Below are positions 1 through 64,000 of a DNA stretch of 64,000 nt, piece by piece. Position 1 is the stretch's first letter, and every line of letters starts with the position of its first letter. The notes beneath the pieces were generated by a model, which made no database searches, was not told the DNA's origin, and was given only the letters and a program-made list of their open reading frames with translations. Origin of the DNA: Aestuariispira ectoiniformans (lineage in GTDB: Bacteria > Pseudomonadota > Alphaproteobacteria > UBA8366 > Aestuariispiraceae); NCBI RefSeq assembly GCF_025136295.1, contig NZ_CP062788.1, positions 682,001-746,000 on the forward strand, in the 5' to 3' direction. Made by a program: the position numbers and the translations under genes.

Positions 1-27
1 GCAATAGCGATCAATTTGGCAGGATGC

Positions 28-942
28 CTAACCCGCCTTGGGTTTGCGGCGGTATTGGGTGATGCCGATGCCGGTGAGGATCAGGAGGAAGGCGACGAGG
101 CTGCTGGGGTTCGGGCGTTCTGCCAGGAAGATGATCCCCCAGATGACACCGAAGACCGGCACCATGTAATTGTTCAGCGACAGGAAGGACGCCCCGCGCT
201 CGCGCACGATCTTCAAGAGGATGATCTGGGCCAGGGCGGTGGACAGCAGGCCCAGCATGACGACGGAGAAAATGCCGATGGCGGCGGGCTCTGTCGTCCA
301 GGGCCGGTCGGTGATCAGCGCCACGGGCACGATGAAACAGGAAGAGGTTGCCATGATCGCCGCGGCGACAGCCCGGCGCGGCAGGCCTGACAGCTTCTTG
401 GCCATGATGCTGGAAAGGCCATAGCAGGCCGCCCCGGAGGCAACCGCGACCTGGCGGATCGCATCGTCGCCCAGCGTCATCAGGGCCTTGGGCCCGATCA
501 GGATCACAATACCGGTAAAGCCCACGATCAAACCGGCGATCTTGCGGATCGACAGCCGTTCGTCGTCGGTCAGGAAATGGGCCAGCACCATGGTGCAAAG
601 CGGCACGGTCGCCATCAGGATCGCGGCCAGTCCGGCGTCGATCTTGGCCTCACCCCAACCGATCAGGGAAAAGGGAATGGCATTGCCGAAAATGGCAACA
701 CCCGCGATGAAAATCCAGTGACGGCCAAAGGCGGGCAGGCGTTGCCCTGCCATGCGGGCGGCAAGATAGAGAATGCAGGCCGCCAGTGCGATGCGCCCCG
801 CGGCGATGGTGGCGGGCGGGATTGTGTCGACCGCCAGCTTGATGAACAGGAAGGACCCGCCCCAGATGGCGGCCAAGCAGACCAGAAGGCCATAGTCGCG
901 AATGCCGACAGGATTTGTGCTGTCGGTGGAGGCCATGCTCAT
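28..942 (-). CDS. EamA/DMT-family transporter
   Basis: This is an inner-membrane permease of the drug/metabolite transporter superfamily. The substrate cannot be read from sequence. The roughly 304-residue product has about ten hydrophobic helices in two homologous EamA halves. The first half begins with a conserved AAIWGGSFLFIK stretch and the second ends with FGVIWGIIFLAERPN, the usual EamA signature. I chose the ATG at 942 because an AGGGA Shine-Dalgarno sequence sits about 7 nt upstream. An in-frame GTG at 966 would add eight residues without a better ribosome site. The gene is complete, and only 27 bases lie between its stop and the window edge. Family is confident, function is not. Confidence 0.85.
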   Translation of the reverse strand: MSMASTDSTNPVGIRDYGLLVCLAAIWGGSFLFIKLAVDTIPPATIAAGRIALAACILYLAARMAGQRLPAFGRHWIFIAGVAIFGNAIPFSLIGWGEAKIDAGLAAILMATVPLCTMVLAHFLTDDERLSIRKIAGLIVGFTGIVILIGPKALMTLGDDAIRQVAVASGAACYGLSSIMAKKLSGLPRRAVAAAIMATSSCFIVPVALITDRPWTTEPAAIGIFSVVMLGLLSTALAQIILLKIVRERGASFLSLNNYMVPVFGVIWGIIFLAERPNPSSLVAFLLILTGIGITQYRRKPKAG

Positions 943-1033
943 CAGTTTTTCCCTGTTCCAACCCACGGTGCTTTTTTATCTGGCATACACGCATTTGCGC
1001 GGATCGCCAATTTCTAATTAAAGGCCCGTATAA

Positions 1034-1537
1034 TTAGCCGGGCAGCGGGCTGCTGCGATAGGCATGGAGGGCGGTCGTCAGGCGGTTGGCCAGGTCTTCC
1101 AGTTCCTCACCGGTCAGGAACCGCCCGATGTTAAGTGTCTTGCCGTGGCTGCGCAGGTTGATCTGGCGGATTTCGTCATCGACCCGGTCCAACGTGACGG
1201 TGAGCCAGTTCGGCTCCAGATGGGTGATGGTGACCTCGCCCTTGGGGGTGATCCGGGTGATGGTCAGCCCGTCATCGGACAGCCGAAGATGTTCGATCAG
1301 GCGCGCGGCGCGATAGTTCAGGCGAAAGGCGATATAGACCAGCAGGAATTCCAACCCGCAGAACCCCGCCACCGGCCATGCGCCCATGAGGAAAAAGGCG
1401 AAACCGATCAGGAAACCGGTGCCGCCGATGGCAAACATCAGGAACATAAAACCTTCCGGCGGCAGGCTGCGATAGGGGCGCAACGTCACGTCCAGGAAGG
1501 GGGAGGCCTTGCCCTCCGCCAGCGTTTCAATCGTCAT
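1034..1537 (-). CDS. DUF2244 domain membrane protein
   Basis: A 167-residue protein of the DUF2244 family, which is typical of alphaproteobacteria and has no established function. The N-terminal part (SPFLDVTLRPYRSLPPEGF) is followed by two adjacent transmembrane segments at about residues 30-70. A cytoplasmic beta-rich tail ends with the family's conserved NIGRFLTGEEL motif. The ATG at 1537 has an AGGA ribosome site about 7 nt upstream. The gene is transcribed in the same direction as the EamA transporter, 90 bp away, and diverges from the SbmA-like gene. Length and motif order match the family. Confidence 0.8.
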   Translation of the reverse strand: MTIETLAEGKASPFLDVTLRPYRSLPPEGFMFLMFAIGGTGFLIGFAFFLMGAWPVAGFCGLEFLLVYIAFRLNYRAARLIEHLRLSDDGLTITRITPKGEVTITHLEPNWLTVTLDRVDDEIRQINLRSHGKTLNIGRFLTGEELEDLANRLTTALHAYRSSPLPG

Positions 1538-1672
1538 TCAACTCATCCTGTTCGGGCTGCCGGATTTGTTGTCATCCGTTTTTTCGCCCGTATTGACCTT
1601 GTATAGCAAAGATTGGCTGCGTATAGAAATCGTCAATCAAAAATCAAATTGTCGCCTAATTGTTTTTGTTAA

Positions 1673-2773
1673 GTGACGGCCCCGCCAATAGCACAAGGAT
1701 CAGGACCGGTGTTTCACAGTTTCTTCAAATCCAGGAAATGGGCGCTTTGGGCCTATGGCGGCGGGACGTTGTTGATTGCCACGATTGTTTTTCAGGTCCA
1801 ACTCAGTGTTGTGGCAAATGAATGGTATGGACGCCTTTATAATTTGTTCCAACAGTCTGGCAGCTACAAAGATAATCCGCAGGAGGGTATTGCACTTTTC
1901 TGGGACACATTGATCGGACTGCGATATCTGGATACGTTTTCCACAAGTGATCTTTCTTTCGTCACCATTGCGCTACCCTCAACGGTCACCAGCGCCTTTC
2001 TTCTTTGGTTTACACGGATCTATGCGTTGCGCTGGCGTGAAGCCATGACCTTTGATTTTCTGCCTCGTTGGCGGACGGTGGGCGAAGAGATTGAAGGCGC
2101 GTCGCAGCGTATCCAGGAGGATTGCCAGAGATTTGCGAACAGGGTTGAAGAGATCGGTCTTAAGGTTGTCCGTGCCATATTGACCCTGTTTGCCTTTATT
2201 CCCATCCTTTGGGGCTTCAGCCATCAGGTTGAAGTCCCGATGTTGAAAGACGTTGAGGGATCGCTGGTTTGGTTTGCTCTTCTGGTCTCTATTGGAGGGT
2301 TGATCCTCTCATGGTTCGTTGGGATCAAGCTTCCGGGCCTGGAATACAACAATCAGAAAGTCGAAGCGGCCTTCCGTAAAGACCTGGTTTTTGCTGAGGA
2401 TAATAAAATCGACTATGCGCGTCCGGACACGATGATCGAACTGTTTCTAGGCATTCGTTTCAATAATCATCGCTTGTTTTTGCACTACACCTATTTTGAC
2501 ATGTGGGTGGCGGTCTATGACTCCTTTATGCAGGTGGCGCCTTATCTGATCATGGCCCCCAGCCTTTTCACCGCAGCGATCCCGCTGGGCGTTTTGGTGC
2601 AGATTTCAAATGCCTTTCAGCGGGTTCACAACGGCTTTGCGCTGTTCCTGCATAACTGGACAACCATTACCGAATTGCGCAGTATCTACAAACGGTTGCA
2701 CGAATTCGAACATAACCTGAGATTGCATGAAAAGCCTCAGGGGGACATGGTGCTGCAGCCCAGTGGCGACTAA
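1673..2773 (+). CDS. SbmA/BacA-like peptide transporter
   Basis: A 366-residue inner-membrane protein of the SbmA/BacA-like family. Characterised members import antimicrobial peptides, bleomycin and other compounds using the proton gradient. Visible family marks are an N-terminal Phe/Trp-rich helix, the EWYGRLYNLFQ segment, the LRWREAMT motif and the conserved EGASQRIQEDCQRFA stretch near residue 140. At least six hydrophobic helices follow. It lacks the C-terminal ATPase domain of the related long ABC proteins. Translation starts at a GTG and I see no strong ribosome site. The AT content is visibly higher than in neighbouring genes, which may indicate transfer. The nth gene follows after 23 bp. 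Confidence 0.85.
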   Translation: MTAPPIAQGSGPVFHSFFKSRKWALWAYGGGTLLIATIVFQVQLSVVANEWYGRLYNLFQQSGSYKDNPQEGIALFWDTLIGLRYLDTFSTSDLSFVTIALPSTVTSAFLLWFTRIYALRWREAMTFDFLPRWRTVGEEIEGASQRIQEDCQRFANRVEEIGLKVVRAILTLFAFIPILWGFSHQVEVPMLKDVEGSLVWFALLVSIGGLILSWFVGIKLPGLEYNNQKVEAAFRKDLVFAEDNKIDYARPDTMIELFLGIRFNNHRLFLHYTYFDMWVAVYDSFMQVAPYLIMAPSLFTAAIPLGVLVQISNAFQRVHNGFALFLHNWTTITELRSIYKRLHEFEHNLRLHEKPQGDMVLQPSGD

Positions 2774-2796
2774 CGGATCAACAGGGGACCGATCAC

Positions 2797-3429
2797 ATGA
2801 AAAAGGCGGATGTCGACGAGTTCTTTCGTCGTCTGGCGGAACGCGACCCGGAACCGAAGGGGGAGTTGAACTATACCAACCCCTATACCCTGCTGGTGGC
2901 CGTCGCGCTGTCCGCCCAGGCGACCGATGTGGGGGTGAACAAGGCAACCGAGAAGCTGTTCCGGATCGTCTCCACCCCACAGGATATGCTGGCCCTGGGT
3001 GAGGCGGGGCTGAAGGATCACATCAAGACCATCGGCCTGTATAATTCAAAGGCCAAAAATGTGATGAAAATGGCGGAGCTTCTGGTCCGCGATTATGGCG
3101 GCGAGGTGCCTCAGGACCGGGTGGAACTGGAAAAGCTGCCCGGTGTCGGGCGCAAGACCGCCAATGTGGTGCTGAACATCGCCTTCGGCCAGCCGACGAT
3201 TGCTGTCGACACCCATTTGTTCCGGGTCAGTAACAGAACCGGCCTCGCCCCCGGCAAAACGCCGCTGGAGGTGGAAAAGAAGCTGGAGAAGAAAATCCCC
3301 AAACACTGGAAGCTTCATGCCCATCACTGGCTGATCCTGCACGGCCGCTATATCTGCAAGGCCCGCAAACCCGACTGCAGCATCTGCCCGGTTGAAGACC
3401 TATGCAAGTTCAAGGGCAAGACGGTTTAG
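2797..3429 (+). CDS. nth: endonuclease III
   Basis: Endonuclease III is a bifunctional DNA glycosylase/AP lyase that removes oxidised pyrimidines in base-excision repair. The 210-residue product shows the helix-hairpin-helix LPGVGRKTANVV, whose Lys is the catalytic nucleophile. VDTHLFRVSNR contains the catalytic Asp. The C-terminal [4Fe-4S] loop has the exact C-x6-C-x2-C-x5-C spacing (CKARKPDCSICPVEDLC). The length is standard and AGGGGA lies about 9 nt upstream of the ATG. It is the last gene before a palindromic repeat region, so it probably ends a transcript that starts at or before the SbmA-like gene. Confidence 0.96.
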   Translation: MKKADVDEFFRRLAERDPEPKGELNYTNPYTLLVAVALSAQATDVGVNKATEKLFRIVSTPQDMLALGEAGLKDHIKTIGLYNSKAKNVMKMAELLVRDYGGEVPQDRVELEKLPGVGRKTANVVLNIAFGQPTIAVDTHLFRVSNRTGLAPGKTPLEVEKKLEKKIPKHWKLHAHHWLILHGRYICKARKPDCSICPVEDLCKFKGKTV

Positions 3430-3440
3430 TTTGCCAATTC

Positions 3441-3570
3441 AGCCGTCATAGCCGGACCTGACCCGGCTATCTCCCAGAGATCACCGGGTCGAAGCCCGGT
3501 GATGACGGATACTCATTGAAACCCAGAATATTACCCGCTCGTCCCGGCGAAGGCCGGGATCTCAGGAGGC
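3441..3570. repeat. intergenic palindromic repeat cluster (copy A)
   Basis: This non-coding stretch after nth holds two modules. The first runs from CCGTCAT at about 3443 to ATGACGG at about 3507. These ends are inverted repeats, and inside them lies a nested hairpin around CCGGGTC/AAGCCCGG. The second, at about 3540-3563, is an inverted repeat of the CCCGGCGAAGGCCGGGA type. Both modules recur in altered form at 33781-33951 and the second type recurs at 34893-34975. Such short GC-rich palindromes are common between alphaproteobacterial genes and may act as transcript-end structures. Confidence 0.7.
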
Positions 3571-3648
3571 TCCTATGCCCTCTGGGTTTGCAGCTTCAGA
3601 TCCTCAATCGAGTTGAGGATGAGCGGTGTTTTTCTTGATAATGTTAGT

Positions 3649-3939
3649 TTAGTTTTCCGACTTCCGGTCCGAATGCCCCAGGTCCCGTTCCGGCACGATC
3701 ACATCGCGGAGGCGTTGTTTCAACTCCTTGAGTTCGGGAAAGCGGTCTTCCTGTTTGCGGGACCAGATCAGCGGGCCGTCGACGATGCGCACTTCGAAAA
3801 TACCGCCTGTGCCGGGGATCAGCGTGACCGCGCCTAATTCGTCCTGGAAGGTGGTCAGCAATTCCTGCGCCGTCCAACCGGCGCGTAGCAGCCAGCGGCA
3901 TTGGGTGCAATATTCGATTTCGATGCGGGGCTTGGTCAT
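3649..3939 (-). CDS. SelT/SelW/SelH-family (Rdx) protein
   Basis: A 96-residue thioredoxin-fold protein of the Rdx/selenoprotein W-like family, proposed to act in thiol redox chemistry. The diagnostic feature is the N-terminal beta-strand followed by CxxC (IEYCTQCRWLLRA). In selenoprotein members the second Cys position is Sec, but here both are Cys. The mid-protein GTGGIFEV and the C-terminal helix with FPELKELKQRLRD are also typical. The gene begins 6 bp after the macrodomain gene, so the two are very likely co-transcribed. The substrate is unknown. Confidence 0.85.
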   Translation of the reverse strand: MTKPRIEIEYCTQCRWLLRAGWTAQELLTTFQDELGAVTLIPGTGGIFEVRIVDGPLIWSRKQEDRFPELKELKQRLRDVIVPERDLGHSDRKSEN

Positions 3940-3945
3940 GGTGTC

Positions 3946-4464
3946 TTATAACCCGATATAGTCGCGATAGGCCTGGGCGGAATTGCCGTCGAAACAGCAG
4001 AAAATCACCGTCTCCGGCAGTTTGTGATGGTTGAGGTAATCAAGCACTTCGTGATGGGCAATCTTGATGGCCTGTTCCAGCGGATAGCCGTAGACGCCGC
4101 AGGAAATGGCCGGGAAGGCAATGGATTTGACGCCGTTGTCCGCGGCCAATGCCAGGCTGTTGCGGTAACAACTGGCGAGCAGCTCCGGCTCCCCCTGATG
4201 GCCGCCATGCCAGATGGGGCCGACCGTGTGGATCACATATTTCGCGGGAAGCTTGTAGCCCTTGGTGATCTTGGCCTCGCCGGTCGGGCAGCCGTTCAAG
4301 GTTCGGCATTCGGCGAGAAGCTCGGGCCCTGCCGCGCGGTGGATGGCGCCGTCGACGCCACCCCCGCCAAGCAGGCTTTCATTGGCCGCATTCACGATGG
4401 CATCCACCTGAAGCCGGGTGATGTCACCCTGGTGAACCTGTAGATCGAGATCGCGGCCGGTCAT
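3946..4464 (-). CDS. macrodomain O-acetyl-ADP-ribose deacetylase
   Basis: A 172-residue stand-alone macrodomain of the YmdB/MacroD type. Such enzymes hydrolyse O-acetyl-ADP-ribose, the sirtuin by-product, and remove mono-ADP-ribose from acidic residues. The ligand-binding loops are intact. The first is [20 protein letters not shown], where the Asn and the GGGGVDG loop contact the distal ribose. The second is [12 protein letters not shown], which contacts the phosphates. [10 protein letters not shown] is also characteristic. The ATG at 4464 has a GGAGA ribosome site. A Sir2-type deacylase is present at 56193, which could supply the substrate. That link is inference. Confidence 0.92.
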
Positions 4465-4504
4465 GGGTTTTCTCCGATACTGTCTATCAGAGACAGGCTA
4501 AGCC

Positions 4505-5029
4505 TTAGCCGTTTGTGCGGTCAACGCCTTCCTGAAGCAGGCGGCGGGCTTCCGCAGCCGGGGCCCATTCCTTGACCTTCACCCATTTGCCTTTTTCCAG
4601 ATCCTTGTAATGCTCGAAGAAATGCTTGATCTGGTTCAGCAGGATTTCCGGAAGGTCGGTGGCTTCCTGGATATCGTTGTAAAACGGGGTCATTTTCTCA
4701 TGGGGCACGGCGACGATTTTCTCGTCCTGGCCGGCTTCGTCTTCCATGATCAGCACGCCGACCGGACGGCTGCGGATCACGCAACCCGGCTGCAGCGGAT
4801 GCTGGCCCACCACCAGAACGTCGACCGGATCACCGTCGTCGGACAGCGTCTGCGGCACGAAGCCGTAGTTGGCAGGATAGAACATCGGCGTTGCGATGAA
4901 GCGGTCAACGAAAACAGCGCCGGAATCCTTGTCCAGCTCGTATTTGATCGGCACGCCCAACGGGACTTCGATAACGACGTTGATATCTTCCGGTGCATTT
5001 TTACCGGCGGGAATCTTGGTGACGTCCAT
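4505..5029 (-). CDS. ppa: inorganic pyrophosphatase
   Basis: Family I soluble pyrophosphatase, which hydrolyses PPi to phosphate and drives biosynthetic reactions forward. The 174-residue protein carries the metal-binding motif DGDPVDVLV with three Asp residues. It also has the conserved [17 protein letters not shown] start, [11 protein letters not shown], and the C-terminal [14 protein letters not shown] start it at the ATG at 5029 ([11 protein letters not shown]), which matches the family length. The reading frame stays open upstream, but those 22 residues have no family similarity. It is a monocistronic-looking gene between the macrodomain gene and ampG, all on the same strand. Confidence 0.96.
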
Positions 5030-5120
5030 GGCTTGAATACCCCTGCATTCAGTGGAAAATCGTTCGTGGCTGTATAGCAAGTCAAACCGGCACAAGCCAA
5101 GGGTTTAAAGGTTAATCCGG

Positions 5121-6509
5121 CTAATCGGCGGATTGGGCGCTGGTCCCGGCTTCGGCGGGCCGCATATATCTGGACGCAAGCGCAATCAGGAACAGCACCG
5201 GAACGCCGATCACGGCCGTGCCTGTGAAAAAGGTGCTGTAGCCGTATTCATTGACGAAAGTCCCGGACCAGCCCGCAATGAATTTGGGCAGGATGAACAT
5301 CACCGAACTGAAAAGCGCATATTGCGTGGCCGTATAGGCGACGCTGGTCAGGCTGGACATATAGGCGATGAAGGCAGGGCCTGCGATGCCATTGGCGATA
5401 TTGTCCGCCGTGATCACCCAGGCCAGCAGCAGCACGCTTTTTTCCTGACCGGCCATATAGGCGAACAGCAGGTTGGTCGCCGCCGACAGGAAGGCCCCGA
5501 GCAACAGCACGCGCATGACCCCGAAACGCACCACCAGCAACCCGCCCAGTAACCCGCCCAGCAGCGTCATCGCCACCCCGAAGGCCTTGGAATAGAAGGC
5601 GATCTCATTGAGCGTGAACCCCATCTCCTCATAGAAGACATTGGCCATCACACCCAGAACCACGTCCGAGATGCGGAAGGTGGCAATGAGGGCCAGGAAC
5701 AGGAGGGATATCAGGCCATAGCGCCGGAAAAAATCCAGGAAGGGGCAGAGAATGGCCCCGTAAACCCAATGGATGACCTTCTGTGCCTTTGGTGGCAGAT
5801 GGGCGAAGCGTTCCACGAAGATATCCGCCTGGGCCTCGAATTCCATCACGTCCCGGCTGATCCTGCGCTCCGGCTCCCGGATGATCAATGTGGTGATAAA
5901 GCCGACCGCCATGAAGGCCGCCATGGAGAAATAGGAGATTTGCCAGGCGGTGAGGTCATAGGTGACGTTGCTGCCTTCCGCCCCGGCAATGCCGATCGCG
6001 CCCGCGCCGCCCAGGATCATGGCAATGCGATAGCCGATCTGATAGGTCGCTGCCATCGCGCCCTGATAGTCGGCCTCGATCGCCTCCACGCGATAGGCGT
6101 CGATGACGATATCCTGTGTGGCGGAAGAAAAGGCCAGGCAGGCGGCGAAAAAGGCGATCAGCAGCGGGGTTTGCGACGGGTCCGTATTGGCCATCAAAAC
6201 CAGCGAGACTGCAACGGAGACCTGCGCCAGGATCAACCAGGACCGGCGCTGGCCCAGCAGTCGCTGCAATCCGGGCAGGGGCAGACGGTCCACCAGCGGG
6301 GCCCAGAGAAACTTGAAGCCATAGGCGAAGCCGACCCAACTGAAAAAGGTGATCGCGCCACGGTCGATCCCGGCCTGTTTCAGCCAGAGAGACAAGGTCC
6401 CGTAGGACAGATAAAGCGGCAGCCCGGCGGAAAAGCCAAGGAACAGCATGGTAATCACGCGAGGGTGCTTGTAGGCGAGAAGCGCCTCGCGCCAGGAATG
6501 CTTTTGCAT
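5121..6509 (-). CDS. ampG: AmpG-family muropeptide permease
   Basis: A 462-residue major-facilitator permease of the AmpG type, which imports GlcNAc-anhydroMurNAc peptides from the periplasm for cell-wall recycling. About twelve or more hydrophobic helices are visible. The N-terminal HPRVITMLFLGFSAGLPLYL, the following WLKQAGIDRGAITFFSWVG and the FSSATQDIVIDAYRVE motif in the fourth-fifth helix region are hallmarks of AmpG. The product begins MQKHSWREALLAYKHPRV. No beta-lactamase gene is nearby, so its role here is probably general recycling. Transport of the exact substrate is inferred from family. Confidence 0.9.
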   Translation of the reverse strand: MQKHSWREALLAYKHPRVITMLFLGFSAGLPLYLSYGTLSLWLKQAGIDRGAITFFSWVGFAYGFKFLWAPLVDRLPLPGLQRLLGQRRSWLILAQVSVAVSLVLMANTDPSQTPLLIAFFAACLAFSSATQDIVIDAYRVEAIEADYQGAMAATYQIGYRIAMILGGAGAIGIAGAEGSNVTYDLTAWQISYFSMAAFMAVGFITTLIIREPERRISRDVMEFEAQADIFVERFAHLPPKAQKVIHWVYGAILCPFLDFFRRYGLISLLFLALIATFRISDVVLGVMANVFYEEMGFTLNEIAFYSKAFGVAMTLLGGLLGGLLVVRFGVMRVLLLGAFLSAATNLLFAYMAGQEKSVLLLAWVITADNIANGIAGPAFIAYMSSLTSVAYTATQYALFSSVMFILPKFIAGWSGTFVNEYGYSTFFTGTAVIGVPVLFLIALASRYMRPAEAGTSAQSAD

Positions 6510-6794
6510 GGAAGCCGCCGGTTCAAAGGGTTGTTATCGTTGGGGAAGAGCCTAGCGGATTGCGGCCACGCGCGGCAAGCGGCAAGAATGAGGCGGAAGA
6601 ATTATAGGTACCTAACGTGTTGATTTTGCATTAGGCTGAAAGAAAATATAATCGTTTCGGAATTGAAATAAAAAGACCCTCCGGGAACGGGCTTGATTGA
6701 GAAAACAGTCTGGGGAAATACGGCGCTTTGCCGGAAGGCTTCGACAAGAAAGCCTCGGTAAAGACTGCTGCCGTAAGAGAAAATGGAGGTTTCA

Positions 6795-8483
6795 ATGCGT
6801 TGGTTCGCCAATCTGAAGATTACCCGCAAGCTGGCCGTGGGCCTGAGCTGCATCGTCGCCGTTCTGCTGCTTTTCGCGGTCTTTTCCTATGTACAGAGCC
6901 AGCGGGTCGAGGCGGTGGTAAGGGACGCAACCCACCAGTATGAAACCACGGTGAAACTGCGCGAAGTGCAGATGGAGATGCTGGACATGTCCTCGCTGGT
7001 GCGTGGTGTTCTGGTCACCGGCAATGACTATCTGATGGGGATTTACGACAAGACCTCACAGTCCTTCGACAAGGATATCCAGGTCCTGATCAACCTCTAC
7101 GAAGGGGATGCGGAAGGCCAGAAGATCGCCCGGGAATTGAAGCAGACGGTCGATGCCATGCGGACCAATGTCTACGACAAGCAGATTGCATGGATGCGCG
7201 ATCCGGCCACCCAGGACCGCGCCCGCCAGATGGAGATCGAGGGCGAAAGCTGGCCCTTCATCGAGAAAGTCCTGAATACGGTGGATGCGGCGTCCAAGCG
7301 CCAGCGTGACCTGCTGACCGACCGGCAGCAGGCGCTTAGCGACGCCTATGCCCAGCAGACATTCATCTCTGCGGTTTCCACGGTTGTCGCTTTGGCCCTG
7401 GCCCTGGTGGTGGCGATCATGCTCAGCCGCGCCATCGCCAGCCCGATCGTGTCGATCACCGGCACCATGCGTACCCTGGCCGACCGTAAGATGGATGTGG
7501 AAATCCCCCATACGGCCCGTACTGACGAGATCGGCGATATGGGCCGCGCGGTGCAGGTGTTCCGGGACAATATGATCCGGGCCGACGAACTGGCTGCTGA
7601 ACAACAGCGCCAGCAGCAGGCGCAGCTTGACGAGGCAAAACGTCTGGAAGAGCTGACCAACGGTTTCGACAGCCATGTGCATGAAGTCCTGGGCGAGGTC
7701 GAAAAGGCCAATGAGAATATGAGCGCCCGCGCCAATGAGATGAGCGGCATCGCCACCGAGACGCAGGAAAAATCCACCATCGTCGCCTCGGCTGCCAACG
7801 AGGCCTCCGCCAATGTGCAGACCGTCGCTGCCGCGACCGAGGAACTGCTGGCCTCGATCAAGGAAATCTCCGGCCAGGCCAGCCGCTCCTCATCGGTGGC
7901 GCAGGAAGCCTCCCGGGTGGCCAGCACCACACAGGGCACGGTGACAGAGCTTGCCGGGGCCGCGGACCGGATCGGCGAGGTGGTCAGCCTGATCACCGAC
8001 ATTGCCGAACAGACCAACCTTCTCGCCCTGAACGCCACCATCGAGGCCGCGCGGGCGGGGGATGCCGGCAAGGGCTTTGCCGTGGTCGCCAATGAGGTCA
8101 AATCGCTGGCCTCCCAGACCGCCCGGGCAACGGATGAAATCTCCGGCCAGATCACAGCCATCCAAAACACGACCAATGACTCGGTGGCCGCGATCAAACA
8201 AATTTCGTCCATTATTTCTGAAATTACAGAAGTGGCAGGCGGTATTGCCGCGGCGGTAGAGCAGCAGGCCGCGGCAACGCAGGAAATTTCCCAGAATGTC
8301 AGTCAGGCCTCTGCCGGGACCGCCCAGGTGACAGAGGCCATGCAGGATGTGAACGAGGCCTGCGACCGCAATGGGGAGGCGGCCTCCTCCCTGATGAGTT
8401 CCATCGCGGGGCTGACCGAACAGGCCGCCCGCCTCAACAAGGAGGTCCGCAGTTTCCTGACCGATGTAAAGAAAACAGCCTAG
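6795..8483 (+). CDS. methyl-accepting chemotaxis protein
   Basis: A 562-residue transmembrane chemoreceptor. Order of parts: TM1 at about residues 13-33, a helical periplasmic ligand domain of about 150 residues, TM2 at about 190-211, a HAMP linker, a coiled-coil methylation region, and the MCP signalling hairpin with [20 protein letters not shown] near residue 415. The ligand domain looks like a four-helix bundle, and its ligand is unknown. I start at the ATG at 6795, which has GGAGG six nucleotides upstream. An ATG at 6783 overlaps that ribosome site. No CheW/CheA genes are nearby. The last bases overlap the end of convergent hicB. Confidence 0.93.
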
Positions 8484-8905
8484 AGTATTGGATGAACGGG
8501 GCGTTCGGGCCTAACCGGCGCCCTGTCATGGCGCAGTTTTTCACGTGCTGCCTGTTCCAGGAAAGCGGATCTGTTGGGTGATACGTGATCGATGGCCTCG
8601 ACGAGACTGGAGTCCAAGGTCACATTATATCGCTGTTTTTTGCCAGGGGTTGTTGCGTCGACCAGAACCACAAGCTCAACAGAAATGTCTTCATCGAAAA
8701 CAAGGTCATCCAAATTGCTGGGGGCTGGGATTGCATCACCATCCTCAACCATCAATTCGATATGTCCCGCCAGGGCCTCCTTGGCGCCTTGTACGGCCTC
8801 CTCGATTGTCTCACCGGCACTTGTGCAGCCGGGAAAATCCGGGAAGAAGACAGAGTATCCCGGTTCATCGTCGGTTTCTACGACGGCGGGGAAAAAGCGT
8901 TTCAT
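8480..8905 (-). CDS. hicB: HicB antitoxin
   Basis: A 141-residue HicB-family antitoxin that would neutralise the HicA RNase encoded just upstream. The N-terminal half is the degenerate RNase H-like fold ([23 protein letters not shown], then a helix with [15 protein letters not shown]). The C-terminal part, [17 protein letters not shown], looks like a ribbon-helix-helix DNA-binding domain, so the protein probably also represses its own operon. AAGG precedes the ATG by about 7 nt. HicA ends 11 bp upstream. The stop codon overlaps the stop of the convergent chemoreceptor gene by 4 bp. Confidence 0.93.
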
Positions 8906-8916
8906 AACGGGCCTTT

Positions 8917-9135
8917 CTAAGGCTGGAGGCGAATTCCAGCCTGACGTTCGATGCTGCGCAAGGTTCCCTTTTTCAGTGATTTATTCGGGTGGGGAACCGT
9001 TACCTTTCCCGGTTTTGTCGGATGTTTGAAATGGTGGTGATCGCCTCTCGTTCTGACATGATACCAACCATCCCGTTCCAACAGCTTAATCACCTGTCTG
9101 GATGTAATGGACAAAACAAACCCCTGTTTCCACAA
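8917..9135 (-). CDS. hicA: HicA toxin (mRNA interferase)
   Basis: A 72-residue HicA toxin. The family folds as a double-stranded-RNA-binding-like domain and cleaves mRNA in a ribosome-independent way using a conserved His. That His lies in the TRGDHHHFKHP motif, and VIKLLERDGWYHVRTRG and KKGTLRSIERQAGI are also typical. Translation most likely starts at the TTG at 9135, because GGGAGGT sits 5-6 nt upstream. A second TTG about 21 nt downstream is possible. The gene comes first and hicB second, the standard order. HicAB modules are mobile and patchily distributed. Confidence 0.93.
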   Translation of the reverse strand: MWKQGFVLSITSRQVIKLLERDGWYHVRTRGDHHHFKHPTKPGKVTVPHPNKSLKKGTLRSIERQAGIRLQP

Positions 9136-9182
9136 GCGTGACCTCCCGTCAGGAGGTCCGGGTGTTTATGGAGGGATTTGGT

Positions 9183-9196
9183 GTGTAATTTTACAC
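9183..9196. promoter_or_regulatory. candidate HicB operator
   Basis: Upstream of hicA lies an inverted repeat GTGTAA-TT-TTACAC. A further repetitive stretch of GTGTATAAG/GTGTATACAT character follows at about 9224-9244. The positions, 48 bp or more before the hicA start, and the AT-rich surroundings fit the promoter-operator of an autoregulated toxin-antitoxin operon. Binding by the HicB ribbon-helix-helix domain is inference. Confidence 0.45.
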
Positions 9197-9251
9197 AGAC
9201 GACAGGCTTTATGTCAAAGTTTATGTGTATAAGTGTGTATACATGAGTCGC

Positions 9252-9857
9252 TCACGGCATGCGGTAGGGATGTTCGTCTTCTTTGTGGCCGGGGCGTTTG
9301 CTGGTGATTTGCGGCTCCCGCCTTTCTTTCCTGGCTGTCTTTTCTTCCTTCTTCTTTTTCTCGGCGGCCTTCCTGCGCCGACGGGGGATAAAGACGGTCA
9401 GGAAACCTGTTCCCAAAAAGCCCGCGCCAAATCCCGATCCGGCATAGATCAGGCCGGTGGTGGACAGGTTGAGGGCGGGGACGAAATCGTCCATCACGCC
9501 CTGTGCGGTTTCCGTGTCCAGATATTGCACCAGGATCGGCAGTTGCATGGCCGCCGGGGCCTCACGCAGTTTTTCGATGGATTGGCGGATGCGGATCTGG
9601 CGCACCAGCAGGTTCTCCAGATAGAGGCCCTCGCTGTGGACGGAGGCATCCGTATTGTTCAAAAACCGCCGGATATAGCCATAGCGGTCCAGCCCCTGTT
9701 CGGCCGCCCGGTCATCCAGCGCGTCGATCTGCCGGTTGACCTCGTCCAGTGTGCCGCCGATGCGCTGCAGGTATTGCTGGTGAAAGGCCGGGAACTGGGA
9801 CAGGAACGCCGCCCCGGCCAGACCGCCCAGGATCATCACATATTTCCGTAGACCCAC
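9252..9857 (-). CDS. DUF2937 family membrane protein
   Basis: A 201-residue protein of the DUF2937 family, function unknown. It has an N-terminal hydrophobic helix (KYVMILGGLAGAAFLS), a mid-region rich in helices with charged residues, and a second hydrophobic segment near residues 135-160. The tail is highly basic (RRRRKAAEKKKKEEKTARK) and presumably cytosolic. The topology suggests a periplasmic loop between two membrane anchors. It lies between hicA and the dienelactone hydrolase on the same strand, with no obvious operon partner. Confidence 0.7.
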   Translation of the reverse strand: MGLRKYVMILGGLAGAAFLSQFPAFHQQYLQRIGGTLDEVNRQIDALDDRAAEQGLDRYGYIRRFLNNTDASVHSEGLYLENLLVRQIRIRQSIEKLREAPAAMQLPILVQYLDTETAQGVMDDFVPALNLSTTGLIYAGSGFGAGFLGTGFLTVFIPRRRRKAAEKKKKEEKTARKERREPQITSKRPGHKEDEHPYRMP

Positions 9858-9902
9858 ATCGCCTCCTGGTCGATATCCGGAATGAACCCGGAATGAACAA
9901 AG

Positions 9903-10670
9903 TCACTTCAGTGTATCATCTAGGAAGGCGATTGTCCGTTTCCAAGCGGTCGCGGCGTCTTCCTTGTCATAGCGCCCGCCGGTCGGATTGGCGAAGGCGT
10001 GATTGGCGTCATACCAGTAGACGGACAGGCTGTCGGCCTTGCCCGCGGCGGTCATGTTTTTCTCGAAACCGTCGACCATTTCCTTGTTGATGTAATTGTC
10101 CTGGGTGCCGAAATGTCCGAGGACCGGGCCTTTCAACTGTTTCAGGTCGCTGACCGGCAGGGTGACTTGGCCATAATAGATGACGGTGGCGTCCACCGGC
10201 GTCGCCACGGATGTATTCAGCGACCAGCCGCCGCCGAAGCACCAGCCAACCGTGCCGATCCTGCCTGAGCAATCCTTGTGTTTGAGAATCCAATGGGCCC
10301 AGCTTGTCAGGGTGTCGAGCGCCTCCGGCCCCTTGACCGCCTGGGTCTGGGCGCGGGCCTGTTCGGCGGTGTCGGCGACCTTGCCCTTCATCAGGTCCAC
10401 GGCCAGGGTCAGATACCCCTGTTTGGCGAACTCCGCGGTCACCGCCTTGATCTGGTCGTTCAGGCCCCACCATTCATGGATCAGCAAAAGCGCCGGGGCC
10501 GGTGTCTTTGCGGGCTTGGCGAGAAAGCCGATTACGTTCTGGCCGCCCTCGGTGTTGAGGTGAACCTCTTCCAGGCCGCTGGCGGCGGCACGGGCCAGGC
10601 TGGGGCTGGCAAGAATGGCGGCCAGCGGCAGCGCACCTACGGATTTCAGGACGTCGCGACGTTGAAGCAT
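9903..10670 (-). CDS. dienelactone hydrolase family protein, exported
   Basis: A 255-residue alpha/beta-hydrolase of the dienelactone hydrolase family. The nucleophile motif is GWCFGGG (Cys, as in true dienelactone hydrolases). The Asp lies in GTQDNYIN and the His in YDANHAFANP. The N-terminus, beginning LQRRDVLKSVGALPL, is a Tat-like signal with an Arg pair followed by a hydrophobic core ending at an Ala-x-Ala region, so the enzyme is probably periplasmic. I start at the ATG at 10670. The open frame upstream crosses the upp terminator hairpin and is unlikely to be translated. The substrate is unknown. Confidence 0.85.
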   Translation of the reverse strand: MLQRRDVLKSVGALPLAAILASPSLARAAASGLEEVHLNTEGGQNVIGFLAKPAKTPAPALLLIHEWWGLNDQIKAVTAEFAKQGYLTLAVDLMKGKVADTAEQARAQTQAVKGPEALDTLTSWAHWILKHKDCSGRIGTVGWCFGGGWSLNTSVATPVDATVIYYGQVTLPVSDLKQLKGPVLGHFGTQDNYINKEMVDGFEKNMTAAGKADSLSVYWYDANHAFANPTGGRYDKEDAATAWKRTIAFLDDTLK

Positions 10671-10719
10671 AAGAAAAACCCCCGTGAAGAAATTGCATCC
10701 ATGCAAAATCTTACGGGGG
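10671..10719 (-). terminator. rho-independent terminator of upp
   Basis: On the minus strand a long hairpin pairs CCCCCGT/ACGGGGG (with one bulged base), AAGA/TCTT and TTGCAT/ATGCAA around a two-base loop. A TTTTTCTT run follows at once. It lies 39 bp after the upp stop. The T-run ends directly before the start codon of the next gene, the dienelactone hydrolase, so terminator and translation leader coincide. Confidence 0.85.
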
Positions 10720-10757
10720 CTTTGCGGTCCTGGACCAGTAACGGTTGCGTTATGGCC

Positions 10758-11408
10758 TTATTTCGTGCCGAACAACCGGTCGCCGGCATCGCCCAGACCC
10801 GGGACGATATAAGCCTTTTCATTCAGCTTTTCGTCGAGTGAGGCGGTGTAGATGTGAACATTGGGATAATGTTCCTGGAAGGTGCGCACGCCTTCCGGGG
10901 CGGCAACCAGGGACATGAAGCGGATGTTATGTTCCTCCACGCCGTGGCGGACCAGAACGTCCATGGCATGAACCGCGCTGTGGCCGGTGGCCAGCATCGG
11001 GTCGCAGAGGATAAACAGGCGCCCGCCGGGTTCCGGCAGTTTGACGTAATATTCGTGCGGGCGCTTGGTTTCCGGATCGCGATAGAGGCCGACATGGCCT
11101 TCGCGGGCTCCCGGCATCAGGGCGTGCAGCCCGTCGACCATGCCAAGACCGGCGCGCAGAATGGAGACGATGGCCGGTTTGCGGCCCGCCAGGACCGGTG
11201 CGTCCATTTCCTGCAGCGGGGTTTCGATCTTTTCCGTCGTCAGGGGCACGTGACGGGTGATTTCATAGCCCATCAGCAGGGCGATTTCTTTCAGCAACTG
11301 CCTGAACTGCGATGTCGGCGTTTCAATTTTCCGCATCAGGGTCAGCTTGTGCTGGACCAGCGGATGATCGACAACGTGCAGGCAGGGGAATTCGGGATTG
11401 CTTTGCAT
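10758..11408 (-). CDS. upp: uracil phosphoribosyltransferase
   Basis: Uracil phosphoribosyltransferase converts uracil plus PRPP to UMP in pyrimidine salvage. The 216-residue protein carries the PRPP-binding loop [13 protein letters not shown] and the uracil-binding C-terminal [16 protein letters not shown]. The conserved [13 protein letters not shown] and the N-terminal [15 protein letters not shown] are also present. The length is standard. The gene is monocistronic, with a strong terminator 39 bp downstream, and diverges from the large repeat protein across a 179-bp gap. I see no nucleobase permease alongside. Confidence 0.97.
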
Positions 11409-11587
11409 GGCTTCTGACCCGGCTCATTCTTATTGTGAATAGGGGATTGTTTCCGCCCCCAAAATAACCGCAGCAAGCCGATCCGCCAAGATCATGCGGC
11501 TGATAATCCTGCGCTTTCTTTGCATGATCGTCAAAAAGGGCTGTATTTCCGGGGAAATCTGGTAAATTTCTGCGATCAACAGGGGGT

Positions 11588-14500
11588 ATGACGAACCACA
11601 TGTCTGCGGAAATCACCAAACTGCCCAGCGCCCAACGGCCGCTTGACGGGCCGAAACCGGAAGACCTGGCAAAGACGCGGGCCGGGTCCCGGCGTTTCAA
11701 CCGCCGCCTGACGGCTTTTGCGAGCCTGATATCGCTGGCCTGGCTGGGCACCTGCGTGTGGTATGTCGACCGTTTCCTTGGATGGGACCTGCTTTCGCAG
11801 ATGCTGCCGCATGAACTGGCGGGCGGCGTGGCGGGGGTTTTCGCGCCGATTGCCTTTTTCTGGTTCGCCGCCTCCTATGCCAAACGCGGCCACTCCCTGC
11901 GCTATCACACCGAGATGCTGCAACGCCAGTTGGCCCTGCTGACCTATCCGGCGGAAGACGCGGATTACCGCATACAAACTGTGGCCGACAGCCTGCGGTC
12001 CCAGGCGGCAGAGCTGAAAACCGTCAGTGACGAGGCGCAGAAAACCATCGAGGCGCTGACCACCCTGCTGCAGGAACGGACATCCGCCCTGTCCACGGCC
12101 TCGAACCGGGCGGTGGATCACGCAGGCGAGGTGCGCAGTGCCCTTTCCGGGCAGTCGGACAAACTGGAAAGCCTGTCGGACCGGCTGGAGCAGCAGCGCC
12201 GTAGTATCGACGAAACCGTGGAACAGCAGATCACCGGCCTGACCAATGCCGCCGAACTGGCGCGCAGCCGGTCGGAAGAGGTCAGCGACAGCCTCAAGGC
12301 GCAGGCCAGCGATGTGGTCGCCGCCACGGAAAAGGCGGCGAGCCGCGTAGAGGATATGAGCGGCTTGATCGACGGCTATGTGGAACAATTGTCCCAGTCG
12401 TCCGAACGGGCGCTGGACCGGACCACATCCATCGGCAATCAGCTTGACCGTACCAGCGATCATATGACCCAGGCGGTGGAATCCGTGAATATCAAGGCAG
12501 GCGATATCGCCCAGCGCCTGCGCGAAATCGTCAAACAGATCGAGGATCGACTGGGTGACAGCTTCGAGTTGCAGAAAGATGCGCTCAACGAATTTGCCGA
12601 CAAGGCGGGCGACCGTCTGGACGGGTTGTCCAAGGCCCTGCGTGACCAGACCGAAATGACCAGTGTGCGCATTCATGAGGTCTTCGTGCGCCTGGATCAT
12701 GACCTGAACAAGATGTTCGAACAGGCGCGGCGCGGCAGCAACAGCCTGGGCGATGGTCTGTCCGATCAGGCAAGCGCCTTTGGTGAACGGTTGGGCAGCC
12801 TGATGACGGAACAGACGGCGAAATTGCAGGCAAGCCTGAAACAGGGCGGCGAACAGGTGCAGGACATCACGCTTGCCCTGCAGCACCAGAGCCGGGATCT
12901 GGCCCAGGCGGTGGATCAGTCCGCCAACCGGGTCGCCAGCATCAAATCCGCGATTACCGAACAGACCGAGGAACTGGGCAACCTGTCTGCACAGTTGTCG
13001 GATCACGCACAAACCGTGAACCGGTCCGTCGATATGCAGTCGGGTGCGCTGAAGCTGGTGTCCGAACAGGCGACGGCACAGGTGGAAACACTGGGCGAGG
13101 CCCTGCGGGAACAGGCCGGTGAAATTGCCAAGGCGACCGATCTGGCCGCCGCCCGGGCGGAAGCCATCCGCGAGGCCCTGCATGCCCAGGCCCAGGAACT
13201 GGGCGAGGCGTCCAAACGCACCTACCAGCAGGCGGTCGAGGTGGAAAACCTGCTGGCGGAGCGGATGGCGGCCATCGGGACCGTTCTGGGTGACGGCGCA
13301 AAGGATGCCGAAGGGGTGCTGGCCCCGGTTCTGGAACAATCGCGCAGCATGGCGGAAAGCCTGCGCCAGCAAAGCCACGGCCTGCGGGAATCCTCCGACT
13401 GGGCGGCAGGGCAGGCGCGTTCCATCGCCGAAATCCTGGCCCAGCAAAGCAAGGACCTGCGCAGTGCCTCCGACCATGCCTCCGTTCAGGTGCGTGAAAT
13501 CCGCGACACCATCAAATATCACACCGCCGACCTGACCCAGGCGTCTGAGAAGGCGGCGCAGGAGGCGGCACGTATCCGCGAGGGACTGCGTGAGGATGCC
13601 AAGGTTCTGGGCGACCTGTCGGCAACCCTGTCCGAACAGGGCGAGGCGATCCGGCAGAGCGTGAAGGCGCAGGCCGATCAACTGGGCGGGGCTTCTGCCC
13701 AGTCAGCCGAACGGGCGTTGGAAATCCAGAACAACCTGGAAGATCAGGTCCTGGCCCTGCAGGATGCCATGAATACCGTCAGCGAGCGCCTGAACAAGGC
13801 GGGCAGCGCCTTCCGGGGTGAGGCCGGTGGCTTCAAGGAAAGCGTGGCCGACGCGCTGGCCCTGATGGAAGAAGTGGGCGAGCGCTTCTACCAGCAGAAG
13901 GAACGTCTCACCAGCGCCTCCGTCCAGGCGGGCATGCAGATGTCCGACAATCAGGAAGGCATGAAGGCCCTGAGCGATACCCTGACGAAAAGCGCCGAAG
14001 ATGCCGCCAAAACCGTGCAGATGATCTCCGATGCCTTCGCCAGCCAGTCCGGCCGGATGGGTGAGGAGGCGGACAAGGTCAGGGAACGCCTGACCTCCCT
14101 GACCGACCTGATGAAGGCGCAGTCGGAAGAATTAAGTGCGGCGGGAGACCTGTCGCACCAGAAAGTCTCGAAAATGGCGAGCACGCTGGACGAGCAGACG
14201 CAGAACCTGAACCAGTCTTCCGAACGGGCCACCAGCGCCCTGCATCAGGCTGCCACCCGCGCCCAGGCCAGCGCCAAACAACTGGCGGGTACGGTCAAGA
14301 AGGCCGCGGCCGAGGCAGAGGAAAGCATCGTCACCTTCGACAGCCAGACCGAAAAGCTGTTGGAAGCGGCGGACCGGGCAGGCGATAAACTCATCGAGAT
14401 CAAAGGGTTGGAAGAAAGCGCGCAGAAAGGCCGTTTCCTCAAGACCGTGCGCTATGTGCTGGAAGACCTGAACAGCACGGCGATTGACCTGACCCGCATC

Positions 14501-14794
14501 ATGGATGCAGACGTTCCGGAAACGGAATGGAAACGCTATGTGAAGGGGGATCGCGGGGTCTTTACCCGGGCGATCCTGCGCCAGAAACCGACCGCGGTCC
14601 TGACCCGTATCCAGGCGCGCATGCAGGAGGATTCAGAGGCCCGCGCCTATATCCTGCGCTATGTCCAGCAGTTCGACAAACTGTTGCGGGAATGCCAGAA
14701 GTCCGACCCGGAAAACCTGATGGAATCCACCCTGCTTACCGCCGATGTGGGCAAGCTCTACATTTTACTGAAACAGGCTTTGGGCGAGGACTGA
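11588..14794 (+). CDS. large two-TM protein with 25-residue tandem repeats
   Basis: A 1068-residue protein that I do not recognise as a named family. A short basic cytoplasmic N-terminus precedes two transmembrane helices (about 43-60 and 79-97). From residue 132 to roughly 780 the chain is built of 25-residue units in near-perfect register. Each unit opens with an I-R-E-x-L-like start, then Q-A/S/T, D/E-L, a Ser/Ala-Ser-Asp/Glu-x-Ala core and Q-A. This is a helical, probably coiled-coil rod with a 7+7+11 spacing. The last 130 residues, from about KGRFLKTVRYVLEDLN, look globular. The layout recalls the polarity protein TipN, but homology is not shown. The final codons were replaced by an inserted element. 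AGGGGG sits very close to the ATG, so the start is uncertain. Confidence 0.75.
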   Translation: MTNHMSAEITKLPSAQRPLDGPKPEDLAKTRAGSRRFNRRLTAFASLISLAWLGTCVWYVDRFLGWDLLSQMLPHELAGGVAGVFAPIAFFWFAASYAKRGHSLRYHTEMLQRQLALLTYPAEDADYRIQTVADSLRSQAAELKTVSDEAQKTIEALTTLLQERTSALSTASNRAVDHAGEVRSALSGQSDKLESLSDRLEQQRRSIDETVEQQITGLTNAAELARSRSEEVSDSLKAQASDVVAATEKAASRVEDMSGLIDGYVEQLSQSSERALDRTTSIGNQLDRTSDHMTQAVESVNIKAGDIAQRLREIVKQIEDRLGDSFELQKDALNEFADKAGDRLDGLSKALRDQTEMTSVRIHEVFVRLDHDLNKMFEQARRGSNSLGDGLSDQASAFGERLGSLMTEQTAKLQASLKQGGEQVQDITLALQHQSRDLAQAVDQSANRVASIKSAITEQTEELGNLSAQLSDHAQTVNRSVDMQSGALKLVSEQATAQVETLGEALREQAGEIAKATDLAAARAEAIREALHAQAQELGEASKRTYQQAVEVENLLAERMAAIGTVLGDGAKDAEGVLAPVLEQSRSMAESLRQQSHGLRESSDWAAGQARSIAEILAQQSKDLRSASDHASVQVREIRDTIKYHTADLTQASEKAAQEAARIREGLREDAKVLGDLSATLSEQGEAIRQSVKAQADQLGGASAQSAERALEIQNNLEDQVLALQDAMNTVSERLNKAGSAFRGEAGGFKESVADALALMEEVGERFYQQKERLTSASVQAGMQMSDNQEGMKALSDTLTKSAEDAAKTVQMISDAFASQSGRMGEEADKVRERLTSLTDLMKAQSEELSAAGDLSHQKVSKMASTLDEQTQNLNQSSERATSALHQAATRAQASAKQLAGTVKKAAAEAEESIVTFDSQTEKLLEAADRAGDKLIEIKGLEESAQKGRFLKTVRYVLEDLNSTAIDLTRIMDADVPETEWKRYVKGDRGVFTRAILRQKPTAVLTRIQARMQEDSEARAYILRYVQQFDKLLRECQKSDPENLMESTLLTADVGKLYILLKQALGED
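14733..14794 (+). repeat. left direct repeat (attL-like), functional gene tail
   Basis: This is the in-frame 3' end of the repeat-protein gene. Positions 14733-14760 are identical to 16738-16765. Positions 14761-14794 encode the same YILLKQALGED plus stop as the right copy but use TAC, ATT, TTA, GCT and GAC where the right copy uses TAT, ATC, CTG, GCC and GAT. Confidence 0.85.
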
Positions 14795-14923
14795 TAGCGA
14801 AATTATCAATACATCGCGCTTTTTACGATGGCCTATTACCAAATTACTTGCGTCTATATTTCAATGGACTAATCTTCATTGGTGTGATGTTTGTCCTTAA
14901 TCTATTATTAGGCGTGTAGTCCT
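14795..14923 (+). other. AT-rich leader between left repeat and deaminase gene
   Basis: A 129-bp non-coding stretch, strongly AT-rich compared with the flanking gene. Studied AvcD systems have a small antitoxin RNA (AvcI) encoded just 5' of the deaminase gene, so this is where one would look. I see only weak local pairing (CAATG/CATTG around 14862-14882) and no clear terminator. A TTG-initiated 23-residue hydrophobic frame exists at 14848-14919 but has no ribosome site. No RNA gene can be claimed from sequence alone. Confidence 0.3.
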
Positions 14924-16486
14924 ATGGTAAATTTAGCTTCAGAAATACATGCGAACGATGAAACTGGAACTGGCGTTGCCACGGATATTAAAGACCGGTT
15001 GTCTCAAGAGTTAGTGTTTGCACTTATTGGGCCTGTTGCATCAGGGGTCTCTACAGTCGCGGCACAAATAGAAGATCTTTTAAAGAGTCGGTTTGGATAT
15101 AAAGTATGTGAAATTATCAAACCCAGCGACATAATTGAAAATGAAGCCCACAGGGTAAGCACATCAACTATTCCGAAGACGCCGATTTCCAAAAGAATTC
15201 AAGCACTTCAGAATGCGGGTAATGAGTTACGAGAAAAATACGGTAACAATTATCTGATCGAAAAGTCGATTGAAAAAATTGTTGAATTTAGAAAGGCTAA
15301 TGATGGCTACAAGGATCATCTATTACTCCCTGGTAGACGGGCATATATAATAGATTCTCTTAAAAATCCCGAAGAGTTAGAGCTTCTTAAGCAAATTTAT
15401 GGTGCTACCCTCTGTGTATTTGGAGTGTTTTCGCCAGATGAAATCAGGCGCCAACGTTTGATTGATAACGGGGCGAAGGAAGACGATGTGCGGACCATTA
15501 CTTCCAGAGATGATAACGAAGTAATTTCATTCGGCCAAAAAACTAGGAAGATATTTGAAAAAGCAGATTTTTTTATCTGCAATGATCAAAAAGAAGATGT
15601 TTTAAGAGTTAAAGTTCAACGTTATCTTGACCTAATTTTCGGTACCAAAGTTATCACACCAAATAGAGCAGAGTCAGCAATGTATGAAGCAAGTTCTATA
15701 GCGGTGAATTCGGGCTGTATGTCGAGGCAAGTTGGTGCTGCTATTGTTTCAAAAAATGGTGAATTGATCTCTGTAGGATGGAATGACGTCCCCAAGTTTA
15801 CTGGCGGTCTATACTGCGAAGACGATCAATATGTCATTCACGACCAAAAAGTTGAAGACTTGGATAACCGCTGCTTTAAATGGAAGCAGAAAAAATGCCA
15901 CAATGAAATCCGAAAAAATGCAATAATTGATGACATAATTATTAAGGCTAATGAGAAAGAATTAGTTAAAAAAGATTCTGACAAGGAAAAATTAAAAGAA
16001 ATTATACAAAGTACAGATATAAGTAACTTAATAGAGTTTTCACGGTCAATTCATGCGGAGATGGAAGCAATATTAGCTGTTGCTAGAGAGGGAAAGCATT
16101 CTCTTGTCGGGTCGACGCTATATTCAAAAACCTACCCTTGTCATAATTGTGCAAGACATATTGTAGCTGCTGGTATCAAAGAAGTGATTTACATTGAGCC
16201 ATACAGGAAAAGTCTTGCAACTGACCTGCATTCGGATGCTGTGACAGAAAACCCAAATGACAAAACGCGAGTGATTTTTCGGCAATACGATGGTGTCGCA
16301 CCACGAAAATTCAGGAAATTGTTCACCCCAAGAGGGGAACGAAAAGAAGATGGGTATGTTGTTGTGCAGGACCCAAAAAAAGTGAATCCCGTTCTTCAGA
16401 TTGCATTAGACTCAAACGCCGAGTATGAAGCGAAGGTCATTGCAGATTTAGAAGAAAAAGAGCATAGTGATTCTAGGGATTCGTAG
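14924..16486 (+). CDS. AvcD/DcdV-like anti-phage deoxycytidylate deaminase
   Basis: A 520-residue two-domain protein matching the AvcD/DcdV (dCTP/dCMP deaminase) phage-defence family. These enzymes deplete deoxycytidine nucleotides during infection. The N-terminal half is a P-loop kinase-like domain with GPVASGVST at residues 36-44; the usual Walker Lys is replaced by Val. The C-terminal half is a zinc deoxycytidylate deaminase. The HAE motif has His377 and the proton-shuttling Glu379, and PCHNC has zinc ligands Cys406 and Cys409. An extra Cys-rich loop (CFKWKQKKCHNE) precedes it. The gene is AT-rich and lies inside a direct-repeat-bounded insert. No good ribosome site precedes the ATG. A host thymidylate-pathway deaminase is less likely given length and context. 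Confidence 0.88.
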   Translation: MVNLASEIHANDETGTGVATDIKDRLSQELVFALIGPVASGVSTVAAQIEDLLKSRFGYKVCEIIKPSDIIENEAHRVSTSTIPKTPISKRIQALQNAGNELREKYGNNYLIEKSIEKIVEFRKANDGYKDHLLLPGRRAYIIDSLKNPEELELLKQIYGATLCVFGVFSPDEIRRQRLIDNGAKEDDVRTITSRDDNEVISFGQKTRKIFEKADFFICNDQKEDVLRVKVQRYLDLIFGTKVITPNRAESAMYEASSIAVNSGCMSRQVGAAIVSKNGELISVGWNDVPKFTGGLYCEDDQYVIHDQKVEDLDNRCFKWKQKKCHNEIRKNAIIDDIIIKANEKELVKKDSDKEKLKEIIQSTDISNLIEFSRSIHAEMEAILAVAREGKHSLVGSTLYSKTYPCHNCARHIVAAGIKEVIYIEPYRKSLATDLHSDAVTENPNDKTRVIFRQYDGVAPRKFRKLFTPRGERKEDGYVVVQDPKKVNPVLQIALDSNAEYEAKVIADLEEKEHSDSRDS

Positions 16487-16496
16487 GGGAAATGCT

Positions 16497-16694
16497 ATGA
16501 GTAAGAAAGATGCTCAGTCGAAGCAGTTGTCCTTAAAGCTGGATGGTGAAGCTTCACCTGAACGTAAGACAGCAAAAAAAACCGAAGTTAAAGCAAAAGT
16601 TATTAGCCTTACGAGTGCAAAAACGAAGGCGTTAAGGCGAGAGGCTATTCGGCGCGTGGCGCGGTCTGGAATTTTTGCGGTGCCTCGGACATAG
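16497..16694 (+). CDS. small basic protein next to AvcD-like deaminase
   Basis: A 65-residue protein starting at the ATG at 16497 with a GGGGA ribosome site about 6 nt upstream, 10 bp after the deaminase stop. It is rich in Lys and Arg (KTAKKTEVKAKV, then KTKALRREAIRRVARSGIF), has no hydrophobic segment and no recognisable domain. The tight spacing suggests co-transcription and co-translation with the deaminase. It could be a partner protein, a nucleic-acid-binding factor or an excisionase-like element. None of these can be shown here. The original AvcD systems as I know them do not include this gene. Confidence 0.65.
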   Translation: MSKKDAQSKQLSLKLDGEASPERKTAKKTEVKAKVISLTSAKTKALRREAIRRVARSGIFAVPRT

Positions 16695-16737
16695 AATTAC
16701 CTAGAAACAAGTTAAAAAACGCAACTGTAGTCCAAAT

Positions 16738-16799
16738 TGCTTACCGCCGATGTGGGCAAGCTCTATATCCTGCTGAAACAGGCCTTGGGCGAGGATTGA
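16738..16799 (+). repeat. right direct repeat (attR-like), displaced native gene tail
   Basis: A 62-bp remnant of the original 3' end of the repeat-protein gene, still ending in YILLKQALGED plus TGA with host-like codons. It has no start codon and is not expected to be expressed. It marks the right edge of the insert. The intergenic sequence resumes GC-rich composition immediately after it. Confidence 0.85.
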
Positions 16800-16839
16800 T
16801 GCCAGAGGGTTGAGGCTCCGGGAGGGGGGCCTTCTGGTC

Positions 16840-17277
16840 CTACCGTTTTGCCTGTGAGGTGGCGATGAAATCCAGGGTCGGCTCCGACGGAATGCCTGCC
16901 CATTCGCAAGCCTCCTCCAGATCGCTGAAGACGCGATAGTCGGCGGTGATGGCCTGGTTGTTGTCGCAAAGGGCGCACCAGTAGTTCAGAACCGGTTCCG
17001 CCAGTTCGTCCAGGCTGACCATGGCAGAGCGCGGCCGCTGCAATCCTTTGGCATTGAAGCTTTCCGCCATATGGCTCTGGGCCAGTTTGATGGCGTCGAT
17101 ATCCATCTGATGCAGTTTTGAATTCCTGTCGAAGATATTGATCTGACGGTATTGCGCGCCGGGTTCGATCCGGGCGGCCACCGTGTCGAACATATCGACG
17201 CAGTCCTGCAAGGTGATCACGTTATTGAAATAGGTATAAATATGCCGATGGTCGTTATCGACCTCGCAGATCATCAT
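16840..17277 (-). CDS. hypothetical protein, STAS/SpoIIAA-like
   Basis: A 145-residue soluble protein of unknown function. The alternating strands and helices, a central INIFDRNSKLHQMDID-type segment and a closing DYRVFSDLEEACEWAGIP resemble small SpoIIAA-like/STAS proteins that alphaproteobacteria often carry in many copies. No catalytic motif is visible. The start has two consecutive ATGs at 17277 and 17274. It faces the right end of the AvcD-like insert and lies 57 bp downstream of gluQ on the same strand. The family assignment is tentative. Confidence 0.6.
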   Translation of the reverse strand: MMICEVDNDHRHIYTYFNNVITLQDCVDMFDTVAARIEPGAQYRQINIFDRNSKLHQMDIDAIKLAQSHMAESFNAKGLQRPRSAMVSLDELAEPVLNYWCALCDNNQAITADYRVFSDLEEACEWAGIPSEPTLDFIATSQAKR

Positions 17278-17334
17278 TACTCAACAGGCCCCTTTTGCGG
17301 CTTTTGCCAGCCGCTTTTTTTCATCCGAGAGGTA

Positions 17335-18195
17335 TCATACTAATGATTTGGGGCGGTGCAATTGAATTAGGGCCCTGACATCGTCAGGACTTTGGCCGCT
17401 TTCGCGCAGGGCCTGCAGGGTGGGGGCCTTGTCCCGTTTGGCGAAACGTTTGCCGGTCTCGTCGGTCAGCAGGGGATGGTGATGGTAAACCGGCTCCGGC
17501 AGGCCAAACAGTGCCTGCAGGACCCGGTGCACATGGGTGGCGTGGAGCAAATCCTCGCCGCGTGTGACCAGAGTGACATGTTGCAGGGCGTCATCGATGG
17601 TGACCGCCATGTGATAGCTGGTCGGCACGTCCTTGCGGGCCAGCACCACATCGCCACAGCTTTCCGGATCAACCGCAATCTGCCCAAGCGCACGGTCGGT
17701 GAAGGTAAGCGGTCCTGCCAGTTTCGCCGCCTTGTCCATATGCAGGCGGATCGCATGGGGGGTGCCCTGTGCGATCAGGTCATCCGCCTCGGCTTTCGGG
17801 CGATGCTTGCAGATACCGGGATATAGCGCGCCGTCGGGTCCATGGGGCGCGCGCGGGGCATTGTCCACCTCTGCCTGGATTTCGCGTCTGGTGCAAAAAC
17901 AGGGATAGGTCAGACCCGCTTCCTCCAGGCTGTGCAGGAAGGCTTCATACCGTGCAAAATGATCCGACTGGCGCAGGACCGGTTCTTCCCAGGTCAACCC
18001 CAGCCAGGCGAGATCCTCCTTGATCCCGTCTTCGAATTCCCGTTTGCAGCGCGTGATGTCGATATCCTCGATACGCAGCAGGAACCGCCCGCCCGCCTGC
18101 ATGGCCTGTTCATAGGCGAACAGGGCCGAATAGGCATGGCCCAGATGAAGCCTGCCAGAGGGGCTGGGCGCAAATCGGGTGGTCATCGTCAACAT
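17335..18195 (-). CDS. gluQ: glutamyl-Q tRNA(Asp) synthetase
   Basis: A 286-residue paralogue of the catalytic half of glutamyl-tRNA synthetase. It attaches glutamate to queuosine at position 34 of tRNA(Asp). The class I signature FAPSPSGRLHLGHAYSA is present, and the KMSKS-equivalent is KRFAKRD. The zinc site is formed by CFC and YPGIC. It lacks an anticodon-binding domain, as expected. GGGA lies close to the ATG at 18195, and an ATG at 18186 is an alternative. It diverges from alkA with a short shared promoter region. Confidence 0.93.
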   Translation of the reverse strand: MLTMTTRFAPSPSGRLHLGHAYSALFAYEQAMQAGGRFLLRIEDIDITRCKREFEDGIKEDLAWLGLTWEEPVLRQSDHFARYEAFLHSLEEAGLTYPCFCTRREIQAEVDNAPRAPHGPDGALYPGICKHRPKAEADDLIAQGTPHAIRLHMDKAAKLAGPLTFTDRALGQIAVDPESCGDVVLARKDVPTSYHMAVTIDDALQHVTLVTRGEDLLHATHVHRVLQALFGLPEPVYHHHPLLTDETGKRFAKRDKAPTLQALRESGQSPDDVRALIQLHRPKSLV

Positions 18196-18248
18196 GATCC
18201 CATAAATGGCGCTTGGCGGCGCAATTGAAAAGAGGCTAAATCAACGTC

Positions 18249-18860
18249 ATGGATATGGATATCATCAAACAGGGGCTGGACGATCTGGCGGATCGCGACC
18301 CCCATGTGGCAACCGGTCTGGACCTGGTCGGCTATCCCGAACCGCGCATTCGTCCCCATGGATTTCACACGCTGATGCGGATCATCGTGGGCCAGCAGGT
18401 CTCCGTCCATGCGGCGGCGGCCATTATCGGGCGGGTGGAGGCCCTGATGCCGGAAGTCACGGCAGAGGCCTTTCTGGAACTGGAGGAAGACGCCTTGCGC
18501 GGTGCGGGCCTGTCCCGGCGTAAGGTGGAATATTCCATCGGCCTGGCGCAGGCGGTGGTGGGGGGTGACCTGCATCTGGACCGTTTCCCGGCCATGAGCG
18601 ATGAAGAGGTCATCGCCGAACTCTCCGCCCTGCGGGGGATCGGGCGTTGGACAGCCGAAATCTATGCCATGTTTTCTCTTGGCCGCCCCGATGTTTTTCC
18701 CGCCGATGACCTTGCCCTGCAGGAAGGGCTGAAACGGTTGAAAAAGCTCGACGCGAGGCCGACGCCCAAGGTGGCGCGCGGCATTGTGGAGGACTGGTCC
18801 CCCTGGCGCAGTGTCGGGTCGCTGTTCCTCTGGCACTATTACAAGGGCGCACCGGAATGA
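18249..18860 (+). CDS. DNA-3-methyladenine glycosylase II-like (HhH-GPD)
   Basis: A 203-residue helix-hairpin-helix-GPD glycosylase of the AlkA/MAG type, which excises alkylated bases. The HhH-GPD core reads LRGIGRWTAEIYAMFSLGRP and the catalytic Asp follows in VFPADDLALQ. IIVGQQVS in the first helix pair is a typical base-recognition segment. It lacks the N-terminal TATA-like domain of E. coli AlkA, so it is closer to yeast Mag1-sized enzymes. Its stop overlaps the start of the esterase gene by 4 bp (ATGA), which implies translational coupling. Confidence 0.9.
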   Translation: MDMDIIKQGLDDLADRDPHVATGLDLVGYPEPRIRPHGFHTLMRIIVGQQVSVHAAAAIIGRVEALMPEVTAEAFLELEEDALRGAGLSRRKVEYSIGLAQAVVGGDLHLDRFPAMSDEEVIAELSALRGIGRWTAEIYAMFSLGRPDVFPADDLALQEGLKRLKKLDARPTPKVARGIVEDWSPWRSVGSLFLWHYYKGAPE

Positions 18861-19516
18861 CTGGGCTGAGCTTTCTCGAGCAGGGTCCGGCGGGCGGCGG
18901 CAGGCCGGAACAACTGGTGATGCTGATCCATGGTTATGGCGCGAATGCACAGGACCTGATCGATCTGGCCGATTTATTCGCCCCGCATTTGCCGGATGCC
19001 CATTTCATCGCACCCAACGCACCGGATGCCTGCGAGGTCGCACCCATCGGGCTACAGTGGTTCTCGCTCACCGATGATACGCTGCATCAGCGCTGGCTGG
19101 GCACGAATGCGGCTGCGCCCAAATTGAATGCTTTCATCGACGAACAGTTGGACCGCTTTGACCTGATGGATACCTCGCTGGCTTTGGTGGGGTTCAGCCA
19201 GGGTACGATGATGGCCCTGCATGTGGGGTTGCGCCGGGGTGTGACACCGGCGGGCCTGCTGGGGTATTCCGGGATGCTGGTGGGCGGCGATAAATTACCG
19301 TCGGAGATAACATCCTGGCCTCCCATTCGCCTGATTCATGGTACACTGGACAGCGTGGTCCCTATTGAAGCATCGCGTCAGGCGCATCAGATATTAGAGG
19401 ACCAGGGTTTGACTGTGGAACTTGTCGAACGGCCCGGATTGGACCATGGAATTGACGCTGAAGGCATCCGCGAAGGGGCGGAATTTTTGGTCGAATGTTT
19501 CAATCCGGAACCATAA
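18857..19516 (+). CDS. phospholipase/carboxylesterase-type alpha/beta hydrolase
   Basis: A 219-residue serine hydrolase of the carboxylesterase/phospholipase (YpfH/LYPLA-like) family. The catalytic triad is visible: Ser in GFSQGTMMAL, Asp in IHGTLDSVVP and His in RPGLDHGID. The oxyanion region is LIHGYGANAQDL. The cytoplasmic location is inferred from lack of a signal peptide. It is coupled to the glycosylase gene upstream by a 4-bp overlap, although no functional link between them is obvious. The natural ester substrate is unknown. Confidence 0.88.
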   Translation: MTGLSFLEQGPAGGGRPEQLVMLIHGYGANAQDLIDLADLFAPHLPDAHFIAPNAPDACEVAPIGLQWFSLTDDTLHQRWLGTNAAAPKLNAFIDEQLDRFDLMDTSLALVGFSQGTMMALHVGLRRGVTPAGLLGYSGMLVGGDKLPSEITSWPPIRLIHGTLDSVVPIEASRQAHQILEDQGLTVELVERPGLDHGIDAEGIREGAEFLVECFNPEP

Positions 19517-19626
19517 TCATTACAAGAATATGATATCTGGCAAGTTTTCCACACTAAATGTTGAAGGTTTGTGGATAACTGGGGTAGACTCGAACGCAGG
19601 AGTTTAACGCGAAGGAGATACTTCGA

Positions 19627-20187
19627 ATGACGGCTCTGTTGGAGCGATGTCCGGCTTTGGTTCTGAATGCGGATTTCAGACCGCTCAGCTATTACCCCCT
19701 GTCATTATGGCCTTGGCAGGAAACGGTGAAGGCGGTTCTGTCCGACCGGGTGAATATCGTGGCCGAATATGACAATCAGGTCCACAGCCCCAGCTTCACC
19801 ATGGCCCTTCCCAGTGTCATTTCGTTGAAAGAGTATATAAAGCCGGCCGAAAGGCCGGCTTTTACGCGTTTTAATGTCTTCCTGCGCGATAAACTGACCT
19901 GCCAGTATTGCGGCGATCCGTTCTTTGCCCAGGATCTGACCTTCGACCATGTTGTGCCGCGCACCTATGGCGGCCGCACGACCTGGGAAAATGTCGTTGC
20001 CTCCTGCAGCCCGTGCAATCTGCACAAGGGCGGGCGCACCCCGAAGGAGGCGAATATGCCGCTGCTGCGCACCCCGCGCCAGCCGACCAACTGGGAGCTT
20101 CAGGAAAACGGCCGCAGCTTCCCGCCAAACTTCCTGCATGAAAGCTGGAACGACTTCCTCTATTGGGACGCCGAGCTGGACAGCTGA
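19627..20187 (+). CDS. HNH endonuclease family protein
   Basis: A 186-residue HNH nuclease of a type conserved in alphaproteobacteria, usually encoded alone. A zinc-binding CQYCG/CSPCN pair of Cys pairs brackets the HNH core LTFDHVVPRTYGGRTTWENV, whose His residues provide metal binding and catalysis. The N-terminal part (PALVLNADFRPLSYYPLSLW) is characteristic of this subfamily. GGAG lies about 9 nt before the ATG. The role is not established, and its chromosomal, non-phage context and normal GC content argue for a housekeeping function. Confidence 0.9.
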   Translation: MTALLERCPALVLNADFRPLSYYPLSLWPWQETVKAVLSDRVNIVAEYDNQVHSPSFTMALPSVISLKEYIKPAERPAFTRFNVFLRDKLTCQYCGDPFFAQDLTFDHVVPRTYGGRTTWENVVASCSPCNLHKGGRTPKEANMPLLRTPRQPTNWELQENGRSFPPNFLHESWNDFLYWDAELDS

Positions 20188-20207
20188 TCCGGAAACCAAC
20201 GTATTTT

Positions 20208-21041
20208 TCAATCCTGCGATGTGCCCACAGCCTTGAGAGTGGCTGGGGGGTAGCCGTATTGCCGGGTGAAAGCCCGCGAGAAGGCAGCAGAGCTGCCGAA
20301 CCCGGCGTGGCCTGCGGCGGCCTTGACGCTGTGACCTGCGGCAATCTCTGCCCGGCCGAAGGCTAGCCGCCAGGTCGTCAGGTAAGTGACGGGCGTCATC
20401 CCGACGGTCTTTTTGAACAGCGTTACGAAGGCGCTGCGGGACATTCCGGCAAGCCGGGCCAGAGAAGCGGTTTGCCAGTTATGGGCGGGGTCATCATGCA
20501 TGGCGACCAGACAGGGGGTCAATTGCGGATGGGTAAGCCCGGCCAGAAGGCCCGCATTAACGGTTCCCAATGCAATGGCCTGTCTGACTGCATAAACCAC
20601 CATGATCTCGCACAGGCGGTTTTGCACGGTTTGTCCGCCGCATTTGTTATCCTGAACTTCGGCTACAAGAAGCTCCGCCAAATTTCGCATCTGGGGTTGC
20701 CGGTCGAAGGGAAAAACCAGTTCCTCCGGCAAGGCGCCGACAAGGGGGTTGGCAAGTCCGCCGAAGTCAACGCGGGCTGCTGCGACGATGGTGCCGCCGA
20801 TGCGGCTTGGTTGGCCGCCTGATACACGGAAGACAACCTGCGCCGGGTGTTGCTCGTCATCATCAATAACGAAAAGATTGGCCGACGGGTCGGACGAGGC
20901 TTCTCTGCTGACTGTTGTACGCAGACCGAATGTTTTGAGGAAGGCAGCCAGTCGATCATGTTTTATGGGATTTTCGGCCATTTCGATCATCAATTTATCA
21001 ATTTTGATGATCCATTTTATGGCAAACTTATCCCACTGCAT
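20208..21041 (-). CDS. AraC-family transcriptional regulator
   Basis: A 277-residue regulator. The N-terminal about 180 residues look like the cupin-type AraC_binding ligand domain, with GLTHPQLTPCLVAMHDDPAHNW at the junction. The C-terminal 100 residues contain two helix-turn-helix motifs: LARLAGMSRSAFVTLFKKTVGMTP and KAAAGHAGFGSSAAFSRAFTRQYG. The ATG at 21041 has GGGGAG about 10 nt upstream, while later ATGs at 20990 and 20981 have weaker sites. It diverges from the methyltransferase gene with a 38-bp gap, so it may control that gene and itself. The inducer is unknown. Confidence 0.9.
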   Translation of the reverse strand: MQWDKFAIKWIIKIDKLMIEMAENPIKHDRLAAFLKTFGLRTTVSREASSDPSANLFVIDDDEQHPAQVVFRVSGGQPSRIGGTIVAAARVDFGGLANPLVGALPEELVFPFDRQPQMRNLAELLVAEVQDNKCGGQTVQNRLCEIMVVYAVRQAIALGTVNAGLLAGLTHPQLTPCLVAMHDDPAHNWQTASLARLAGMSRSAFVTLFKKTVGMTPVTYLTTWRLAFGRAEIAAGHSVKAAAGHAGFGSSAAFSRAFTRQYGYPPATLKAVGTSQD

Positions 21042-21079
21042 AGAAAGAGATCTCCCCTAACGGATATTGGATGATTTGA

Positions 21080-21784
21080 ATGACTGTTGATACCGCAGCG
21101 AAATTCGACCCTTCGCGGGCTGCCGAATACGCAAGACAAAGCCGGATTGGCCTTGCCGGATATGATGCCTGCCACGAACTTGCTGCATGTATGTTGGCCG
21201 CCGTCCTCGGGCACGGTTCCGGGAAAAGAATTCTTGTGGCAGGTGCCGGGGGAACGGGACAGGAAATTACTATTGCAGGCAAGCTGGAACCGGATTGGAG
21301 TTTTGTTGCGGTCGACCCGTCGGAACCGATGCTCGACCAGGCGCTTTCCAATGTGGCGGAGGTGGGGATGGCAGGTCGTGTAAAGCCGGTCTTGGGGCGT
21401 GTTGCCGATGTGCCGACGGACCGGCGGTACGACGCCGCGACGTTGATTGGCGTGCTGCACCACTTGCCGGGTGAGGAAGCCAAACAGGCGATCCTCCGTG
21501 ATATTGCCTGTCGTCTTGAGAAGGGCGCGCCACTGATCCTTGCGGGAAACCATTATGCCTATGATGCCCAACCGCTTTTGATGGCGGCCTGGGCCGAACG
21601 ATGGCGTATGAATGGGACGGGTGAGGATGAGATTGCGAGAAAACTGAATAAAATCCTGGAAGGAGCGGACCCGCCGGAATCAGAGGATGTCGTTGCCGAT
21701 CTGCTGTCTGCCGCCGGGTTTGGTAAACCACAGCGCTTTTTTTCCAGCCTGTTCTGGGGGGCCTGGATCGCTTTTCGCATCTGA
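21080..21784 (+). CDS. class I SAM-dependent methyltransferase
   Basis: A 234-residue Rossmann-fold methyltransferase. Motif I is ILVAGAGGTGQE, the acidic residue of motif II lies in FVAVDPSEPML, and the post-motif LIGVLHHLPGEE follows. The substrate is not predictable. It is transcribed divergently from the AraC regulator across a 38-bp gap, and a GTG-initiated LysE-family exporter follows about 120 bp later. The N-terminal FDPSRAAEYARQSRIGLAGYD resembles small-molecule methyltransferases rather than RNA or DNA enzymes. Assignment beyond the fold is inference. Confidence 0.8.
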   Translation: MTVDTAAKFDPSRAAEYARQSRIGLAGYDACHELAACMLAAVLGHGSGKRILVAGAGGTGQEITIAGKLEPDWSFVAVDPSEPMLDQALSNVAEVGMAGRVKPVLGRVADVPTDRRYDAATLIGVLHHLPGEEAKQAILRDIACRLEKGAPLILAGNHYAYDAQPLLMAAWAERWRMNGTGEDEIARKLNKILEGADPPESEDVVADLLSAAGFGKPQRFFSSLFWGAWIAFRI

Positions 21785-21902
21785 GGGGAGGGGCGATTTG
21801 GTGCGGTCGGTTTCGAATGGCTCTTTCGAAATAATTCAGGTGGCTCTGTCTTTATGGTCCGGGCGGGACTAGTCTGTGCGCCGATTCAACTGGAGTGGTG
21901 CC

Positions 21903-22526
21903 ATGGACTATCTGCCGCATATTCTGACCGCCTATGGGGTGTTCCTGCTGGGTGTTACCAGCCCGGGGCCCAATTCGCTGGCGATCATGGGGACGTCGAT
22001 GACGGTCTCGCGCCGGGCAGGCCTGATATCGGCGGTCGGGATCGCAACCGGCACCCTGATCTGGAGCAGCCTGTCGGTCACCGGCCTGACACTGGTGCTG
22101 ACCACCTTTGCGGAACTGGCACTGGCCCTTAAAATTGCGGGCGGTTGTTACCTGATCTATGTGGGGGTGAAGTCCCTGCGCTCCGCGATGAAATCGCAGG
22201 ACTTGAAAGTGGTCGAAAGCCGCGGTGGAAAAAGCGGGTTCCATTACTATCGGCGTGGTTTTCTGGTGCAGATGAGCAACCCGAAGGCGGCGCTGTTCTG
22301 GCTGTCGATCATGTCGCTGGTGCTGCAGCCCGGTGCGCCACATTGGGTCGGGGCGTCGATCATCATTGGCACGACAATCCTGTCAGGTAGCTGGTACGGG
22401 CTGCTGGCGCTGTTGTTCTCGACCAATGTGGTGCTGAACTTCTATCGTCGGGCGCGCCGGTCCATTGATGCGGTCATGGGCGGCCTGTTCATGCTGATCG
22501 GCGGACGTATCCTGCTGTCCAGCTGA
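21903..22526 (+). CDS. LysE/RhtB-family amino-acid exporter
   Basis: A roughly 207-residue inner-membrane exporter of the LysE/RhtB family, whose members export amino acids such as lysine, threonine or homoserine lactone. Six hydrophobic segments are visible. The family motif GVTSPGPNSLAIMGTSM lies in the first loop, and QMSNPKAALFW marks the middle helix. I start at the ATG at 21903, which has GGAGTGG upstream. A GTG at 21876 would add nine residues. It ends 11 bp from the end of the convergent coq7 gene. Confidence 0.9.
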   Translation: MDYLPHILTAYGVFLLGVTSPGPNSLAIMGTSMTVSRRAGLISAVGIATGTLIWSSLSVTGLTLVLTTFAELALALKIAGGCYLIYVGVKSLRSAMKSQDLKVVESRGGKSGFHYYRRGFLVQMSNPKAALFWLSIMSLVLQPGAPHWVGASIIIGTTILSGSWYGLLALLFSTNVVLNFYRRARRSIDAVMGGLFMLIGGRILLSS

Positions 22527-22537
22527 TCAGTGGCTGC

Positions 22538-23104
22538 TTAAAACCGTTCCGCCAGCCAGATGGCGAGTTTGCTGCCTTTTTTGATGGCCTGGGAAAGCAG
22601 GGGGTAGGCGGGCGCATCTTCCGCGCCGTGGTCATAGCCGATGTCGCGGTGTTCGACCTCTTCCTGGCGGAAGCGTTCGATGGTGGCGACCAGTTCCGGT
22701 TCCCGCTCTTCTTCGGCGAGGCGGTCGCGTTGGGCGGCGTAATGGGCGTCGATGGTTTCTTCCACGGCGACCGTGCAGGCCATGGCGGCCTTTTCCCCGA
22801 TCAGCGCCGTTCCGGCACCAACCGCATAGCCCATCACATGCCAGAAGGGCGTGAGTGCCGTCGGGCGCACCCGGCGTTTGACGATCTGGTCGTTGAAATA
22901 GTCCAGATGTTCCTGTTCCTGTTCCTGCATATGACGCAGCGTCGGGCCGACCTCGGTCTTGCCGAGGATGGCGATCTGGCCCTGATAAATCCGTTTCGCG
23001 CCATATTCACCGGCCTGATCGACGCGGATGATCCGATCCAGGTCCGCGTCCGGGCGCGGGTCGCCGGGGAGGTATCTGGGGCCTTTGCGCTTTTTCTCGG
23101 TCAT
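22538..23104 (-). CDS. coq7: demethoxyubiquinone hydroxylase
   Basis: A 188-residue di-iron hydroxylase of the Coq7 family, which carries out a late hydroxylation in ubiquinone biosynthesis. The carboxylate/His iron ligands appear as EYGAKRIY, EQEQEHLDYF, VAVEETIDAHY and EEVEHRDIGYDHGAE, in the expected order across two repeated helical pairs. I start at the ATG at 23104, with GAGG about 7 nt upstream. The frame extends 12 residues further without a good site. It follows dsbB on the same strand and presumably shares its transcript. Confidence 0.93.
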   Translation of the reverse strand: MTEKKRKGPRYLPGDPRPDADLDRIIRVDQAGEYGAKRIYQGQIAILGKTEVGPTLRHMQEQEQEHLDYFNDQIVKRRVRPTALTPFWHVMGYAVGAGTALIGEKAAMACTVAVEETIDAHYAAQRDRLAEEEREPELVATIERFRQEEVEHRDIGYDHGAEDAPAYPLLSQAIKKGSKLAIWLAERF

Positions 23105-23136
23105 GCCATCCTCGCCTTTGGACCTTGGGTTCGTTC

Positions 23137-23640
23137 TCAAGCCTGACGGTTGCGCCAGCCGAAGACAACGGCAAACAGGCCGGCCGCCAGAGAGATCAGG
23201 AAATTATAACCCGCCATGGAAATGCCGAACAGGGTCCAGGCGGCCTCATCACAGCGGACCACCGGTGTCGCCATGATCGCCTTTTTCATTTCCTCCAGCG
23301 TCATGCTGCTCATGTCCACGGTACTGCTGCAGCCCGCAGGGCCCTGCCACCAGGCATATTCAACGCCTGCGTGATAGCCGGCCAGCGCGGCACCGGCCAG
23401 AACAACCAGGCCCGCCAGAACGGTGAAGACCGACAGCAGGCCGGGGCGTTTGCGGGCAACCGACAGGCCCAGGCAGGCAACCCCGATGGTGATCCACCAG
23501 GGCAGGCGCTGATACAGGCACAGCACACAGGGCTGATAGCCGAAACCATACTGAAAGATATAGGCCCCGCCCAACACGGCGACACCCGCCAGGCCGGTCA
23601 GCAGCAATACGCTTTTCGTACGCAGAAAGGGTGCAAGCAT
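23137..23640 (-). CDS. DsbB-family disulfide bond formation protein
   Basis: A 167-residue, four-helix membrane protein that would reoxidise a DsbA-type thiol oxidase and pass electrons to quinone. The first periplasmic Cys pair is CVLC after the first helix, followed by LYQRLPWW. The second periplasmic loop carries GCSSTVDM and RCDEAAW, giving the second Cys pair. The length fits the short alphaproteobacterial DsbB type. No dsbA is adjacent. It ends 32 bp before coq7, whose quinone product would be its electron acceptor. That functional link is suggestive only. Confidence 0.88.
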   Translation of the reverse strand: MLAPFLRTKSVLLLTGLAGVAVLGGAYIFQYGFGYQPCVLCLYQRLPWWITIGVACLGLSVARKRPGLLSVFTVLAGLVVLAGAALAGYHAGVEYAWWQGPAGCSSTVDMSSMTLEEMKKAIMATPVVRCDEAAWTLFGISMAGYNFLISLAAGLFAVVFGWRNRQA

Positions 23641-23643
23641 GAT

Positions 23644-24240
23644 TTATCCCGCAAATTTCAGGGCGGCAAAACCACCGATGAGAAGGGCAAAGAAAAGGGC
23701 GGACATCAGGCCGAACCGTTCTTCGATCAGGCGGCGGATCGGTGCGCCGAAATGCCACAGCAGGGCCGCGATGATAAAGAACCGCGCCCCGCGCCCGACG
23801 GCGGAGATGATGGCGAAAGTACTGAAGTCCATTTCGGCCGCGCCGCTGGCGATGGTGATGACCTTGAAGGGGATCGGCGTGAAGGCGCCGGCCGCCACGA
23901 TCCACGCACCCCATTCGTGATACCAGCCCTGGAAGACCGCGTATTTTTCCGCATAGCCGTAAAAGGCGATGATCGGCTGGCCGACTGTCTCGTAAAGCCC
24001 GGCCCCGATGGCGTAACCGGCCATGCCGCCCGCGACGGAGGCGATGGTTGCCACCAATGCTATCCGGAAGGCCCGTTCCCGTGCGGCGAGGATCATCGGG
24101 ATCATCATGAGGTCTTGCGGAATGGGGAAGAAGGAGCTTTCGCAAAAGGCGATCAGCGCCAGCCACCACATGGCGTGCGGATGGGCCGCCATCCTCATGG
24201 TCCAGTCATAAAGAGAGCGCAGCCAGGTAAAGGGGTTCAT
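23644..24240 (-). CDS. YqaA/DedA-like membrane protein
   Basis: A 198-residue membrane protein of the SNARE-associated/DedA superfamily, YqaA branch. Family members are linked to undecaprenyl-phosphate or phospholipid flipping, but this branch is not characterised. The hallmark FCESSFFPIPQDLMMIP near the N-terminus and AGAFTPIPFKVITIASG in the middle are the re-entrant-loop motifs of DedA proteins. The ATG at 24240 gives a normal length. A TTG at 24258 is an alternative with a similarly weak ribosome site. DsbB follows after 3 bp, so an operon yqaA-dsbB-coq7 is likely. Confidence 0.87.
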   Translation of the reverse strand: MNPFTWLRSLYDWTMRMAAHPHAMWWLALIAFCESSFFPIPQDLMMIPMILAARERAFRIALVATIASVAGGMAGYAIGAGLYETVGQPIIAFYGYAEKYAVFQGWYHEWGAWIVAAGAFTPIPFKVITIASGAAEMDFSTFAIISAVGRGARFFIIAALLWHFGAPIRRLIEERFGLMSALFFALLIGGFAALKFAG

Positions 24241-24438
24241 CGAAAATCCAGCATTCAATCCAACTCAGTCATGCGGATTTAAGCGGCTTTTTCAAAAGAA
24301 ACAAGGAAAAGCGTGCCTGAATAGGCATGGCCGTGGACAGCGGACCAAATCGGTCATGCCTGGGAGATTGCCTGGAACCCGGCCTGGCCGATCGACGAGA
24401 ACGGACATGTAACCTTCGTGCTGTGACGGTGTTGCCGG

Positions 24439-25206
24439 TCAGGAAGTCCGGGCGCTGTATTTGGCGTGGATTTTTTGGTATTGGCCGTCCTGGCGCAGGA
24501 TGCGCAGGCCACGGTTGAAGTCTTTTACCAGCTTTTCGACATCCGGCCATTTGCGGCTGAAACAGACGTAATAGGGGATTACCTTCACCGGCAGGAACTT
24601 CATCCTGTTGGCGAGATTGTCCGACCGTCCGATATAATCGGCGGCTTCCTGGCTGGTGTAGAACATCTCCACGCGCCGGTTGATCAGTTTCCGGATCGCG
24701 GCAATATCGGTGGGTGAGGGATCGAAGGAGACCTTATGTTCCGTCAGTGTCTTTGCGGATACATAGCCTGAGACGGCGGTGACGGAATATCCTTTGGCGA
24801 AATCCACGTTTACCGGGCCGGTGGCGTCGAAGTCGGGATGGACATAAAATCCCCGTGTCGCCTGGCTCAGAACGTCGGAGAAGATGAAATTCTTCTCTCG
24901 TCCGGCGTTATAGGCACAGGAAAGAACCCCGGCGGCATTGCCCTGTTCCGCCAGATGGACGGCCCGCTTCCACGGCAGGAATTCAACGCTTGCCTTCCTG
25001 TTGACGCGTTTGAAGGCGCTGGTCAGGACCTCGACGTCGAAACCCGGAAGGTCGTCTTCCGGGTCTTTTATCTCATAAGGTGGAAAATGGACTGCCAGAA
25101 TCTGAATAGGGTCGGCGGCCCGTGCTGCAGGGGCCAATGGCAAAAGGCTGCCCACACCTGCGGCAAACACGCCAATAACTGACAGCAATAAAGAATGTTT
25201 GCCCAT
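24439..25206 (-). CDS. periplasmic solute-binding protein family 3 (orphan)
   Basis: A 255-residue secreted protein of the bacterial extracellular solute-binding family 3 fold, which usually binds amino acids. A signal peptide of about 30 residues ends at AAPAARA-A. The mature part begins ILAVHFPPYEIK and contains PWKRAVHLAEQGNAAGV, typical of the two-lobed fold. I start at 25206, and upstream in-frame ATGs exist. No ABC permease or ATPase is nearby, so it may act as a sensor-type or orphan binding protein. A second orphan of similar type lies at 36797. Confidence 0.8.
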   Translation of the reverse strand: MGKHSLLLSVIGVFAAGVGSLLPLAPAARAADPIQILAVHFPPYEIKDPEDDLPGFDVEVLTSAFKRVNRKASVEFLPWKRAVHLAEQGNAAGVLSCAYNAGREKNFIFSDVLSQATRGFYVHPDFDATGPVNVDFAKGYSVTAVSGYVSAKTLTEHKVSFDPSPTDIAAIRKLINRRVEMFYTSQEAADYIGRSDNLANRMKFLPVKVIPYYVCFSRKWPDVEKLVKDFNRGLRILRQDGQYQKIHAKYSARTS

Positions 25207-25335
25207 AGACGGTCCAAATTTTCGTAGAAACCCCAAAGGTGGCATGCGCCATCCCCTCAATATCGGTAGTCTACGAATATTTTTGTTGAATTGCAATCAG
25301 CTAGGCCATGATTTGCAAGGTCGGCAGGCAGTTTC

Positions 25336-25557
25336 CTAGAGGGGAAGCTGCAGCCGCCGGGCCGACCGTTCGCCCGTGTGCGGGTCCAGCCAGGGGGTCA
25401 CCAGCTCGACAAGCTGAAAAACGCCGGGATTGGTCGATTTGACTTGCGGGTTGGTCAGCATCACGCCGACCAGCGCTGTCCAGATCACCAGGCCGATCCC
25501 CGTACCGTATAGGGTCTTCCTGAAAGTAGAATTTTTCTTCTTCTTCTGTTGGTCCAT
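25336..25557 (-). CDS. small single-pass membrane protein, hypothetical
   Basis: A 73-residue product with a Lys-rich start (MDQQKKKKN), one transmembrane helix (TGIGLVIWTALVGVML) and a periplasmic or cytosolic tail of about 35 residues. I recognise no family. The positive N-terminus suggests the tail faces the periplasm. It is read in the same direction as the solute-binding protein, but a 130-bp gap makes an operon uncertain. Codon use is host-like. Confidence 0.55.
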   Translation of the reverse strand: MDQQKKKKNSTFRKTLYGTGIGLVIWTALVGVMLTNPQVKSTNPGVFQLVELVTPWLDPHTGERSARRLQLPL

Positions 25558-26833
<1,276 letters not shown>

Positions 26834-26865
26834 TCCGGCATCCGCGCCTCGGTTGAATCTTCGGA

Positions 26866-26898
26866 GAGGGGCGGGCCGCAGGGTTCGCCCCTTTTCTT
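26866..26898 (+). terminator. terminator after mdh
   Basis: A hairpin with GGGGCG/CGCCCC arms and a 12-nt loop is followed by TTTTCTT, 33 bp after the mdh stop. It separates mdh from sucC. Confidence 0.75.
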
Positions 26899-27140
26899 AT
26901 ACGATCATACAAAAAGAAATGACCGGGGCCTTGGGCGTTGCGGATTCGCCGCGTCGCAAAATTTTTGTAACCTAAGCGGTTGCGCGACCTTGTAACCTTG
27001 ATAAATTAGGTATATGCGACGTAGAGCGGTATGGGCGCGACATTAAATCTCGGGGGAGGTTGTGTCAGGCCGCTGAATGCTTTGCATATAAAGATCGCAC
27101 ACTCGCTTTAATGGGTAACCCATAGGGAAGCCAGGGAACC
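26899..27140 (+). promoter_or_regulatory. sucC upstream region with paired TTGTAACCT sites
   Basis: This is the 5' part of the sucCDAB transcript. Two copies of TTGTAACCT occur at 26965-26973 and 26990-26998, offset by 25 bp. The second lies just upstream of an AT-rich stretch ending in GGTATATG at about 27009-27016, a possible -10 region. The spacing of about two and a half helical turns would suit a regulator, but none is identified. sucC begins after an AGGGAAGCCAGGGAACC ribosome-site region. Confidence 0.45.
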
Positions 27141-28337
27141 ATGAATATCCACGAATATCAGGCGAAAGAACTTCTGCGGAAGTTCGGTGTTGCCGTTCCG
27201 AACGGCAACGTGGCCTATACCGTCGACGAGGCGGTGCAGGCGGCAAACGATTTGGGCGGGCCGATCTGGGTCGTCAAATCCCAGATTCACGCAGGCGGCC
27301 GCGGCGCAGGCCGCTTCAAGGGCGGCGACCCGGACAAGGGCGGCGTTCGTCTTGCCAAGTCGATTGACGAAGTTCGCGAAAACGCGAAAGCCATGCTGGG
27401 CGAGGTTCTGGTCACCAAACAGACCGGTCCGGACGGCAAGGCCGTCAAACGCCTTTACATCGAAGACGGCTGCGATATCGCCCGTGAACTTTATCTCTCC
27501 TTGCTGGTGGACCGCGCAACAAGCCGCGTGACCATCATGGCCTCCACCGAAGGCGGCATGGAGATTGAGGAAGTCGCGGAAGCGACCCCGGAAAAGATCA
27601 TCAAGGTCTCCATCGACCAGGCAACCGGCATCGCGCCGTTCCACTGCCGCAAGATCGCATTCGGCCTGGGCCTGCAGGGCAACCAGGTCAAATCGGCGAC
27701 CAAGTTCCTGATGGCCATGTACAAGGCCTTTGTTGAGCTGGACGCCAGCATGGTCGAGATCAACCCGCTGGTCGTGACCGGCGCGGGTGACGTCATGGCG
27801 CTGGACGCCAAGATGAACTTCGACGACAACGCGCTGTTCCGTCATTCTGACATTTCCGACATGCGCGACGAAGACGAAGAAGACCCGGCGGAACTGGAAG
27901 CCCAGAAGCACGAGCTGAACTACATCAAGCTCGACGGCTCCATCGGCTGCATGGTCAACGGCGCAGGCCTTGCCATGGCGACCATGGACATCATCAAGCT
28001 GAAAGGCGGCGATCCGGCCAACTTCCTGGATGTGGGCGGTGGCGCAACCACCGAACGCGTGACCAAGGCCTTCAAGATCATCCTGTCCGACAGCAATGTG
28101 GAAGGCATCCTGGTCAACATCTTCGGCGGCATCATGCGTTGCGACGTGATCGCGGAAGGCGTTGTCGCGGCGGCCCGCGAAGTTTCCCTGCATGTGCCGC
28201 TGGTTGTTCGCCTGGAAGGCACCAACGTGGAACGCGGTAAGGAAATCATGGCGGAATCCGGTTTGCCGATCATCTCTGCCGACAACCTGGAAGACGCGGC
28301 CGAAAAAGTCGTGGCTGCCGTGAAGGAGGCGAACTGA
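27141..28337 (+). CDS. sucC: succinyl-CoA synthetase beta subunit
   Basis: The ADP/GDP-forming succinyl-CoA synthetase beta chain. It converts succinyl-CoA to succinate with substrate-level phosphorylation, as a complex with SucD. The 398-residue protein begins [17 protein letters not shown], has the ATP-grasp segment [16 protein letters not shown] and the C-terminal [15 protein letters not shown], all family signatures. Length is standard. Its stop shares one base with the sucD start (TGATG), so the two subunits are translationally coupled. Confidence 0.97.
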
Positions 28338-29212
28338 TGGCTGTTCTCGTCGATAGCAATACCAAAGTCATCTGCCAGGGTTTCACCGGCGCGCAGGGGA
28401 CTTTCCACTCCGAGCAGGCCATCGCATACGGCACCAAGATGGTCGGTGGCGTGACCCCCGGCAAGGGCGGTTCCACGCATCTGGACCTGCCGGTTTACGA
28501 CACCGTGTCGGAAGCCCGCGAACGCACCGGCGCAAACGCCACCGTGATCTACGTTCCGCCGCCCTTCGCGGCTGATGCGATCCTGGAAGCGATCGACGCC
28601 GAAATGGAACTGGCGGTCTGCATCACCGAAGGCATTCCGGTCATGGATATGGTCAAGGTCAAACGCGCCCTTGAAGGGTCCAAGACCCGCCTGATCGGCC
28701 CGAACTGCCCGGGTGTCATCACCCCGGAACAGTGCAAGATCGGCATCATGCCGGGCCATATCCACAAGCCGGGCAAGATCGGTGTTGTGTCCCGTTCCGG
28801 TACGCTGACCTATGAAGCGGTCGGTCAGACCACGGCGGTCGGCCTGGGCCAGTCCACCTGCATCGGCATCGGTGGCGACCCGGTCAACGGCACCAACTTC
28901 ATCGACTGCCTGGAAATGTTCCTGGCGGATGACCAGACCGAAGGCATCATCATGATTGGTGAAATCGGCGGCACCGCGGAAGAGGAAGCGGCCGAATTCA
29001 TCAAGCAGTCCAAGGTGAAGAAACCCATGGTCGGTTTCATCGCCGGTGTGACGGCGCCTCCGGGCAAACGCATGGGTCATGCGGGTGCAATCATTTCCGG
29101 TGGTCAGGGCACGGCTGAATCCAAACAGGAAGCCATGCGTGATGCTGGCATTCGTGTTGCGTTGAGCCCATCGGCATTGGGCTCTACGATGCTTGAAGTC
29201 ATCAAAGGCTGA
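28337..29212 (+). CDS. sucD: succinyl-CoA synthetase alpha subunit
   Basis: The alpha subunit of succinyl-CoA synthetase, which carries the phosphohistidine intermediate. The 291-residue chain has the CoA-binding N-terminus ([18 protein letters not shown]), the [11 protein letters not shown] segment and the active-site His in [10 protein letters not shown]. It starts at an ATG overlapping the sucC stop by one base. A strong GC-rich hairpin follows the stop before sucA. Confidence 0.97.
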
Positions 29213-29220
29213 TGTCGGAC

Positions 29221-29245
29221 GGGGGAGCGGTTAAATCGCTCCCCC
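29221..29245 (+). other. GC-rich hairpin between sucD and sucA
   Basis: A perfect nine-base stem GGGGGAGCG/CGCTCCCCC with a 7-nt loop starts 8 bp after the sucD stop. It has no following T-run, so it is not a standard terminator. It could protect the sucCD mRNA 3' end or mark a processing point that sets different levels of sucCD and sucAB. Confidence 0.6.
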
Positions 29246-29343
29246 GCCTGCGTTTAGCTGCTGTAACAGAAGAACGCTGTACAGAAAAAGAATAAACACC
29301 AGGCCGCGCGCCGGTGCGGGCGTGACGGCAAAGGAGACGGGTC

Positions 29344-32343
29344 ATGGCGTATATCGGAGATACATCGCCTCTGTTCCAAGCCAACGAGACTTATATTCAA
29401 GAAGTATATGAGCGCTACAAGCGTGATCCCCGCTCTGTGGAGCCGGGCTGGGCTTCGTTCTTTGAAGCCCTGGGTGATGACCTTACCGACATTGTAACCC
29501 CCGAAGAAGGGCCGAGCTGGGCACCGCGTGAATCCCGCGTGGTGGGTGGTTCCGTCGACGCGGGTACGTTGTCGGATGCAACCACCGACCGCAAGCAATT
29601 CGACAATCCTTACGATGCCCTGATGGCGCAGCTCCGCCAGGCGGCGGGACCCGGCGCCAGCGCCACGCAGATCCGTCAGGCGACTTTGGATTCCATCCGG
29701 GCCCTCATGCTGATCCGCGCCTATCGTATGCGCGGGCATATGCATGCCAAACTGGACCCGCTGGGCATGACCCATCGCGGCGACCATCCGGAACTGGACC
29801 CGGCGTCCTATGGCTTTGAGGAGAAGGACTGGGATCGCCAGATCTTCATCAACTACTATCTGGGCCTGGAAAGCGCGACCCTGCGCGAGATCGTCGACAT
29901 CTGCGAACAGACCTACTGTGGCAGCATCGGCGTTGAATTCCTGCATATCCAGGACCCGAGCGAAAAATCCTGGATTCAGGAGCGTATCGAAAGCACGCTG
30001 AACCGGAAGGACTTCACGGACCTCGGCCGCAAGACCGTTCTGGAACGTCTGACCCAGGCGGATGTTTTCGAGACCTATCTGGACAAGAAATATCGCGGCA
30101 CCAAGCGTTTCGGCCTCGACGGCGGTGAAAGCCTCGTGCCGATGCTGGAGCAGATTTTCAAACGCGGTGCACAGCAGAACCTGGAAGAGGTTGTTCTCGG
30201 CATGGCCCACCGTGGCCGCCTGAACATTCTGGCCAACGTGATGCAAAAGCCCTACCGGCAGATTTTTGCCGAGTTCGAAGGCATTTCCACCAACCCGGAA
30301 GACTATGGTTCCGGGGATGTGAAATACCATCTGGGCACCAGCACCGACCGTGAGTTCGACGGCAAGACCATCCACCTGTCGCTGACCGCGAACCCCAGTC
30401 ATCTTGAAGCGGTGAACACCGTGGTCGTCGGCAAGGTCCGCGCGAAACAGCATCAGCGTGGTGATGTTGAACGTGAAAAGGTGATGGGCATCCTGCTGCA
30501 TGGTGATGCGGCCTTCATCGGCCAGGGCATCGTGGCGGAAACCTTCCTGCTGTCGCAGTTGGATGGTTACAAGACCGGCGGTACGATCCATATTGCGATC
30601 AACAACCAGATCGGCTTTACCACATCGCCGTCCAAGTCCCGGTCCTCGCCCTATTGTTCCGACATGGCGAAAACCATCGACGCCCCGGTCTTCCATGTGA
30701 ATGGTGACGATCCCGAGGCTTGCGTGCATGTGGCGCGCCTTGCCATGGAATATCGCCAGCGCTTCAAGAAGGACGTGGTGATCGACATGTGGTGCTATCG
30801 CCGCCATGGTCACAACGAAGGCGACGAGCCCAAGTTCACCCAGCCGCAGATGTATGAACGGATCGGTAAACATCCCCGTGTCCGTCAGATCTACGCGGAT
30901 CGCCTGGAAGACAGCGGCATCGTGCCGCCGGGCACCGGTGAAATGCTGGTCAAGGACTTCTCTGACGTTCTGGATCAGGAATTCGATGCCGGGAAATCCT
31001 TCAAGGCCAACAAGGCGGACTGGCTGGAAGGCCATTGGGCGGGCCTGTCCATGGCAACCGGCGATGCCCGGCGTGGCGAGACGGCGGTTGATATCGACCT
31101 GCTGAAGGAAGTGGGGGATGCGATCTCCCGCGTGCCGGCCAATGTGAAGGTGCATTCCAAGATCGTGCGCCAGCTCAAGGCCAAGCAGAAGATGATGGAA
31201 ACCGGCGTGGGGATCGACTGGGGCACGGCGGAAGCGCTGGCCTTCGGGACCCTGCTGTGTGAATCCACCTCGATCCGGCTTTCCGGTGAGGACAGCCAGC
31301 GCGGTACCTTCTCCCATCGTCACTCGGTCCTGATAGACCAGGAAACGGAAGCGGAATATGTTCCGCTGAACAATATCCGTATGGGTCAGGCACCCTATGA
31401 GGTGATCGACAGCCCGCTGTCCGAATTCGGCCTGCTGGGTTACGAATACGGCTATTCCATTGCGGAACCGCAGGCGCTGGTTCTGTGGGAGGCCCAGTTC
31501 GGCGATTTCGCCAACGGCGCGCAGGTCATCATCGACCAGTTCCTGTCCAGTGGCGAAAGCAAATGGCTGCGCATGTGCGGTCTGGTGATGTTGCTGCCCC
31601 ATGGCTATGAAGGCCAGGGTCCGGAACATTCCAGCGCCCGTCTGGAACGCTATCTGCAATTGTCGGCGGAAGATAACTGGCAGGTGGTCAACGTAACGAC
31701 CCCGGCCAACTACTTCCACGCGCTGCGCCGTCAGGTTCGCCGGAACTTCCGTAAACCTCTGATCGTTATGTCGCCCAAGTCGCTGCTGCGTCACAAACGC
31801 TGCATCAGCAACATGGAAGACTTCACCGACGGCTCCACCTTCCACCGCGTTCTTTGGGATCATCGCGATACCAGACAGGATGGCGGTCTGGTGGCTGACG
31901 AGGACATCAAGCGCGTCGTCGTCTGTTCGGGCAAGGTCTATTTCGACCTGTTCGAAGAGCGTGAAAAACGCGGTATCGACGATGTCTACCTGCTGCGTCT
32001 GGAACAGATTTATCCCTTCCCGCAAAACCCGTTGCGTGATGAGTTGAAGCGGTTCCCGAACGCGGATGTGGTCTGGTGTCAGGAAGAACCGGAAAACAAC
32101 GGTGCCTGGTTCTTTGTCGACCGTCGTCTGGAAAAGATCATTGTGGAATCCGGCAATCAGGTTTGCAGCCGTCCGCTTTACGCGGGCCGGGTGGCTTCGG
32201 CGTCGCCCGCAACCGGTAGTGCCAAGCGTCATGCCAAGGAACAGGCGGATCTTTTGGAAGCAGCCCTGGTCGTGAAGACCGGGCCTGCCACGAAGGTTGC
32301 GGCCAAGAAGGCTGGCGCGAAGAAGGCGGCAGCCAAGGCCTGA
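29344..32343 (+). CDS. sucA: 2-oxoglutarate dehydrogenase E1 component
   Basis: The thiamine-diphosphate E1 subunit, which decarboxylates 2-oxoglutarate and passes the succinyl group to the SucB lipoyl domain. The 999-residue protein begins with the E2-binding helix (FQANETYIQEVYERYKRDP). It contains MLIRAYRMRGHMHAKLDPLG, the active-site GMAHRGRLNILANV, VDMWCYRRHGHNEGDEP-type TPP/Mg binding, and HGYEGQGPEHSSARLER. The C-terminus carries an unusual Lys/Ala-rich tail (VAAKKAGAKKAAAKA) of about 15-20 residues after the normal family end. GGAG lies about 8 nt before the ATG. Confidence 0.97.
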   Translation: MAYIGDTSPLFQANETYIQEVYERYKRDPRSVEPGWASFFEALGDDLTDIVTPEEGPSWAPRESRVVGGSVDAGTLSDATTDRKQFDNPYDALMAQLRQAAGPGASATQIRQATLDSIRALMLIRAYRMRGHMHAKLDPLGMTHRGDHPELDPASYGFEEKDWDRQIFINYYLGLESATLREIVDICEQTYCGSIGVEFLHIQDPSEKSWIQERIESTLNRKDFTDLGRKTVLERLTQADVFETYLDKKYRGTKRFGLDGGESLVPMLEQIFKRGAQQNLEEVVLGMAHRGRLNILANVMQKPYRQIFAEFEGISTNPEDYGSGDVKYHLGTSTDREFDGKTIHLSLTANPSHLEAVNTVVVGKVRAKQHQRGDVEREKVMGILLHGDAAFIGQGIVAETFLLSQLDGYKTGGTIHIAINNQIGFTTSPSKSRSSPYCSDMAKTIDAPVFHVNGDDPEACVHVARLAMEYRQRFKKDVVIDMWCYRRHGHNEGDEPKFTQPQMYERIGKHPRVRQIYADRLEDSGIVPPGTGEMLVKDFSDVLDQEFDAGKSFKANKADWLEGHWAGLSMATGDARRGETAVDIDLLKEVGDAISRVPANVKVHSKIVRQLKAKQKMMETGVGIDWGTAEALAFGTLLCESTSIRLSGEDSQRGTFSHRHSVLIDQETEAEYVPLNNIRMGQAPYEVIDSPLSEFGLLGYEYGYSIAEPQALVLWEAQFGDFANGAQVIIDQFLSSGESKWLRMCGLVMLLPHGYEGQGPEHSSARLERYLQLSAEDNWQVVNVTTPANYFHALRRQVRRNFRKPLIVMSPKSLLRHKRCISNMEDFTDGSTFHRVLWDHRDTRQDGGLVADEDIKRVVVCSGKVYFDLFEEREKRGIDDVYLLRLEQIYPFPQNPLRDELKRFPNADVVWCQEEPENNGAWFFVDRRLEKIIVESGNQVCSRPLYAGRVASASPATGSAKRHAKEQADLLEAALVVKTGPATKVAAKKAGAKKAAAKA

Positions 32344-32430
32344 GATTTCGGAATTTTAGGATTAATCGTCACTTAAACCGCCTGGTGGGTAGGCGGGTAA
32401 AATAAGGGCTCAAACAGGAGCATAGAGGAA

Positions 32431-33690
32431 ATGGCAACGGATGTGTTGGTCCCCACGCTTGGGGAATCTGTTTCGGAAGCAAGCATCATCAAGTGGTTCA
32501 AGGCAGAAGGCGAAAGCGTCGAGCTGGACGAGCCGCTGGTGGAACTGGAAACCGACAAGGTGACGATCGAAGTACCGTCGCCGGTCGCCGGTGCCCTGAG
32601 TGAAATCATCGCCGGTGAAGGCGCGGACGTGGAAGTGGGCGCATTGCTCTGCCGTGTGGCCGAAGGGGCGGACGGTGCAAAACCGGCCCCGGCTGCAAAG
32701 GCGGCACCCGCACCGGCCCCGGCCAAGGAAGAAGCCGCTCCGGCGGCGGCACCTGCACCGGCTGCGGAACGCAACGACACGCTGTCCCCGGCGGTCGCCA
32801 AGATGGTTGCGGAAAACAATCTGGACGCGTCCAAGATTCCGGCAACCGGCCCGAAGGGCAACATCACCAAGGAAGATGTGCAGAAATATCTGGCCGGTGG
32901 TGGCGCCAAGGCTGCTGCGGCGCCTGCTGCTGCTCCGGTTCCGGCTGCACCGATGTTCGAAGCGAAAGGCGATCGTCCGCTGGACCCGCGTGGCGAAGAA
33001 CGCGTGAAGCTGTCCAAGCTGCGCAAGGTCATCGCGACCCGCCTGAAGGAAGCGCAGAACACCGCAGCCATGCTGACCACCTTCAATGAGATTGACCTGA
33101 CCAATCTCATGGACCTGCGTAAAGACTACAAAGACAGGTTCGAGAAGAAGCACAACGCCAAGCTGGGCTTCATGAGCTTCTTTGTGAAGGCGGCGATCCA
33201 GGCACTGAAAGAGCTTCCGGCGGTCAACGCGGAAATCTACGGTGACGAGATCATCTACAAGAACTTCTACGATATCGGCATTGCCGTCGGCACGCCGCAG
33301 GGTCTGGTTGTTCCGGTCCTGCGCGATGCGGACAAGTTGAGCTTTGCCGAAATCGAACTGGCCATCGCCGACTTTGGCAAGCGCGCCCGCGAAGGCAAGC
33401 TGACCATGGCGGAAATGATGGGCGGCACCTTCACCATCACAAACGGCGGTGTCTTCGGTTCGCTGATGTCGACGCCGATCATCAACCCGCCGCAGTCCGG
33501 TATCCTGGGCATGCACAAGATCCAGAAACGCCCGATCGTCAACGACAAGGGCGAGATCGCCATCGGCAACATGATGTATGTGGCGCACAGCTACGACCAC
33601 CGCATCATCGACGGCCGCGAGGCGGTGACCTTCCTGGTTCGCATGAAAGAAGTCCTGGAAGATCCTGCACGCCTGTTGATCGACGTTTGA
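32431..33690 (+). CDS. sucB: dihydrolipoyllysine succinyltransferase (E2)
   Basis: The E2 core of the 2-oxoglutarate dehydrogenase complex. The 419-residue chain has one lipoyl domain with the modified Lys in [11 protein letters not shown] (residues about 38-48). An Ala/Pro-rich flexible linker follows, then the E1/E3-binding domain ([20 protein letters not shown]). After a second Ala-rich linker comes the catalytic domain ending with [15 protein letters not shown], whose His and Asp are catalytic. A strong terminator follows. No lpd gene appears within the window, so E3 must be encoded elsewhere. Confidence 0.97.
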
Positions 33691-33718
33691 TCCGCACGCG
33701 GTCGCGTCACTGAATTGG

Positions 33719-33751
33719 AAAAGGCCCGGCAAAATCCGGGCCTTTTCTTTT
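33719..33751 (+). terminator. rho-independent terminator after sucB
   Basis: The stem AAAAGGCCCGG/CCGGGCCTTTT with a short AAAAT-type loop is followed by CTTTT, 28 bp after the sucB stop. It ends the sucCDAB transcript. Confidence 0.9.
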
Positions 33752-33780
33752 GCTTCCAATCAAGGTCGCCCAATTCCCCA

Positions 33781-33951
33781 CTCATCCCGGCGGAGGCCGG
33801 AATCTTGGTCGCGTGTTTCTGATATCGGTGCATGCAGTTTTGAGATCCCGGCCTCCGCCGGGACGAACGGATAATGTATTGAAGCTACCCGTATATCCGG
33901 AAACATGCCGTGCCGCTGAGAGATCACCGGGTCAAAGCCCGCGCATGACGG
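33781..33951. repeat. intergenic palindromic repeat cluster (copy B)
   Basis: The region between the sucB terminator and the oxygenase gene contains an inverted pair (CATCCCGGCGGAGGCCGG at 33783 and GATCCCGGCCTCCGCCGGGA at about 33844). It also has a second module, AGAGATCACCGGGTCAAAGCCC at about 33920, ending in ATGACGG. Both modules match copy A at 3441-3570. The stretch has no coding potential. Confidence 0.7.
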
Positions 33952-34794
33952 CTAAACGGGCGGCTGTTGCAAACGCGCCGGATCGAAATCCAGTTGTTCC
34001 ATGTGGCGATAGCGCGGGATTTGTTCGGCGATCAGGGCGAGGCGTTCGTCCAGTGTCGGCGGGTTGGTGATATCCAGCAGGGGATCACGCAGCGGTTCGA
34101 AAGCCGGGTTCTGGAATTCCAGCGACAGGCTGATCCGTGGTATCTCCGACTTGCCCGTCGCCTGGCCGCTCCAGTGATAAAGGTCCTGCAGCCAGCCGAG
34201 GACGGAGCCTGCCTTGGCGGGCAGGGCAATCCCCTCATTCAGGTCGATGCGGTCCGGGTCGTCCAGCGGCGGGTCATAACGCTGTTCCGTATCGCGGGGC
34301 AGCACATGCATACAGCCATTGTCGGTCGTCGCATCGGTCAGCGGCACCCAGAGCGACAGACTCATCAGCAATTCTCCGCCCAGCCCGTCGGCAAAGCGCG
34401 TTTCGGCCTGACAGTCCCGGTGCGGCGGCCAGCCGGACGATCCTTTTTCCGTCGATACATGCCAGGCCCAGAAATTGGGCAGCAGCCGAAAATCCTCGCT
34501 CAGGAACCGGCTGATCAGGGGGCGAAGTGCGGCAAAGAGCTGCCAGGGTTGGTCATAGACATAGATATAGACCGGCGGCAGGCCGCGCGCGCCCAGGTTC
34601 AAAATGCCCTGACGCAGCGACGTAATCATCTTCTGCGTAAACAACGGCGGGACTTGCAGCCAGCCTTCACGCATTAGCTTGTCCGAAATCCCGTCCAGAC
34701 CGCTGTTATCCAGCCGCAGCGGATCGGGCCGGATCGGCGCGCCGATGGTAAGCTGCGGATTGATCGCCTGCCAGAAAGAAGGGTGGTCGGACAT
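33952..34794 (-). CDS. phytanoyl-CoA dioxygenase (PhyH)-family protein
   Basis: A 280-residue Fe(II)/2-oxoglutarate-dependent oxygenase of the PhyH family, with the substrate unknown. The iron-binding facial triad is visible as the HxD in WPPHRDCQAE and a distal His in QDLYHWSG. The 2-oxoglutarate-binding Arg follows in PRISLSLEF. The double-stranded beta-helix core runs from about residue 100 to 235. It is flanked on both sides by palindromic repeat clusters (copies B and C), which leaves it transcriptionally isolated. Codon use is host-like. Confidence 0.8.
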   Translation of the reverse strand: MSDHPSFWQAINPQLTIGAPIRPDPLRLDNSGLDGISDKLMREGWLQVPPLFTQKMITSLRQGILNLGARGLPPVYIYVYDQPWQLFAALRPLISRFLSEDFRLLPNFWAWHVSTEKGSSGWPPHRDCQAETRFADGLGGELLMSLSLWVPLTDATTDNGCMHVLPRDTEQRYDPPLDDPDRIDLNEGIALPAKAGSVLGWLQDLYHWSGQATGKSEIPRISLSLEFQNPAFEPLRDPLLDITNPPTLDERLALIAEQIPRYRHMEQLDFDPARLQQPPV

Positions 34795-34892
34795 GATACC
34801 TGTGCTGCCGTTTGCGTTGCAGGGGTTTTAGCGTTGGTTGCGGCATATTGAAAGCCCGGCACGCGTTCGCCAATAGGCGGGACACCTTAACC

Positions 34893-34975
34893 TGTCACCC
34901 CCGCGAAGGCGGGGGTCCATGGTGATGCAAGTGCTGGCCTATAAATGGATTCCCGCCTTCGCGGGAATGACGGGA
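34893..34975. repeat. intergenic palindromic repeat cluster (copy C)
   Basis: Two GC-rich inverted repeats face each other: CACCCCCGCGAAGGCGGGGGT at 34896-34916 and TTCCCGCCTTCGCGGGAATGA at about 34950-34970. They are the same element type as in copies A and B, in opposite orientation to one another. No coding potential. Confidence 0.7.
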
Positions 34976-34987
34976 AACCAATAGTAC

Positions 34988-36562
34988 TTAAAGCTTCAAA
35001 GCCATTGAAATCCCCACATCCGTAATCAAATCCGGGCTGTGGGTGACGAGAATGATTGCACCCCGATAGCGGTTCAGGCTGTCGATCAGCAATTGCCGCG
35101 CCTCCAGGTCCAGATGGTTGTCCGGCTCGTCCAGCAGCAGCAGGGCGGGGGAGGTCTCACCGGCAAACAGGCGGAGCAGGGCGATCTTCATGCGTTCCCC
35201 GCCGCTTAACGTCTGGAAGGGTTGCAGGGCCTTGTCGCGCCGCAGGCCAATATTGGCGAGTTTTGTGCGCAACGCGCTTTCGGTGAGGGCCGGATGGGCC
35301 TGCCTGAGGATGTCTAGGGCGGGCAGGGTCGCATCGAATTGCCGACCGGTCTGGTCCAGATAGCCGATGGAACGCACCCGTTTGATCTGACCTGCCAATG
35401 GCGCGGCCTCGCCCAGGATCACCCGCAGCAGGGTGGTTTTGCCCTGGCCATTGCCGCCGGTGACAGCCATCCTGTCGCCGATTGCCAGCGTCAGGCTGAT
35501 CGGGTCCTTCGTGCCATGGGGCAGGACCAGATTGTTCAGACCTATCGCCGTTCCACCTGTTTGTTCCGGCTTCGCAATGATAAAGCCCTGCGGTTTGACC
35601 TGTTCAAGCCGGTCTTCTGCGCGGGTCAGGTTGCTTCGGGCCTCTGCGTTCATGCGGTCCCGTTGAATGGACAGGTGGTTCAAACTGGCCTCCGACCGGT
35701 TTTTCTGTGCATCCAGCAGGATTTTGCTCTGGCTGCCGGACCGGCGCAGGCGGTTGCCCTGGGCCTGACGGCGTTGCTGCTTTTCCAAGGCCTCCTGGTG
35801 CTGCCGGGCTGCCTGTCTTGTCTGTTTTTGCGCATCCGCCAGGGCGCGTTCGGCGGCGTCCCGTTCCACCTGTTTCTGCTGACGGTAACCGTCATAGCCG
35901 CCACCGTGGCTGTTGAGGCCCAGCGTGGACAATTCATGGATTACGTCGACAATACGCAGGAGGTCGGGATCGTGGCTGATGATCAGGCAGCCCTTGCCCC
36001 AGGCGCGGATCTGGTCAGTCAGATGCCGACGGTTGGTCTGGTCGAGATGGTTGCTGGGTTCATCCAGGATCAGATAGTCGGGATTCTCCCGCATCAGCCG
36101 GAACAGGGCGAGGCGGGTCTGCTCCCCGCCGCTGAGGCTGGTGATGGGCCGGTCGAGGGGGAAATCCAGCGCCGCCGTCGTCATCGCATCTGCCAGATCC
36201 TCGCCCAGGGTCCAGTCATCACCGACTGTTATGATATCCTCCGGGTTCGCATGGCCGGTCTCAAGCCGTTTGAGGGCCGATAACTTTTCCGTAACACCCA
36301 GAAAATCGCCAATGTTTTGACCGACTGCAGAGGCAGTGTGTTGTTGCAGGTAGCCGATCCTGTCCGGTCGGCTGATCGTGCCCCGGCTGGGGGCCAGGTC
36401 GCCGGTGAGGAGACGGGCCAATACCGATTTTCCCACCCCGTTGCGTCCGACCAGTGCGTGAGGCGCGTGGGGCAGGGTGAGCGAGATATCGTCGAAAAGC
36501 GGTTCGGTTCGGCCGGGCAGATGAAAGCCGACGTGATCGGCCTGAAGGGCAAAGGGGTGCAT
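34988..36562 (-). CDS. ABC-F family ATP-binding protein
   Basis: A 524-residue soluble protein with two ABC ATPase domains and no membrane part, characteristic of ABC-F proteins that act on ribosomes. Walker A sites are GRNGVGKSVLARLL and GGNGQGKTTLLRV, and signature motifs are LSGGEQTRLALF and LSGGERMKIALLR. The Walker B segments are LILDEPSNHLDQ and LLLDEPDNHLD. The linker (about residues 240-330) is long, basic and rich in Gln/Arg, as in some translation-factor and resistance subtypes. Which subtype it is cannot be told here. Confidence 0.9.
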   Translation of the reverse strand: MHPFALQADHVGFHLPGRTEPLFDDISLTLPHAPHALVGRNGVGKSVLARLLTGDLAPSRGTISRPDRIGYLQQHTASAVGQNIGDFLGVTEKLSALKRLETGHANPEDIITVGDDWTLGEDLADAMTTAALDFPLDRPITSLSGGEQTRLALFRLMRENPDYLILDEPSNHLDQTNRRHLTDQIRAWGKGCLIISHDPDLLRIVDVIHELSTLGLNSHGGGYDGYRQQKQVERDAAERALADAQKQTRQAARQHQEALEKQQRRQAQGNRLRRSGSQSKILLDAQKNRSEASLNHLSIQRDRMNAEARSNLTRAEDRLEQVKPQGFIIAKPEQTGGTAIGLNNLVLPHGTKDPISLTLAIGDRMAVTGGNGQGKTTLLRVILGEAAPLAGQIKRVRSIGYLDQTGRQFDATLPALDILRQAHPALTESALRTKLANIGLRRDKALQPFQTLSGGERMKIALLRLFAGETSPALLLLDEPDNHLDLEARQLLIDSLNRYRGAIILVTHSPDLITDVGISMALKL

Positions 36563-36796
36563 GAAGGGCTCCCGGTATAGGGGAGGCCGTGCAGTCGGCT
36601 GGACATATCAAGGAAATGGCAGAATAGAAGAGACGATGCCTGTGGCCGAATAACCGCACGGCTTCCCGATCTGTGGAAAATCGAAAGAAGCTTGTGGGTT
36701 AGTTACGCATGGGCCTCGGCACTCCGTTGATTTGCTCGTATGTCGGGAAGGTGAATGCTGGAATGGAATTTGTCAATCGCAGGCTGGGGGGAAAGT

Positions 36797-37537
36797 CTAG
36801 AACCCGTAGCTGTCCAGGATTTCGTCAAATCGCCCGGAGGCGCGCAATTCGGCCAACCCCCGGTTAAAGTCCTGCCGTAATTTGTCGTGGTTGGCATATT
36901 TGCGGGAAATCGCCAGATGCAGCTTGTTGCTGTCCACCGGTTTCTCGACGAAATCAATGGCGGCGGCATAGGCCGGGGGAAATTCATTCTGCAGTAACTG
37001 CAAACCCACATACCGGTCGACGACCAGCGTATCCACCCGCCCGAAATAGACCATGCGAAACCCCTGGCGCAGAGACGCCACCGGATGAACCTCGACACCA
37101 TTGTTGACCAGAATTGAGGAGACATGGGCATCATGCAGGCCCGCGACGCGATAGGTGTTCAGGTCGTTGATCGATTGGAAAGATATGCTTTTGTCCCGGC
37201 GTTTGAAGGCGACGCTGATTTCTTCGCCGACGGGGTCGGTGAAAACCGCCCAAGTCTTTCGTTCCTCGTTGATATTGGCCAGGTAAAGCGCATCGGCCCG
37301 GCCTTCCTTGGTCAGCGTCACCGCGCGCGCCCAGGGCATGATCGTCAACTGCGGTTCATAGCCTGCCTCGCGCAGGACCGTGGCGCATACCTCCCACGCC
37401 CAGCCGTTGGAAGGCAGGTCCTCGCTGACATAGGGGGCAAAGTGAAGGGTGACAACCCGGACAATGTTATCCTGGGCGGCGGCCCCTGTGGTCAGGGCAA
37501 AAATAAGGATCGCAATCAGGCGTATCAGCCGGAACAT
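36797..37537 (-). CDS. periplasmic solute-binding protein family 3 (orphan)
   Basis: A 246-residue exported binding protein of the family 3 fold. The signal peptide is MFRLIRLIAILIFALTTGAAA. The mature protein starts with VRVVTLHFAPYVSEDLPSNGWAWEV and contains PWARAVTLTKEGRADALYL and a second-lobe motif FGRVDTLVVDRYVG. It shares architecture and several motifs with the orphan at 24439 (FPPY/FAPY, PWKRAV/PWARAV), which makes the two paralogous or similarly employed. No transporter genes are near. It may serve a sensory role. Confidence 0.82.
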   Translation of the reverse strand: MFRLIRLIAILIFALTTGAAAQDNIVRVVTLHFAPYVSEDLPSNGWAWEVCATVLREAGYEPQLTIMPWARAVTLTKEGRADALYLANINEERKTWAVFTDPVGEEISVAFKRRDKSISFQSINDLNTYRVAGLHDAHVSSILVNNGVEVHPVASLRQGFRMVYFGRVDTLVVDRYVGLQLLQNEFPPAYAAAIDFVEKPVDSNKLHLAISRKYANHDKLRQDFNRGLAELRASGRFDEILDSYGF

Positions 37538-37599
37538 AGGTCTGGCCCTTTCGTTCCATAGGGCAAGACTAGCGGAAATTGATTAAGGAATGTTTAGGC

Positions 37600-37639
37600 A
37601 AAAAAAGATGCGGACGCCTAAGGGAGTTGCGCCCGCATC
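37600..37639 (-). terminator. terminator of the His-rich periplasmic protein gene
   Basis: Read on the minus strand, GATGCGGGCGC pairs with GCGTCCGCATC (one mismatch) around an 11-nt loop and is followed by seven T residues. It lies 54 bp after the stop of the gene at 37694-38122. Confidence 0.85.
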
Positions 37640-37693
37640 AGGACCTTTAGGACAAGGTCGAAAGGGGAATGGAGGAAAAGTCAGTTTCTTGTT

Positions 37694-38122
37694 TTAGTCG
37701 TCTTTACTGGGCTTCTTGGGGCCGCGCATGTCGTCGAAGTAAGCCGGACGGCCACTGCGTTTGTTGACCTCGACATTCTTCACCAGGCTGTCGTCCTTGG
37801 TGACGATATCGACGCTGTAATTACCGTTTTCCAGGGACTTGATTGCACCGACTTTCAGGTTGTCGTTGCCCTGCATGATCAGGAAGGCCTGTGACAGAGT
37901 GCGGATTTCATCCTGGGTCAGGTCACGGTCGCGCTTTTCGCGGAAAAAGCCCATGCCACCCATGCGGTTGTGGTGGCCTTTATACATCTCGTGGTGTTCG
38001 CCACCGCGCTTCCAGCCGCAGTCATCGCCGTCGCGATCGGCAAAGCTGGGGGCGGCCAGTGCGCCGATACCGAGGGCGAGGGCGCCTGCGGCGATCATTG
38101 TCTTGGTGGTCTTTTTCATCAT
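37694..38122 (-). CDS. exported His/Met-rich small protein beside a two-component system
   Basis: A 142-residue periplasmic protein. A signal peptide (KTMIAAGALALGIGALAAPSFA) is followed by a segment rich in His, Met and Gly (CGWKRGGEHHEMYKGHHNRMGGMGFF), suggestive of metal binding. The C-terminal half, LENGNYSVDIVTKDDSLVKNVEV, resembles PepSY-like beta folds. I start at the ATG at 38122, or at the adjacent ATG at 38119, with GGAG upstream. It diverges from the response-regulator gene across 226 bp and has its own terminator. It is a likely target of that regulator, which is inference. Confidence 0.65.
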   Translation of the reverse strand: MMKKTTKTMIAAGALALGIGALAAPSFADRDGDDCGWKRGGEHHEMYKGHHNRMGGMGFFREKRDRDLTQDEIRTLSQAFLIMQGNDNLKVGAIKSLENGNYSVDIVTKDDSLVKNVEVNKRSGRPAYFDDMRGPKKPSKDD

Positions 38123-38348
38123 TGTCACTCCGTATGGGTCATCTGTTCAAAAACGTGCTGTTCGGCTTGGGGGCGCCGATGGGGTGACTTAACCACAGAG
38201 CTGTCGCAAAAGTTTGTTCGAAACCGGGAGTTTTGTATCGCTTTGTACCAGGATCGCCCGCTGACAAACTTTGATACATTTTTTGTCGGTCAGGGCGGTT
38301 GGGAGCCTGTATAGTCCCAGTCAGTAAATGGACTGTTGAGACGATGGA

Positions 38349-39071
38349 ATGACGACAAGGCCGCATATCCTGGTGGTGGACGACCACAAAGACATCCGGG
38401 AACTTCTGGGAAAATATCTGGGCCAGCATGGCTATCGGGTGACGCTTGCCGAAGATGCGGCCACGGCGCGCCGTGCGATCAGGACGGCGGCCATCGACCT
38501 GGTGGTGCTGGATATCATGATGCCGGGCGAAGACGGGTTGAGCCTGTGCCGCCACTTGCAGGAGACAGAGGGCGTGCCGGTCATCTTCCTCACCGCCATG
38601 GGCGAGGAAACCGACCGGGTCGTCGGCCTTGAGATCGGCGCGGACGACTATGTGACCAAACCTTTCAACCCGCGGGAACTGACGGCCCGGATCAAAGCGG
38701 TCCTGCGGCGCAGCCAGAGCCTGCCCTATGAAAAGGCGCGGACCGAGGTCGATGTGATGCGGTTCGCCGGCTGGACCCTGCATGTGGGGCGGCGTGAACT
38801 GGAAGGACCGGATGGTGTTTCCGTCCCGCTCAGCACGGCTGAATATCAACTTCTTCACGCATTTCTGAACCATCCGAAGATTGTACTGAGCCGCGATCAA
38901 CTGCTTGACCTGACCCAGGGCCGGGAGGCGGATGTTTTCGACCGCAGCATTGATAACCAGGTCAGCCGCCTGCGCCGCAAGGTGGAGGATGACCCCAAGA
39001 AACCGGCGTTGATCAAGACCGTCTGGGGCGGTGGTTATATGTTCGCGGCGGATGTGGACCTGCCGTCATGA
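38349..39071 (+). CDS. OmpR-family response regulator
   Basis: A 240-residue response regulator. The receiver domain has the acidic pair in VVDDHKDIREL, the phosphoacceptor Asp55 in LVVLDIMMPGEDG and the Lys in YVTKPFNPREL. A C-terminal winged-helix DNA-binding domain follows, with LSTAEYQLLHAFLNHPKIVLSR-type and DRSIDNQVSRLRRKVE motifs. It overlaps the sensor kinase start by 4 bp, indicating a coupled pair. The divergent 226-bp region upstream presumably contains its promoter and possibly its own binding site. Confidence 0.95.
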   Translation: MTTRPHILVVDDHKDIRELLGKYLGQHGYRVTLAEDAATARRAIRTAAIDLVVLDIMMPGEDGLSLCRHLQETEGVPVIFLTAMGEETDRVVGLEIGADDYVTKPFNPRELTARIKAVLRRSQSLPYEKARTEVDVMRFAGWTLHVGRRELEGPDGVSVPLSTAEYQLLHAFLNHPKIVLSRDQLLDLTQGREADVFDRSIDNQVSRLRRKVEDDPKKPALIKTVWGGGYMFAADVDLPS

Positions 39072-40528
39072 GGCGGGGTAAAGGATTTCGTCTCTGGCCG
39101 CGCAGTCTGGCCGGGCAGATGGTGCTGCTTGTCGTGGCAGCCGTGATCCTGGCGCAGGTCGGGGCCTATGTCTTCTTTCTGGACGAACGCCGTCAGGCGG
39201 TGCGTGCAATCGGCCGCGAGGTAACGATTGAACGGATCGACTCGCTTGTGCGTCTGCTGGCCGAAACGCCGCCGGATATGCATGAAAAAGTGGTCAAGGC
39301 GGCCTCGAGCGAAAGCACAATGATCCGTCTGGGACCGACGAGTTCCCTGGACCGGAACGCGGTTGAGGACCGTTTTTCCCGGCATCTGCAAAAACGCCTG
39401 TCACGATATGGCATCAGCGATATACGCCTTGGCCTGTCGCTGGCGCCTCCGCCGTCAGACCGCCGTTGGCGGCGTGGCGACGACGATGATGATCACGATG
39501 ACGACCATCGCGATATGATGAACCGTCATCACGGCGACCGGTCGCCGCCCTGGTGGGATTTCGGTCGCGGTCCGCGGGTCTTTGCCATATCGGTGAAACT
39601 GCGGGACGGGTATTGGCTGAATGTGAACCGCCGACTGGACCCGCAGCCTTTCTTGTGGGCGCTGACCGGGCTGATGTCTCTCGCGCTGACTGCCTTGGCG
39701 GTGGCGCTGGTCGTCGTTGTTCTTGTGCGGCGGATCACCAAGCCGGTGAAGGCCCTGGCGCAGGGGGCCGATGCCCTGGGACGAGGCGAAACGGTACAGC
39801 ACCTGCCGGTCAGCGGGGCCCGCGAAGTGCAGCAGGCCGTGATCGCCTTCAACCGGATGAACGACCGTCTGCAGCGGTTTGTGCGCGACCGCCTCATGAT
39901 CCTGGGGGCCCTGTCCCACGATTTGCGTACGCCGCTGACCACCCTGCGCCTGCGGGCGGAATTCATCACCGATGAGGAATTGAAGGAAAAAATCCTGGAA
40001 ACCCTGCAGGAAATGGAAGACATGGCCGAAGCCACCCTGGCCTTCGTGCGCGAAGAGGCCAAACAGGAAGACAGCCGCCCGGTGGACCTGTCGGCCCTGC
40101 TGGAAAGCCTGTGTGACGACCTGGGGGAACTGGGCTGGCCGATTGATTGTCAGGACGATGGCCGGATCGTGCTGGCCTGTCGCCCGGTGGCCCTGCGTCG
40201 GGCTTTCCGCAATCTGATCGAGAATGCCATCAAATATGGTGAGCGTTGTTCTGTTTCCTGGGAGACACTCGGCAAGGACCTTCGGATTTATATGGATGAC
40301 GCCGGTCCCGGCATTCCCGCCGACCGGATGGAGGAATTGTTCAAACCCTTTGTCCGGCTGGAAACCTCACGCAGCCGCGACACCGGCGGTGTGGGCATGG
40401 GGCTGGCCATTGCGCGGATGATCATTCGCGGCCATGGTGGTGATATCCTGCTGGCCAACCGGCCTGAGGGCGGGTTGCGTGTGACGGTGATCCTGCCGAT
40501 TGGTGAAACCGACGGTCTGGCGACTTAA
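39068..40528 (+). CDS. sensor histidine kinase with acidic/His-rich periplasmic segment
   Basis: A 486-residue EnvZ-type kinase. TM1 lies at about residues 17-37, a periplasmic domain follows, and TM2 lies at about 198-220. A HAMP domain, the dimerisation H-box (GALSHDLRTPLTTLRLR), and the catalytic N, G1 and G2 boxes (LIENAIKYG, DDAGPGIP, GGVGMGLAI) come next. The periplasmic domain contains an extraordinary run of Asp and His at about residues 138-156 (DDDDDHDDDHRDMMNRHH), which looks like a divalent-metal sensor. With the neighbouring His/Met-rich exported protein this suggests a metal-responsive system. Confidence 0.93.
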   Translation: MRRGKGFRLWPRSLAGQMVLLVVAAVILAQVGAYVFFLDERRQAVRAIGREVTIERIDSLVRLLAETPPDMHEKVVKAASSESTMIRLGPTSSLDRNAVEDRFSRHLQKRLSRYGISDIRLGLSLAPPPSDRRWRRGDDDDDHDDDHRDMMNRHHGDRSPPWWDFGRGPRVFAISVKLRDGYWLNVNRRLDPQPFLWALTGLMSLALTALAVALVVVVLVRRITKPVKALAQGADALGRGETVQHLPVSGAREVQQAVIAFNRMNDRLQRFVRDRLMILGALSHDLRTPLTTLRLRAEFITDEELKEKILETLQEMEDMAEATLAFVREEAKQEDSRPVDLSALLESLCDDLGELGWPIDCQDDGRIVLACRPVALRRAFRNLIENAIKYGERCSVSWETLGKDLRIYMDDAGPGIPADRMEELFKPFVRLETSRSRDTGGVGMGLAIARMIIRGHGGDILLANRPEGGLRVTVILPIGETDGLAT

Positions 40529-40657
40529 GAACAATTTATCTATAATACAATGTAATTTGTGGTAGGATTGATACGACCCATCGTAACAAGGGGGGCCGCG
40601 GGATCACGCCGGGGAAAATTCCGGTGTGTCGAAGGCTGAATATAAGAGGAGACCTGA

Positions 40658-40861
40658 ATGCATTACCGTATGATTGACGCATTGGCGGAAGCGCATTTGA
40701 TGGCCTGCACCCAGAAAAAAGGTGACATTGCCCAAATTCTACTTCAGGCGATCGAAGTGGAAATGGAGAAATACGGCAGGCAGCGCAGGGAAAGACGCGC
40801 GAATGTCGATATGCTCGAAATTGCCAAGGCCCGTCAGGACAAACTCGCCACAATGCATTAG
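40658..40861 (+). CDS. small hypothetical protein
   Basis: A 67-residue soluble, helical protein (MHYRMIDALAEAHLMACTQKK, then EIAKARQDKLATMH). A strong AGGAG ribosome site about 7 nt upstream supports translation. I recognise no family. An AT-rich TATAAT box at 40541-40546 lies 112 bp upstream and could be its promoter. It is convergent with the HD-domain gene. Its closeness to the kinase gene (129 bp) need not mean co-transcription. Confidence 0.6.
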   Translation: MHYRMIDALAEAHLMACTQKKGDIAQILLQAIEVEMEKYGRQRRERRANVDMLEIAKARQDKLATMH

Positions 40862-40908
40862 GCTGTCAGGGTATCAGGTTATCTGGATCATCGACCGGCA
40901 CGCGCCTC

Positions 40909-41511
40909 TCAGGGGATTGCCTTCCGGTCGCTGATTTGGCCCTCCAGGCAGCCAAAGTTGAAGTGCAACTCTGCAAGCAGCGGGGCCGATATTTCCTTTC
41001 GGTCCAATGCTGCGATCATTTCCCGGTAATACCACAATGTTCCGTCGCGACCGCCGTTGAAACGCGCCCAAAGCGCATCTCCCAGGTGGCGGTGGTCGGT
41101 CACGATCGTGCGCAGGTTATGCAGCTTGTCACAGGCCGTGATCAGCAGTTCCGGCGCGGACTTGCCGTCGATGGCGGCGATGTCCTTTTCCTTGCGTTTG
41201 CGCCAGGCGGCTGGGGCATCATCGGCGGCTGTCCGTTCGATCTTGTCGGTACAGGACAGCACCAGCCCGGCCACCCGCGCGCCGAAACGCTCCCCGATCT
41301 TGTCCAGCGTCGCCTGCCCACCCTGATCTTCCACGGCATCATGCAACAGGGCGGCAATAGCCATATCCTCGTCCCCGCCGAATTCCAGCACCAGCCCGGC
41401 CACGGCCATCAGATGGCTGATATAGGGAACGGACGACCCCTTCCGGGTCTGTTCCCGGTGCAGGTCATGGGCCAGTTGAAAGGCGTCGTCGAAGCGTTTT
41501 GTCAGCATCAT
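40909..41511 (-). CDS. HD-domain hydrolase (SpoT/MESH1-like)
   Basis: A 200-residue metal-dependent phosphohydrolase of the HD superfamily, similar to the ppGpp hydrolase part of SpoT and to small alarmone hydrolases. Metal ligands appear as YISHLMAVAGLV (His) and the HD pair in ALLHDAVEDQGG. A second conserved Asp lies in ITACDKLHNLRTI. There is no synthetase or regulatory domain. Whether the substrate is (p)ppGpp or another nucleotide is not known. It overlaps the ChaC-like gene by 4 bp downstream of it. Confidence 0.82.
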   Translation of the reverse strand: MMLTKRFDDAFQLAHDLHREQTRKGSSVPYISHLMAVAGLVLEFGGDEDMAIAALLHDAVEDQGGQATLDKIGERFGARVAGLVLSCTDKIERTAADDAPAAWRKRKEKDIAAIDGKSAPELLITACDKLHNLRTIVTDHRHLGDALWARFNGGRDGTLWYYREMIAALDRKEISAPLLAELHFNFGCLEGQISDRKAIP

Positions 41512-42137
41512 GCGCCGCCGGATTCTTCCGCCTCGATGATGCGGGCCAGATCATGCAGGGCCGGGTCTTCGATCCCCATTTCGTCCAGATGACGCACGGT
41601 GTTGATCAGATAGTCCCGGTTGGGGCCGGCAGCGCCCTGTGCCTTGCGGATCAGCTCCAGCACCTCCTGCTGGTCCAGGCCGCCCGCATATTGCGGATGG
41701 GCCTGGTCCGCCACGAAGGTGCGGCAGGAAATTTCCTTCGATCCGACCTGTGCCATTGCCTCTATCGGCTCGTAAACCCCAGTGACCATTTCCCGGTCCC
41801 ACAGATAATCCATGGCGGCATGGGACTGGTCGGGCCGGGTGCGGAAGACCATGCCGTGACATTCCCCGCCCTGATCCAGGCCCAGAACCAAACCCGGATT
41901 TTCCGGCGTACCGCGATAGCGGTGCGAGTAAACGCAAAACGACCGGTGCCAGCCGACCAGCGTGGCAGGCAGGGCCTCCACATGGTCGAAACCGGGGTTC
42001 CACAACAGCGAGCCATAGCCGAAAACCCACATGTCCCGGTCGGTGGGCAGGGTTGCCAGAAGCTCGCGCTTCATATGATCGCGAACGGCTTCGTCCAGCT
42101 TGGGATAGGCATTGGGAGGATCGATGGGTGGCTGCAT
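41508..42137 (-). CDS. ChaC-like gamma-glutamylcyclotransferase
   Basis: A 209-residue enzyme of the ChaC/GGCT family, which converts gamma-glutamyl peptides, in ChaC proteins glutathione, to 5-oxoproline. The substrate-binding loop is WVFGYGSLLWNPGF, the catalytic Glu region lies around ETRPDQ-like residues, and VYSHRYRGTPENPGLVLGL is characteristic. Cytoplasmic. Its final bases overlap the start of the HD-domain gene (ATGA), so the two are translated from one message. Functional coupling of glutathione turnover and nucleotide hydrolysis is not established. Confidence 0.87.
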   Translation of the reverse strand: MQPPIDPPNAYPKLDEAVRDHMKRELLATLPTDRDMWVFGYGSLLWNPGFDHVEALPATLVGWHRSFCVYSHRYRGTPENPGLVLGLDQGGECHGMVFRTRPDQSHAAMDYLWDREMVTGVYEPIEAMAQVGSKEISCRTFVADQAHPQYAGGLDQQEVLELIRKAQGAAGPNRDYLINTVRHLDEMGIEDPALHDLARIIEAEESGGA

Positions 42138-42210
42138 CTGGAAGTCCCATGTCTTTGTTGGCGGATTTCTATCTTAATCCGCCTCGCCTGTGACTCAAGG
42201 GCAGTGGTTC

Positions 42211-43083
42211 TCAGGCGTGTTTCGCCTGTGCTTTCTGGCGTGTTTCACGGTGAATGATATGCGCTGAAGAGGCAATGATGATAGCCGCCCCAATAATTGT
42301 GTAGCGGTCCGGGATTTCCGAGAACACAAAGTAACCGATAAGCGCGGCATAGATCAGCTTCATATATTCGACATTGCCGATGACGCTGGCCTCGCCCAGG
42401 CGCAAGGCTTTGACGCCGATCCATTGGGCGGCGGTTGAGATCACTCCGATGGCGATGAGCAGCGAAAGCTCCAGCGCCGTGGGCGTGACCCAGACCCAGG
42501 GAAGCGGAAGGGCGGCGATTAGGCCGACGAAAACCGACTGATAGGCAAGTAGGGTGGCGGTGCTTTCGCTTTGGCTGAGCTTGCGCACGCAGACCACGGC
42601 AATGGCCGCGCCGAAAGCACCGGCCACAGGGATCACGGCATGTATGTTCAGCATTCCGTCGACCGTGGGACGCATCACGATAACCACCCCGATAAAACCC
42701 ACCAGAATGGTGATCAGCCGCTGTGGCCCGACTGGCTCATTCAGGAATTTTGAGGCAAGGAGGGCTGTGAAAAAGATCTGTGCAAAGGCCAGGGTTATGG
42801 CGGTTGTCAGGGGCAGAACCTCCACCGCCCAAATGCCGGACGACAGGGCGGTGAAGGCGGCAAGCAAACGTAGGCCATGCGTCAGCGGATGGCCGGTTTT
42901 CAGGCTGGCCGGGAAGGTTCTGACCAGGGTGGGCAGGGCCGACAGCAGGACAATGACCTGCCGTACAAACAAAATCTGCAGAAAATGAAATTCCTGCACG
43001 GCGACTTTGGCAAGGGCTGCCGCAATGGCGAACAGGGCCGTTGCGGCGAAAGCCAGCAGGATCGCCTGAGATGTGTTGGACAT
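42211..43083 (-). CDS. EamA/DMT-family transporter
   Basis: A 290-residue permease with ten hydrophobic helices in two EamA halves, the substrate being unknown. Its C-terminus is basic and His-rich (IIHRETRQKAQAKHA). It diverges from the small gene at 43179 over a 95-bp gap that contains a palindrome centred on GGTACC, a possible shared operator. It is the second DMT transporter in the window and is not closely similar to the one at 28. Confidence 0.85.
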   Translation of the reverse strand: MSNTSQAILLAFAATALFAIAAALAKVAVQEFHFLQILFVRQVIVLLSALPTLVRTFPASLKTGHPLTHGLRLLAAFTALSSGIWAVEVLPLTTAITLAFAQIFFTALLASKFLNEPVGPQRLITILVGFIGVVIVMRPTVDGMLNIHAVIPVAGAFGAAIAVVCVRKLSQSESTATLLAYQSVFVGLIAALPLPWVWVTPTALELSLLIAIGVISTAAQWIGVKALRLGEASVIGNVEYMKLIYAALIGYFVFSEIPDRYTIIGAAIIIASSAHIIHRETRQKAQAKHA

Positions 43084-43114
43084 TGGTCTTTTCCCTTGAT
43101 GTTATATTAATACC

Positions 43115-43124
43115 TTGGTACCAA
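43115..43124. promoter_or_regulatory. candidate operator in divergent promoter region
   Basis: A perfect palindrome TTGGTACCAA sits in an AT-rich setting between the DMT transporter and the small gene at 43179. ATACC occurs just before it and repeats the TACC half. A regulator encoded by the adjacent small gene is a plausible ligand, but this is not shown. Confidence 0.4.
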
Positions 43125-43178
43125 TATACACGATTTGTAAAGAGTGAATTTTCCGATGTGGGACGGGGAGGTGCCGGT

Positions 43179-43433
43179 ATGGCCGGTAAAAGCAAGAAAA
43201 TCGAACGGGTCCAGACGGGGGTGCGGGTTGAAAAGAGGGTGCTCAAGATCCTGAAGGCTATCGCGGCGCGCCACGACATGACCTTGGGTGACCTTCTAGA
43301 AGGCATCGTGCTCCACAGTTTCGAGGGTAAGGTTCCTTTCGGGAATGAAACGTTGGCCTTCATCGAAACCATGCGTGAGGCCTACGGGCTGGACCTGACC
43401 GCGGCGGACAGTCACAAACTGTCTGAAGACTAG
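43179..43433 (+). CDS. small ribbon-helix-helix-like protein
   Basis: An 84-residue basic protein beginning MAGKSKKIERVQTGVRVEKRVLKIL, then KAIAARHDMTLGDLLEGIVLHSFEG. The predicted strand followed by two helices resembles CopG/Arc-type DNA-binding proteins. A GGGGAGG ribosome site precedes the ATG. It is divergent from the DMT transporter and may regulate it through the TTGGTACCAA palindrome. The family assignment is tentative. Confidence 0.6.
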   Translation: MAGKSKKIERVQTGVRVEKRVLKILKAIAARHDMTLGDLLEGIVLHSFEGKVPFGNETLAFIETMREAYGLDLTAADSHKLSED

Positions 43434-43579
43434 GCATACCCCGTCAAAAGGGTGGCTTTTCCCCACCCGGCCTGGGGTGGCATTTTGGGCGCGCTTGGCC
43501 TATATACGGCCTGTGGATCATTTTTGGCGGGGCGAGGTGGCCCGCGCTGACCAACCCGCACAGGAAGCAAGACAGAACC

Positions 43580-45136
43580 ATGGCAGATATTTCCCTTAAA
43601 AAGCGTCCCGTTGTCCTATGCATTCTGGACGGTTGGGGAGACCGGACCGACACGGAAAACAACGCCGTTGCACAGGCCAACACCCCCAATTGGGACCGCT
43701 TTGTCGCCTCCTGTCCGCGGGCGCAACTGGAAGCCTCCGAAACATTTGTCGGCCTGCCGAAAGGCCAGATGGGCAATTCCGAAGTCGGTCACATGAACCT
43801 GGGCGCGGGCCGGGTTGTCCTGCAGGATCTGCCGCGTATTGACCAGGTGGTTGAAAATGGCGAATTGGCAAAGCTGCCCCAGCTTCAGTCCTTCATCGCC
43901 AAATTGAAGGAAAGCGGTGGGGCCGCCCATCTTCTGGGCCTGCTGTCGCCGGGTGGCGTTCACGCCCATCAGGCGCATATGGCGGCGCTGGCCAATGTGC
44001 TGCATGCGGCAGGTGTGCCGGTGAAGGTCCATGCGATCCTGGATGGCCGCGACACGCCGCCGCAAAGCGCCAAACCCTATATGGAAGAATTCCTGGCTGC
44101 CGCCCCGAATGCCGAGGTGGTCACCGTGTCCGGGCGTTATTTCGCCATGGACCGCGACAAGAACTGGGACCGCGTGGTCAAAGCCTATTCTGCGATGGCG
44201 GCCGGGCAGGGCGAGGCCGCCGCATCGGCGCTGGAGGCAATCGACCAGTCCTATGCCAGGGAAGCCTATGACGAATTCGTGCTGCCGACGGTGGTGGGCG
44301 GTTACGCGGGCATGGCCGATGGCGATGGTGTTCTGATGGCAAATTTCCGCGCCGACCGCGCGCGTGAAATCCTGTCGGCGCTGCTGGACCCGGCCTTTGA
44401 CGGTTTCGACCGTGGCAAGGCTGTTCACTTTGCTGCAGCACTTGGCATGGTGGAATATTCCAAGGCCCATAATGCCTTCCTCGAGACGCTGTTTCCGGCG
44501 GAAGACCTGAAGAATGTTCTGGGCGCGGTGGTTGCCGGCCACGGCCTGAAGCAGCTTCGCATTGCCGAGACCGAGAAATACGCCCATGTGACCTTTTTCT
44601 TCAACGGTGGCGCGGAAGACGTGTTCGAGGGCGAAGAACGTATCCTGGTGCCTTCGCCAAAGGTTGCCACGTACGACCTGCAGCCGGAAATGTCCGCGCC
44701 GGAAGTGGCGGACAAACTGGTCGAGGCCATCGAAAATGAAACCTTCGACCTGATCGTGGTGAATTTCGCCAATACGGATATGGTCGGCCATACCGGTGTC
44801 CTGTCGGCGGCTGTCAAGGCGGTGGAAACCGTCGACAACTGCATCGGACGCCTTGCAGGTGCGGTGGAAAAGGTGGGCGGCGCCATGCTGATTACCGCCG
44901 ACCACGGCAATGCGGAACAGATGCAGGACCCGAAAACGGGCCAGGCCCATACCGCCCATACCCTGAACCCGGTGCCGCTGGTGCTGGTCGGTGCAGGGGG
45001 CGACGTTGTCAATTTACATAAAGGACGACTGGCGGATGTGGCACCGACGCTGCTAGACTTGATGGGGCTTGAACAACCAGCGGAAATGACGGGACGTTCC
45101 CTCATCCAACATGCGCAACAGACTGCTGCCGAATAG
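43580..45136 (+). CDS. gpmI: 2,3-bisphosphoglycerate-independent phosphoglycerate mutase
   Basis: Cofactor-independent phosphoglycerate mutase, interconverting 3- and 2-phosphoglycerate in glycolysis and gluconeogenesis. The 518-residue protein has the manganese-binding motif LCILDGWGDR, the phosphoserine at Ser67 in KGQMGNSEVGHMNLG, and the C-terminal metal-binding TADHGNAEQM and HTLNPVPLVLVG. Its last 26 bp overlap the start of the envC-like gene, which puts a central metabolic enzyme at the head of an envelope operon. Confidence 0.97.
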   Translation: MADISLKKRPVVLCILDGWGDRTDTENNAVAQANTPNWDRFVASCPRAQLEASETFVGLPKGQMGNSEVGHMNLGAGRVVLQDLPRIDQVVENGELAKLPQLQSFIAKLKESGGAAHLLGLLSPGGVHAHQAHMAALANVLHAAGVPVKVHAILDGRDTPPQSAKPYMEEFLAAAPNAEVVTVSGRYFAMDRDKNWDRVVKAYSAMAAGQGEAAASALEAIDQSYAREAYDEFVLPTVVGGYAGMADGDGVLMANFRADRAREILSALLDPAFDGFDRGKAVHFAAALGMVEYSKAHNAFLETLFPAEDLKNVLGAVVAGHGLKQLRIAETEKYAHVTFFFNGGAEDVFEGEERILVPSPKVATYDLQPEMSAPEVADKLVEAIENETFDLIVVNFANTDMVGHTGVLSAAVKAVETVDNCIGRLAGAVEKVGGAMLITADHGNAEQMQDPKTGQAHTAHTLNPVPLVLVGAGGDVVNLHKGRLADVAPTLLDLMGLEQPAEMTGRSLIQHAQQTAAE

Positions 45137-46394
45137 GCGCCGGACAGGTTTCAGGAAATGGGTAGTGCCGCTGGTCTCCGCGGCAATGGTCGGTGCTGTG
45201 CTGATGCCGGGGGCGGCCCCGGCCAGCACATCGGGAAAACTGGAAAAGATCGAAGACAAGCTGTCCAAGGAAAAACAGCGCGTCAAGGATCTGAAGGCCA
45301 AGGCCGCCCGGTTGAAAAGCGAGGCGGCGGACCTGCGTCAGGAAATGATCGCGGCGGCGGCCAGGACCCAGGAACAGGAAGCCCTGATTACCAATCTTGA
45401 GGATCAGCTTGTCGCCCTGCGCAAGGACCAGGACGACCGCAAGCGTGATCTCAACAAAAGCAGCGAAAAGCTCAGCGGCACACTTGGCGCGTTGAGCAAG
45501 CTCAGTACCGATTCAACCCGCAACTTTTTCCTCTATCCCGGTGAGCCGCTCGAGGCTGTGCATAGCGCGATGCTGCTGCAGGCCGCGGTGCCTGCGCTGC
45601 GCGACCGGGCGGATATCCTGCGGGTGGAACTGGCCGCGCTTAAGGAAGTGGAGCTTGATATCGCGGGCAAGCTGTCGGACCTGTCCAGGGCCAAGGACCA
45701 GCTACGGTCGAAACGCGCCCGGATGGAAGACCTGATCAAACGAAAACAGCGTCTGGCGGAACAGATGAACCGGGACCGCAGCCAAAGCGCGGAACGGGTG
45801 TCGAAACTGGTCAATGAGGCAAAGTCCATCAAGGACCTGATGGAAAAACTGAACCGGACCAGACCCGCGCCGAGGCCCGCCCCCCCGATGCCCGAGGCAG
45901 GGCAGGTGCCGCCGGCCCCGTCGGACGGGGCGCTGGCCGTCCGTCCGCCGCAAATGCCGGATGTGGCCCCCTTTGACGTAAAGGCTTTTCCCGATCATGG
46001 CCGGGTCAATGCGCCGGTCACCGGCAGGCTGGTCCAACGCTATGGACAGGATTTGGGATACGGGCAATCGGCCAAGGGTCTGAAAATCAGTACCCGCCGT
46101 CAGGCACAGGTCGTCGCCCCCCATGACGGGCGCATCACATTTGCCGGAAAATTTCGTGATCACGGGCTGATCTTGATTATTGAACATCGGGGCGGATATC
46201 ATACTGTTCTATCGGGCTTTGATCAGTTAAGCGTCGTAACTGGACAGTGGCTGTTGGCGGGAGAGCCCGTCGGTGTTATGGGTGGTGGTCAAGACGGCCG
46301 CAACCCGGAATTGTATGTGGAATTGCGGCGTGATGGACAACCGGTTAACCCGCTGAATTGGATTTCGGCCGCAAGCATTAGGGTGCATGGATGA
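45111..46394 (+). CDS. EnvC-like murein hydrolase activator
   Basis: A 427-residue exported protein with a signal segment at about residues 15-40, a long coiled coil (about 45-260), a Pro-rich linker and a C-terminal LytM/M23 fold. The LytM domain seems degenerate. The usual zinc-binding GxxxHxxxD is replaced around GLKISTRRQAQ and only EHRGGYHTVL remains of the second motif, as in E. coli EnvC. It therefore probably activates amidases during division rather than cutting peptidoglycan. It overlaps gpmI by 26 bp and ctpA by 4 bp. Confidence 0.87.
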   Translation: MRNRLLPNRRRTGFRKWVVPLVSAAMVGAVLMPGAAPASTSGKLEKIEDKLSKEKQRVKDLKAKAARLKSEAADLRQEMIAAAARTQEQEALITNLEDQLVALRKDQDDRKRDLNKSSEKLSGTLGALSKLSTDSTRNFFLYPGEPLEAVHSAMLLQAAVPALRDRADILRVELAALKEVELDIAGKLSDLSRAKDQLRSKRARMEDLIKRKQRLAEQMNRDRSQSAERVSKLVNEAKSIKDLMEKLNRTRPAPRPAPPMPEAGQVPPAPSDGALAVRPPQMPDVAPFDVKAFPDHGRVNAPVTGRLVQRYGQDLGYGQSAKGLKISTRRQAQVVAPHDGRITFAGKFRDHGLILIIEHRGGYHTVLSGFDQLSVVTGQWLLAGEPVGVMGGGQDGRNPELYVELRRDGQPVNPLNWISAASIRVHG

Positions 46395-47731
46395 TGAAGT
46401 TTGGACGGGCGACGGCCCTCAAGATCGGAGCTGCTGTTGGCCTAAGTGTTCTGTTGCACGGACCTGCCGCTTTTGCCGACGAGCAGGAGACCTTCAAATC
46501 TCTCGATCTCTTCTCAAAAGTTTTTGAACAGGTTCGCGAAAACTATGTTGAAGAGGTCAGTGAGGAACAACTGATCGAGGCGGCGATCCAGGGGATGCTG
46601 CGCTCTCTTGATCCTCATTCCAGCTACCTGCCTGCCAAGGATTACGACGCCATGCGCACCGATACGCGCGGCGAATTCGGCGGCCTGGGCATCGAGGTCA
46701 CGATGGAAAACGGTTTCGTCAAGGTGGTCACGCCGATTGACGACACCCCGGCCTATCGTGCGGGCCTGAAGGCCGGTGACTACATCACCCATCTGGACGG
46801 TGAATCGGTTCAGGGCATGAGCCTGGACGAGGCCGTCGAGAAAATGCGCGGCGGCGTTGGCGAGGATATCGTCCTCGGTATTGCCCGCAAAGGCGCGGAA
46901 CCGTTCGAAGTTACCGTCACCCGCGACAAGATCAAGATTCGCTCCGTGCGCTATCGGGTCGAAGGCGGCAATGTGGGCTATATCCGCATTTCGCGCTTCA
47001 ACGAACAGACGCAGCCGGGTCTGGACAAGGCAATCCGCCGCCTGAATGAAAAGGCCGAAGACGGTATTGTCGGTTATGTCCTGGACCTGCGGAACAATCC
47101 GGGCGGTCTGCTGGATCAGGCGATCTCGGTCTCCGATACCTTCCTGGAACGCGGTCTGGTGGTTTCCACCCGTGGCCGTGACAACGCCAATGCGCAGGAC
47201 TTCCGCGCCCGTCCGGGCGATGCGACAGACGGTCTGCCGCTGGTGGTGCTGATCAACGGCGGGTCGGCCAGTGCCTCGGAAATCGTGGCAGGCGCCCTGC
47301 AGGATCATGGTCGCGCGATCATCGTCGGTGAACCCAGCTTCGGTAAGGGGTCGGTCCAGACCATCTTCCCGCTGCCGCAGTTCAACGCCGGTCTGAAACT
47401 GACGACGCAGCGTTATTACACGCCGAGCGGCCGGTCGATCCAGGCCAAGGGTATTGTCCCCGATATCATGGTACAGCAGGCCAAACTGGAGAAAGTGGAA
47501 TCCCGCTTCCGTCATGAGGCAGACCTGCGCAACGCCCTGACCAACGATCAGTCAGGCGGCGCGGATACGGCCCCTGCGGACGAGGGCGCGGATACCACGA
47601 CCAATGGCGCTGGCGACGAGGAACCGGCAATCGACAACAGCACGGATCTGGCCCAGCAGGATTACCAGCTTTCCCGTGCCGTGGACCTTGTCCGGGCCAT
47701 TTCGCTCTATCGCGGCATGAGCGACCAGTAA
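46391..47731 (+). CDS. ctpA: S41 carboxy-terminal processing protease
   Basis: A 446-residue periplasmic C-terminal processing protease. A signal peptide (residues 1-29) precedes a PDZ domain (about 75-165) and the S41 domain. The catalytic region has NGGSASASEIVAGAL near residues 290-304 and the base Lys in SFGKGSVQT near 319. An acidic, low-complexity stretch near residues 385-420 (ADTAPADEGADTTTNGAGDE) precedes a short C-terminal helix. Members trim envelope proteins and amidase regulators, which fits its coupling to the EnvC-like gene. Confidence 0.95.
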   Translation: MMKFGRATALKIGAAVGLSVLLHGPAAFADEQETFKSLDLFSKVFEQVRENYVEEVSEEQLIEAAIQGMLRSLDPHSSYLPAKDYDAMRTDTRGEFGGLGIEVTMENGFVKVVTPIDDTPAYRAGLKAGDYITHLDGESVQGMSLDEAVEKMRGGVGEDIVLGIARKGAEPFEVTVTRDKIKIRSVRYRVEGGNVGYIRISRFNEQTQPGLDKAIRRLNEKAEDGIVGYVLDLRNNPGGLLDQAISVSDTFLERGLVVSTRGRDNANAQDFRARPGDATDGLPLVVLINGGSASASEIVAGALQDHGRAIIVGEPSFGKGSVQTIFPLPQFNAGLKLTTQRYYTPSGRSIQAKGIVPDIMVQQAKLEKVESRFRHEADLRNALTNDQSGGADTAPADEGADTTTNGAGDEEPAIDNSTDLAQQDYQLSRAVDLVRAISLYRGMSDQ

Positions 47732-47798
47732 CGGAGCGAAAAAGGTACGAATGGGGTTTGGTGAGTTGGAAAGCGCTGTTTAAGACAGTGCGGGACGG

Positions 47799-49091
47799 TT
47801 GACGCTGAAGCTGCCGAAGATAGTGAAACTGAAATTGCCCTTCTTCTCTTCTTCCAAGGGAAGCGGAGAGGAAGCGGCCTTTCAGCCAGATTTTGACCCG
47901 GCTCAGGATTTTGAGTCGGATGAAGACCGGAAGCCGACGGGTTTCCGGAAGTGGCTGCCCTGGGGCGGGGTGGCGCTGGCTTATCTGGGCGTGGCCGCCG
48001 TTGCCGGTGGCACGGTCTACTATCTCTCCACCCATGCCGACGACATCCAGTCGGAAATGATGGCGCTGCGCCCCAAGCTGGTGGTGCAGCCTCTTCCCGG
48101 CGGGCCGCCCGTTCCGGCTGGCGATGCGGGGCAGGAAATGGCCGGAGACGCGCATGCGTCGTCCACGGATCAGGGCGGGGACAGTCACGGGGAAGGCGAC
48201 AATCATCAAGAGATGGCGTCGCAGGAAACCGCGCCACCCACCCCTGAACTTCAGCCGGATTCCAATCAGATCCTCCAGCCGCAACCCGATCCGAACCTGG
48301 TTGAGGAAACGCCGCTTGGCCCGCTGCCAAAGATTGCTGCGGACGGGCGTCAGCCCTGGCGGGTCTATGCCCGTATGTTCAACAGCCTGGACAAGCGCCC
48401 GAAGGTTGCCATCGTGGTGACCGATCTGGGCCTGAACCAGGCCTTGTCGGAAGAGGCGATCGGCTTGCCCGGCGCGATGACCCTGGGTTTTGCATCCTAT
48501 GCAGGCGGCCTGTCGGACTGGATCGACAAGGCGCGGACCGGTGGTCACGAGGTTTTGCTGACCCTGCCGATGGAACCCTATGACTATCCGCGCAGCGATC
48601 CTGGTCCCTATGCCCTGATGACCAGCTATGACGCCGCGGAGAATATGAAAAAGCTGAACTGGGTGTTGACCCGTGCGACGGGCTATGTGGGCCTGATCAA
48701 TTTCGAGGGCACCCGTTTCAGCGGGAATGTGGAACTGTTGACGCCGGTGTTGACCCAGTTGGCCGCGCGTGGCCTGCTTTATGTCGACAATGGTGCGGCA
48801 CCGCTTTCGATGACCCGCGATGTGGCGCGTGATACGGATGCGCCTGCGGTTGTTGCGGATTTGGTTCTGGACAACCCGCCGGACCGCGCCAGTATTGTGG
48901 GGCAGTTGGCCCGTCTGGAGACGATTGCCCGGGCGAAAGGTGTCGCGGTGGGCGTGGTGCATCCCTTCCCGGCCAGTCTGAACCGTCTGCGTGTCTGGTC
49001 CCGTGAACTGGCCGCCAAGGGCATTGCCCTGATCCCGGTCTCCGGCGTGGTCGCGGGCGGCTATCGCAAGAATGCGCAGGGCAGCGGCTAG
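47799..49091 (+). CDS. divergent polysaccharide deacetylase family protein
   Basis: A 430-residue protein of the divergent polysaccharide deacetylase (DUF610/YibQ-like) family, with unknown activity. A transmembrane anchor lies at about residues 50-75, an acidic Pro/Gln-rich linker at about 90-170 and the NodB-like fold at about 190-425. The fold begins KVAIVVTDLGLNQALSEEAI and lacks a clear His-containing metal site at the usual positions. The start is probably TTG at 47799 because a stop lies upstream, and a GTG at 47823 is an alternative. It sits in the gpmI-envC-ctpA-rppH cluster, the usual context of this family. Confidence 0.82.
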   Translation: MTLKLPKIVKLKLPFFSSSKGSGEEAAFQPDFDPAQDFESDEDRKPTGFRKWLPWGGVALAYLGVAAVAGGTVYYLSTHADDIQSEMMALRPKLVVQPLPGGPPVPAGDAGQEMAGDAHASSTDQGGDSHGEGDNHQEMASQETAPPTPELQPDSNQILQPQPDPNLVEETPLGPLPKIAADGRQPWRVYARMFNSLDKRPKVAIVVTDLGLNQALSEEAIGLPGAMTLGFASYAGGLSDWIDKARTGGHEVLLTLPMEPYDYPRSDPGPYALMTSYDAAENMKKLNWVLTRATGYVGLINFEGTRFSGNVELLTPVLTQLAARGLLYVDNGAAPLSMTRDVARDTDAPAVVADLVLDNPPDRASIVGQLARLETIARAKGVAVGVVHPFPASLNRLRVWSRELAAKGIALIPVSGVVAGGYRKNAQGSG

Positions 49092-49152
49092 AGGCGGAGG
49101 CCATGACGTCAAACGAATGTATTGTATGTATCAGCAGTGGAAAGCCCTAGAG

Positions 49153-49650
49153 ATGGATCAACAGGAAGATCGGCCCTACCGGCCCTGCGTGGGATTGATG
49201 GTTGTGAACGGCGCGGGCCATGTTTTTGTTGGCAACCGGATTGATACGCCGGGTGACCATTGGCAGATGCCGCAGGGCGGTATCGACGAGGGCGAAGAAC
49301 CGGCAGAAGCGGCCTTGCGCGAGTTGAAGGAAGAGATCGGGACCGACAATGCCATGATCCTGGGCGAGTCGGAAAACTGGTACGCCTATGACCTGCCGCG
49401 GGAGTTGTCGCGCAGGGTCTGGAAAGGGCGCTATCGCGGCCAGACGCAGAAATGGTTCCTGTTGCTGTTCCGTGGTGACGACAGCGATATCGTGCTGGAC
49501 AGTCACCATCCGGAATTCAGTGAATGGCAATGGGTGGCGCTGGACCGGCTGAGTGACCTGATCGTCCCCTTCAAGCGGGACACCTATGACCAGGTCGTCC
49601 GGGAGTTTGCGCCCCTGGTCGATGCCCATCTCACAAAACAAGACGACTGA
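49153..49650 (+). CDS. rppH: RNA pyrophosphohydrolase
   Basis: A 165-residue Nudix hydrolase that removes pyrophosphate from triphosphorylated mRNA 5' ends, triggering decay. The Nudix box (G-x5-E-x7-REL-x-EE-x-G) is intact and starts at GGIDEGEEPAEAALREL. The RppH-specific start YRPCVGLMVVNGAGHVFVGNR is also present, as is the Gln-rich WQMPQGG. I start at the ATG at 49153. The open frame upstream overlaps the end of the deacetylase-fold gene, and the family begins at MDQQEDRPYRP. It completes the envelope operon transcript. Confidence 0.94.
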   Translation: MDQQEDRPYRPCVGLMVVNGAGHVFVGNRIDTPGDHWQMPQGGIDEGEEPAEAALRELKEEIGTDNAMILGESENWYAYDLPRELSRRVWKGRYRGQTQKWFLLLFRGDDSDIVLDSHHPEFSEWQWVALDRLSDLIVPFKRDTYDQVVREFAPLVDAHLTKQDD

Positions 49651-49715
49651 TTTGCCGCCTTGTCCACAGGCAGAAGTATCGACGTCGCGTTAGTATCCGC
49701 GGGAAGGAACAGGAA

Positions 49716-51440
49716 ATGAACGGTTTGGGAACGGACGGCATGAAGAGGCAGATGCGGATTTGGACAAAGGCCGGTCGCGCGGCGCTCAGCGGTGGTATGC
49801 TGGCAATCGCCTGCCTGTCCGCCTTGCCGGCACAGGCCGACAAGTCCGGCGCCATGCCCGTGGAAGACCTCAACGTCTATGGCAATTACCTGTCGGGTCT
49901 GCATGCCGAACGGCTGAGCAATTTTCCACAGTCTGCCGCCTTCCTTGATGCCGCACTTGCCGAGCGCCCGGATAATATCATGCTGCGCGTGCGGGCCTTC
50001 CAGGCGAATATGGGCGCGGGAGACATGGATCGCGCCCTGACGCTCGCCAAGGAAATATATGACAGCAAGACCGGTGTTCCGCCGCTTGTCGTGACCTACC
50101 TGGCACTGGATGCAATCAAGCGTGAGGATTGGGACGGGGCTCTGGGCTATCTGAAGGAAGCACAGGACGGCCATAACGATGTTCTGATCCAGCTTTCCAA
50201 GATCTGGGCGGAGGCCGGGGCCGGAAAGCAGGACGCGGCGCTGAAGGCGATCGAGCCCTTGCGCAAGTCCTTCGCCGGGATCGCGGCCCTGATGGAAGGC
50301 ATGGTACGCCAGCATTTCGGTGATCTGAAAGGCGCGGAAACGGCCTATATGTCCCAGGTGGAAGACCCGCTGAAAGCGCCGGGCCTGCTGGTGCGGGCTT
50401 TAATTCGCGTACGTCTGGCCGAAGGGCGCACGGACGAGGCCCGCGAATTGCTGAGCCAGTATCTGGTGCGCGTGCCGAACCAGGTGGAAATGGAAGCGGA
50501 TATGGCGCAGCTCATGAAAAAGCAGGCGCTGCCACCGCTGGCCGCAACTCCGGCGGATGCGATTGCCGAGGGCGTCTACCAGATCGCCATTCCCTATTCG
50601 CGCAGTCTTTGGGAAAACGGCATGATCTTCCTGCGCTTGTCGACCTGGCTGAACCCGTCGCTGGACAAGGCGAATATCCTGATGGGGGGGCTGCTGGAGG
50701 ACCGCCAGCTTTTCGATCAGGCCATCGCGGCCTATGGCAATGTGGGCGAGGGCTCTCCCTATGCCTGGCAGTCCAAGGTTCTGATTGCCTCCGACCTCTA
50801 TGATCTCAAGAAGCCGAAGGAAGCCATCAGCACGCTGGAAAAACTGTCGCTGGAACGGCCGGACCAGATCGGCGCGCTGCGCAGCCTGGGTCAGATTTAT
50901 CATTCCGAACAGCGTTATCCGGAAATGTCGGAAACCTATGACCGGCTGATCAAACGCCTCAAGGACGACCGCCCGGAATACTGGCTCTATTACTATCTGC
51001 GCGGCATGGCCGAAGAACGCCAGAAGAACTGGGACCCGGCGGAAAAGGATTTCCTCAAGGCGCTTGAACTGCAGCCGGACCAGCCGGAGGTTCTCAACTA
51101 TCTGGGCTATAGCTGGGTCGATATGGGCCGCAACCTGGACCGGGCGCAGGCGATGCTGAAAAAGGCGGTGGAACAGCGGTATACCGGCTATGTGGTCGAC
51201 AGTCTGGGCTGGGCCTATTACAGGCTGGGCAAATATGACGATGCCGTGCGTGAACTGGAACGCGCCGTCAGTCTGGAACCGACCGAACCGGTGATCAATG
51301 ACCATCTGGGTGACGCCTATTGGAAGGTGGGCCGCAAACGCGAGGCCCGTTACCAGTGGGAACGTGCATCGATTTTTGAATCAGACGAGATTGACGGGGA
51401 CGAACTCCGAAAAAAGATCGAGAATGGTCTGACGGACTGA
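49716..51440 (+). CDS. exported TPR-repeat protein
   Basis: A 574-residue protein with an N-terminal signal sequence (residues about 17-42: AALSGGMLAIACLSALPAQA) and many tetratricopeptide repeats. Clear TPR helices lie near the C-terminus (EYWLYYYLRGMAEERQKNWD, then LNYLGYSWVDMGRNLD and VVDSLGWAYYRLGKYDDAVR, followed by DHLGDAYWKVGRKREA). Proteins of this type are common in alphaproteobacteria and are thought to scaffold envelope complexes. The exact partner is unknown. AGGAA precedes the ATG. IspE follows 19 bp downstream. Confidence 0.88.
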   Translation: MNGLGTDGMKRQMRIWTKAGRAALSGGMLAIACLSALPAQADKSGAMPVEDLNVYGNYLSGLHAERLSNFPQSAAFLDAALAERPDNIMLRVRAFQANMGAGDMDRALTLAKEIYDSKTGVPPLVVTYLALDAIKREDWDGALGYLKEAQDGHNDVLIQLSKIWAEAGAGKQDAALKAIEPLRKSFAGIAALMEGMVRQHFGDLKGAETAYMSQVEDPLKAPGLLVRALIRVRLAEGRTDEARELLSQYLVRVPNQVEMEADMAQLMKKQALPPLAATPADAIAEGVYQIAIPYSRSLWENGMIFLRLSTWLNPSLDKANILMGGLLEDRQLFDQAIAAYGNVGEGSPYAWQSKVLIASDLYDLKKPKEAISTLEKLSLERPDQIGALRSLGQIYHSEQRYPEMSETYDRLIKRLKDDRPEYWLYYYLRGMAEERQKNWDPAEKDFLKALELQPDQPEVLNYLGYSWVDMGRNLDRAQAMLKKAVEQRYTGYVVDSLGWAYYRLGKYDDAVRELERAVSLEPTEPVINDHLGDAYWKVGRKREARYQWERASIFESDEIDGDELRKKIENGLTD

Positions 51441-51459
51441 CGCTTTTCGGACGAAAGCC

Positions 51460-52335
51460 ATGCAATCAGTGACGGTAACCGCGGCGGCCAAGGTCAATCT
51501 CTACCTCCATGTGACCGGCCAGCGCGCGGATGGTTATCATCTGCTGGAAAGCCTCGTGGCCTTCACGGAATTCGGCGACCGGTTGATGGTGTCACCGGGG
51601 GAGGGGCTGTCGCTCACCATCGGCGGGCCGTTTGCCGACGGTCTGACCGACGGGCCGGACAATCTGATCCTGCGGGCGGCCAGTGAATTGCGCGATCTCT
51701 GCGGGGTGACCCTGGGCGCGGCGATCCATCTTGACAAGACCATACCGGTTGCCGCCGGGATTGGCGGCGGCTCTGCCGATGCGGCGGCTGCCCTGACCGC
51801 GCTTTGTGACTTCTGGGACCTGAACCCGGACCGCACCGCACTGGACGATCTGGCGCTGGGCCTTGGTGCGGATGTGCCGGTTTGTCTGCACGGGCGGCCT
51901 GCCCATATGGCGGGCATCGGCGAGGAAGTCACCTCTGCGCCCGACCTGCCCGATCTGGGCGTGTTGCTGGTGAACCCGCTGCAGGGGGTATCAACCCCGC
52001 AGGTTTTCAAGGCGCTGAATGGGGCCTTTGGCCCGGCGGATCGCATCCCCGACGCGGCCTTTGCCGACCCGGCGTCCTTCCTGGCCGCGCTCCACACAAG
52101 GCGCAACGACCTGATGGCCCCGGCGGTCAACATCGCCCCGGTGGTGGGCGAGATGCTGGCCGCCTTGGAGGGGCTGGACGGCTGTCGCCTGGCGCGCATG
52201 TCCGGCAGTGGCGCCACCTGTTTCGGCCTGTTCGACGACCCCGGTCACGCCGCCCGCGCCGCCGACGTGTTCCGCACCACCCATCCCGGCTGGTGGGCCC
52301 AATCCACACGCTTTTCCGGGGCGCGGCCGATTTGA
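51460..52335 (+). CDS. ispE: 4-diphosphocytidyl-2-C-methyl-D-erythritol kinase
   Basis: IspE phosphorylates CDP-ME in the MEP isoprenoid pathway. The 291-residue protein shows the GHMP kinase start (AAAKVNLYLHVTGQRADGYH), the phosphate-binding glycine-rich loop PVAAGIGGGSADAAAA and the C-terminal LARMSGSGATCFGLFD motif. Length and motif order are standard. It is followed by tRNA-Gln, a typical neighbour in alphaproteobacteria. The last coding bases overlap nothing, and no terminator separates it from the tRNA. Confidence 0.95.
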   Translation: MQSVTVTAAAKVNLYLHVTGQRADGYHLLESLVAFTEFGDRLMVSPGEGLSLTIGGPFADGLTDGPDNLILRAASELRDLCGVTLGAAIHLDKTIPVAAGIGGGSADAAAALTALCDFWDLNPDRTALDDLALGLGADVPVCLHGRPAHMAGIGEEVTSAPDLPDLGVLLVNPLQGVSTPQVFKALNGAFGPADRIPDAAFADPASFLAALHTRRNDLMAPAVNIAPVVGEMLAALEGLDGCRLARMSGSGATCFGLFDDPGHAARAADVFRTTHPGWWAQSTRFSGARPI

Positions 52336-52405
52336 AGACCGGACGATTTGTGGTAAAATCGGTCTTGCCATTTTAGAAGAGAATGCATAAATTGCGCGTC
52401 GCTGA

Positions 52406-52480
52406 TGGGGCGTGGCCAAGTGGTAAGGCATCGGTTTTTGGTATCGTGTACCGTAGGTTCGAATCCTACCGCCCCAGCCA
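52406..52480 (+). tRNA. tRNA-Gln (anticodon TTG)
   Basis: A complete 75-base tRNA with CCA encoded. The acceptor stem TGGGGCG pairs with CGCCCCA. The D-arm is GCC/GGC, the anticodon loop TTTTGGT gives anticodon TTG, and the T-arm is GTAGG-TTCGAAT-CCTAC. Base 27/43 is a T-T mismatch, otherwise the fold is standard. It marks the left edge of an AT-rich accessory segment. Confidence 0.97.
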
Positions 52481-52486
52481 AAAGAA

Positions 52487-52515
52487 AGCGGGTTCCGTAT
52501 GGAGCCCGCTTTTTT
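52487..52515 (+). terminator. rho-independent terminator after tRNA-Gln
   Basis: The inverted repeat AGCGGG-TCC/GGA-CCCGCT with a GTAT loop is followed by a run of five or six T residues. It lies 6 bp after the tRNA. Confidence 0.9.
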
Positions 52516-52689
52516 GTTTATTATAATATTTGACTATTGAGGAAATGTTCACTTTTTGTTCAATATCTATTTATGGTGGTTGTGCGAACAGAAAATCAGA
52601 GGATATAGTGTCGCACGCATAGCACTAGTTTATGTAGGCTTCCGAATAAAAGTCTGCCATTCAGCATATTGCTTAGTCGAGTATCTCTT

Positions 52690-53460
52690 ATGGCTGAAAC
52701 TACTATAGAATGGACTGATGCAACATGGAATCCTGTTGCCGGATGCTCCATTGTGTCTGCGGGTTGTTCAAATTGTTACGCAATGGAAATGGCTCGGCGT
52801 TTGGAAGCAATGGGGGTTGATAAGTATTCCGGGTTAACTCGTAGGAGTGGTTCCCGTACAGTATGGCGTGGTGGGGTAAAGCTAGACTACAAGTCACTTG
52901 AAGCTCCTTTAAAATGGAGAAAGCCGAGACAAATCTTTGTCAACTCAATGAGCGACCTGTTTCACGAAGATGTTCCGAACGAATTTGTTGCAGATGTTTG
53001 GTCTGTGATGGCGCGCACTCCGCAACATAACTATCAAATATTAACCAAACGACCAGAAAGAATGATTGCGGTATTTGATGAAGCTCAACTACCTGTGCTT
53101 GAGAATGTTTGGCTTGGAACAAGCGTTGAAAATTCGGAGACGGCAGGCAGAATTTCGGTGTTGCGAGCTGTCCCCGCAAAAATTCGGTTTATATCATTTG
53201 AGCCTCTTATAGGTGCTGTTGGTTCTGTCGATCTAACTGATATACATTGGGCAATTGTTGGTGGCGAAAGTGGCCCAAGAGCTCGCCCAATAAGGGAAGT
53301 TTGGATTGACGAGATTTATTTGCAATGTCAAATATACGACTCGGCCTTTTTCTTTAAGCAGTGGGGCACTTGGGGCAAGGATAACAAGCGCAGATCCAAA
53401 AAGGCCAACGGTCGTACGTATAGAGGGCAGGTCTGGGATGAAATGCCTAGTCTCTTGTGA
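52690..53460 (+). CDS. DUF5131 three-Cys-motif protein (phage Gp37/Gp68-like)
   Basis: A 256-residue protein of the DUF5131 (phage Gp37/Gp68-like) family. The N-terminal motif C19-x6-C26-x2-C29 (AGCSIVSAGCSNCYA) is reminiscent of radical-SAM metal-binding loops but spaced differently. SDLFHEDVPNEF and VGGESGPRARP are further family markers. The catalytic activity is unknown. I start at the ATG at 52690, since the preceding seven codons are AT-rich junk. It is followed by tcmP after 65 bp, and the pairing of these two families is a recurrent arrangement. Confidence 0.87.
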   Translation: MAETTIEWTDATWNPVAGCSIVSAGCSNCYAMEMARRLEAMGVDKYSGLTRRSGSRTVWRGGVKLDYKSLEAPLKWRKPRQIFVNSMSDLFHEDVPNEFVADVWSVMARTPQHNYQILTKRPERMIAVFDEAQLPVLENVWLGTSVENSETAGRISVLRAVPAKIRFISFEPLIGAVGSVDLTDIHWAIVGGESGPRARPIREVWIDEIYLQCQIYDSAFFFKQWGTWGKDNKRRSKKANGRTYRGQVWDEMPSLL

Positions 53461-53525
53461 CTAGAGCTTAAGCCTTGTGCGAATGACAAACCGAATTTGG
53501 GCCATACATTATTGTGTAGGTGATA

Positions 53526-54776
53526 ATGGCAAAGAAAAAAGAAAAGTATAACTGGGGTGATAAGCCCCCGGTTGATCCCCACACAAAAATAAAACACAAA
53601 ATTATCCATGACTACGTTAAGCAATATGTTCTAACACTTAGCAAACCACGGACAGCGGACGAGTTTAAGACATCTATCTTCGATTGTTTTAGTGGGGGTG
53701 GGATATATAAAGACGGCGACAGCGACCATATGGGGTCACCTTTCCAGATATTAGAAGCTGTTCGCGAAGCGGAAAATGAGATTAGAGAGCAAGATAGGCA
53801 CAAAGACCTACTAATTGATGTAAACTATTTCTTTTCGGATATTAAACCTGAAGCTATCGAAAGCTTGAAGGGGCACTTTCGAGATCGATCATACGATACG
53901 TTATTGGATAGATGTCGTGTTGCTACATGTTCAGAAATCGTAGATGAATTGATTTCTAGCGCGAAAAAACACACTCCGCGTGCTGGCAAAGCTCTGTTTA
54001 TCCTAGATCAATATGGTTACTCGGATGCTACTGTTTACGATATTGTAAAAATATTTACTGAATTAAAGAAAGCAGAAGTCTTACTATTTCTTTCTGTTGA
54101 TAAGATAGTGGATTTTCTGAATCCATCAGATGCCTTTAGAAAGTCATTGGATATTGCTGGCTACGATTTGCCGATTGATGAGTTGGTCTCCAAGAGGAAT
54201 GAGTCAAATTTAATCCCAGTATATCAGTACGAATGTAGAAAATACCTATTACAGTCATATCTTTCAAAATTAGGGCAAATATACATTCACCCATTTTCGA
54301 TTAAGTCTTATACGGATGGGCGTGAATATTGGTTTGCACATATCACAAGGAGCTGGAAGGCCCGCGAAGTAATGCTTGGCGTCCACCGTTCCTATGCAAC
54401 TCATTCAGTTCTTTATGGAGTAGAAGGGCTTGACCTCATGATGTTGGGGTATGCCCCGAGGCATTCCTATGTTGATGACCTCATTAAGGAAAACACGGTA
54501 GAGGCATTAGACCGACGTCTCCCAGAGCATCTAGCGGAGAGTTTGCTAAAATACATAACTGACAATCAGCTTTTTGGTCTTAGTGTTGAAGAGTTAATGC
54601 TTAGAACAGCGAATGGAAATCCTGCAGATAAACGTGGTATGGAAAAGACATTCGACCTCTTAATGTCAACAGATGTTGTATTCAAGAGTCCGGATGGTGC
54701 AATTCGACGGTCAGGGCGTAGCGTCCAGCACACAGACTTATTGCATCACACCGGACAACGTCGTTTCATTTTCTAA
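53526..54776 (+). CDS. tcmP: three-Cys-motif partner protein TcmP
   Basis: A 416-residue protein matching the TcmP family, defined by its adjacency to the three-Cys-motif protein. An N-terminal Rossmann-like part contains IFDCFSGGGIYKDG at residues 51-64, resembling a methyltransferase motif I, and the region around residue 165 (AGKALFILDQYGYSDATV) looks like its acidic motif. The C-terminal part is helical. The function is unproven. I start at the ATG at 53526; a GTG at 53520 is possible. The gene is AT-rich and ends 8 bp from the stop of the convergent kinase gene. Confidence 0.88.
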   Translation: MAKKKEKYNWGDKPPVDPHTKIKHKIIHDYVKQYVLTLSKPRTADEFKTSIFDCFSGGGIYKDGDSDHMGSPFQILEAVREAENEIREQDRHKDLLIDVNYFFSDIKPEAIESLKGHFRDRSYDTLLDRCRVATCSEIVDELISSAKKHTPRAGKALFILDQYGYSDATVYDIVKIFTELKKAEVLLFLSVDKIVDFLNPSDAFRKSLDIAGYDLPIDELVSKRNESNLIPVYQYECRKYLLQSYLSKLGQIYIHPFSIKSYTDGREYWFAHITRSWKAREVMLGVHRSYATHSVLYGVEGLDLMMLGYAPRHSYVDDLIKENTVEALDRRLPEHLAESLLKYITDNQLFGLSVEELMLRTANGNPADKRGMEKTFDLLMSTDVVFKSPDGAIRRSGRSVQHTDLLHHTGQRRFIF

Positions 54777-54784
54777 ATTCTGAC

Positions 54785-55639
54785 TCACCCCACAAACCGC
54801 CGCAAAATTGAATCCACCTGGCTGCCATAGCCACCGCCGAAAAGCCTTGCATGCACCAGCAGGGGGTAGAGGTGATAGAGGGCCACGCGTTCGTCGAAGA
54901 AATTGGGGCTGAGCGGGCGGTGTTCCTGATAGCGGTCGAAGAAGCGCTGGCCGAAGGTGTGGAACAGCGTGGTATAGGCCAGCTCGATTTCCGGGTCGGC
55001 GTGGTAGATCGCCGGGTCGATGAAGGCGGCGATACGGTCGCCTTTGGCCAGCACATTGCCGCCCCAGATATCGCCATGGATCAGGCTGGCCGCCGTCGGT
55101 TCGCTCAACCAGCTGTCCAGCCGCCCGCATAACCGTTCCAGCCGCGCCATCGTGCCAGGGGGCAACTGTCCGGCGTCATTGGCGGCGCGGCCCAGATAAA
55201 GCAGGCGATGATCCCGGAAAAAATCGATCCAGCGATCGGTCCAGAGGTTGGGTTGATGCAAGGGTCCGATCAGGGTGTCGCGCTCATGGCCGAATTTCGG
55301 GGCCGTCACATCATGCAGTTTCGCCAGGATATCCGCGGCATCTTCCTGTACGCGTACGTTGATTGAGCCGCCGCTTTCCACATAATCCATCAACAGCAGG
55401 TCCGGCGTGGCCTCTATCACATGCGGCACCGGCAGGCCGGAATGATCCGCCAGATAGCGCAGCATATAGGCCTCGATATCCAGCGTATCCTCGCCATTGG
55501 CGGTCTTGGCGACCGCCTGTCCGCCGTCTTCGAAAGTCAGCTTCCAGACCTCGCCCACACAGCCGCCGGGCAGGTAATCGGCGCGGGCCAACTGGCTGCC
55601 CCGGATTTCCTCTATGCGTCTGCGATGACCGTCCTGCAT
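54785..55639 (-). CDS. fructosamine/ketoamine kinase family protein
   Basis: A 284-residue aminoglycoside-phosphotransferase-like kinase of the fructosamine-3-kinase family. Bacterial members phosphorylate ribulosamines or erythrulosamines on glycated proteins and so promote deglycation. Conserved catalytic elements are ASLIHGDIWGGNVLAKG (catalytic Asp and Asn), AFIDPAIYHADPEIELAYT (metal-binding Asp) and the nucleotide-binding GGCVGEVWKLTFEDGG. It lies 6 bp after a low-molecular-weight phosphatase gene, the classical bacterial pairing. The end of the gene abuts the accessory segment. Confidence 0.92.
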   Translation of the reverse strand: MQDGHRRRIEEIRGSQLARADYLPGGCVGEVWKLTFEDGGQAVAKTANGEDTLDIEAYMLRYLADHSGLPVPHVIEATPDLLLMDYVESGGSINVRVQEDAADILAKLHDVTAPKFGHERDTLIGPLHQPNLWTDRWIDFFRDHRLLYLGRAANDAGQLPPGTMARLERLCGRLDSWLSEPTAASLIHGDIWGGNVLAKGDRIAAFIDPAIYHADPEIELAYTTLFHTFGQRFFDRYQEHRPLSPNFFDERVALYHLYPLLVHARLFGGGYGSQVDSILRRFVG

Positions 55640-55645
55640 CGGTGA

Positions 55646-56128
55646 TTATTTGGGTTGAAAGCCGTTCCGCAGATTGCTGATCCAGGCGCGGGACCCGGCC
55701 TCGATCAGGTCCAGCACGTCTTCAAAACCGTCCGCGCCGCCGTAATAGGGGTCGGGCACGTCCAGACGGCCGATGGCCTCGGCAACCGGTTCCAGGAACA
55801 TGCGGATCTTGTCCTGGGTCTGTTTCGGGGCCTGGTCGCGCATGCCGTTGAAGTGGCCGCCGTCCATGGCAAGTAGCAGGTCGAAGTCATGAAAGTCGTC
55901 GGGCTGGATCTGGCGGGCGCGCAGTTCACTCAGGTCGACGCCGCGTTTTGCGGCGGCGGCGATGGTGCGCGGGTCGGGTGCCTTGCCCACATGCCAGCTT
56001 TCCAGACCACAGGAATCGGTGATGATATGGTCGCTCAGGCCTTCCTCGGCCAGCAGATGGCGAAAAACCCCTTCGCCGGTGGGAGACCGACAGATATTGC
56101 CGGTGCAAACCAAAAGTACTTTTACCAT
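55646..56128 (-). CDS. low-molecular-weight protein-tyrosine-phosphatase family
   Basis: A 160-residue phosphatase with the P-loop VCTGNICRSPTGEGVFRHL, where Cys is the nucleophile, and the general acid Asp in LDVPDPYYGG. Adjacent genes for this phosphatase type and fructosamine kinase homologues are known in bacteria, where the phosphatase has been proposed to act on a sugar-phosphate intermediate (ribulosamine 5-phosphate) rather than on protein. This gene comes first and the kinase 6 bp later. Which substrate it uses here cannot be told. Confidence 0.92.
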   Translation of the reverse strand: MVKVLLVCTGNICRSPTGEGVFRHLLAEEGLSDHIITDSCGLESWHVGKAPDPRTIAAAAKRGVDLSELRARQIQPDDFHDFDLLLAMDGGHFNGMRDQAPKQTQDKIRMFLEPVAEAIGRLDVPDPYYGGADGFEDVLDLIEAGSRAWISNLRNGFQPK

Positions 56129-56192
56129 AGCCCCGCCCCTGGTTTAAGGTTATGGCAGAGGTACCATAAGCCGGGAAAAGCGGAAACCATTT

Positions 56193-56927
56193 TTGATGCA
56201 TCAGGGCGTGAAACAGGACGAACCGATCGTTATTCTGACAGGGGCCGGAATCTCCAAGGAATCCGGGCTCAGCACCTTTCGCGATGCGGATGGAATCTGG
56301 GCGACGGTCAATGTGGAGGATGTGGCGACACCGGAGGCCTTTGCCGCCAATCCGGTGCGGGTCCACGACTTCTATAACCAGCGCCGCGAAGCCCTGCAGC
56401 GCGAGGCGGTTCAGCCCAATGCCGCCCATGAGGCTCTGGCGCGGCTGGAACGCGATTGGCCCGGCGGTGTGCTGCTGGTCACCCAGAATATCGACGACCT
56501 GCACGAGCGCGCCGGATCGCGGAACGTCATCCATATGCATGGGGAGTTGCTCAAGGCGCGCTGTGGCTTTTGCGATCATGTGCAGGGCTGGCGGCGGGAC
56601 CTGGGCACCGACACGGCCTGCCCGGCCTGTGGACGCGCGGGCCGCATGCGGCCCCATGTGGTCTGGTTCGGCGAAATGCCCTTCATGATGGAGGCCATTG
56701 CCGAGGCGCTTTATACCTGCGGGTTGTTCATTTCCATCGGCACCTCGGGCAATGTCTATCCTGCCGCGGGTTTTGTCGCCACCGTGCGTGAGGCGGGCGA
56801 GGCGCGCACGATCGAGGCCAATCTGGAGCCGTCGGAAGGGGCGTCCCATTTTCACGAGGCGCTCTATGGCCCTGCCTCCAAGACGGTGCCGGAACTGGTG
56901 GAGCGCCTGCTGGCGACAGTGGCGTGA
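56193..56927 (+). CDS. Sir2-family NAD-dependent deacylase
   Basis: A 244-residue sirtuin. NAD binding is by ILTGAGISKESGLSTFRD and TQNIDDLHERAG, and the catalytic His lies in VIHMHGELLKARC. A zinc site is formed by CGFC and CPACGR. The Tyr and Arg of the YNQRR segment match the YxxR acyl-binding motif of class III sirtuins, so the enzyme may prefer succinyl or malonyl lysine. The stop overlaps the next gene's GTG start by 4 bp. The macrodomain enzyme at 3946 could process its O-acetyl-ADP-ribose product. Confidence 0.95.
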   Translation: MMHQGVKQDEPIVILTGAGISKESGLSTFRDADGIWATVNVEDVATPEAFAANPVRVHDFYNQRREALQREAVQPNAAHEALARLERDWPGGVLLVTQNIDDLHERAGSRNVIHMHGELLKARCGFCDHVQGWRRDLGTDTACPACGRAGRMRPHVVWFGEMPFMMEAIAEALYTCGLFISIGTSGNVYPAAGFVATVREAGEARTIEANLEPSEGASHFHEALYGPASKTVPELVERLLATVA

Positions 56928-57523
56928 CGGCGCAGGATTTCGACAAGACGCTGGGGCAGGTTGCGGCCTGTGATCACTGCGCGGCGCATCTGCCTTTGGG
57001 GCCGCGTCCGGTGGTGCGGATGGAGGCCACGGCGCGGCTGATGATCATCGGCCAGGCCCCGGGCACCAAGGTGCATGAGACGGGCATCCCCTGGAACGAC
57101 CCCAGCGGCGACCGGCTTCGCGAGTGGCTGCAGCTCGACCGGGACGTGTTCTACGACGCCTCGAAAATCGCCATCATGCCCATGGGCTTCTGCTATCCGG
57201 GCCGCAACCCGAAAGGCGGTGACAATCCACCGCGTCCGGAATGCGCGCCGCTCTGGCACGACACCCTGCGCGCCTTCCTGCCGGAAATTCAACTGACCCT
57301 GCTGGTTGGAAGTTACGCCCAGAAATACTATCTGGGGAAGGACATGGGCCGGACCATGACTGAAACCGTGCGCGATTTCAGGCGCTATCGGGAGACGGGT
57401 TTCCTGCCTTTGCCGCACCCGAGCTGGCGTACGACGGCCTGGCTGAAAAAGAACCCCTGGTTCGCAGAGGAGGTTTTGCCGGTGCTGCGGGCGGACGTAA
57501 AAAAATTGCTGGATATGAGTTGA
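56924..57523 (+). CDS. uracil-DNA glycosylase family protein
   Basis: A 199-residue protein of the uracil-DNA glycosylase fold (UdgX/UDG family 4-like branch). The substrate pocket motif is LMIIGQAPGTKVHETG, and a C-terminal LPLPHPSWR loop is typical. No iron-sulphur Cys cluster is apparent beyond the N-terminal CDHC. The initiation codon is GTG, overlapping the Sir2 stop. Removal of uracil from DNA is the family role, and the specific base specificity is not certain. BolA follows 10 bp later. Confidence 0.85.
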   Translation: MTAQDFDKTLGQVAACDHCAAHLPLGPRPVVRMEATARLMIIGQAPGTKVHETGIPWNDPSGDRLREWLQLDRDVFYDASKIAIMPMGFCYPGRNPKGGDNPPRPECAPLWHDTLRAFLPEIQLTLLVGSYAQKYYLGKDMGRTMTETVRDFRRYRETGFLPLPHPSWRTTAWLKKNPWFAEEVLPVLRADVKKLLDMS

Positions 57524-57533
57524 GGATAAAAGA

Positions 57534-57809
57534 GTGACAGTCGAACAGGATATCACCCGCAAACTGACCGAGGGCCTTTCGCCTGCACAGCTGGCCGTGG
57601 AAAACGAAAGCCATCTGCATGCGGGCCATGCAGGCTCCCCCGGGACCGGGTCTTCCCATTTCCGTGTGGTTGTCGTCTCCGACAAATTCGATGGGCTGAA
57701 CCGCGTTGCGCGCCAGCGTCTGGTCTATGATCTGCTGAAAGTGGAAATGGCCGGTCCGGTTCATGCGCTGGCCCTGCAGACACTGACCCCGGCGGAGGCC
57801 GCTGCCTAA
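57534..57809 (+). CDS. BolA-family protein
   Basis: A 91-residue BolA-type protein, which partners with monothiol glutaredoxins in iron-sulphur trafficking and may bind nucleic acid. The diagnostic parts are the N-terminal ENESHLHAGHAG segment, the central SHFRVVVVSDKF and the helix RVARQRLVYDLL. Co-transcribed with the Sir2 and UDG-type genes (10-bp gap). Its stop overlaps the stop of the convergent ferredoxin-like gene by 4 bp. No glutaredoxin gene is near. Confidence 0.93.
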   Translation: MTVEQDITRKLTEGLSPAQLAVENESHLHAGHAGSPGTGSSHFRVVVVSDKFDGLNRVARQRLVYDLLKVEMAGPVHALALQTLTPAEAAA

Positions 57810-58462
57810 TCGCCGCGCGCCCTGACGAAGGCCTTCATGTGAAAGGCCGCGTGGCCGGGGGTGTAGTGATAGTCGCGTCCGATGGGGCAGGCGCGCCGGG
57901 CGGCACAGCCATGGTTCATGCAATCCGCGCCTGCCGCCGTGCGAAGATGGGCGGCGCAGGCGGCCACATCATATCCGTCACTGCTGAAGGCATCGACCGG
58001 ACATCCGGTGAGGCAGGGCCGGTCCACGCAACTGTCGCAGGGCGAGGGGGCAGCCTTCCGTTCGGGCAGGTCCAGTTTTTCCCTGAAGGCCAGTGCCCCG
58101 CGATAGGCGTGCCACAATCCATATTCCGGATGCATCAGGATGAAGAGCGGCGAGGGGCTGAGGCCCTCCGCCTGCTGTGCCCATTGCTGGAAGGGGTGAT
58201 AGGGCGGCCCGTCGGAGGGGTAAAAGGCGGTCGCGCCGAAGAGCGCCGCGGCCTTGTCCAGCACCTGTTTGGTCCAGATATCCAGCGCGTCTTTATGCGG
58301 AGTATGCTGTTCCTCGAAGGGGGGCCAGATCGCGCTGCCTGCGTTGCCGATCAGGACGAGCGTGCCGGCTTCTGTGGCCAGAGGATCATCATCGGCAGGG
58401 TGAAACCCGCCGCGAAGGATCAGACCGTAGTCCTGTAGATAATGGCCCAGCCGCTCCAGCAT
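57806..58462 (-). CDS. ferredoxin-like [4Fe-4S] protein (QueG-like C-terminal part)
   Basis: A 218-residue protein ending in a di-cluster region of CDSCVDRPCLTGCP and CMNHGCAARRACPIG, an arrangement typical of the [4Fe-4S] domain of epoxyqueuosine reductase QueG and related proteins. The N-terminal part resembles the cofactor-binding region of QueG only partly and is short, so I hesitate to call it a queG. It may be an electron-transfer partner. It is read after the cupin gene with a 6-bp gap, in an operon. A glutamyl-Q synthetase gene is present elsewhere in the window. Confidence 0.7.
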   Translation of the reverse strand: MLERLGHYLQDYGLILRGGFHPADDDPLATEAGTLVLIGNAGSAIWPPFEEQHTPHKDALDIWTKQVLDKAAALFGATAFYPSDGPPYHPFQQWAQQAEGLSPSPLFILMHPEYGLWHAYRGALAFREKLDLPERKAAPSPCDSCVDRPCLTGCPVDAFSSDGYDVAACAAHLRTAAGADCMNHGCAARRACPIGRDYHYTPGHAAFHMKAFVRARGD

Positions 58463-58468
58463 GACGGG

Positions 58469-58897
58469 TCAGCCTTCCTCCGGCGACCAGTCCCGCGGCG
58501 CCATTTCAAACTGGCGGAAATCGAAACCGGGCGCGACGGTGCATCCCACCAGCACCCAGTCGCCCAGGGGCTCCGCCGCTTGCCAGACATTATGGGGGAT
58601 GACGGCCTGCGGGCGCTGTCCCCCGGTGAAATCATTGCCCAGGATGGTTTCCTCGACCGGCCCGCCCTCGACACAGGATTTCAGGCGCAACGGGCCACCC
58701 GCATACCAGTGCCAAACCTCATCGGCGTCGAGCACCCGATGCCAGTGAGAGCGTTCGCCCTGTTGCAGCAGGTAATAGATTGCCGTCGAGGCGGCGCGGC
58801 GGTTGCCTTCTTCAGCGGCGCGAAAGGTTTCAACATACCAGCCCCCTTCCGGGTGCGGCTGCATGTTCAACTCTTCGATAATCGTGTCAGCGTTCAT
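58469..58897 (-). CDS. cupin-domain (DUF985) protein
   Basis: A 142-residue single cupin protein of the DUF985 family, with the YML079-like fold. HPEGGWYVETFRA opens it, SHWHRVLDADEVWHWYAGGPL and IPHNVWQAAEPLGDWVLVGCTVAPGFDF form the barrel. The His residues may bind a metal. The function is unknown. It precedes the ferredoxin-like gene by 6 bp and is probably its operon partner. It diverges from the PAS-domain gene at 59053. Confidence 0.88.
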   Translation of the reverse strand: MNADTIIEELNMQPHPEGGWYVETFRAAEEGNRRAASTAIYYLLQQGERSHWHRVLDADEVWHWYAGGPLRLKSCVEGGPVEETILGNDFTGGQRPQAVIPHNVWQAAEPLGDWVLVGCTVAPGFDFRQFEMAPRDWSPEEG

Positions 58898-59052
58898 ATC
58901 CGCACCCTAGCGCGTTGCAATCCGTTCGAAAACAAAGGAATTCACCCATCGTAAACCTTTTGTTAACTACTTACAGGTTTCTTAATCAGCCTGAATACCA
59001 AACAAGTGGACAGGTTTGGAATATGCAGGGGGGGAATGTCTCAGGGAAAGCG

Positions 59053-59586
59053 ATGATGCCATCCCGGATTGAGGCCGATATTCGCGATCGCATCGCCAGT
59101 CGGCCGTTGCGTCAATTGTTGGATCATTGGTTTGTGGCCCGGCAGGACCGGTTGATGCCCGCGCGTGCGGATATTGACCCGACCGCCATTGCGCCCGCGA
59201 TCGGTCATGTCTGGCTGATGGAGGCGGTGCCGTCAGAGAGCAGCTTCCGCTATCGTCTGGCCGGTGAAGACATCAATATGGTCTATGGGTTCAGCCTTGC
59301 AGGGAAATTGCTGGAAGAGGTGCATGCTCCCGACAGTCTGGAGGGTATCCGCGAACGCCTCGACCGTGTGGTGCAGGGCCCCTGTATCCTCTATTCCCAT
59401 GGCCGGACGCGTTATCGCAACGGCCCTGAAAGTCAGCATGACCGGCTGGTTCTTCCACTGTCAAAGGACGGAAGGACGGTGACCGACCTGATCGGGGTCA
59501 CCAAATATGCCTTCGGGCGGGATGTCCGTCCCGGCGACCTTTTGCATCATGTGGTGGATGAGGTCACGGTCTTCCCCCTCACATAA
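59053..59586 (+). CDS. PAS_5-domain protein
   Basis: A roughly 177-residue protein with a PAS_5-type domain (LLDHWFVARQDRLMPARADIDP, then YRLAGEDINMVYGFSLAGKLLEEV and RLVLPLSKDGRTVTDLIGV). These are small single-domain proteins frequent in alphaproteobacteria, with no effector domain, likely interaction or sensing modules. I start near 59053 because GGGA lies 6 nt upstream; an ATG at 59023 is also plausible. The reading frame is open to 58915 but that part lacks the domain. A relative lies at 62562. Confidence 0.75.
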   Translation: MMPSRIEADIRDRIASRPLRQLLDHWFVARQDRLMPARADIDPTAIAPAIGHVWLMEAVPSESSFRYRLAGEDINMVYGFSLAGKLLEEVHAPDSLEGIRERLDRVVQGPCILYSHGRTRYRNGPESQHDRLVLPLSKDGRTVTDLIGVTKYAFGRDVRPGDLLHHVVDEVTVFPLT

Positions 59587-59644
59587 CGGCCCGGGCCACC
59601 GGGTTTCTGGGCCTGTCCGGCATAACAGATTCTTGTGTTTACGG

Positions 59645-60259
59645 TCAGCCTTTGCGCGGATCGGTTGCCTGCATGGACGGCCGGTCCATGAAACGGTCGA
59701 ACCAGTTTGCCAGATCCGAACGGCCACTGCGCCAGGGGTGGTCGGCAAAGCGGAACTGCAGATAGTCGAGGGCGCAGGCGGATGCAACCGACGCCAGGCT
59801 CACCGAACGGTCCAGCGTGGCGGCTTCATGGTCAAGCAGGTCCAGCCCCGCGTTGATCGCCGCATACTGCCGGTCCACCCACCAGTCCTTGGCGACGGCG
59901 GTGCCGGTGGCCTCTTCCCGCATGGCCTGCTGGCGCAGGTTCAGTGCCGCATCGGTCACCCCCTGGGCCGTGGCATGCAGGCGCAGGATATCCCAACGCT
60001 CTTCACCACCTTCCGGGACCAGTTTCTCACCACCCTGCAGGTGATCCAGATAGTCACAGATAACCGTGGAGTCAAAAAGGGCAGGGCCGTCTTCGCGGAT
60101 CAGGGCAGGGACTTTGCCCAAGGGGTTGGTCTCACGCAGGCTGTCATCCTCGAAAGGTTTGACGGAGACGACCTCGATCCGATCCATCAGGCCGGTTTCA
60201 TGGGCCTGGACGAGAACCTTGCGGGCATAGGGTGAGGTCGGGCTGTAAAGCAGTTTCAT
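59645..60259 (-). CDS. glutathione S-transferase family protein
   Basis: A 204-residue GST-fold protein: an N-terminal thioredoxin-like domain (MKLLYSPTSPYARKVLVQA) with LIREDGPALFDSTVICDYLD, and an all-helical C-terminal domain. The catalytic residue is not a clear Cys or Tyr, Ser in SPTSPYARK being a candidate. Subclass and substrate are uncertain. It shares its strand with gloB 89 bp upstream, which is in line with glutathione-linked detoxification, but the gap does not prove an operon. Confidence 0.87.
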   Translation of the reverse strand: MKLLYSPTSPYARKVLVQAHETGLMDRIEVVSVKPFEDDSLRETNPLGKVPALIREDGPALFDSTVICDYLDHLQGGEKLVPEGGEERWDILRLHATAQGVTDAALNLRQQAMREEATGTAVAKDWWVDRQYAAINAGLDLLDHEAATLDRSVSLASVASACALDYLQFRFADHPWRSGRSDLANWFDRFMDRPSMQATDPRKG

Positions 60260-60348
60260 TGTTGTCTTCCCCTTTTTTTATAGGACCGGGCAGCAGTCTA
60301 GGATAACCGCGCATCCGGCTGGCAGAGCCAATTTGGCGGAACCTGCGC

Positions 60349-61113
60349 TTAGAAGTTGTCCTTACGGTGACGCACTTCGGCAAAAACCCGGACCGGGTCG
60401 TCGGCGGAGAGGTCGAGGTTGGCGGCAAGCGCCGGGGCATCGGCGCGCAGGAAGGGGTTGGTTGCCTTCTCATCGCCCAGAAGCGACGGTATCGTCGGCT
60501 GTCCCTTGGCGCGCCTTGCGTCGATCGTCGTTGCCCGTTCGCGCAGCAGGCTGTTGTCGGGGTCAACGCTTAACGCAAACCTGGCGTTGGCCTGGGTATA
60601 TTCATGGGCGCAATAGACGCGTGTCTGATCGGGAAGCCGGCGCAGTTTGCCAAGCGACGTCCACATCTGTTCCGGCGTGCCCTCGAACAGACGGCCGCAC
60701 CCCAGTGCAAAGAGCGTGTCGCCGCAGAACAGGGCGTCGTCCGCCTCGAACCAGTAGGCGATATGGCCGCGGGTGTGGCCGGGCACATCGAAGACCGTGG
60801 CCCGGGCATTGCCGAAATCATACTGCTCGCCGTCGCCGACTTCGATCTCAATGCCCGGAATGCGGGCGGCATCGGCCCGGGGGCCGACGATGGTACAGCC
60901 GGTCGCCGCCTGGATTTCCCGGTTGCCGCCCACGTGATCGGGATGATGGTGGGTATTCAGGATATGGGTGATGCGCCAGCCACGGGCCTTGGCCTCCGCC
61001 AGGACCGGCGCGGCGACTGCAGGGTCGACCACGGCGGTCATGTTCTGGCCGGGCTCGTGGACCAGATAAACGTAGTTATCGTCTAGGACCGGAATTTGAA
61101 CGATTTCGAGCAT
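60349..61113 (-). CDS. gloB: hydroxyacylglutathione hydrolase (glyoxalase II)
   Basis: A 254-residue metallo-beta-lactamase-fold enzyme that hydrolyses S-lactoylglutathione in the glyoxalase pathway. The metal-binding THHHPDHVGGN, the DVPGHTRGHIAYW and the FCGDTLFALGCGRLFEGT segments are diagnostic. Its C-terminal Lys/Arg region (EVRHRKDNF) for glutathione is also present. It diverges from the DUF2059/SAM-methyltransferase region; the methyltransferase at 61743 is a common companion of gloB in alphaproteobacteria. Confidence 0.96.
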   Translation of the reverse strand: MLEIVQIPVLDDNYVYLVHEPGQNMTAVVDPAVAAPVLAEAKARGWRITHILNTHHHPDHVGGNREIQAATGCTIVGPRADAARIPGIEIEVGDGEQYDFGNARATVFDVPGHTRGHIAYWFEADDALFCGDTLFALGCGRLFEGTPEQMWTSLGKLRRLPDQTRVYCAHEYTQANARFALSVDPDNSLLRERATTIDARRAKGQPTIPSLLGDEKATNPFLRADAPALAANLDLSADDPVRVFAEVRHRKDNF

Positions 61114-61137
61114 GGCTGGCGACTGTCCCTGTTGGGG

Positions 61138-61623
61138 TTAGATATTATAGCCCAGTTCCTTGGCTTTCGCTTTCACTCTTTCTGTGACGCGCTGTCCGAA
61201 AAGCTGGCCCCAGGCCTGTCCGGCCTGCATGCTTTTCATCATCATCTGGGGCTGTTTTTCGGCAAAGGCCTTGCCGCTGTCCGTCTTGTAGAAGGCCACA
61301 ACGTCATTGATTTCCTTTTCGGTGAAGGTTTCATCGAAAACAGGGATCATCATGTTGACGAATTCGGGAAAGGTTGCCTCGAATTCCTCTTCGATGACAC
61401 CGATAAGCTGTTGCCGGTGATCGTCCGTCAGGTTGGGCAGCGCCTGGTCAAGATTAACGCGAAGCTGCTGGATCATCGGGCCGCGCATCATGTCCAGCGT
61501 GCTGCTGGCGCCGCTGATCTTGATCAGCTCGCGGATTTTGTCCTGTTTGGATTCGGCATGGGCCGTTTGCAGGGTGGAAACGGCAAGCAGGATGCCGACA
61601 AAAAGACTGAGTAGGCGTGACAT
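61138..61623 (-). CDS. DUF2059 domain exported protein
   Basis: A 161-residue protein with a signal peptide (MSRLLSLFVGILLAVSTLQTAHA) and a DUF2059 domain, whose function is unknown. The core motif VFDETFTEKEINDVVAFYKT followed by SGKAFAEKQPQMM is typical of the family. It is on the same strand as gloB with a 24-bp gap, and its promoter region faces the methyltransferase gene. Confidence 0.9.
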   Translation of the reverse strand: MSRLLSLFVGILLAVSTLQTAHAESKQDKIRELIKISGASSTLDMMRGPMIQQLRVNLDQALPNLTDDHRQQLIGVIEEEFEATFPEFVNMMIPVFDETFTEKEINDVVAFYKTDSGKAFAEKQPQMMMKSMQAGQAWGQLFGQRVTERVKAKAKELGYNI

Positions 61624-61742
61624 ATTTTCCCCCGGGGTTAGGTTGTCTGGCGGTCAGGGTATAGGGATCAACTGGGCTTGTCATCCGGTCTATGGCCGGT
61701 AAAGCGATTGCCTTCAATTGCAGGCCGTGACACGATAACGCC

Positions 61743-62501
61743 ATGTGGATAGATGTCGTTGACCTGAATGCATTTTATCGAAGCCGACTGGGCAAGGTGG
61801 CGCGGCATTTCATCCGCAGCCGCATCCGTCAGCTCTGGCCGGATGTGAAGGGTGAGGTCGTGGTCGGCCTGGGCTATGCGACGCCCTATCTGAAACAGTT
61901 TGAAGGTGAGGCGGAACGCACGCTGGCGGTGATGCCCGCACATCAGGGCGTGACCCATTGGCCGCGCGGCAAACCCAACCGGGTGACATTGGCCTATGAA
62001 ACGGCCTTGCCCTTTCCCGATTATTCCGTCGACCGCCTGATTCTGGTGCATGGCCTGGAAAACGCGGAATATCTGCGCCAGACCATGCGCGAGGCCTGGC
62101 GTGTGTTGAAGGGAAATGGCCGGATGCTGGTGGTTGTGCCCGCACGCCGGGGGTTCTGGGCACGCCGGGATGTGACGCCGTTCGGCATGGGAAAACCCTA
62201 TACGGTGGGGCAGGTCCGCCGGTTGTTGCGCGAAACGCAGTTTGAACCTCAGCAGGTGACACGCGCCCTTTATATTCCGCCGCAGAAATGGGAGTTTCTG
62301 TTGCATACAGCCCCGTTCTGGGAGCGTTTGGGCGCGCGCTGGTTCCCGCGCCTGGGCGGGGTGTTGCTGGTCGAGGCCTGCAAGCAGGTCTATGCGGCAG
62401 CGCCGATGCGGCCCCTCGCCAAACGCAAAATGGTGGTTCTTCCGGGGGCGGTGGATGTTGTCCGACGCCACAGGAAAGCGACCCGCGACGCAGCGGAATA
62501 A
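61743..62501 (+). CDS. SAM-dependent methyltransferase-domain protein
   Basis: A 252-residue class I methyltransferase. Motif I is VVVGLGYATPYL (a relaxed G-x-G), followed by LAVMPAHQGVTHWP and LPFPDYSVDRLILVHGLE, the Methyltransf_11 pattern. The C-terminal third is basic and ends in KRKMVVLPGAVDVVRRHRKA. The substrate is unknown. Genes of this type often sit beside gloB and are annotated as methyltransferase-domain proteins. It diverges from the DUF2059 gene by 119 bp. Confidence 0.8.
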   Translation: MWIDVVDLNAFYRSRLGKVARHFIRSRIRQLWPDVKGEVVVGLGYATPYLKQFEGEAERTLAVMPAHQGVTHWPRGKPNRVTLAYETALPFPDYSVDRLILVHGLENAEYLRQTMREAWRVLKGNGRMLVVVPARRGFWARRDVTPFGMGKPYTVGQVRRLLRETQFEPQQVTRALYIPPQKWEFLLHTAPFWERLGARWFPRLGGVLLVEACKQVYAAAPMRPLAKRKMVVLPGAVDVVRRHRKATRDAAE

Positions 62502-62561
62502 CGCTCGGTTTGCACGGCTTTTCCAAATTTTTCCAAGACTTGAAACCGGCTCACCGTTACA

Positions 62562-63092
62562 ATGACGAAATATACGGTGGGGGCGACAACGTTGGTAAGG
62601 GAGTGCGCCTTGTCGAGGCGACTGGTTATTGATCCGGATTCGGACGAATTGAAGTCCCCGGTAACGCGCAAGGCTCTGCGTTATTGGCACAGCCAATGCC
62701 GGGACAGCCGAATTCCATGCCGGGCGGATATCGACCCGGCAAAGCTCAAGTCCATTCTGCCCAATATGTGCATGCTGGCGGTTCTGGATGGTGGCGGGGA
62801 TTTCCTGTTCCGCCTGCTTGGTACACGAATGCGGGAATTTTTATCCAACGATTATACCGGAAGGCGGTTGTCCGAGGTGGATGCGTTGCAACCCTCTGAC
62901 ATGCTTGTGGAAAATTTTTCGACATGTATCGACACCCGCCAACCCATTCTGGCGAATACCCCTTATGTGGGGCCGAAGAAAGATATTGCGGAACTGGAAG
63001 ACCTTATCCTGCCCCTGTCGGATTGTGGGGAGAAGGTCGACCGGCTGATGATTGTCGTCGACTTCCGCTTCAAGCTGGATGATGAATGGTAG
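62562..63092 (+). CDS. PAS_5-domain protein
   Basis: A protein of up to 176 residues with a PAS_5-like domain (ALRYWHSQCRDSRIPCRADIDP, then FRLLGTRMREFLSNDYTGRRL and DLILPLSDCGEKVDRLMIVVDF). It is the second such protein in the window. An in-frame TTG at 62610 has a strong AAGGGAG 6 nt upstream and may be the true start, giving 160 residues. No effector domain is present. It is convergent with the small membrane protein at 63102. Confidence 0.75.
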   Translation: MTKYTVGATTLVRECALSRRLVIDPDSDELKSPVTRKALRYWHSQCRDSRIPCRADIDPAKLKSILPNMCMLAVLDGGGDFLFRLLGTRMREFLSNDYTGRRLSEVDALQPSDMLVENFSTCIDTRQPILANTPYVGPKKDIAELEDLILPLSDCGEKVDRLMIVVDFRFKLDDEW

Positions 63093-63101
63093 TCCGGCCT
63101 G

Positions 63102-63329
63102 TTACTTGCGGCGGCGCGGTAACTCAAGGAAACTGCGGCGAAGCTGGCGCATCTGCAGGCCCATCGCGATCAGTCCCAGCCCGAGAACGGCCGCAATGAT
63201 CGTGAAATGACCTACCTGATCTGTGGAAAAAGACACGCTAATCCAATGACCGGCGAGCAGGACAAGGGTGAGGCAGACCAATCCGCAAATGGCGGCGCCC
63301 AGTGTTATCCCTATAACTTTCGACATCAT
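63102..63329 (-). CDS. small two-TM membrane protein
   Basis: A 75-residue protein with two hydrophobic helices (GITLGAAICGLVCLTLVLLA and FTIIAAVLGLGLIAMGLQM) and a basic C-terminus. I start at the ATG at 63329, or 63326, with GAGG about 10 nt upstream. The frame is open 55 codons further but reads as noise. No family is recognised. The 5' region to 63490 has no gene. Confidence 0.55.
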   Translation of the reverse strand: MMSKVIGITLGAAICGLVCLTLVLLAGHWISVSFSTDQVGHFTIIAAVLGLGLIAMGLQMRQLRRSFLELPRRRK

Positions 63330-63491
63330 TGGCTCATTCCTCGTTTCTCGTTGGGGAACAAGAAGCTCTTGCTGAAATACGACGCAAGTACCGTGCCAGA
63401 TTATTTCCGGACAATAATGGAAGTAGAGCCATTTAACAATCGTATAGGTAGAAAAACCAAGGATGTTTCTGTGACAAATTTGTGAACCGGG

Positions 63492-63530
63492 CAAAAAAAG
63501 GCCAGGGCACAGGGCCCCGGCCTTTGTCTT
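63492..63530 (-). terminator. terminator of acs
   Basis: On the minus strand AAGGCC-GGGC pairs with GCCC-GGCCTT (one mismatch) around a short loop, followed by TTTTTTT. It lies about 20 bp after the acs stop. Confidence 0.85.
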
Positions 63531-63547
63531 GTCAGGCTGACTGACGA

Positions 63548-64000
63548 TTACCCCCGGTTCTGGCGGTTCTCGATCAGATCGTCCACCACGGCCGGATCGG
63601 CAAGTGTCGAAGTGTCGCCCAGGTTGCTGAACTCATTCTCGCCGATCTTGCGCAGGATACGGCGCATGATCTTGCCGGAACGGGTCTTGGGCAGGCCCGG
63701 TGCGAATTGCAGCCAGTCCGGCGAAGCGATCGGGCCGATTTCGGCGCGGACCCATTTCACCAGTTCCGTCTTCAACTCATCGCTGGGCTCGATCCCTGCG
63801 TTGAGCGTGACATAGGCATAGATGCCCTGGCCCTTGATATCATGCGGGGCGCCGACAACAGCCGCCTCGGCGACCTTGTCATGGGCGACGAGCGCGCTTT
63901 CGACCTCTGCGGTGCCCATGCGGTGGCCGGATACGTTGATCACATCATCCACACGGCCGGTGATCCAGTAATAGCCATCTTCGTCCCGGCGGGCGCCGTC
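63548..64000 (-). CDS. acs: acetyl-CoA synthetase, C-terminal part (truncated by window)
   Basis: The last about 150 residues of AMP-forming acetyl-CoA synthetase. The gene enters from beyond the right edge, so its start is missing. Visible family parts are [20 protein letters not shown] (the hinge and AMP-binding Arg), [19 protein letters not shown] and the acetylatable Lys in [17 protein letters not shown]. The C-terminus ends [10 protein letters not shown]. The enzyme makes acetyl-CoA from acetate. The lysine is a known sirtuin target, and a Sir2 gene lies at 56193. Confidence 0.95.

What the first reader, a model, noticed from the sequence alone, without database searches (positions are those of the whole stretch)
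14733..16799. Site-specific 2-kb insert that replaces a gene's 3' end with a recoded copy
Direct repeats of 62 bp at 14733-14794 and 16738-16799 are offset by exactly 2,005 bp. The first 28 bp are identical. In the remaining 34 bp there are six substitutions, all synonymous in the host frame (Tyr, Ile, Leu, Ala and Asp codons), so both copies encode YILLKQALGED plus stop. The left copy is AT-biased like the insert and the right copy GC-biased like the host. The element therefore seems to have recombined in a coding gene and restored its reading frame. This parallels prophages in icd, but here the cargo is a tiny defence element without a visible integrase.
Basis: partly seen in the sequence, partly recalled or inferred. 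Interest (0 to 1): 0.88.

Follow-up and report, generated by a model that had tools for sequence, protein, structure and literature searches.

The report
Integrase-less two-gene defence insert
A 2-kb piece of foreign DNA carrying an anti-phage enzyme sits in the last codons of a bacterial gene and brings a reworded copy of those codons that keeps the gene whole, although no recombination enzyme was found in it.

Summary
Two 62-bp direct repeats (14733-14794, 16738-16799; offset 2,005) share an identical 28-bp core followed by six differences, all synonymous in the host frame. The host is a conserved 1,068-aa coiled-coil gene. The insert is AT-rich and holds an anti-phage dCTP deaminase (DCD/AvcD; NF041025, 474.5 bits) plus a 65-aa ORF resembling one beside a phage DCD. 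In the nearest relative found, Aestuariispira insulae, the gene ends 61 bp from GluQRS: an empty site. None of 31 relatives' gene ends that could be scanned is repeated. The right copy uses host codons, the left insert-like codons, so the left copy most likely came with the insert. No integrase was recognised in the insert, and no attP or second occupant was found. A second case turned up in L079: DCD plus small ORF between perfect 42-bp repeats that copy a hydrolase gene's first 14 codons. DCDs often sit at the ends of virus records (24 of 47). Best reading: a recombinase-dependent, integrase-less integrated element, CIME/H47-island-like, reduced to one defence unit. Whether it moves in trans or is a relic is open.

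The parts
11588..14794 (+). Interrupted host gene, 1068-aa coiled-coil protein; at least its last 34 bases (from 14761) are taken to come from the insert
   Evidence: Open frame; C-terminus matched in 38 of 43 genomes of the order; Pfam gives only coiled-coil-type matches below cut-off
14733..14794 (+). Left repeat (attL-like): 28-bp core plus recoded 3' end of the host gene, ending with the stop codon
   Evidence: insert-like codons TTA, GCT, ATT
14733..14760 (+). 28-bp identical core, presumed crossover region (left copy)
   Evidence: inverted arms GCTTACC/GGCAAGC are not significant (10% of random 30-mers score as well)
14795..16737 (+). Unique part of the insert (1,943 bp, AT-rich)
   Evidence: GC 0.35-0.44 in 500-base bins inside against about 0.6 around; absent from A. 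insulae at this place
14924..16486 (+). Anti-phage dCTP deaminase (DCD / AvcD family), 520 aa, deaminase motifs HAE and PCHNC present
   Evidence: NF041025 474.5 bits over cut-off 400; PADLOC dCTPase 6.5e-167; invariant residues
16497..16694 (+). Small ORF, 65 aa; resembles a small ORF directly downstream of a phage DCD, so probably a partner of DCD rather than a mobility factor
   Evidence: No family in Pfam, PADLOC, NCBIfam or PHROGs; alignment to the L175 small ORF scores above all of 500 shuffles, a pair chosen by eye; phmmer over 17,577 short frames, that one included, did not report it
16738..16799 (+). Right repeat (attR-like): 28-bp core plus the displaced native 3' end of the host gene
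   Evidence: host codon usage; relatives use CTG rather than TTA, 14 to 1
17335..18195 (-). GluQRS, the gene that lies next to the host gene end in A. insulae
   Evidence: NCBIfam; synteny in L053
10758..11408 (-). Left flank gene, uracil phosphoribosyltransferase (upp), syntenic in A. insulae (L053) and in L054
   Evidence: Pfam UPRTase 255 bits; synteny

Best explanation
A small circular DNA of 2,005 bp (or a larger element that has since shrunk to it) carried a copy of the last 62 bases of the host gene. A recombinase that cuts within the shared 28-bp core joined it to the chromosome by one crossover. The gene body was thereby spliced to the element's own, synonymously diverged gene end, so the protein is unchanged, and the native end was pushed to the far side of the insert. 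The insert encodes an anti-phage dCTP deaminase and a small ORF, probably its partner; the recombinase must have come from elsewhere or was lost. Shown: the repeats, the recoding, the empty site in the nearest relative found, no recognisable integrase. Inferred: crossover in the core, a tyrosine-type recombinase, a circular form, defence activity.
For: Repeat geometry, exact 28-bp core and all-synonymous differences. Empty site with preserved flanks (upp, host gene, GluQRS; stop codons of host gene and GluQRS 61 bp apart) in A. insulae. No repeat in the 31 of 42 relatives' loci that could be scanned, 26 of them with at least 2.5 kb downstream. Codon usage and relatives' codons assign the left tail to the insert and the right tail to the host. 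Complete DCD with intact motifs. A second insert of the same build, 42-bp perfect repeats copying a gene's first 14 codons around DCD plus small ORF, offset 2,189 bp.
Against: No recombinase, attP or second occupant of the site was found. The core does not occur within the 16-17 kb around two of the four recombinases of the same genome (best 17-19 of 28, as in five background stretches). Inverted arms in the core are not significant. Only 1 of 29 other DCD loci shows tight gene-end repeats. The nearest relative is another genus (60% identity in the last 164 residues). The relatives' Tyr codons do not separate the copies.
Confidence: 0.74

Rival explanations
1. Relic (a sub-case of the best reading): a phage, satellite or conjugative element that integrated here with its own integrase and carried DCD as end cargo has lost everything but that cargo and both att sites.
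For: In virus records of at least 20 kb DCD lies within 2.5 kb of a record end in 24 of 47 (6.6 expected), and 36 of 50 records searched hold a tyrosine integrase match (34 over cut-off). In five of six E. coli loci opened (of 52 chromosomal ones), DCD is next to a tyrosine integrase, among phage-type genes, beside yjjG; the sixth is among ICE genes.
Against: No gene fragment was recognised: DCD starts 129 bp from the left repeat and the small ORF ends 43 bp before the right one. L079 shows the same tight build (282 and 106 bp), so the same trimming would have happened twice.
Confidence: 0.38
2. Natural minimal unit (the other sub-case): the 2-kb element moves as such, using the integrase of a co-resident element with the same site specificity.
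For: Two independent compact examples, window and L079. Precedent: the H47 island of E. coli lacks recombinase genes yet excises and integrates (abstract of PMC3191183).
Against: No helper with this site was found; 28 of the 29 DCD loci outside the window lack tight gene-end repeats, though four of them are cut by a contig end within 450 bp of DCD.
Confidence: 0.36
3. RecA-type homologous recombination of a circular DNA that carried 62 bp of the gene, without a site-specific recombinase.
For: The end product would look the same; the homology runs over the whole 62 bp.
Against: The shared stretch is very short for RecA (established knowledge). It ends within one base of the stop codon in the window and starts at an apparent start codon in L079, as expected for att sites that must keep a gene intact.
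Confidence: 0.15
4. Local duplication of the gene end in place, then divergence, with DCD captured by chance.
For: Two copies of one gene end.
Against: The left copy, the one in use, carries insert-like codons and six synonymous changes with no amino-acid change; the boundaries coincide with the AT-rich insert.
Confidence: 0.04

Closest known systems
Cis-mobilizable elements (CIME)
   Same: Both att sites kept, integration genes absent (definition seen in passages of PMC5704250).
   Different: That passage has CIMEs arise by decay of ICEs or IMEs; here no relic of transfer or integration genes was recognised and the cargo is one defence unit of 2 kb.
H47 genomic island of E. coli (microcin H47)
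   Same: Imperfect direct repeats, no recombinase gene, recombination functions supplied from outside (abstracts of PMC3191183, PMC5426353).
   Different: 13 kb, microcin cargo; excision was measured there and not here. The abstracts say nothing of a restored gene end.
Prophages and islands in coding genes (icd, dusA)
   Same: Integration inside a gene end with a replacement end supplied by the element (icd recalled; for dusA the abstract gives the 5' end as target, and a section heading of PMC4482086 says that integration may restore DusA function).
   Different: The dusA islands have the integrase gene as their only universal feature; none was recognised here.
Anti-phage dCTP deaminase / AvcID system
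   Same: The cargo protein is a member by curated model.
   Different: The AvcI RNA antitoxin was not identified (no Rfam match, leader folds no better than shuffles); a small ORF follows the gene.

Membership tests
Anti-phage dCTP deaminase (NF041025) | Score above the curated cut-off over the full model | tested here: met
   474.5 bits against 400, profile 1-437 of 437
Anti-phage dCTP deaminase (NF041025) | Zinc deaminase motifs HAE and PCxxC (motifs recalled) | tested here: met
   H377 A378 E379, P405 C406 C409 invariant in five DCDs
AvcID type III toxin-antitoxin | AvcI RNA upstream of AvcD | tested here: inconclusive
   127-nt leader, fold z-score -0.34, no Rfam match at E 0.5; whether Rfam holds AvcI was not checked
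CIME | attL and attR retained | tested here: met
   28-bp core in both repeats; that they are att sites is inferred
CIME | No integration or transfer genes | tested here: met
   Pfam on DCD, the small ORF and one overlapping frame and on ten further frames of 40-93 aa on both strands: no integrase or transfer family; frames under 40 aa and some of 40-60 aa not searched
CIME | Descent from an ICE or IME, mobilised in cis | tested here: inconclusive
   No parent element after the gene end in the relatives that could be scanned
Integrase-bearing island in a coding gene | Integrase gene within the element | tested here: not met
   None in the insert; four PF00589 hits in the genome, all elsewhere
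Integrase-bearing island in a coding gene | Element supplies a replacement gene end | tested here: met
   Left repeat in frame, all differences synonymous, insert-like codons
H47-type recombinase-less island | Excision without its own recombinase | not testable with these tools
   Needs PCR of the circle or empty site

The most novel reading that the evidence does not exclude
Single defence units (DCD plus its small partner) travel as about 2-kb integrase-less cassettes. Each carries only att sites built from the start or end of a host gene, evolved synonymously so that the gene stays intact, and each borrows the integrase of a resident phage or satellite: a defence gene that parasitises the integration system of the very elements it fights.
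Probability: 0.28. Interest if true: 0.78.

Novelty: new variant of a known kind. Interest (0 to 1): 0.52.

Why it matters
If the 2-kb form is a unit in its own right, defence genes can spread with nothing but attachment sites, and searches for mobile elements that start from an integrase miss them. The recoded gene end suggests earlier residence in related hosts. The window and L079 give two defined sites where excision can be tested directly.

Tried and rejected
Viral contigs were scanned for the gene-end motif as a possible attP: two hits, each inside a phage gene that happens to encode TADVGKLY; neither gene has a Pfam match and 'structural-type' is my reading of the neighbours. A longer pattern gave none. 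Phage records gave no DNA match to 14700-17000. Plasmids gave 38 records, none covering 80% of the query; the eight rows shown cover 8%, all inside the DCD gene, and 30 rows were not shown. A search of genome contigs with the single DCD protein confirmed no relative. Curvivirga aplysinae looked occupied (29% GC after the gene), but its contig ends 120 bp on and the stretch holds what looks by eye like a terminator hairpin. Two partial matches in G023 look like a contig break (one ends at the end of its 4,182-base contig); not followed. A core search around two recombinases of the same genome gave background values; the two with 341-aa frames were taken as Xer-like from size only (recalled) and not examined. 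Inverted arms in the core: not significant. L139 has a 57-bp repeat, but it looks like a terminator sequence and also brackets a neighbouring 388-aa ORF, so it was not counted. Lone AT-rich DCD islets (L075, L077, L078, L082, L138, L144): best repeats score 9-12 against 10-12 in one reversed control each, except a 19-bp imperfect repeat in L078 (score 16, control 10) that lies outside the AT-rich part; L082 is cut 292 bp upstream. In the wider scan L074 has an exact 18-bp repeat 3.3 kb and 1.8 kb away from DCD; taken as chance, not followed. L144 against a congener was not syntenic on one side. The family of G121 holds one genome, so the empty site of L079 could not be tested. Rfam: nothing. 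Whether the core resembles a dif site was not tested.

Full report
Observation. All six are synonymous in the host frame and both copies read LTADVGKLYILLKQALGED and stop. Simulated random substitutions would all be synonymous in 3 of 10,000 cases. Raw base composition hardly separates the copies (four differences favour AT on the left, two on the right), but codon usage does: the right copy scores 13.3 and the left 2.5 in log-odds for host over insert usage, driven mainly by TTA and GCT, which are rare in the ten window genes used.

Host gene. The interrupted gene (11588-14794) is a 1,068-aa coiled-coil protein whose C-terminus is conserved: 38 of 43 genomes of the order match. The nearest relative found is Aestuariispira insulae (Aestuariispiraceae, Rhodospirillales), 60% identical in the last 164 residues. 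There upp lies on one side, as in the window, and on the other the stop codons of the host gene and of GluQRS are 61 bp apart. The site is therefore empty in that species. Of 42 named loci returned, 31 showed the gene-end motif and could be scanned. None has a second copy (best 24-35 of 62 bases, against 56 of 62 in the window); 26 of the 31 have at least 2.5 kb of downstream sequence. Where relatives keep the same residue they use CTG rather than TTA 14 to 1 (10 other), GCC rather than GCT 6 to 2 (21 other), ATC rather than ATT 12 to 5; the Tyr codon is uninformative, 15 to 16. The left tail is thus most likely the incoming one and the right tail the displaced native one.

Cargo. The insert has 129 bp of leader, then an anti-phage dCTP deaminase (474.5 bits against a cut-off of 400; PADLOC dCTPase 6.5e-167) with intact HAE and PCHNC motifs, then a 65-aa ORF, then 43 bp. 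The small ORF has no family in Pfam, NCBIfam, PADLOC or PHROGs and no match in 58 related genomes besides its own, in plasmids or in phage records. Phmmer over 17,577 short frames from the other DCD loci reported no convincing relative (best E 0.24), although the frame of L175 was among them. Yet direct alignment to that 72-aa ORF, which lies directly downstream of a phage DCD with 49% identity to this one, beats all of 500 shuffles; I picked the pair by eye, and 9 of 36 pairs of such small ORFs reach p 0.02. The small ORF is most likely part of the DCD unit. Pfam recognises no integrase or excisionase in DCD, the small ORF, one overlapping frame or ten further frames of 40-93 aa.

Second case. 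Twenty-nine other DCD loci were scanned: 10 from 11 of 289 class genomes and 19 from 20 of 397 phylum genomes, the own genome left out of both. One, L079, has the same build: DCD and a 57-aa ORF (80 aa from an earlier ATG) between perfect 42-bp repeats, offset 2,189 bp, in GC-rich surroundings. Here the repeat is the first 14 codons, from an apparent start codon on, of an alpha/beta-hydrolase gene (Pfam Abhydrolase_6, 45.8 bits) on the other strand, so the insert supplies a gene start; it also adds a second ATG just before it. Both inserts thus end on a coding boundary, the stop codon in the window and the start codon in L079. In the other 28 no repeat scores above 18 except in L139, whose 57-bp terminator-like repeat also brackets another ORF. 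Four of the 28 are cut by a contig end within 450 bp of DCD (L082, L148, L149, L150), so they could not show the pattern.

Where DCD usually sits. In 47 virus records of at least 20 kb DCD lies within 2.5 kb of a record end in 24, where 6.6 are expected for uniform placement (16 of the 63 records were left out: 15 shorter ones and one short partial match; record ends are partly contig ends, and records are not independent, so the p-value is only indicative). Of the 50 records searched, 36 have a tyrosine integrase match, 34 over the cut-off. In E. coli 58 of 5,426 genomes matched one plasmid DCD gene at DNA level, 52 on chromosomes. I opened six: in five DCD is beside a tyrosine integrase, among phage-type genes, next to yjjG; in the sixth it lies among ICE genes. 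This makes a phage or satellite end a likely source of the window's cargo.

Mechanism. The anatomy is that of one crossover between a circular DNA carrying a gene-end copy and the chromosome, within the 28-bp core. The synonymous drift of the incoming tail suggests that it served as a working gene end in other hosts before. What moved it is not shown: no recombinase was recognised in the insert, the core is not found around the two recombinases examined in this genome (four PF00589 matches in all), and no attP was seen in virus contigs or phage records. Two readings are about equally likely: trimming of a larger element, favoured by the frequent place of DCD at virus ends; or a unit moved in trans, favoured by two equally tight examples without recognisable gene scraps.

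Known relatives. Elements that have lost integration and transfer genes but kept both att sites are known as CIMEs (passages of PMC5704250). The 13-kb H47 island of E. coli has imperfect direct repeats and no recombinase gene, yet excises and integrates (abstract of PMC3191183); in later work none of the 16 E. coli K12 site-specific recombinases appeared to be involved (abstract of PMC5426353). Islands in the 5' end of dusA have the integrase gene as the only universal feature (abstract of PMC4482086). AvcID is a published DCD toxin-antitoxin system (search listing and start of abstract of PMC10511110 only). My searches for related elements listed no paper that I recognised as describing a two-gene defence insert of this kind. 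They cover open-licence papers only, show 1 to 20 titles each, and I read abstracts or passages, no full text.

Verdict. The general claim, a class of gene-end cassettes that carry one defence unit and borrow their integrase, rests on two cases and needs the tests listed.

Noticed in passing
L079: 6633-8863: Second compact DCD insert, bounded by perfect 42-bp repeats that copy the first 14 codons of an alpha/beta-hydrolase gene.
   Followed up: partly
L077, L079, L081, L082 downstream of DCD: Small ORFs of 57-62 aa directly after DCD: L077, L081 and L079 share a W..W(M)K-like motif and pair at p 0.004 or less in shuffling tests, L082 more weakly (0.010, 0.018). A second set (window, L175, L136; L074 only through L136) shares a KQL-type start. 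Possibly overlooked DCD partners.
   Followed up: partly
L075, L077, L078, L082, L138, L144: DCD genes as lone AT-rich islets of about 2 kb in GC-rich chromosomes, without repeats at their edges (L082 cut upstream, L078 with a weak repeat outside the islet).
   Followed up: partly
L175-L237 (viral contigs): DCD is concentrated at the ends of virus records: 24 of 47 within 2.5 kb of an end, 6.6 expected.
   Followed up: partly
window 16840-17277 (-): ORF with a sub-threshold SpoIIAA-like match between the insert and GluQRS; not found in the same place in A. insulae.
   Followed up: no
window 14924-16486, N-terminal part: The P-loop-like stretch GPVASGVST lacks the usual lysine; the same region of L079 and L175 also lacks it, read by eye.
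   Followed up: no
L075, L076, L139 (and less clearly L080) downstream of DCD: A different protein with similar sequence (such as KWIIDARATPRLD in L075) follows DCD in these loci, another possible partner; the L139 copy has no Pfam match.
   Followed up: no
L152: 5625-13115 (own genome): A 487-aa tyrosine recombinase lies next to type I restriction-modification genes (specificity, HsdM and R subunits by Pfam).
   Followed up: no
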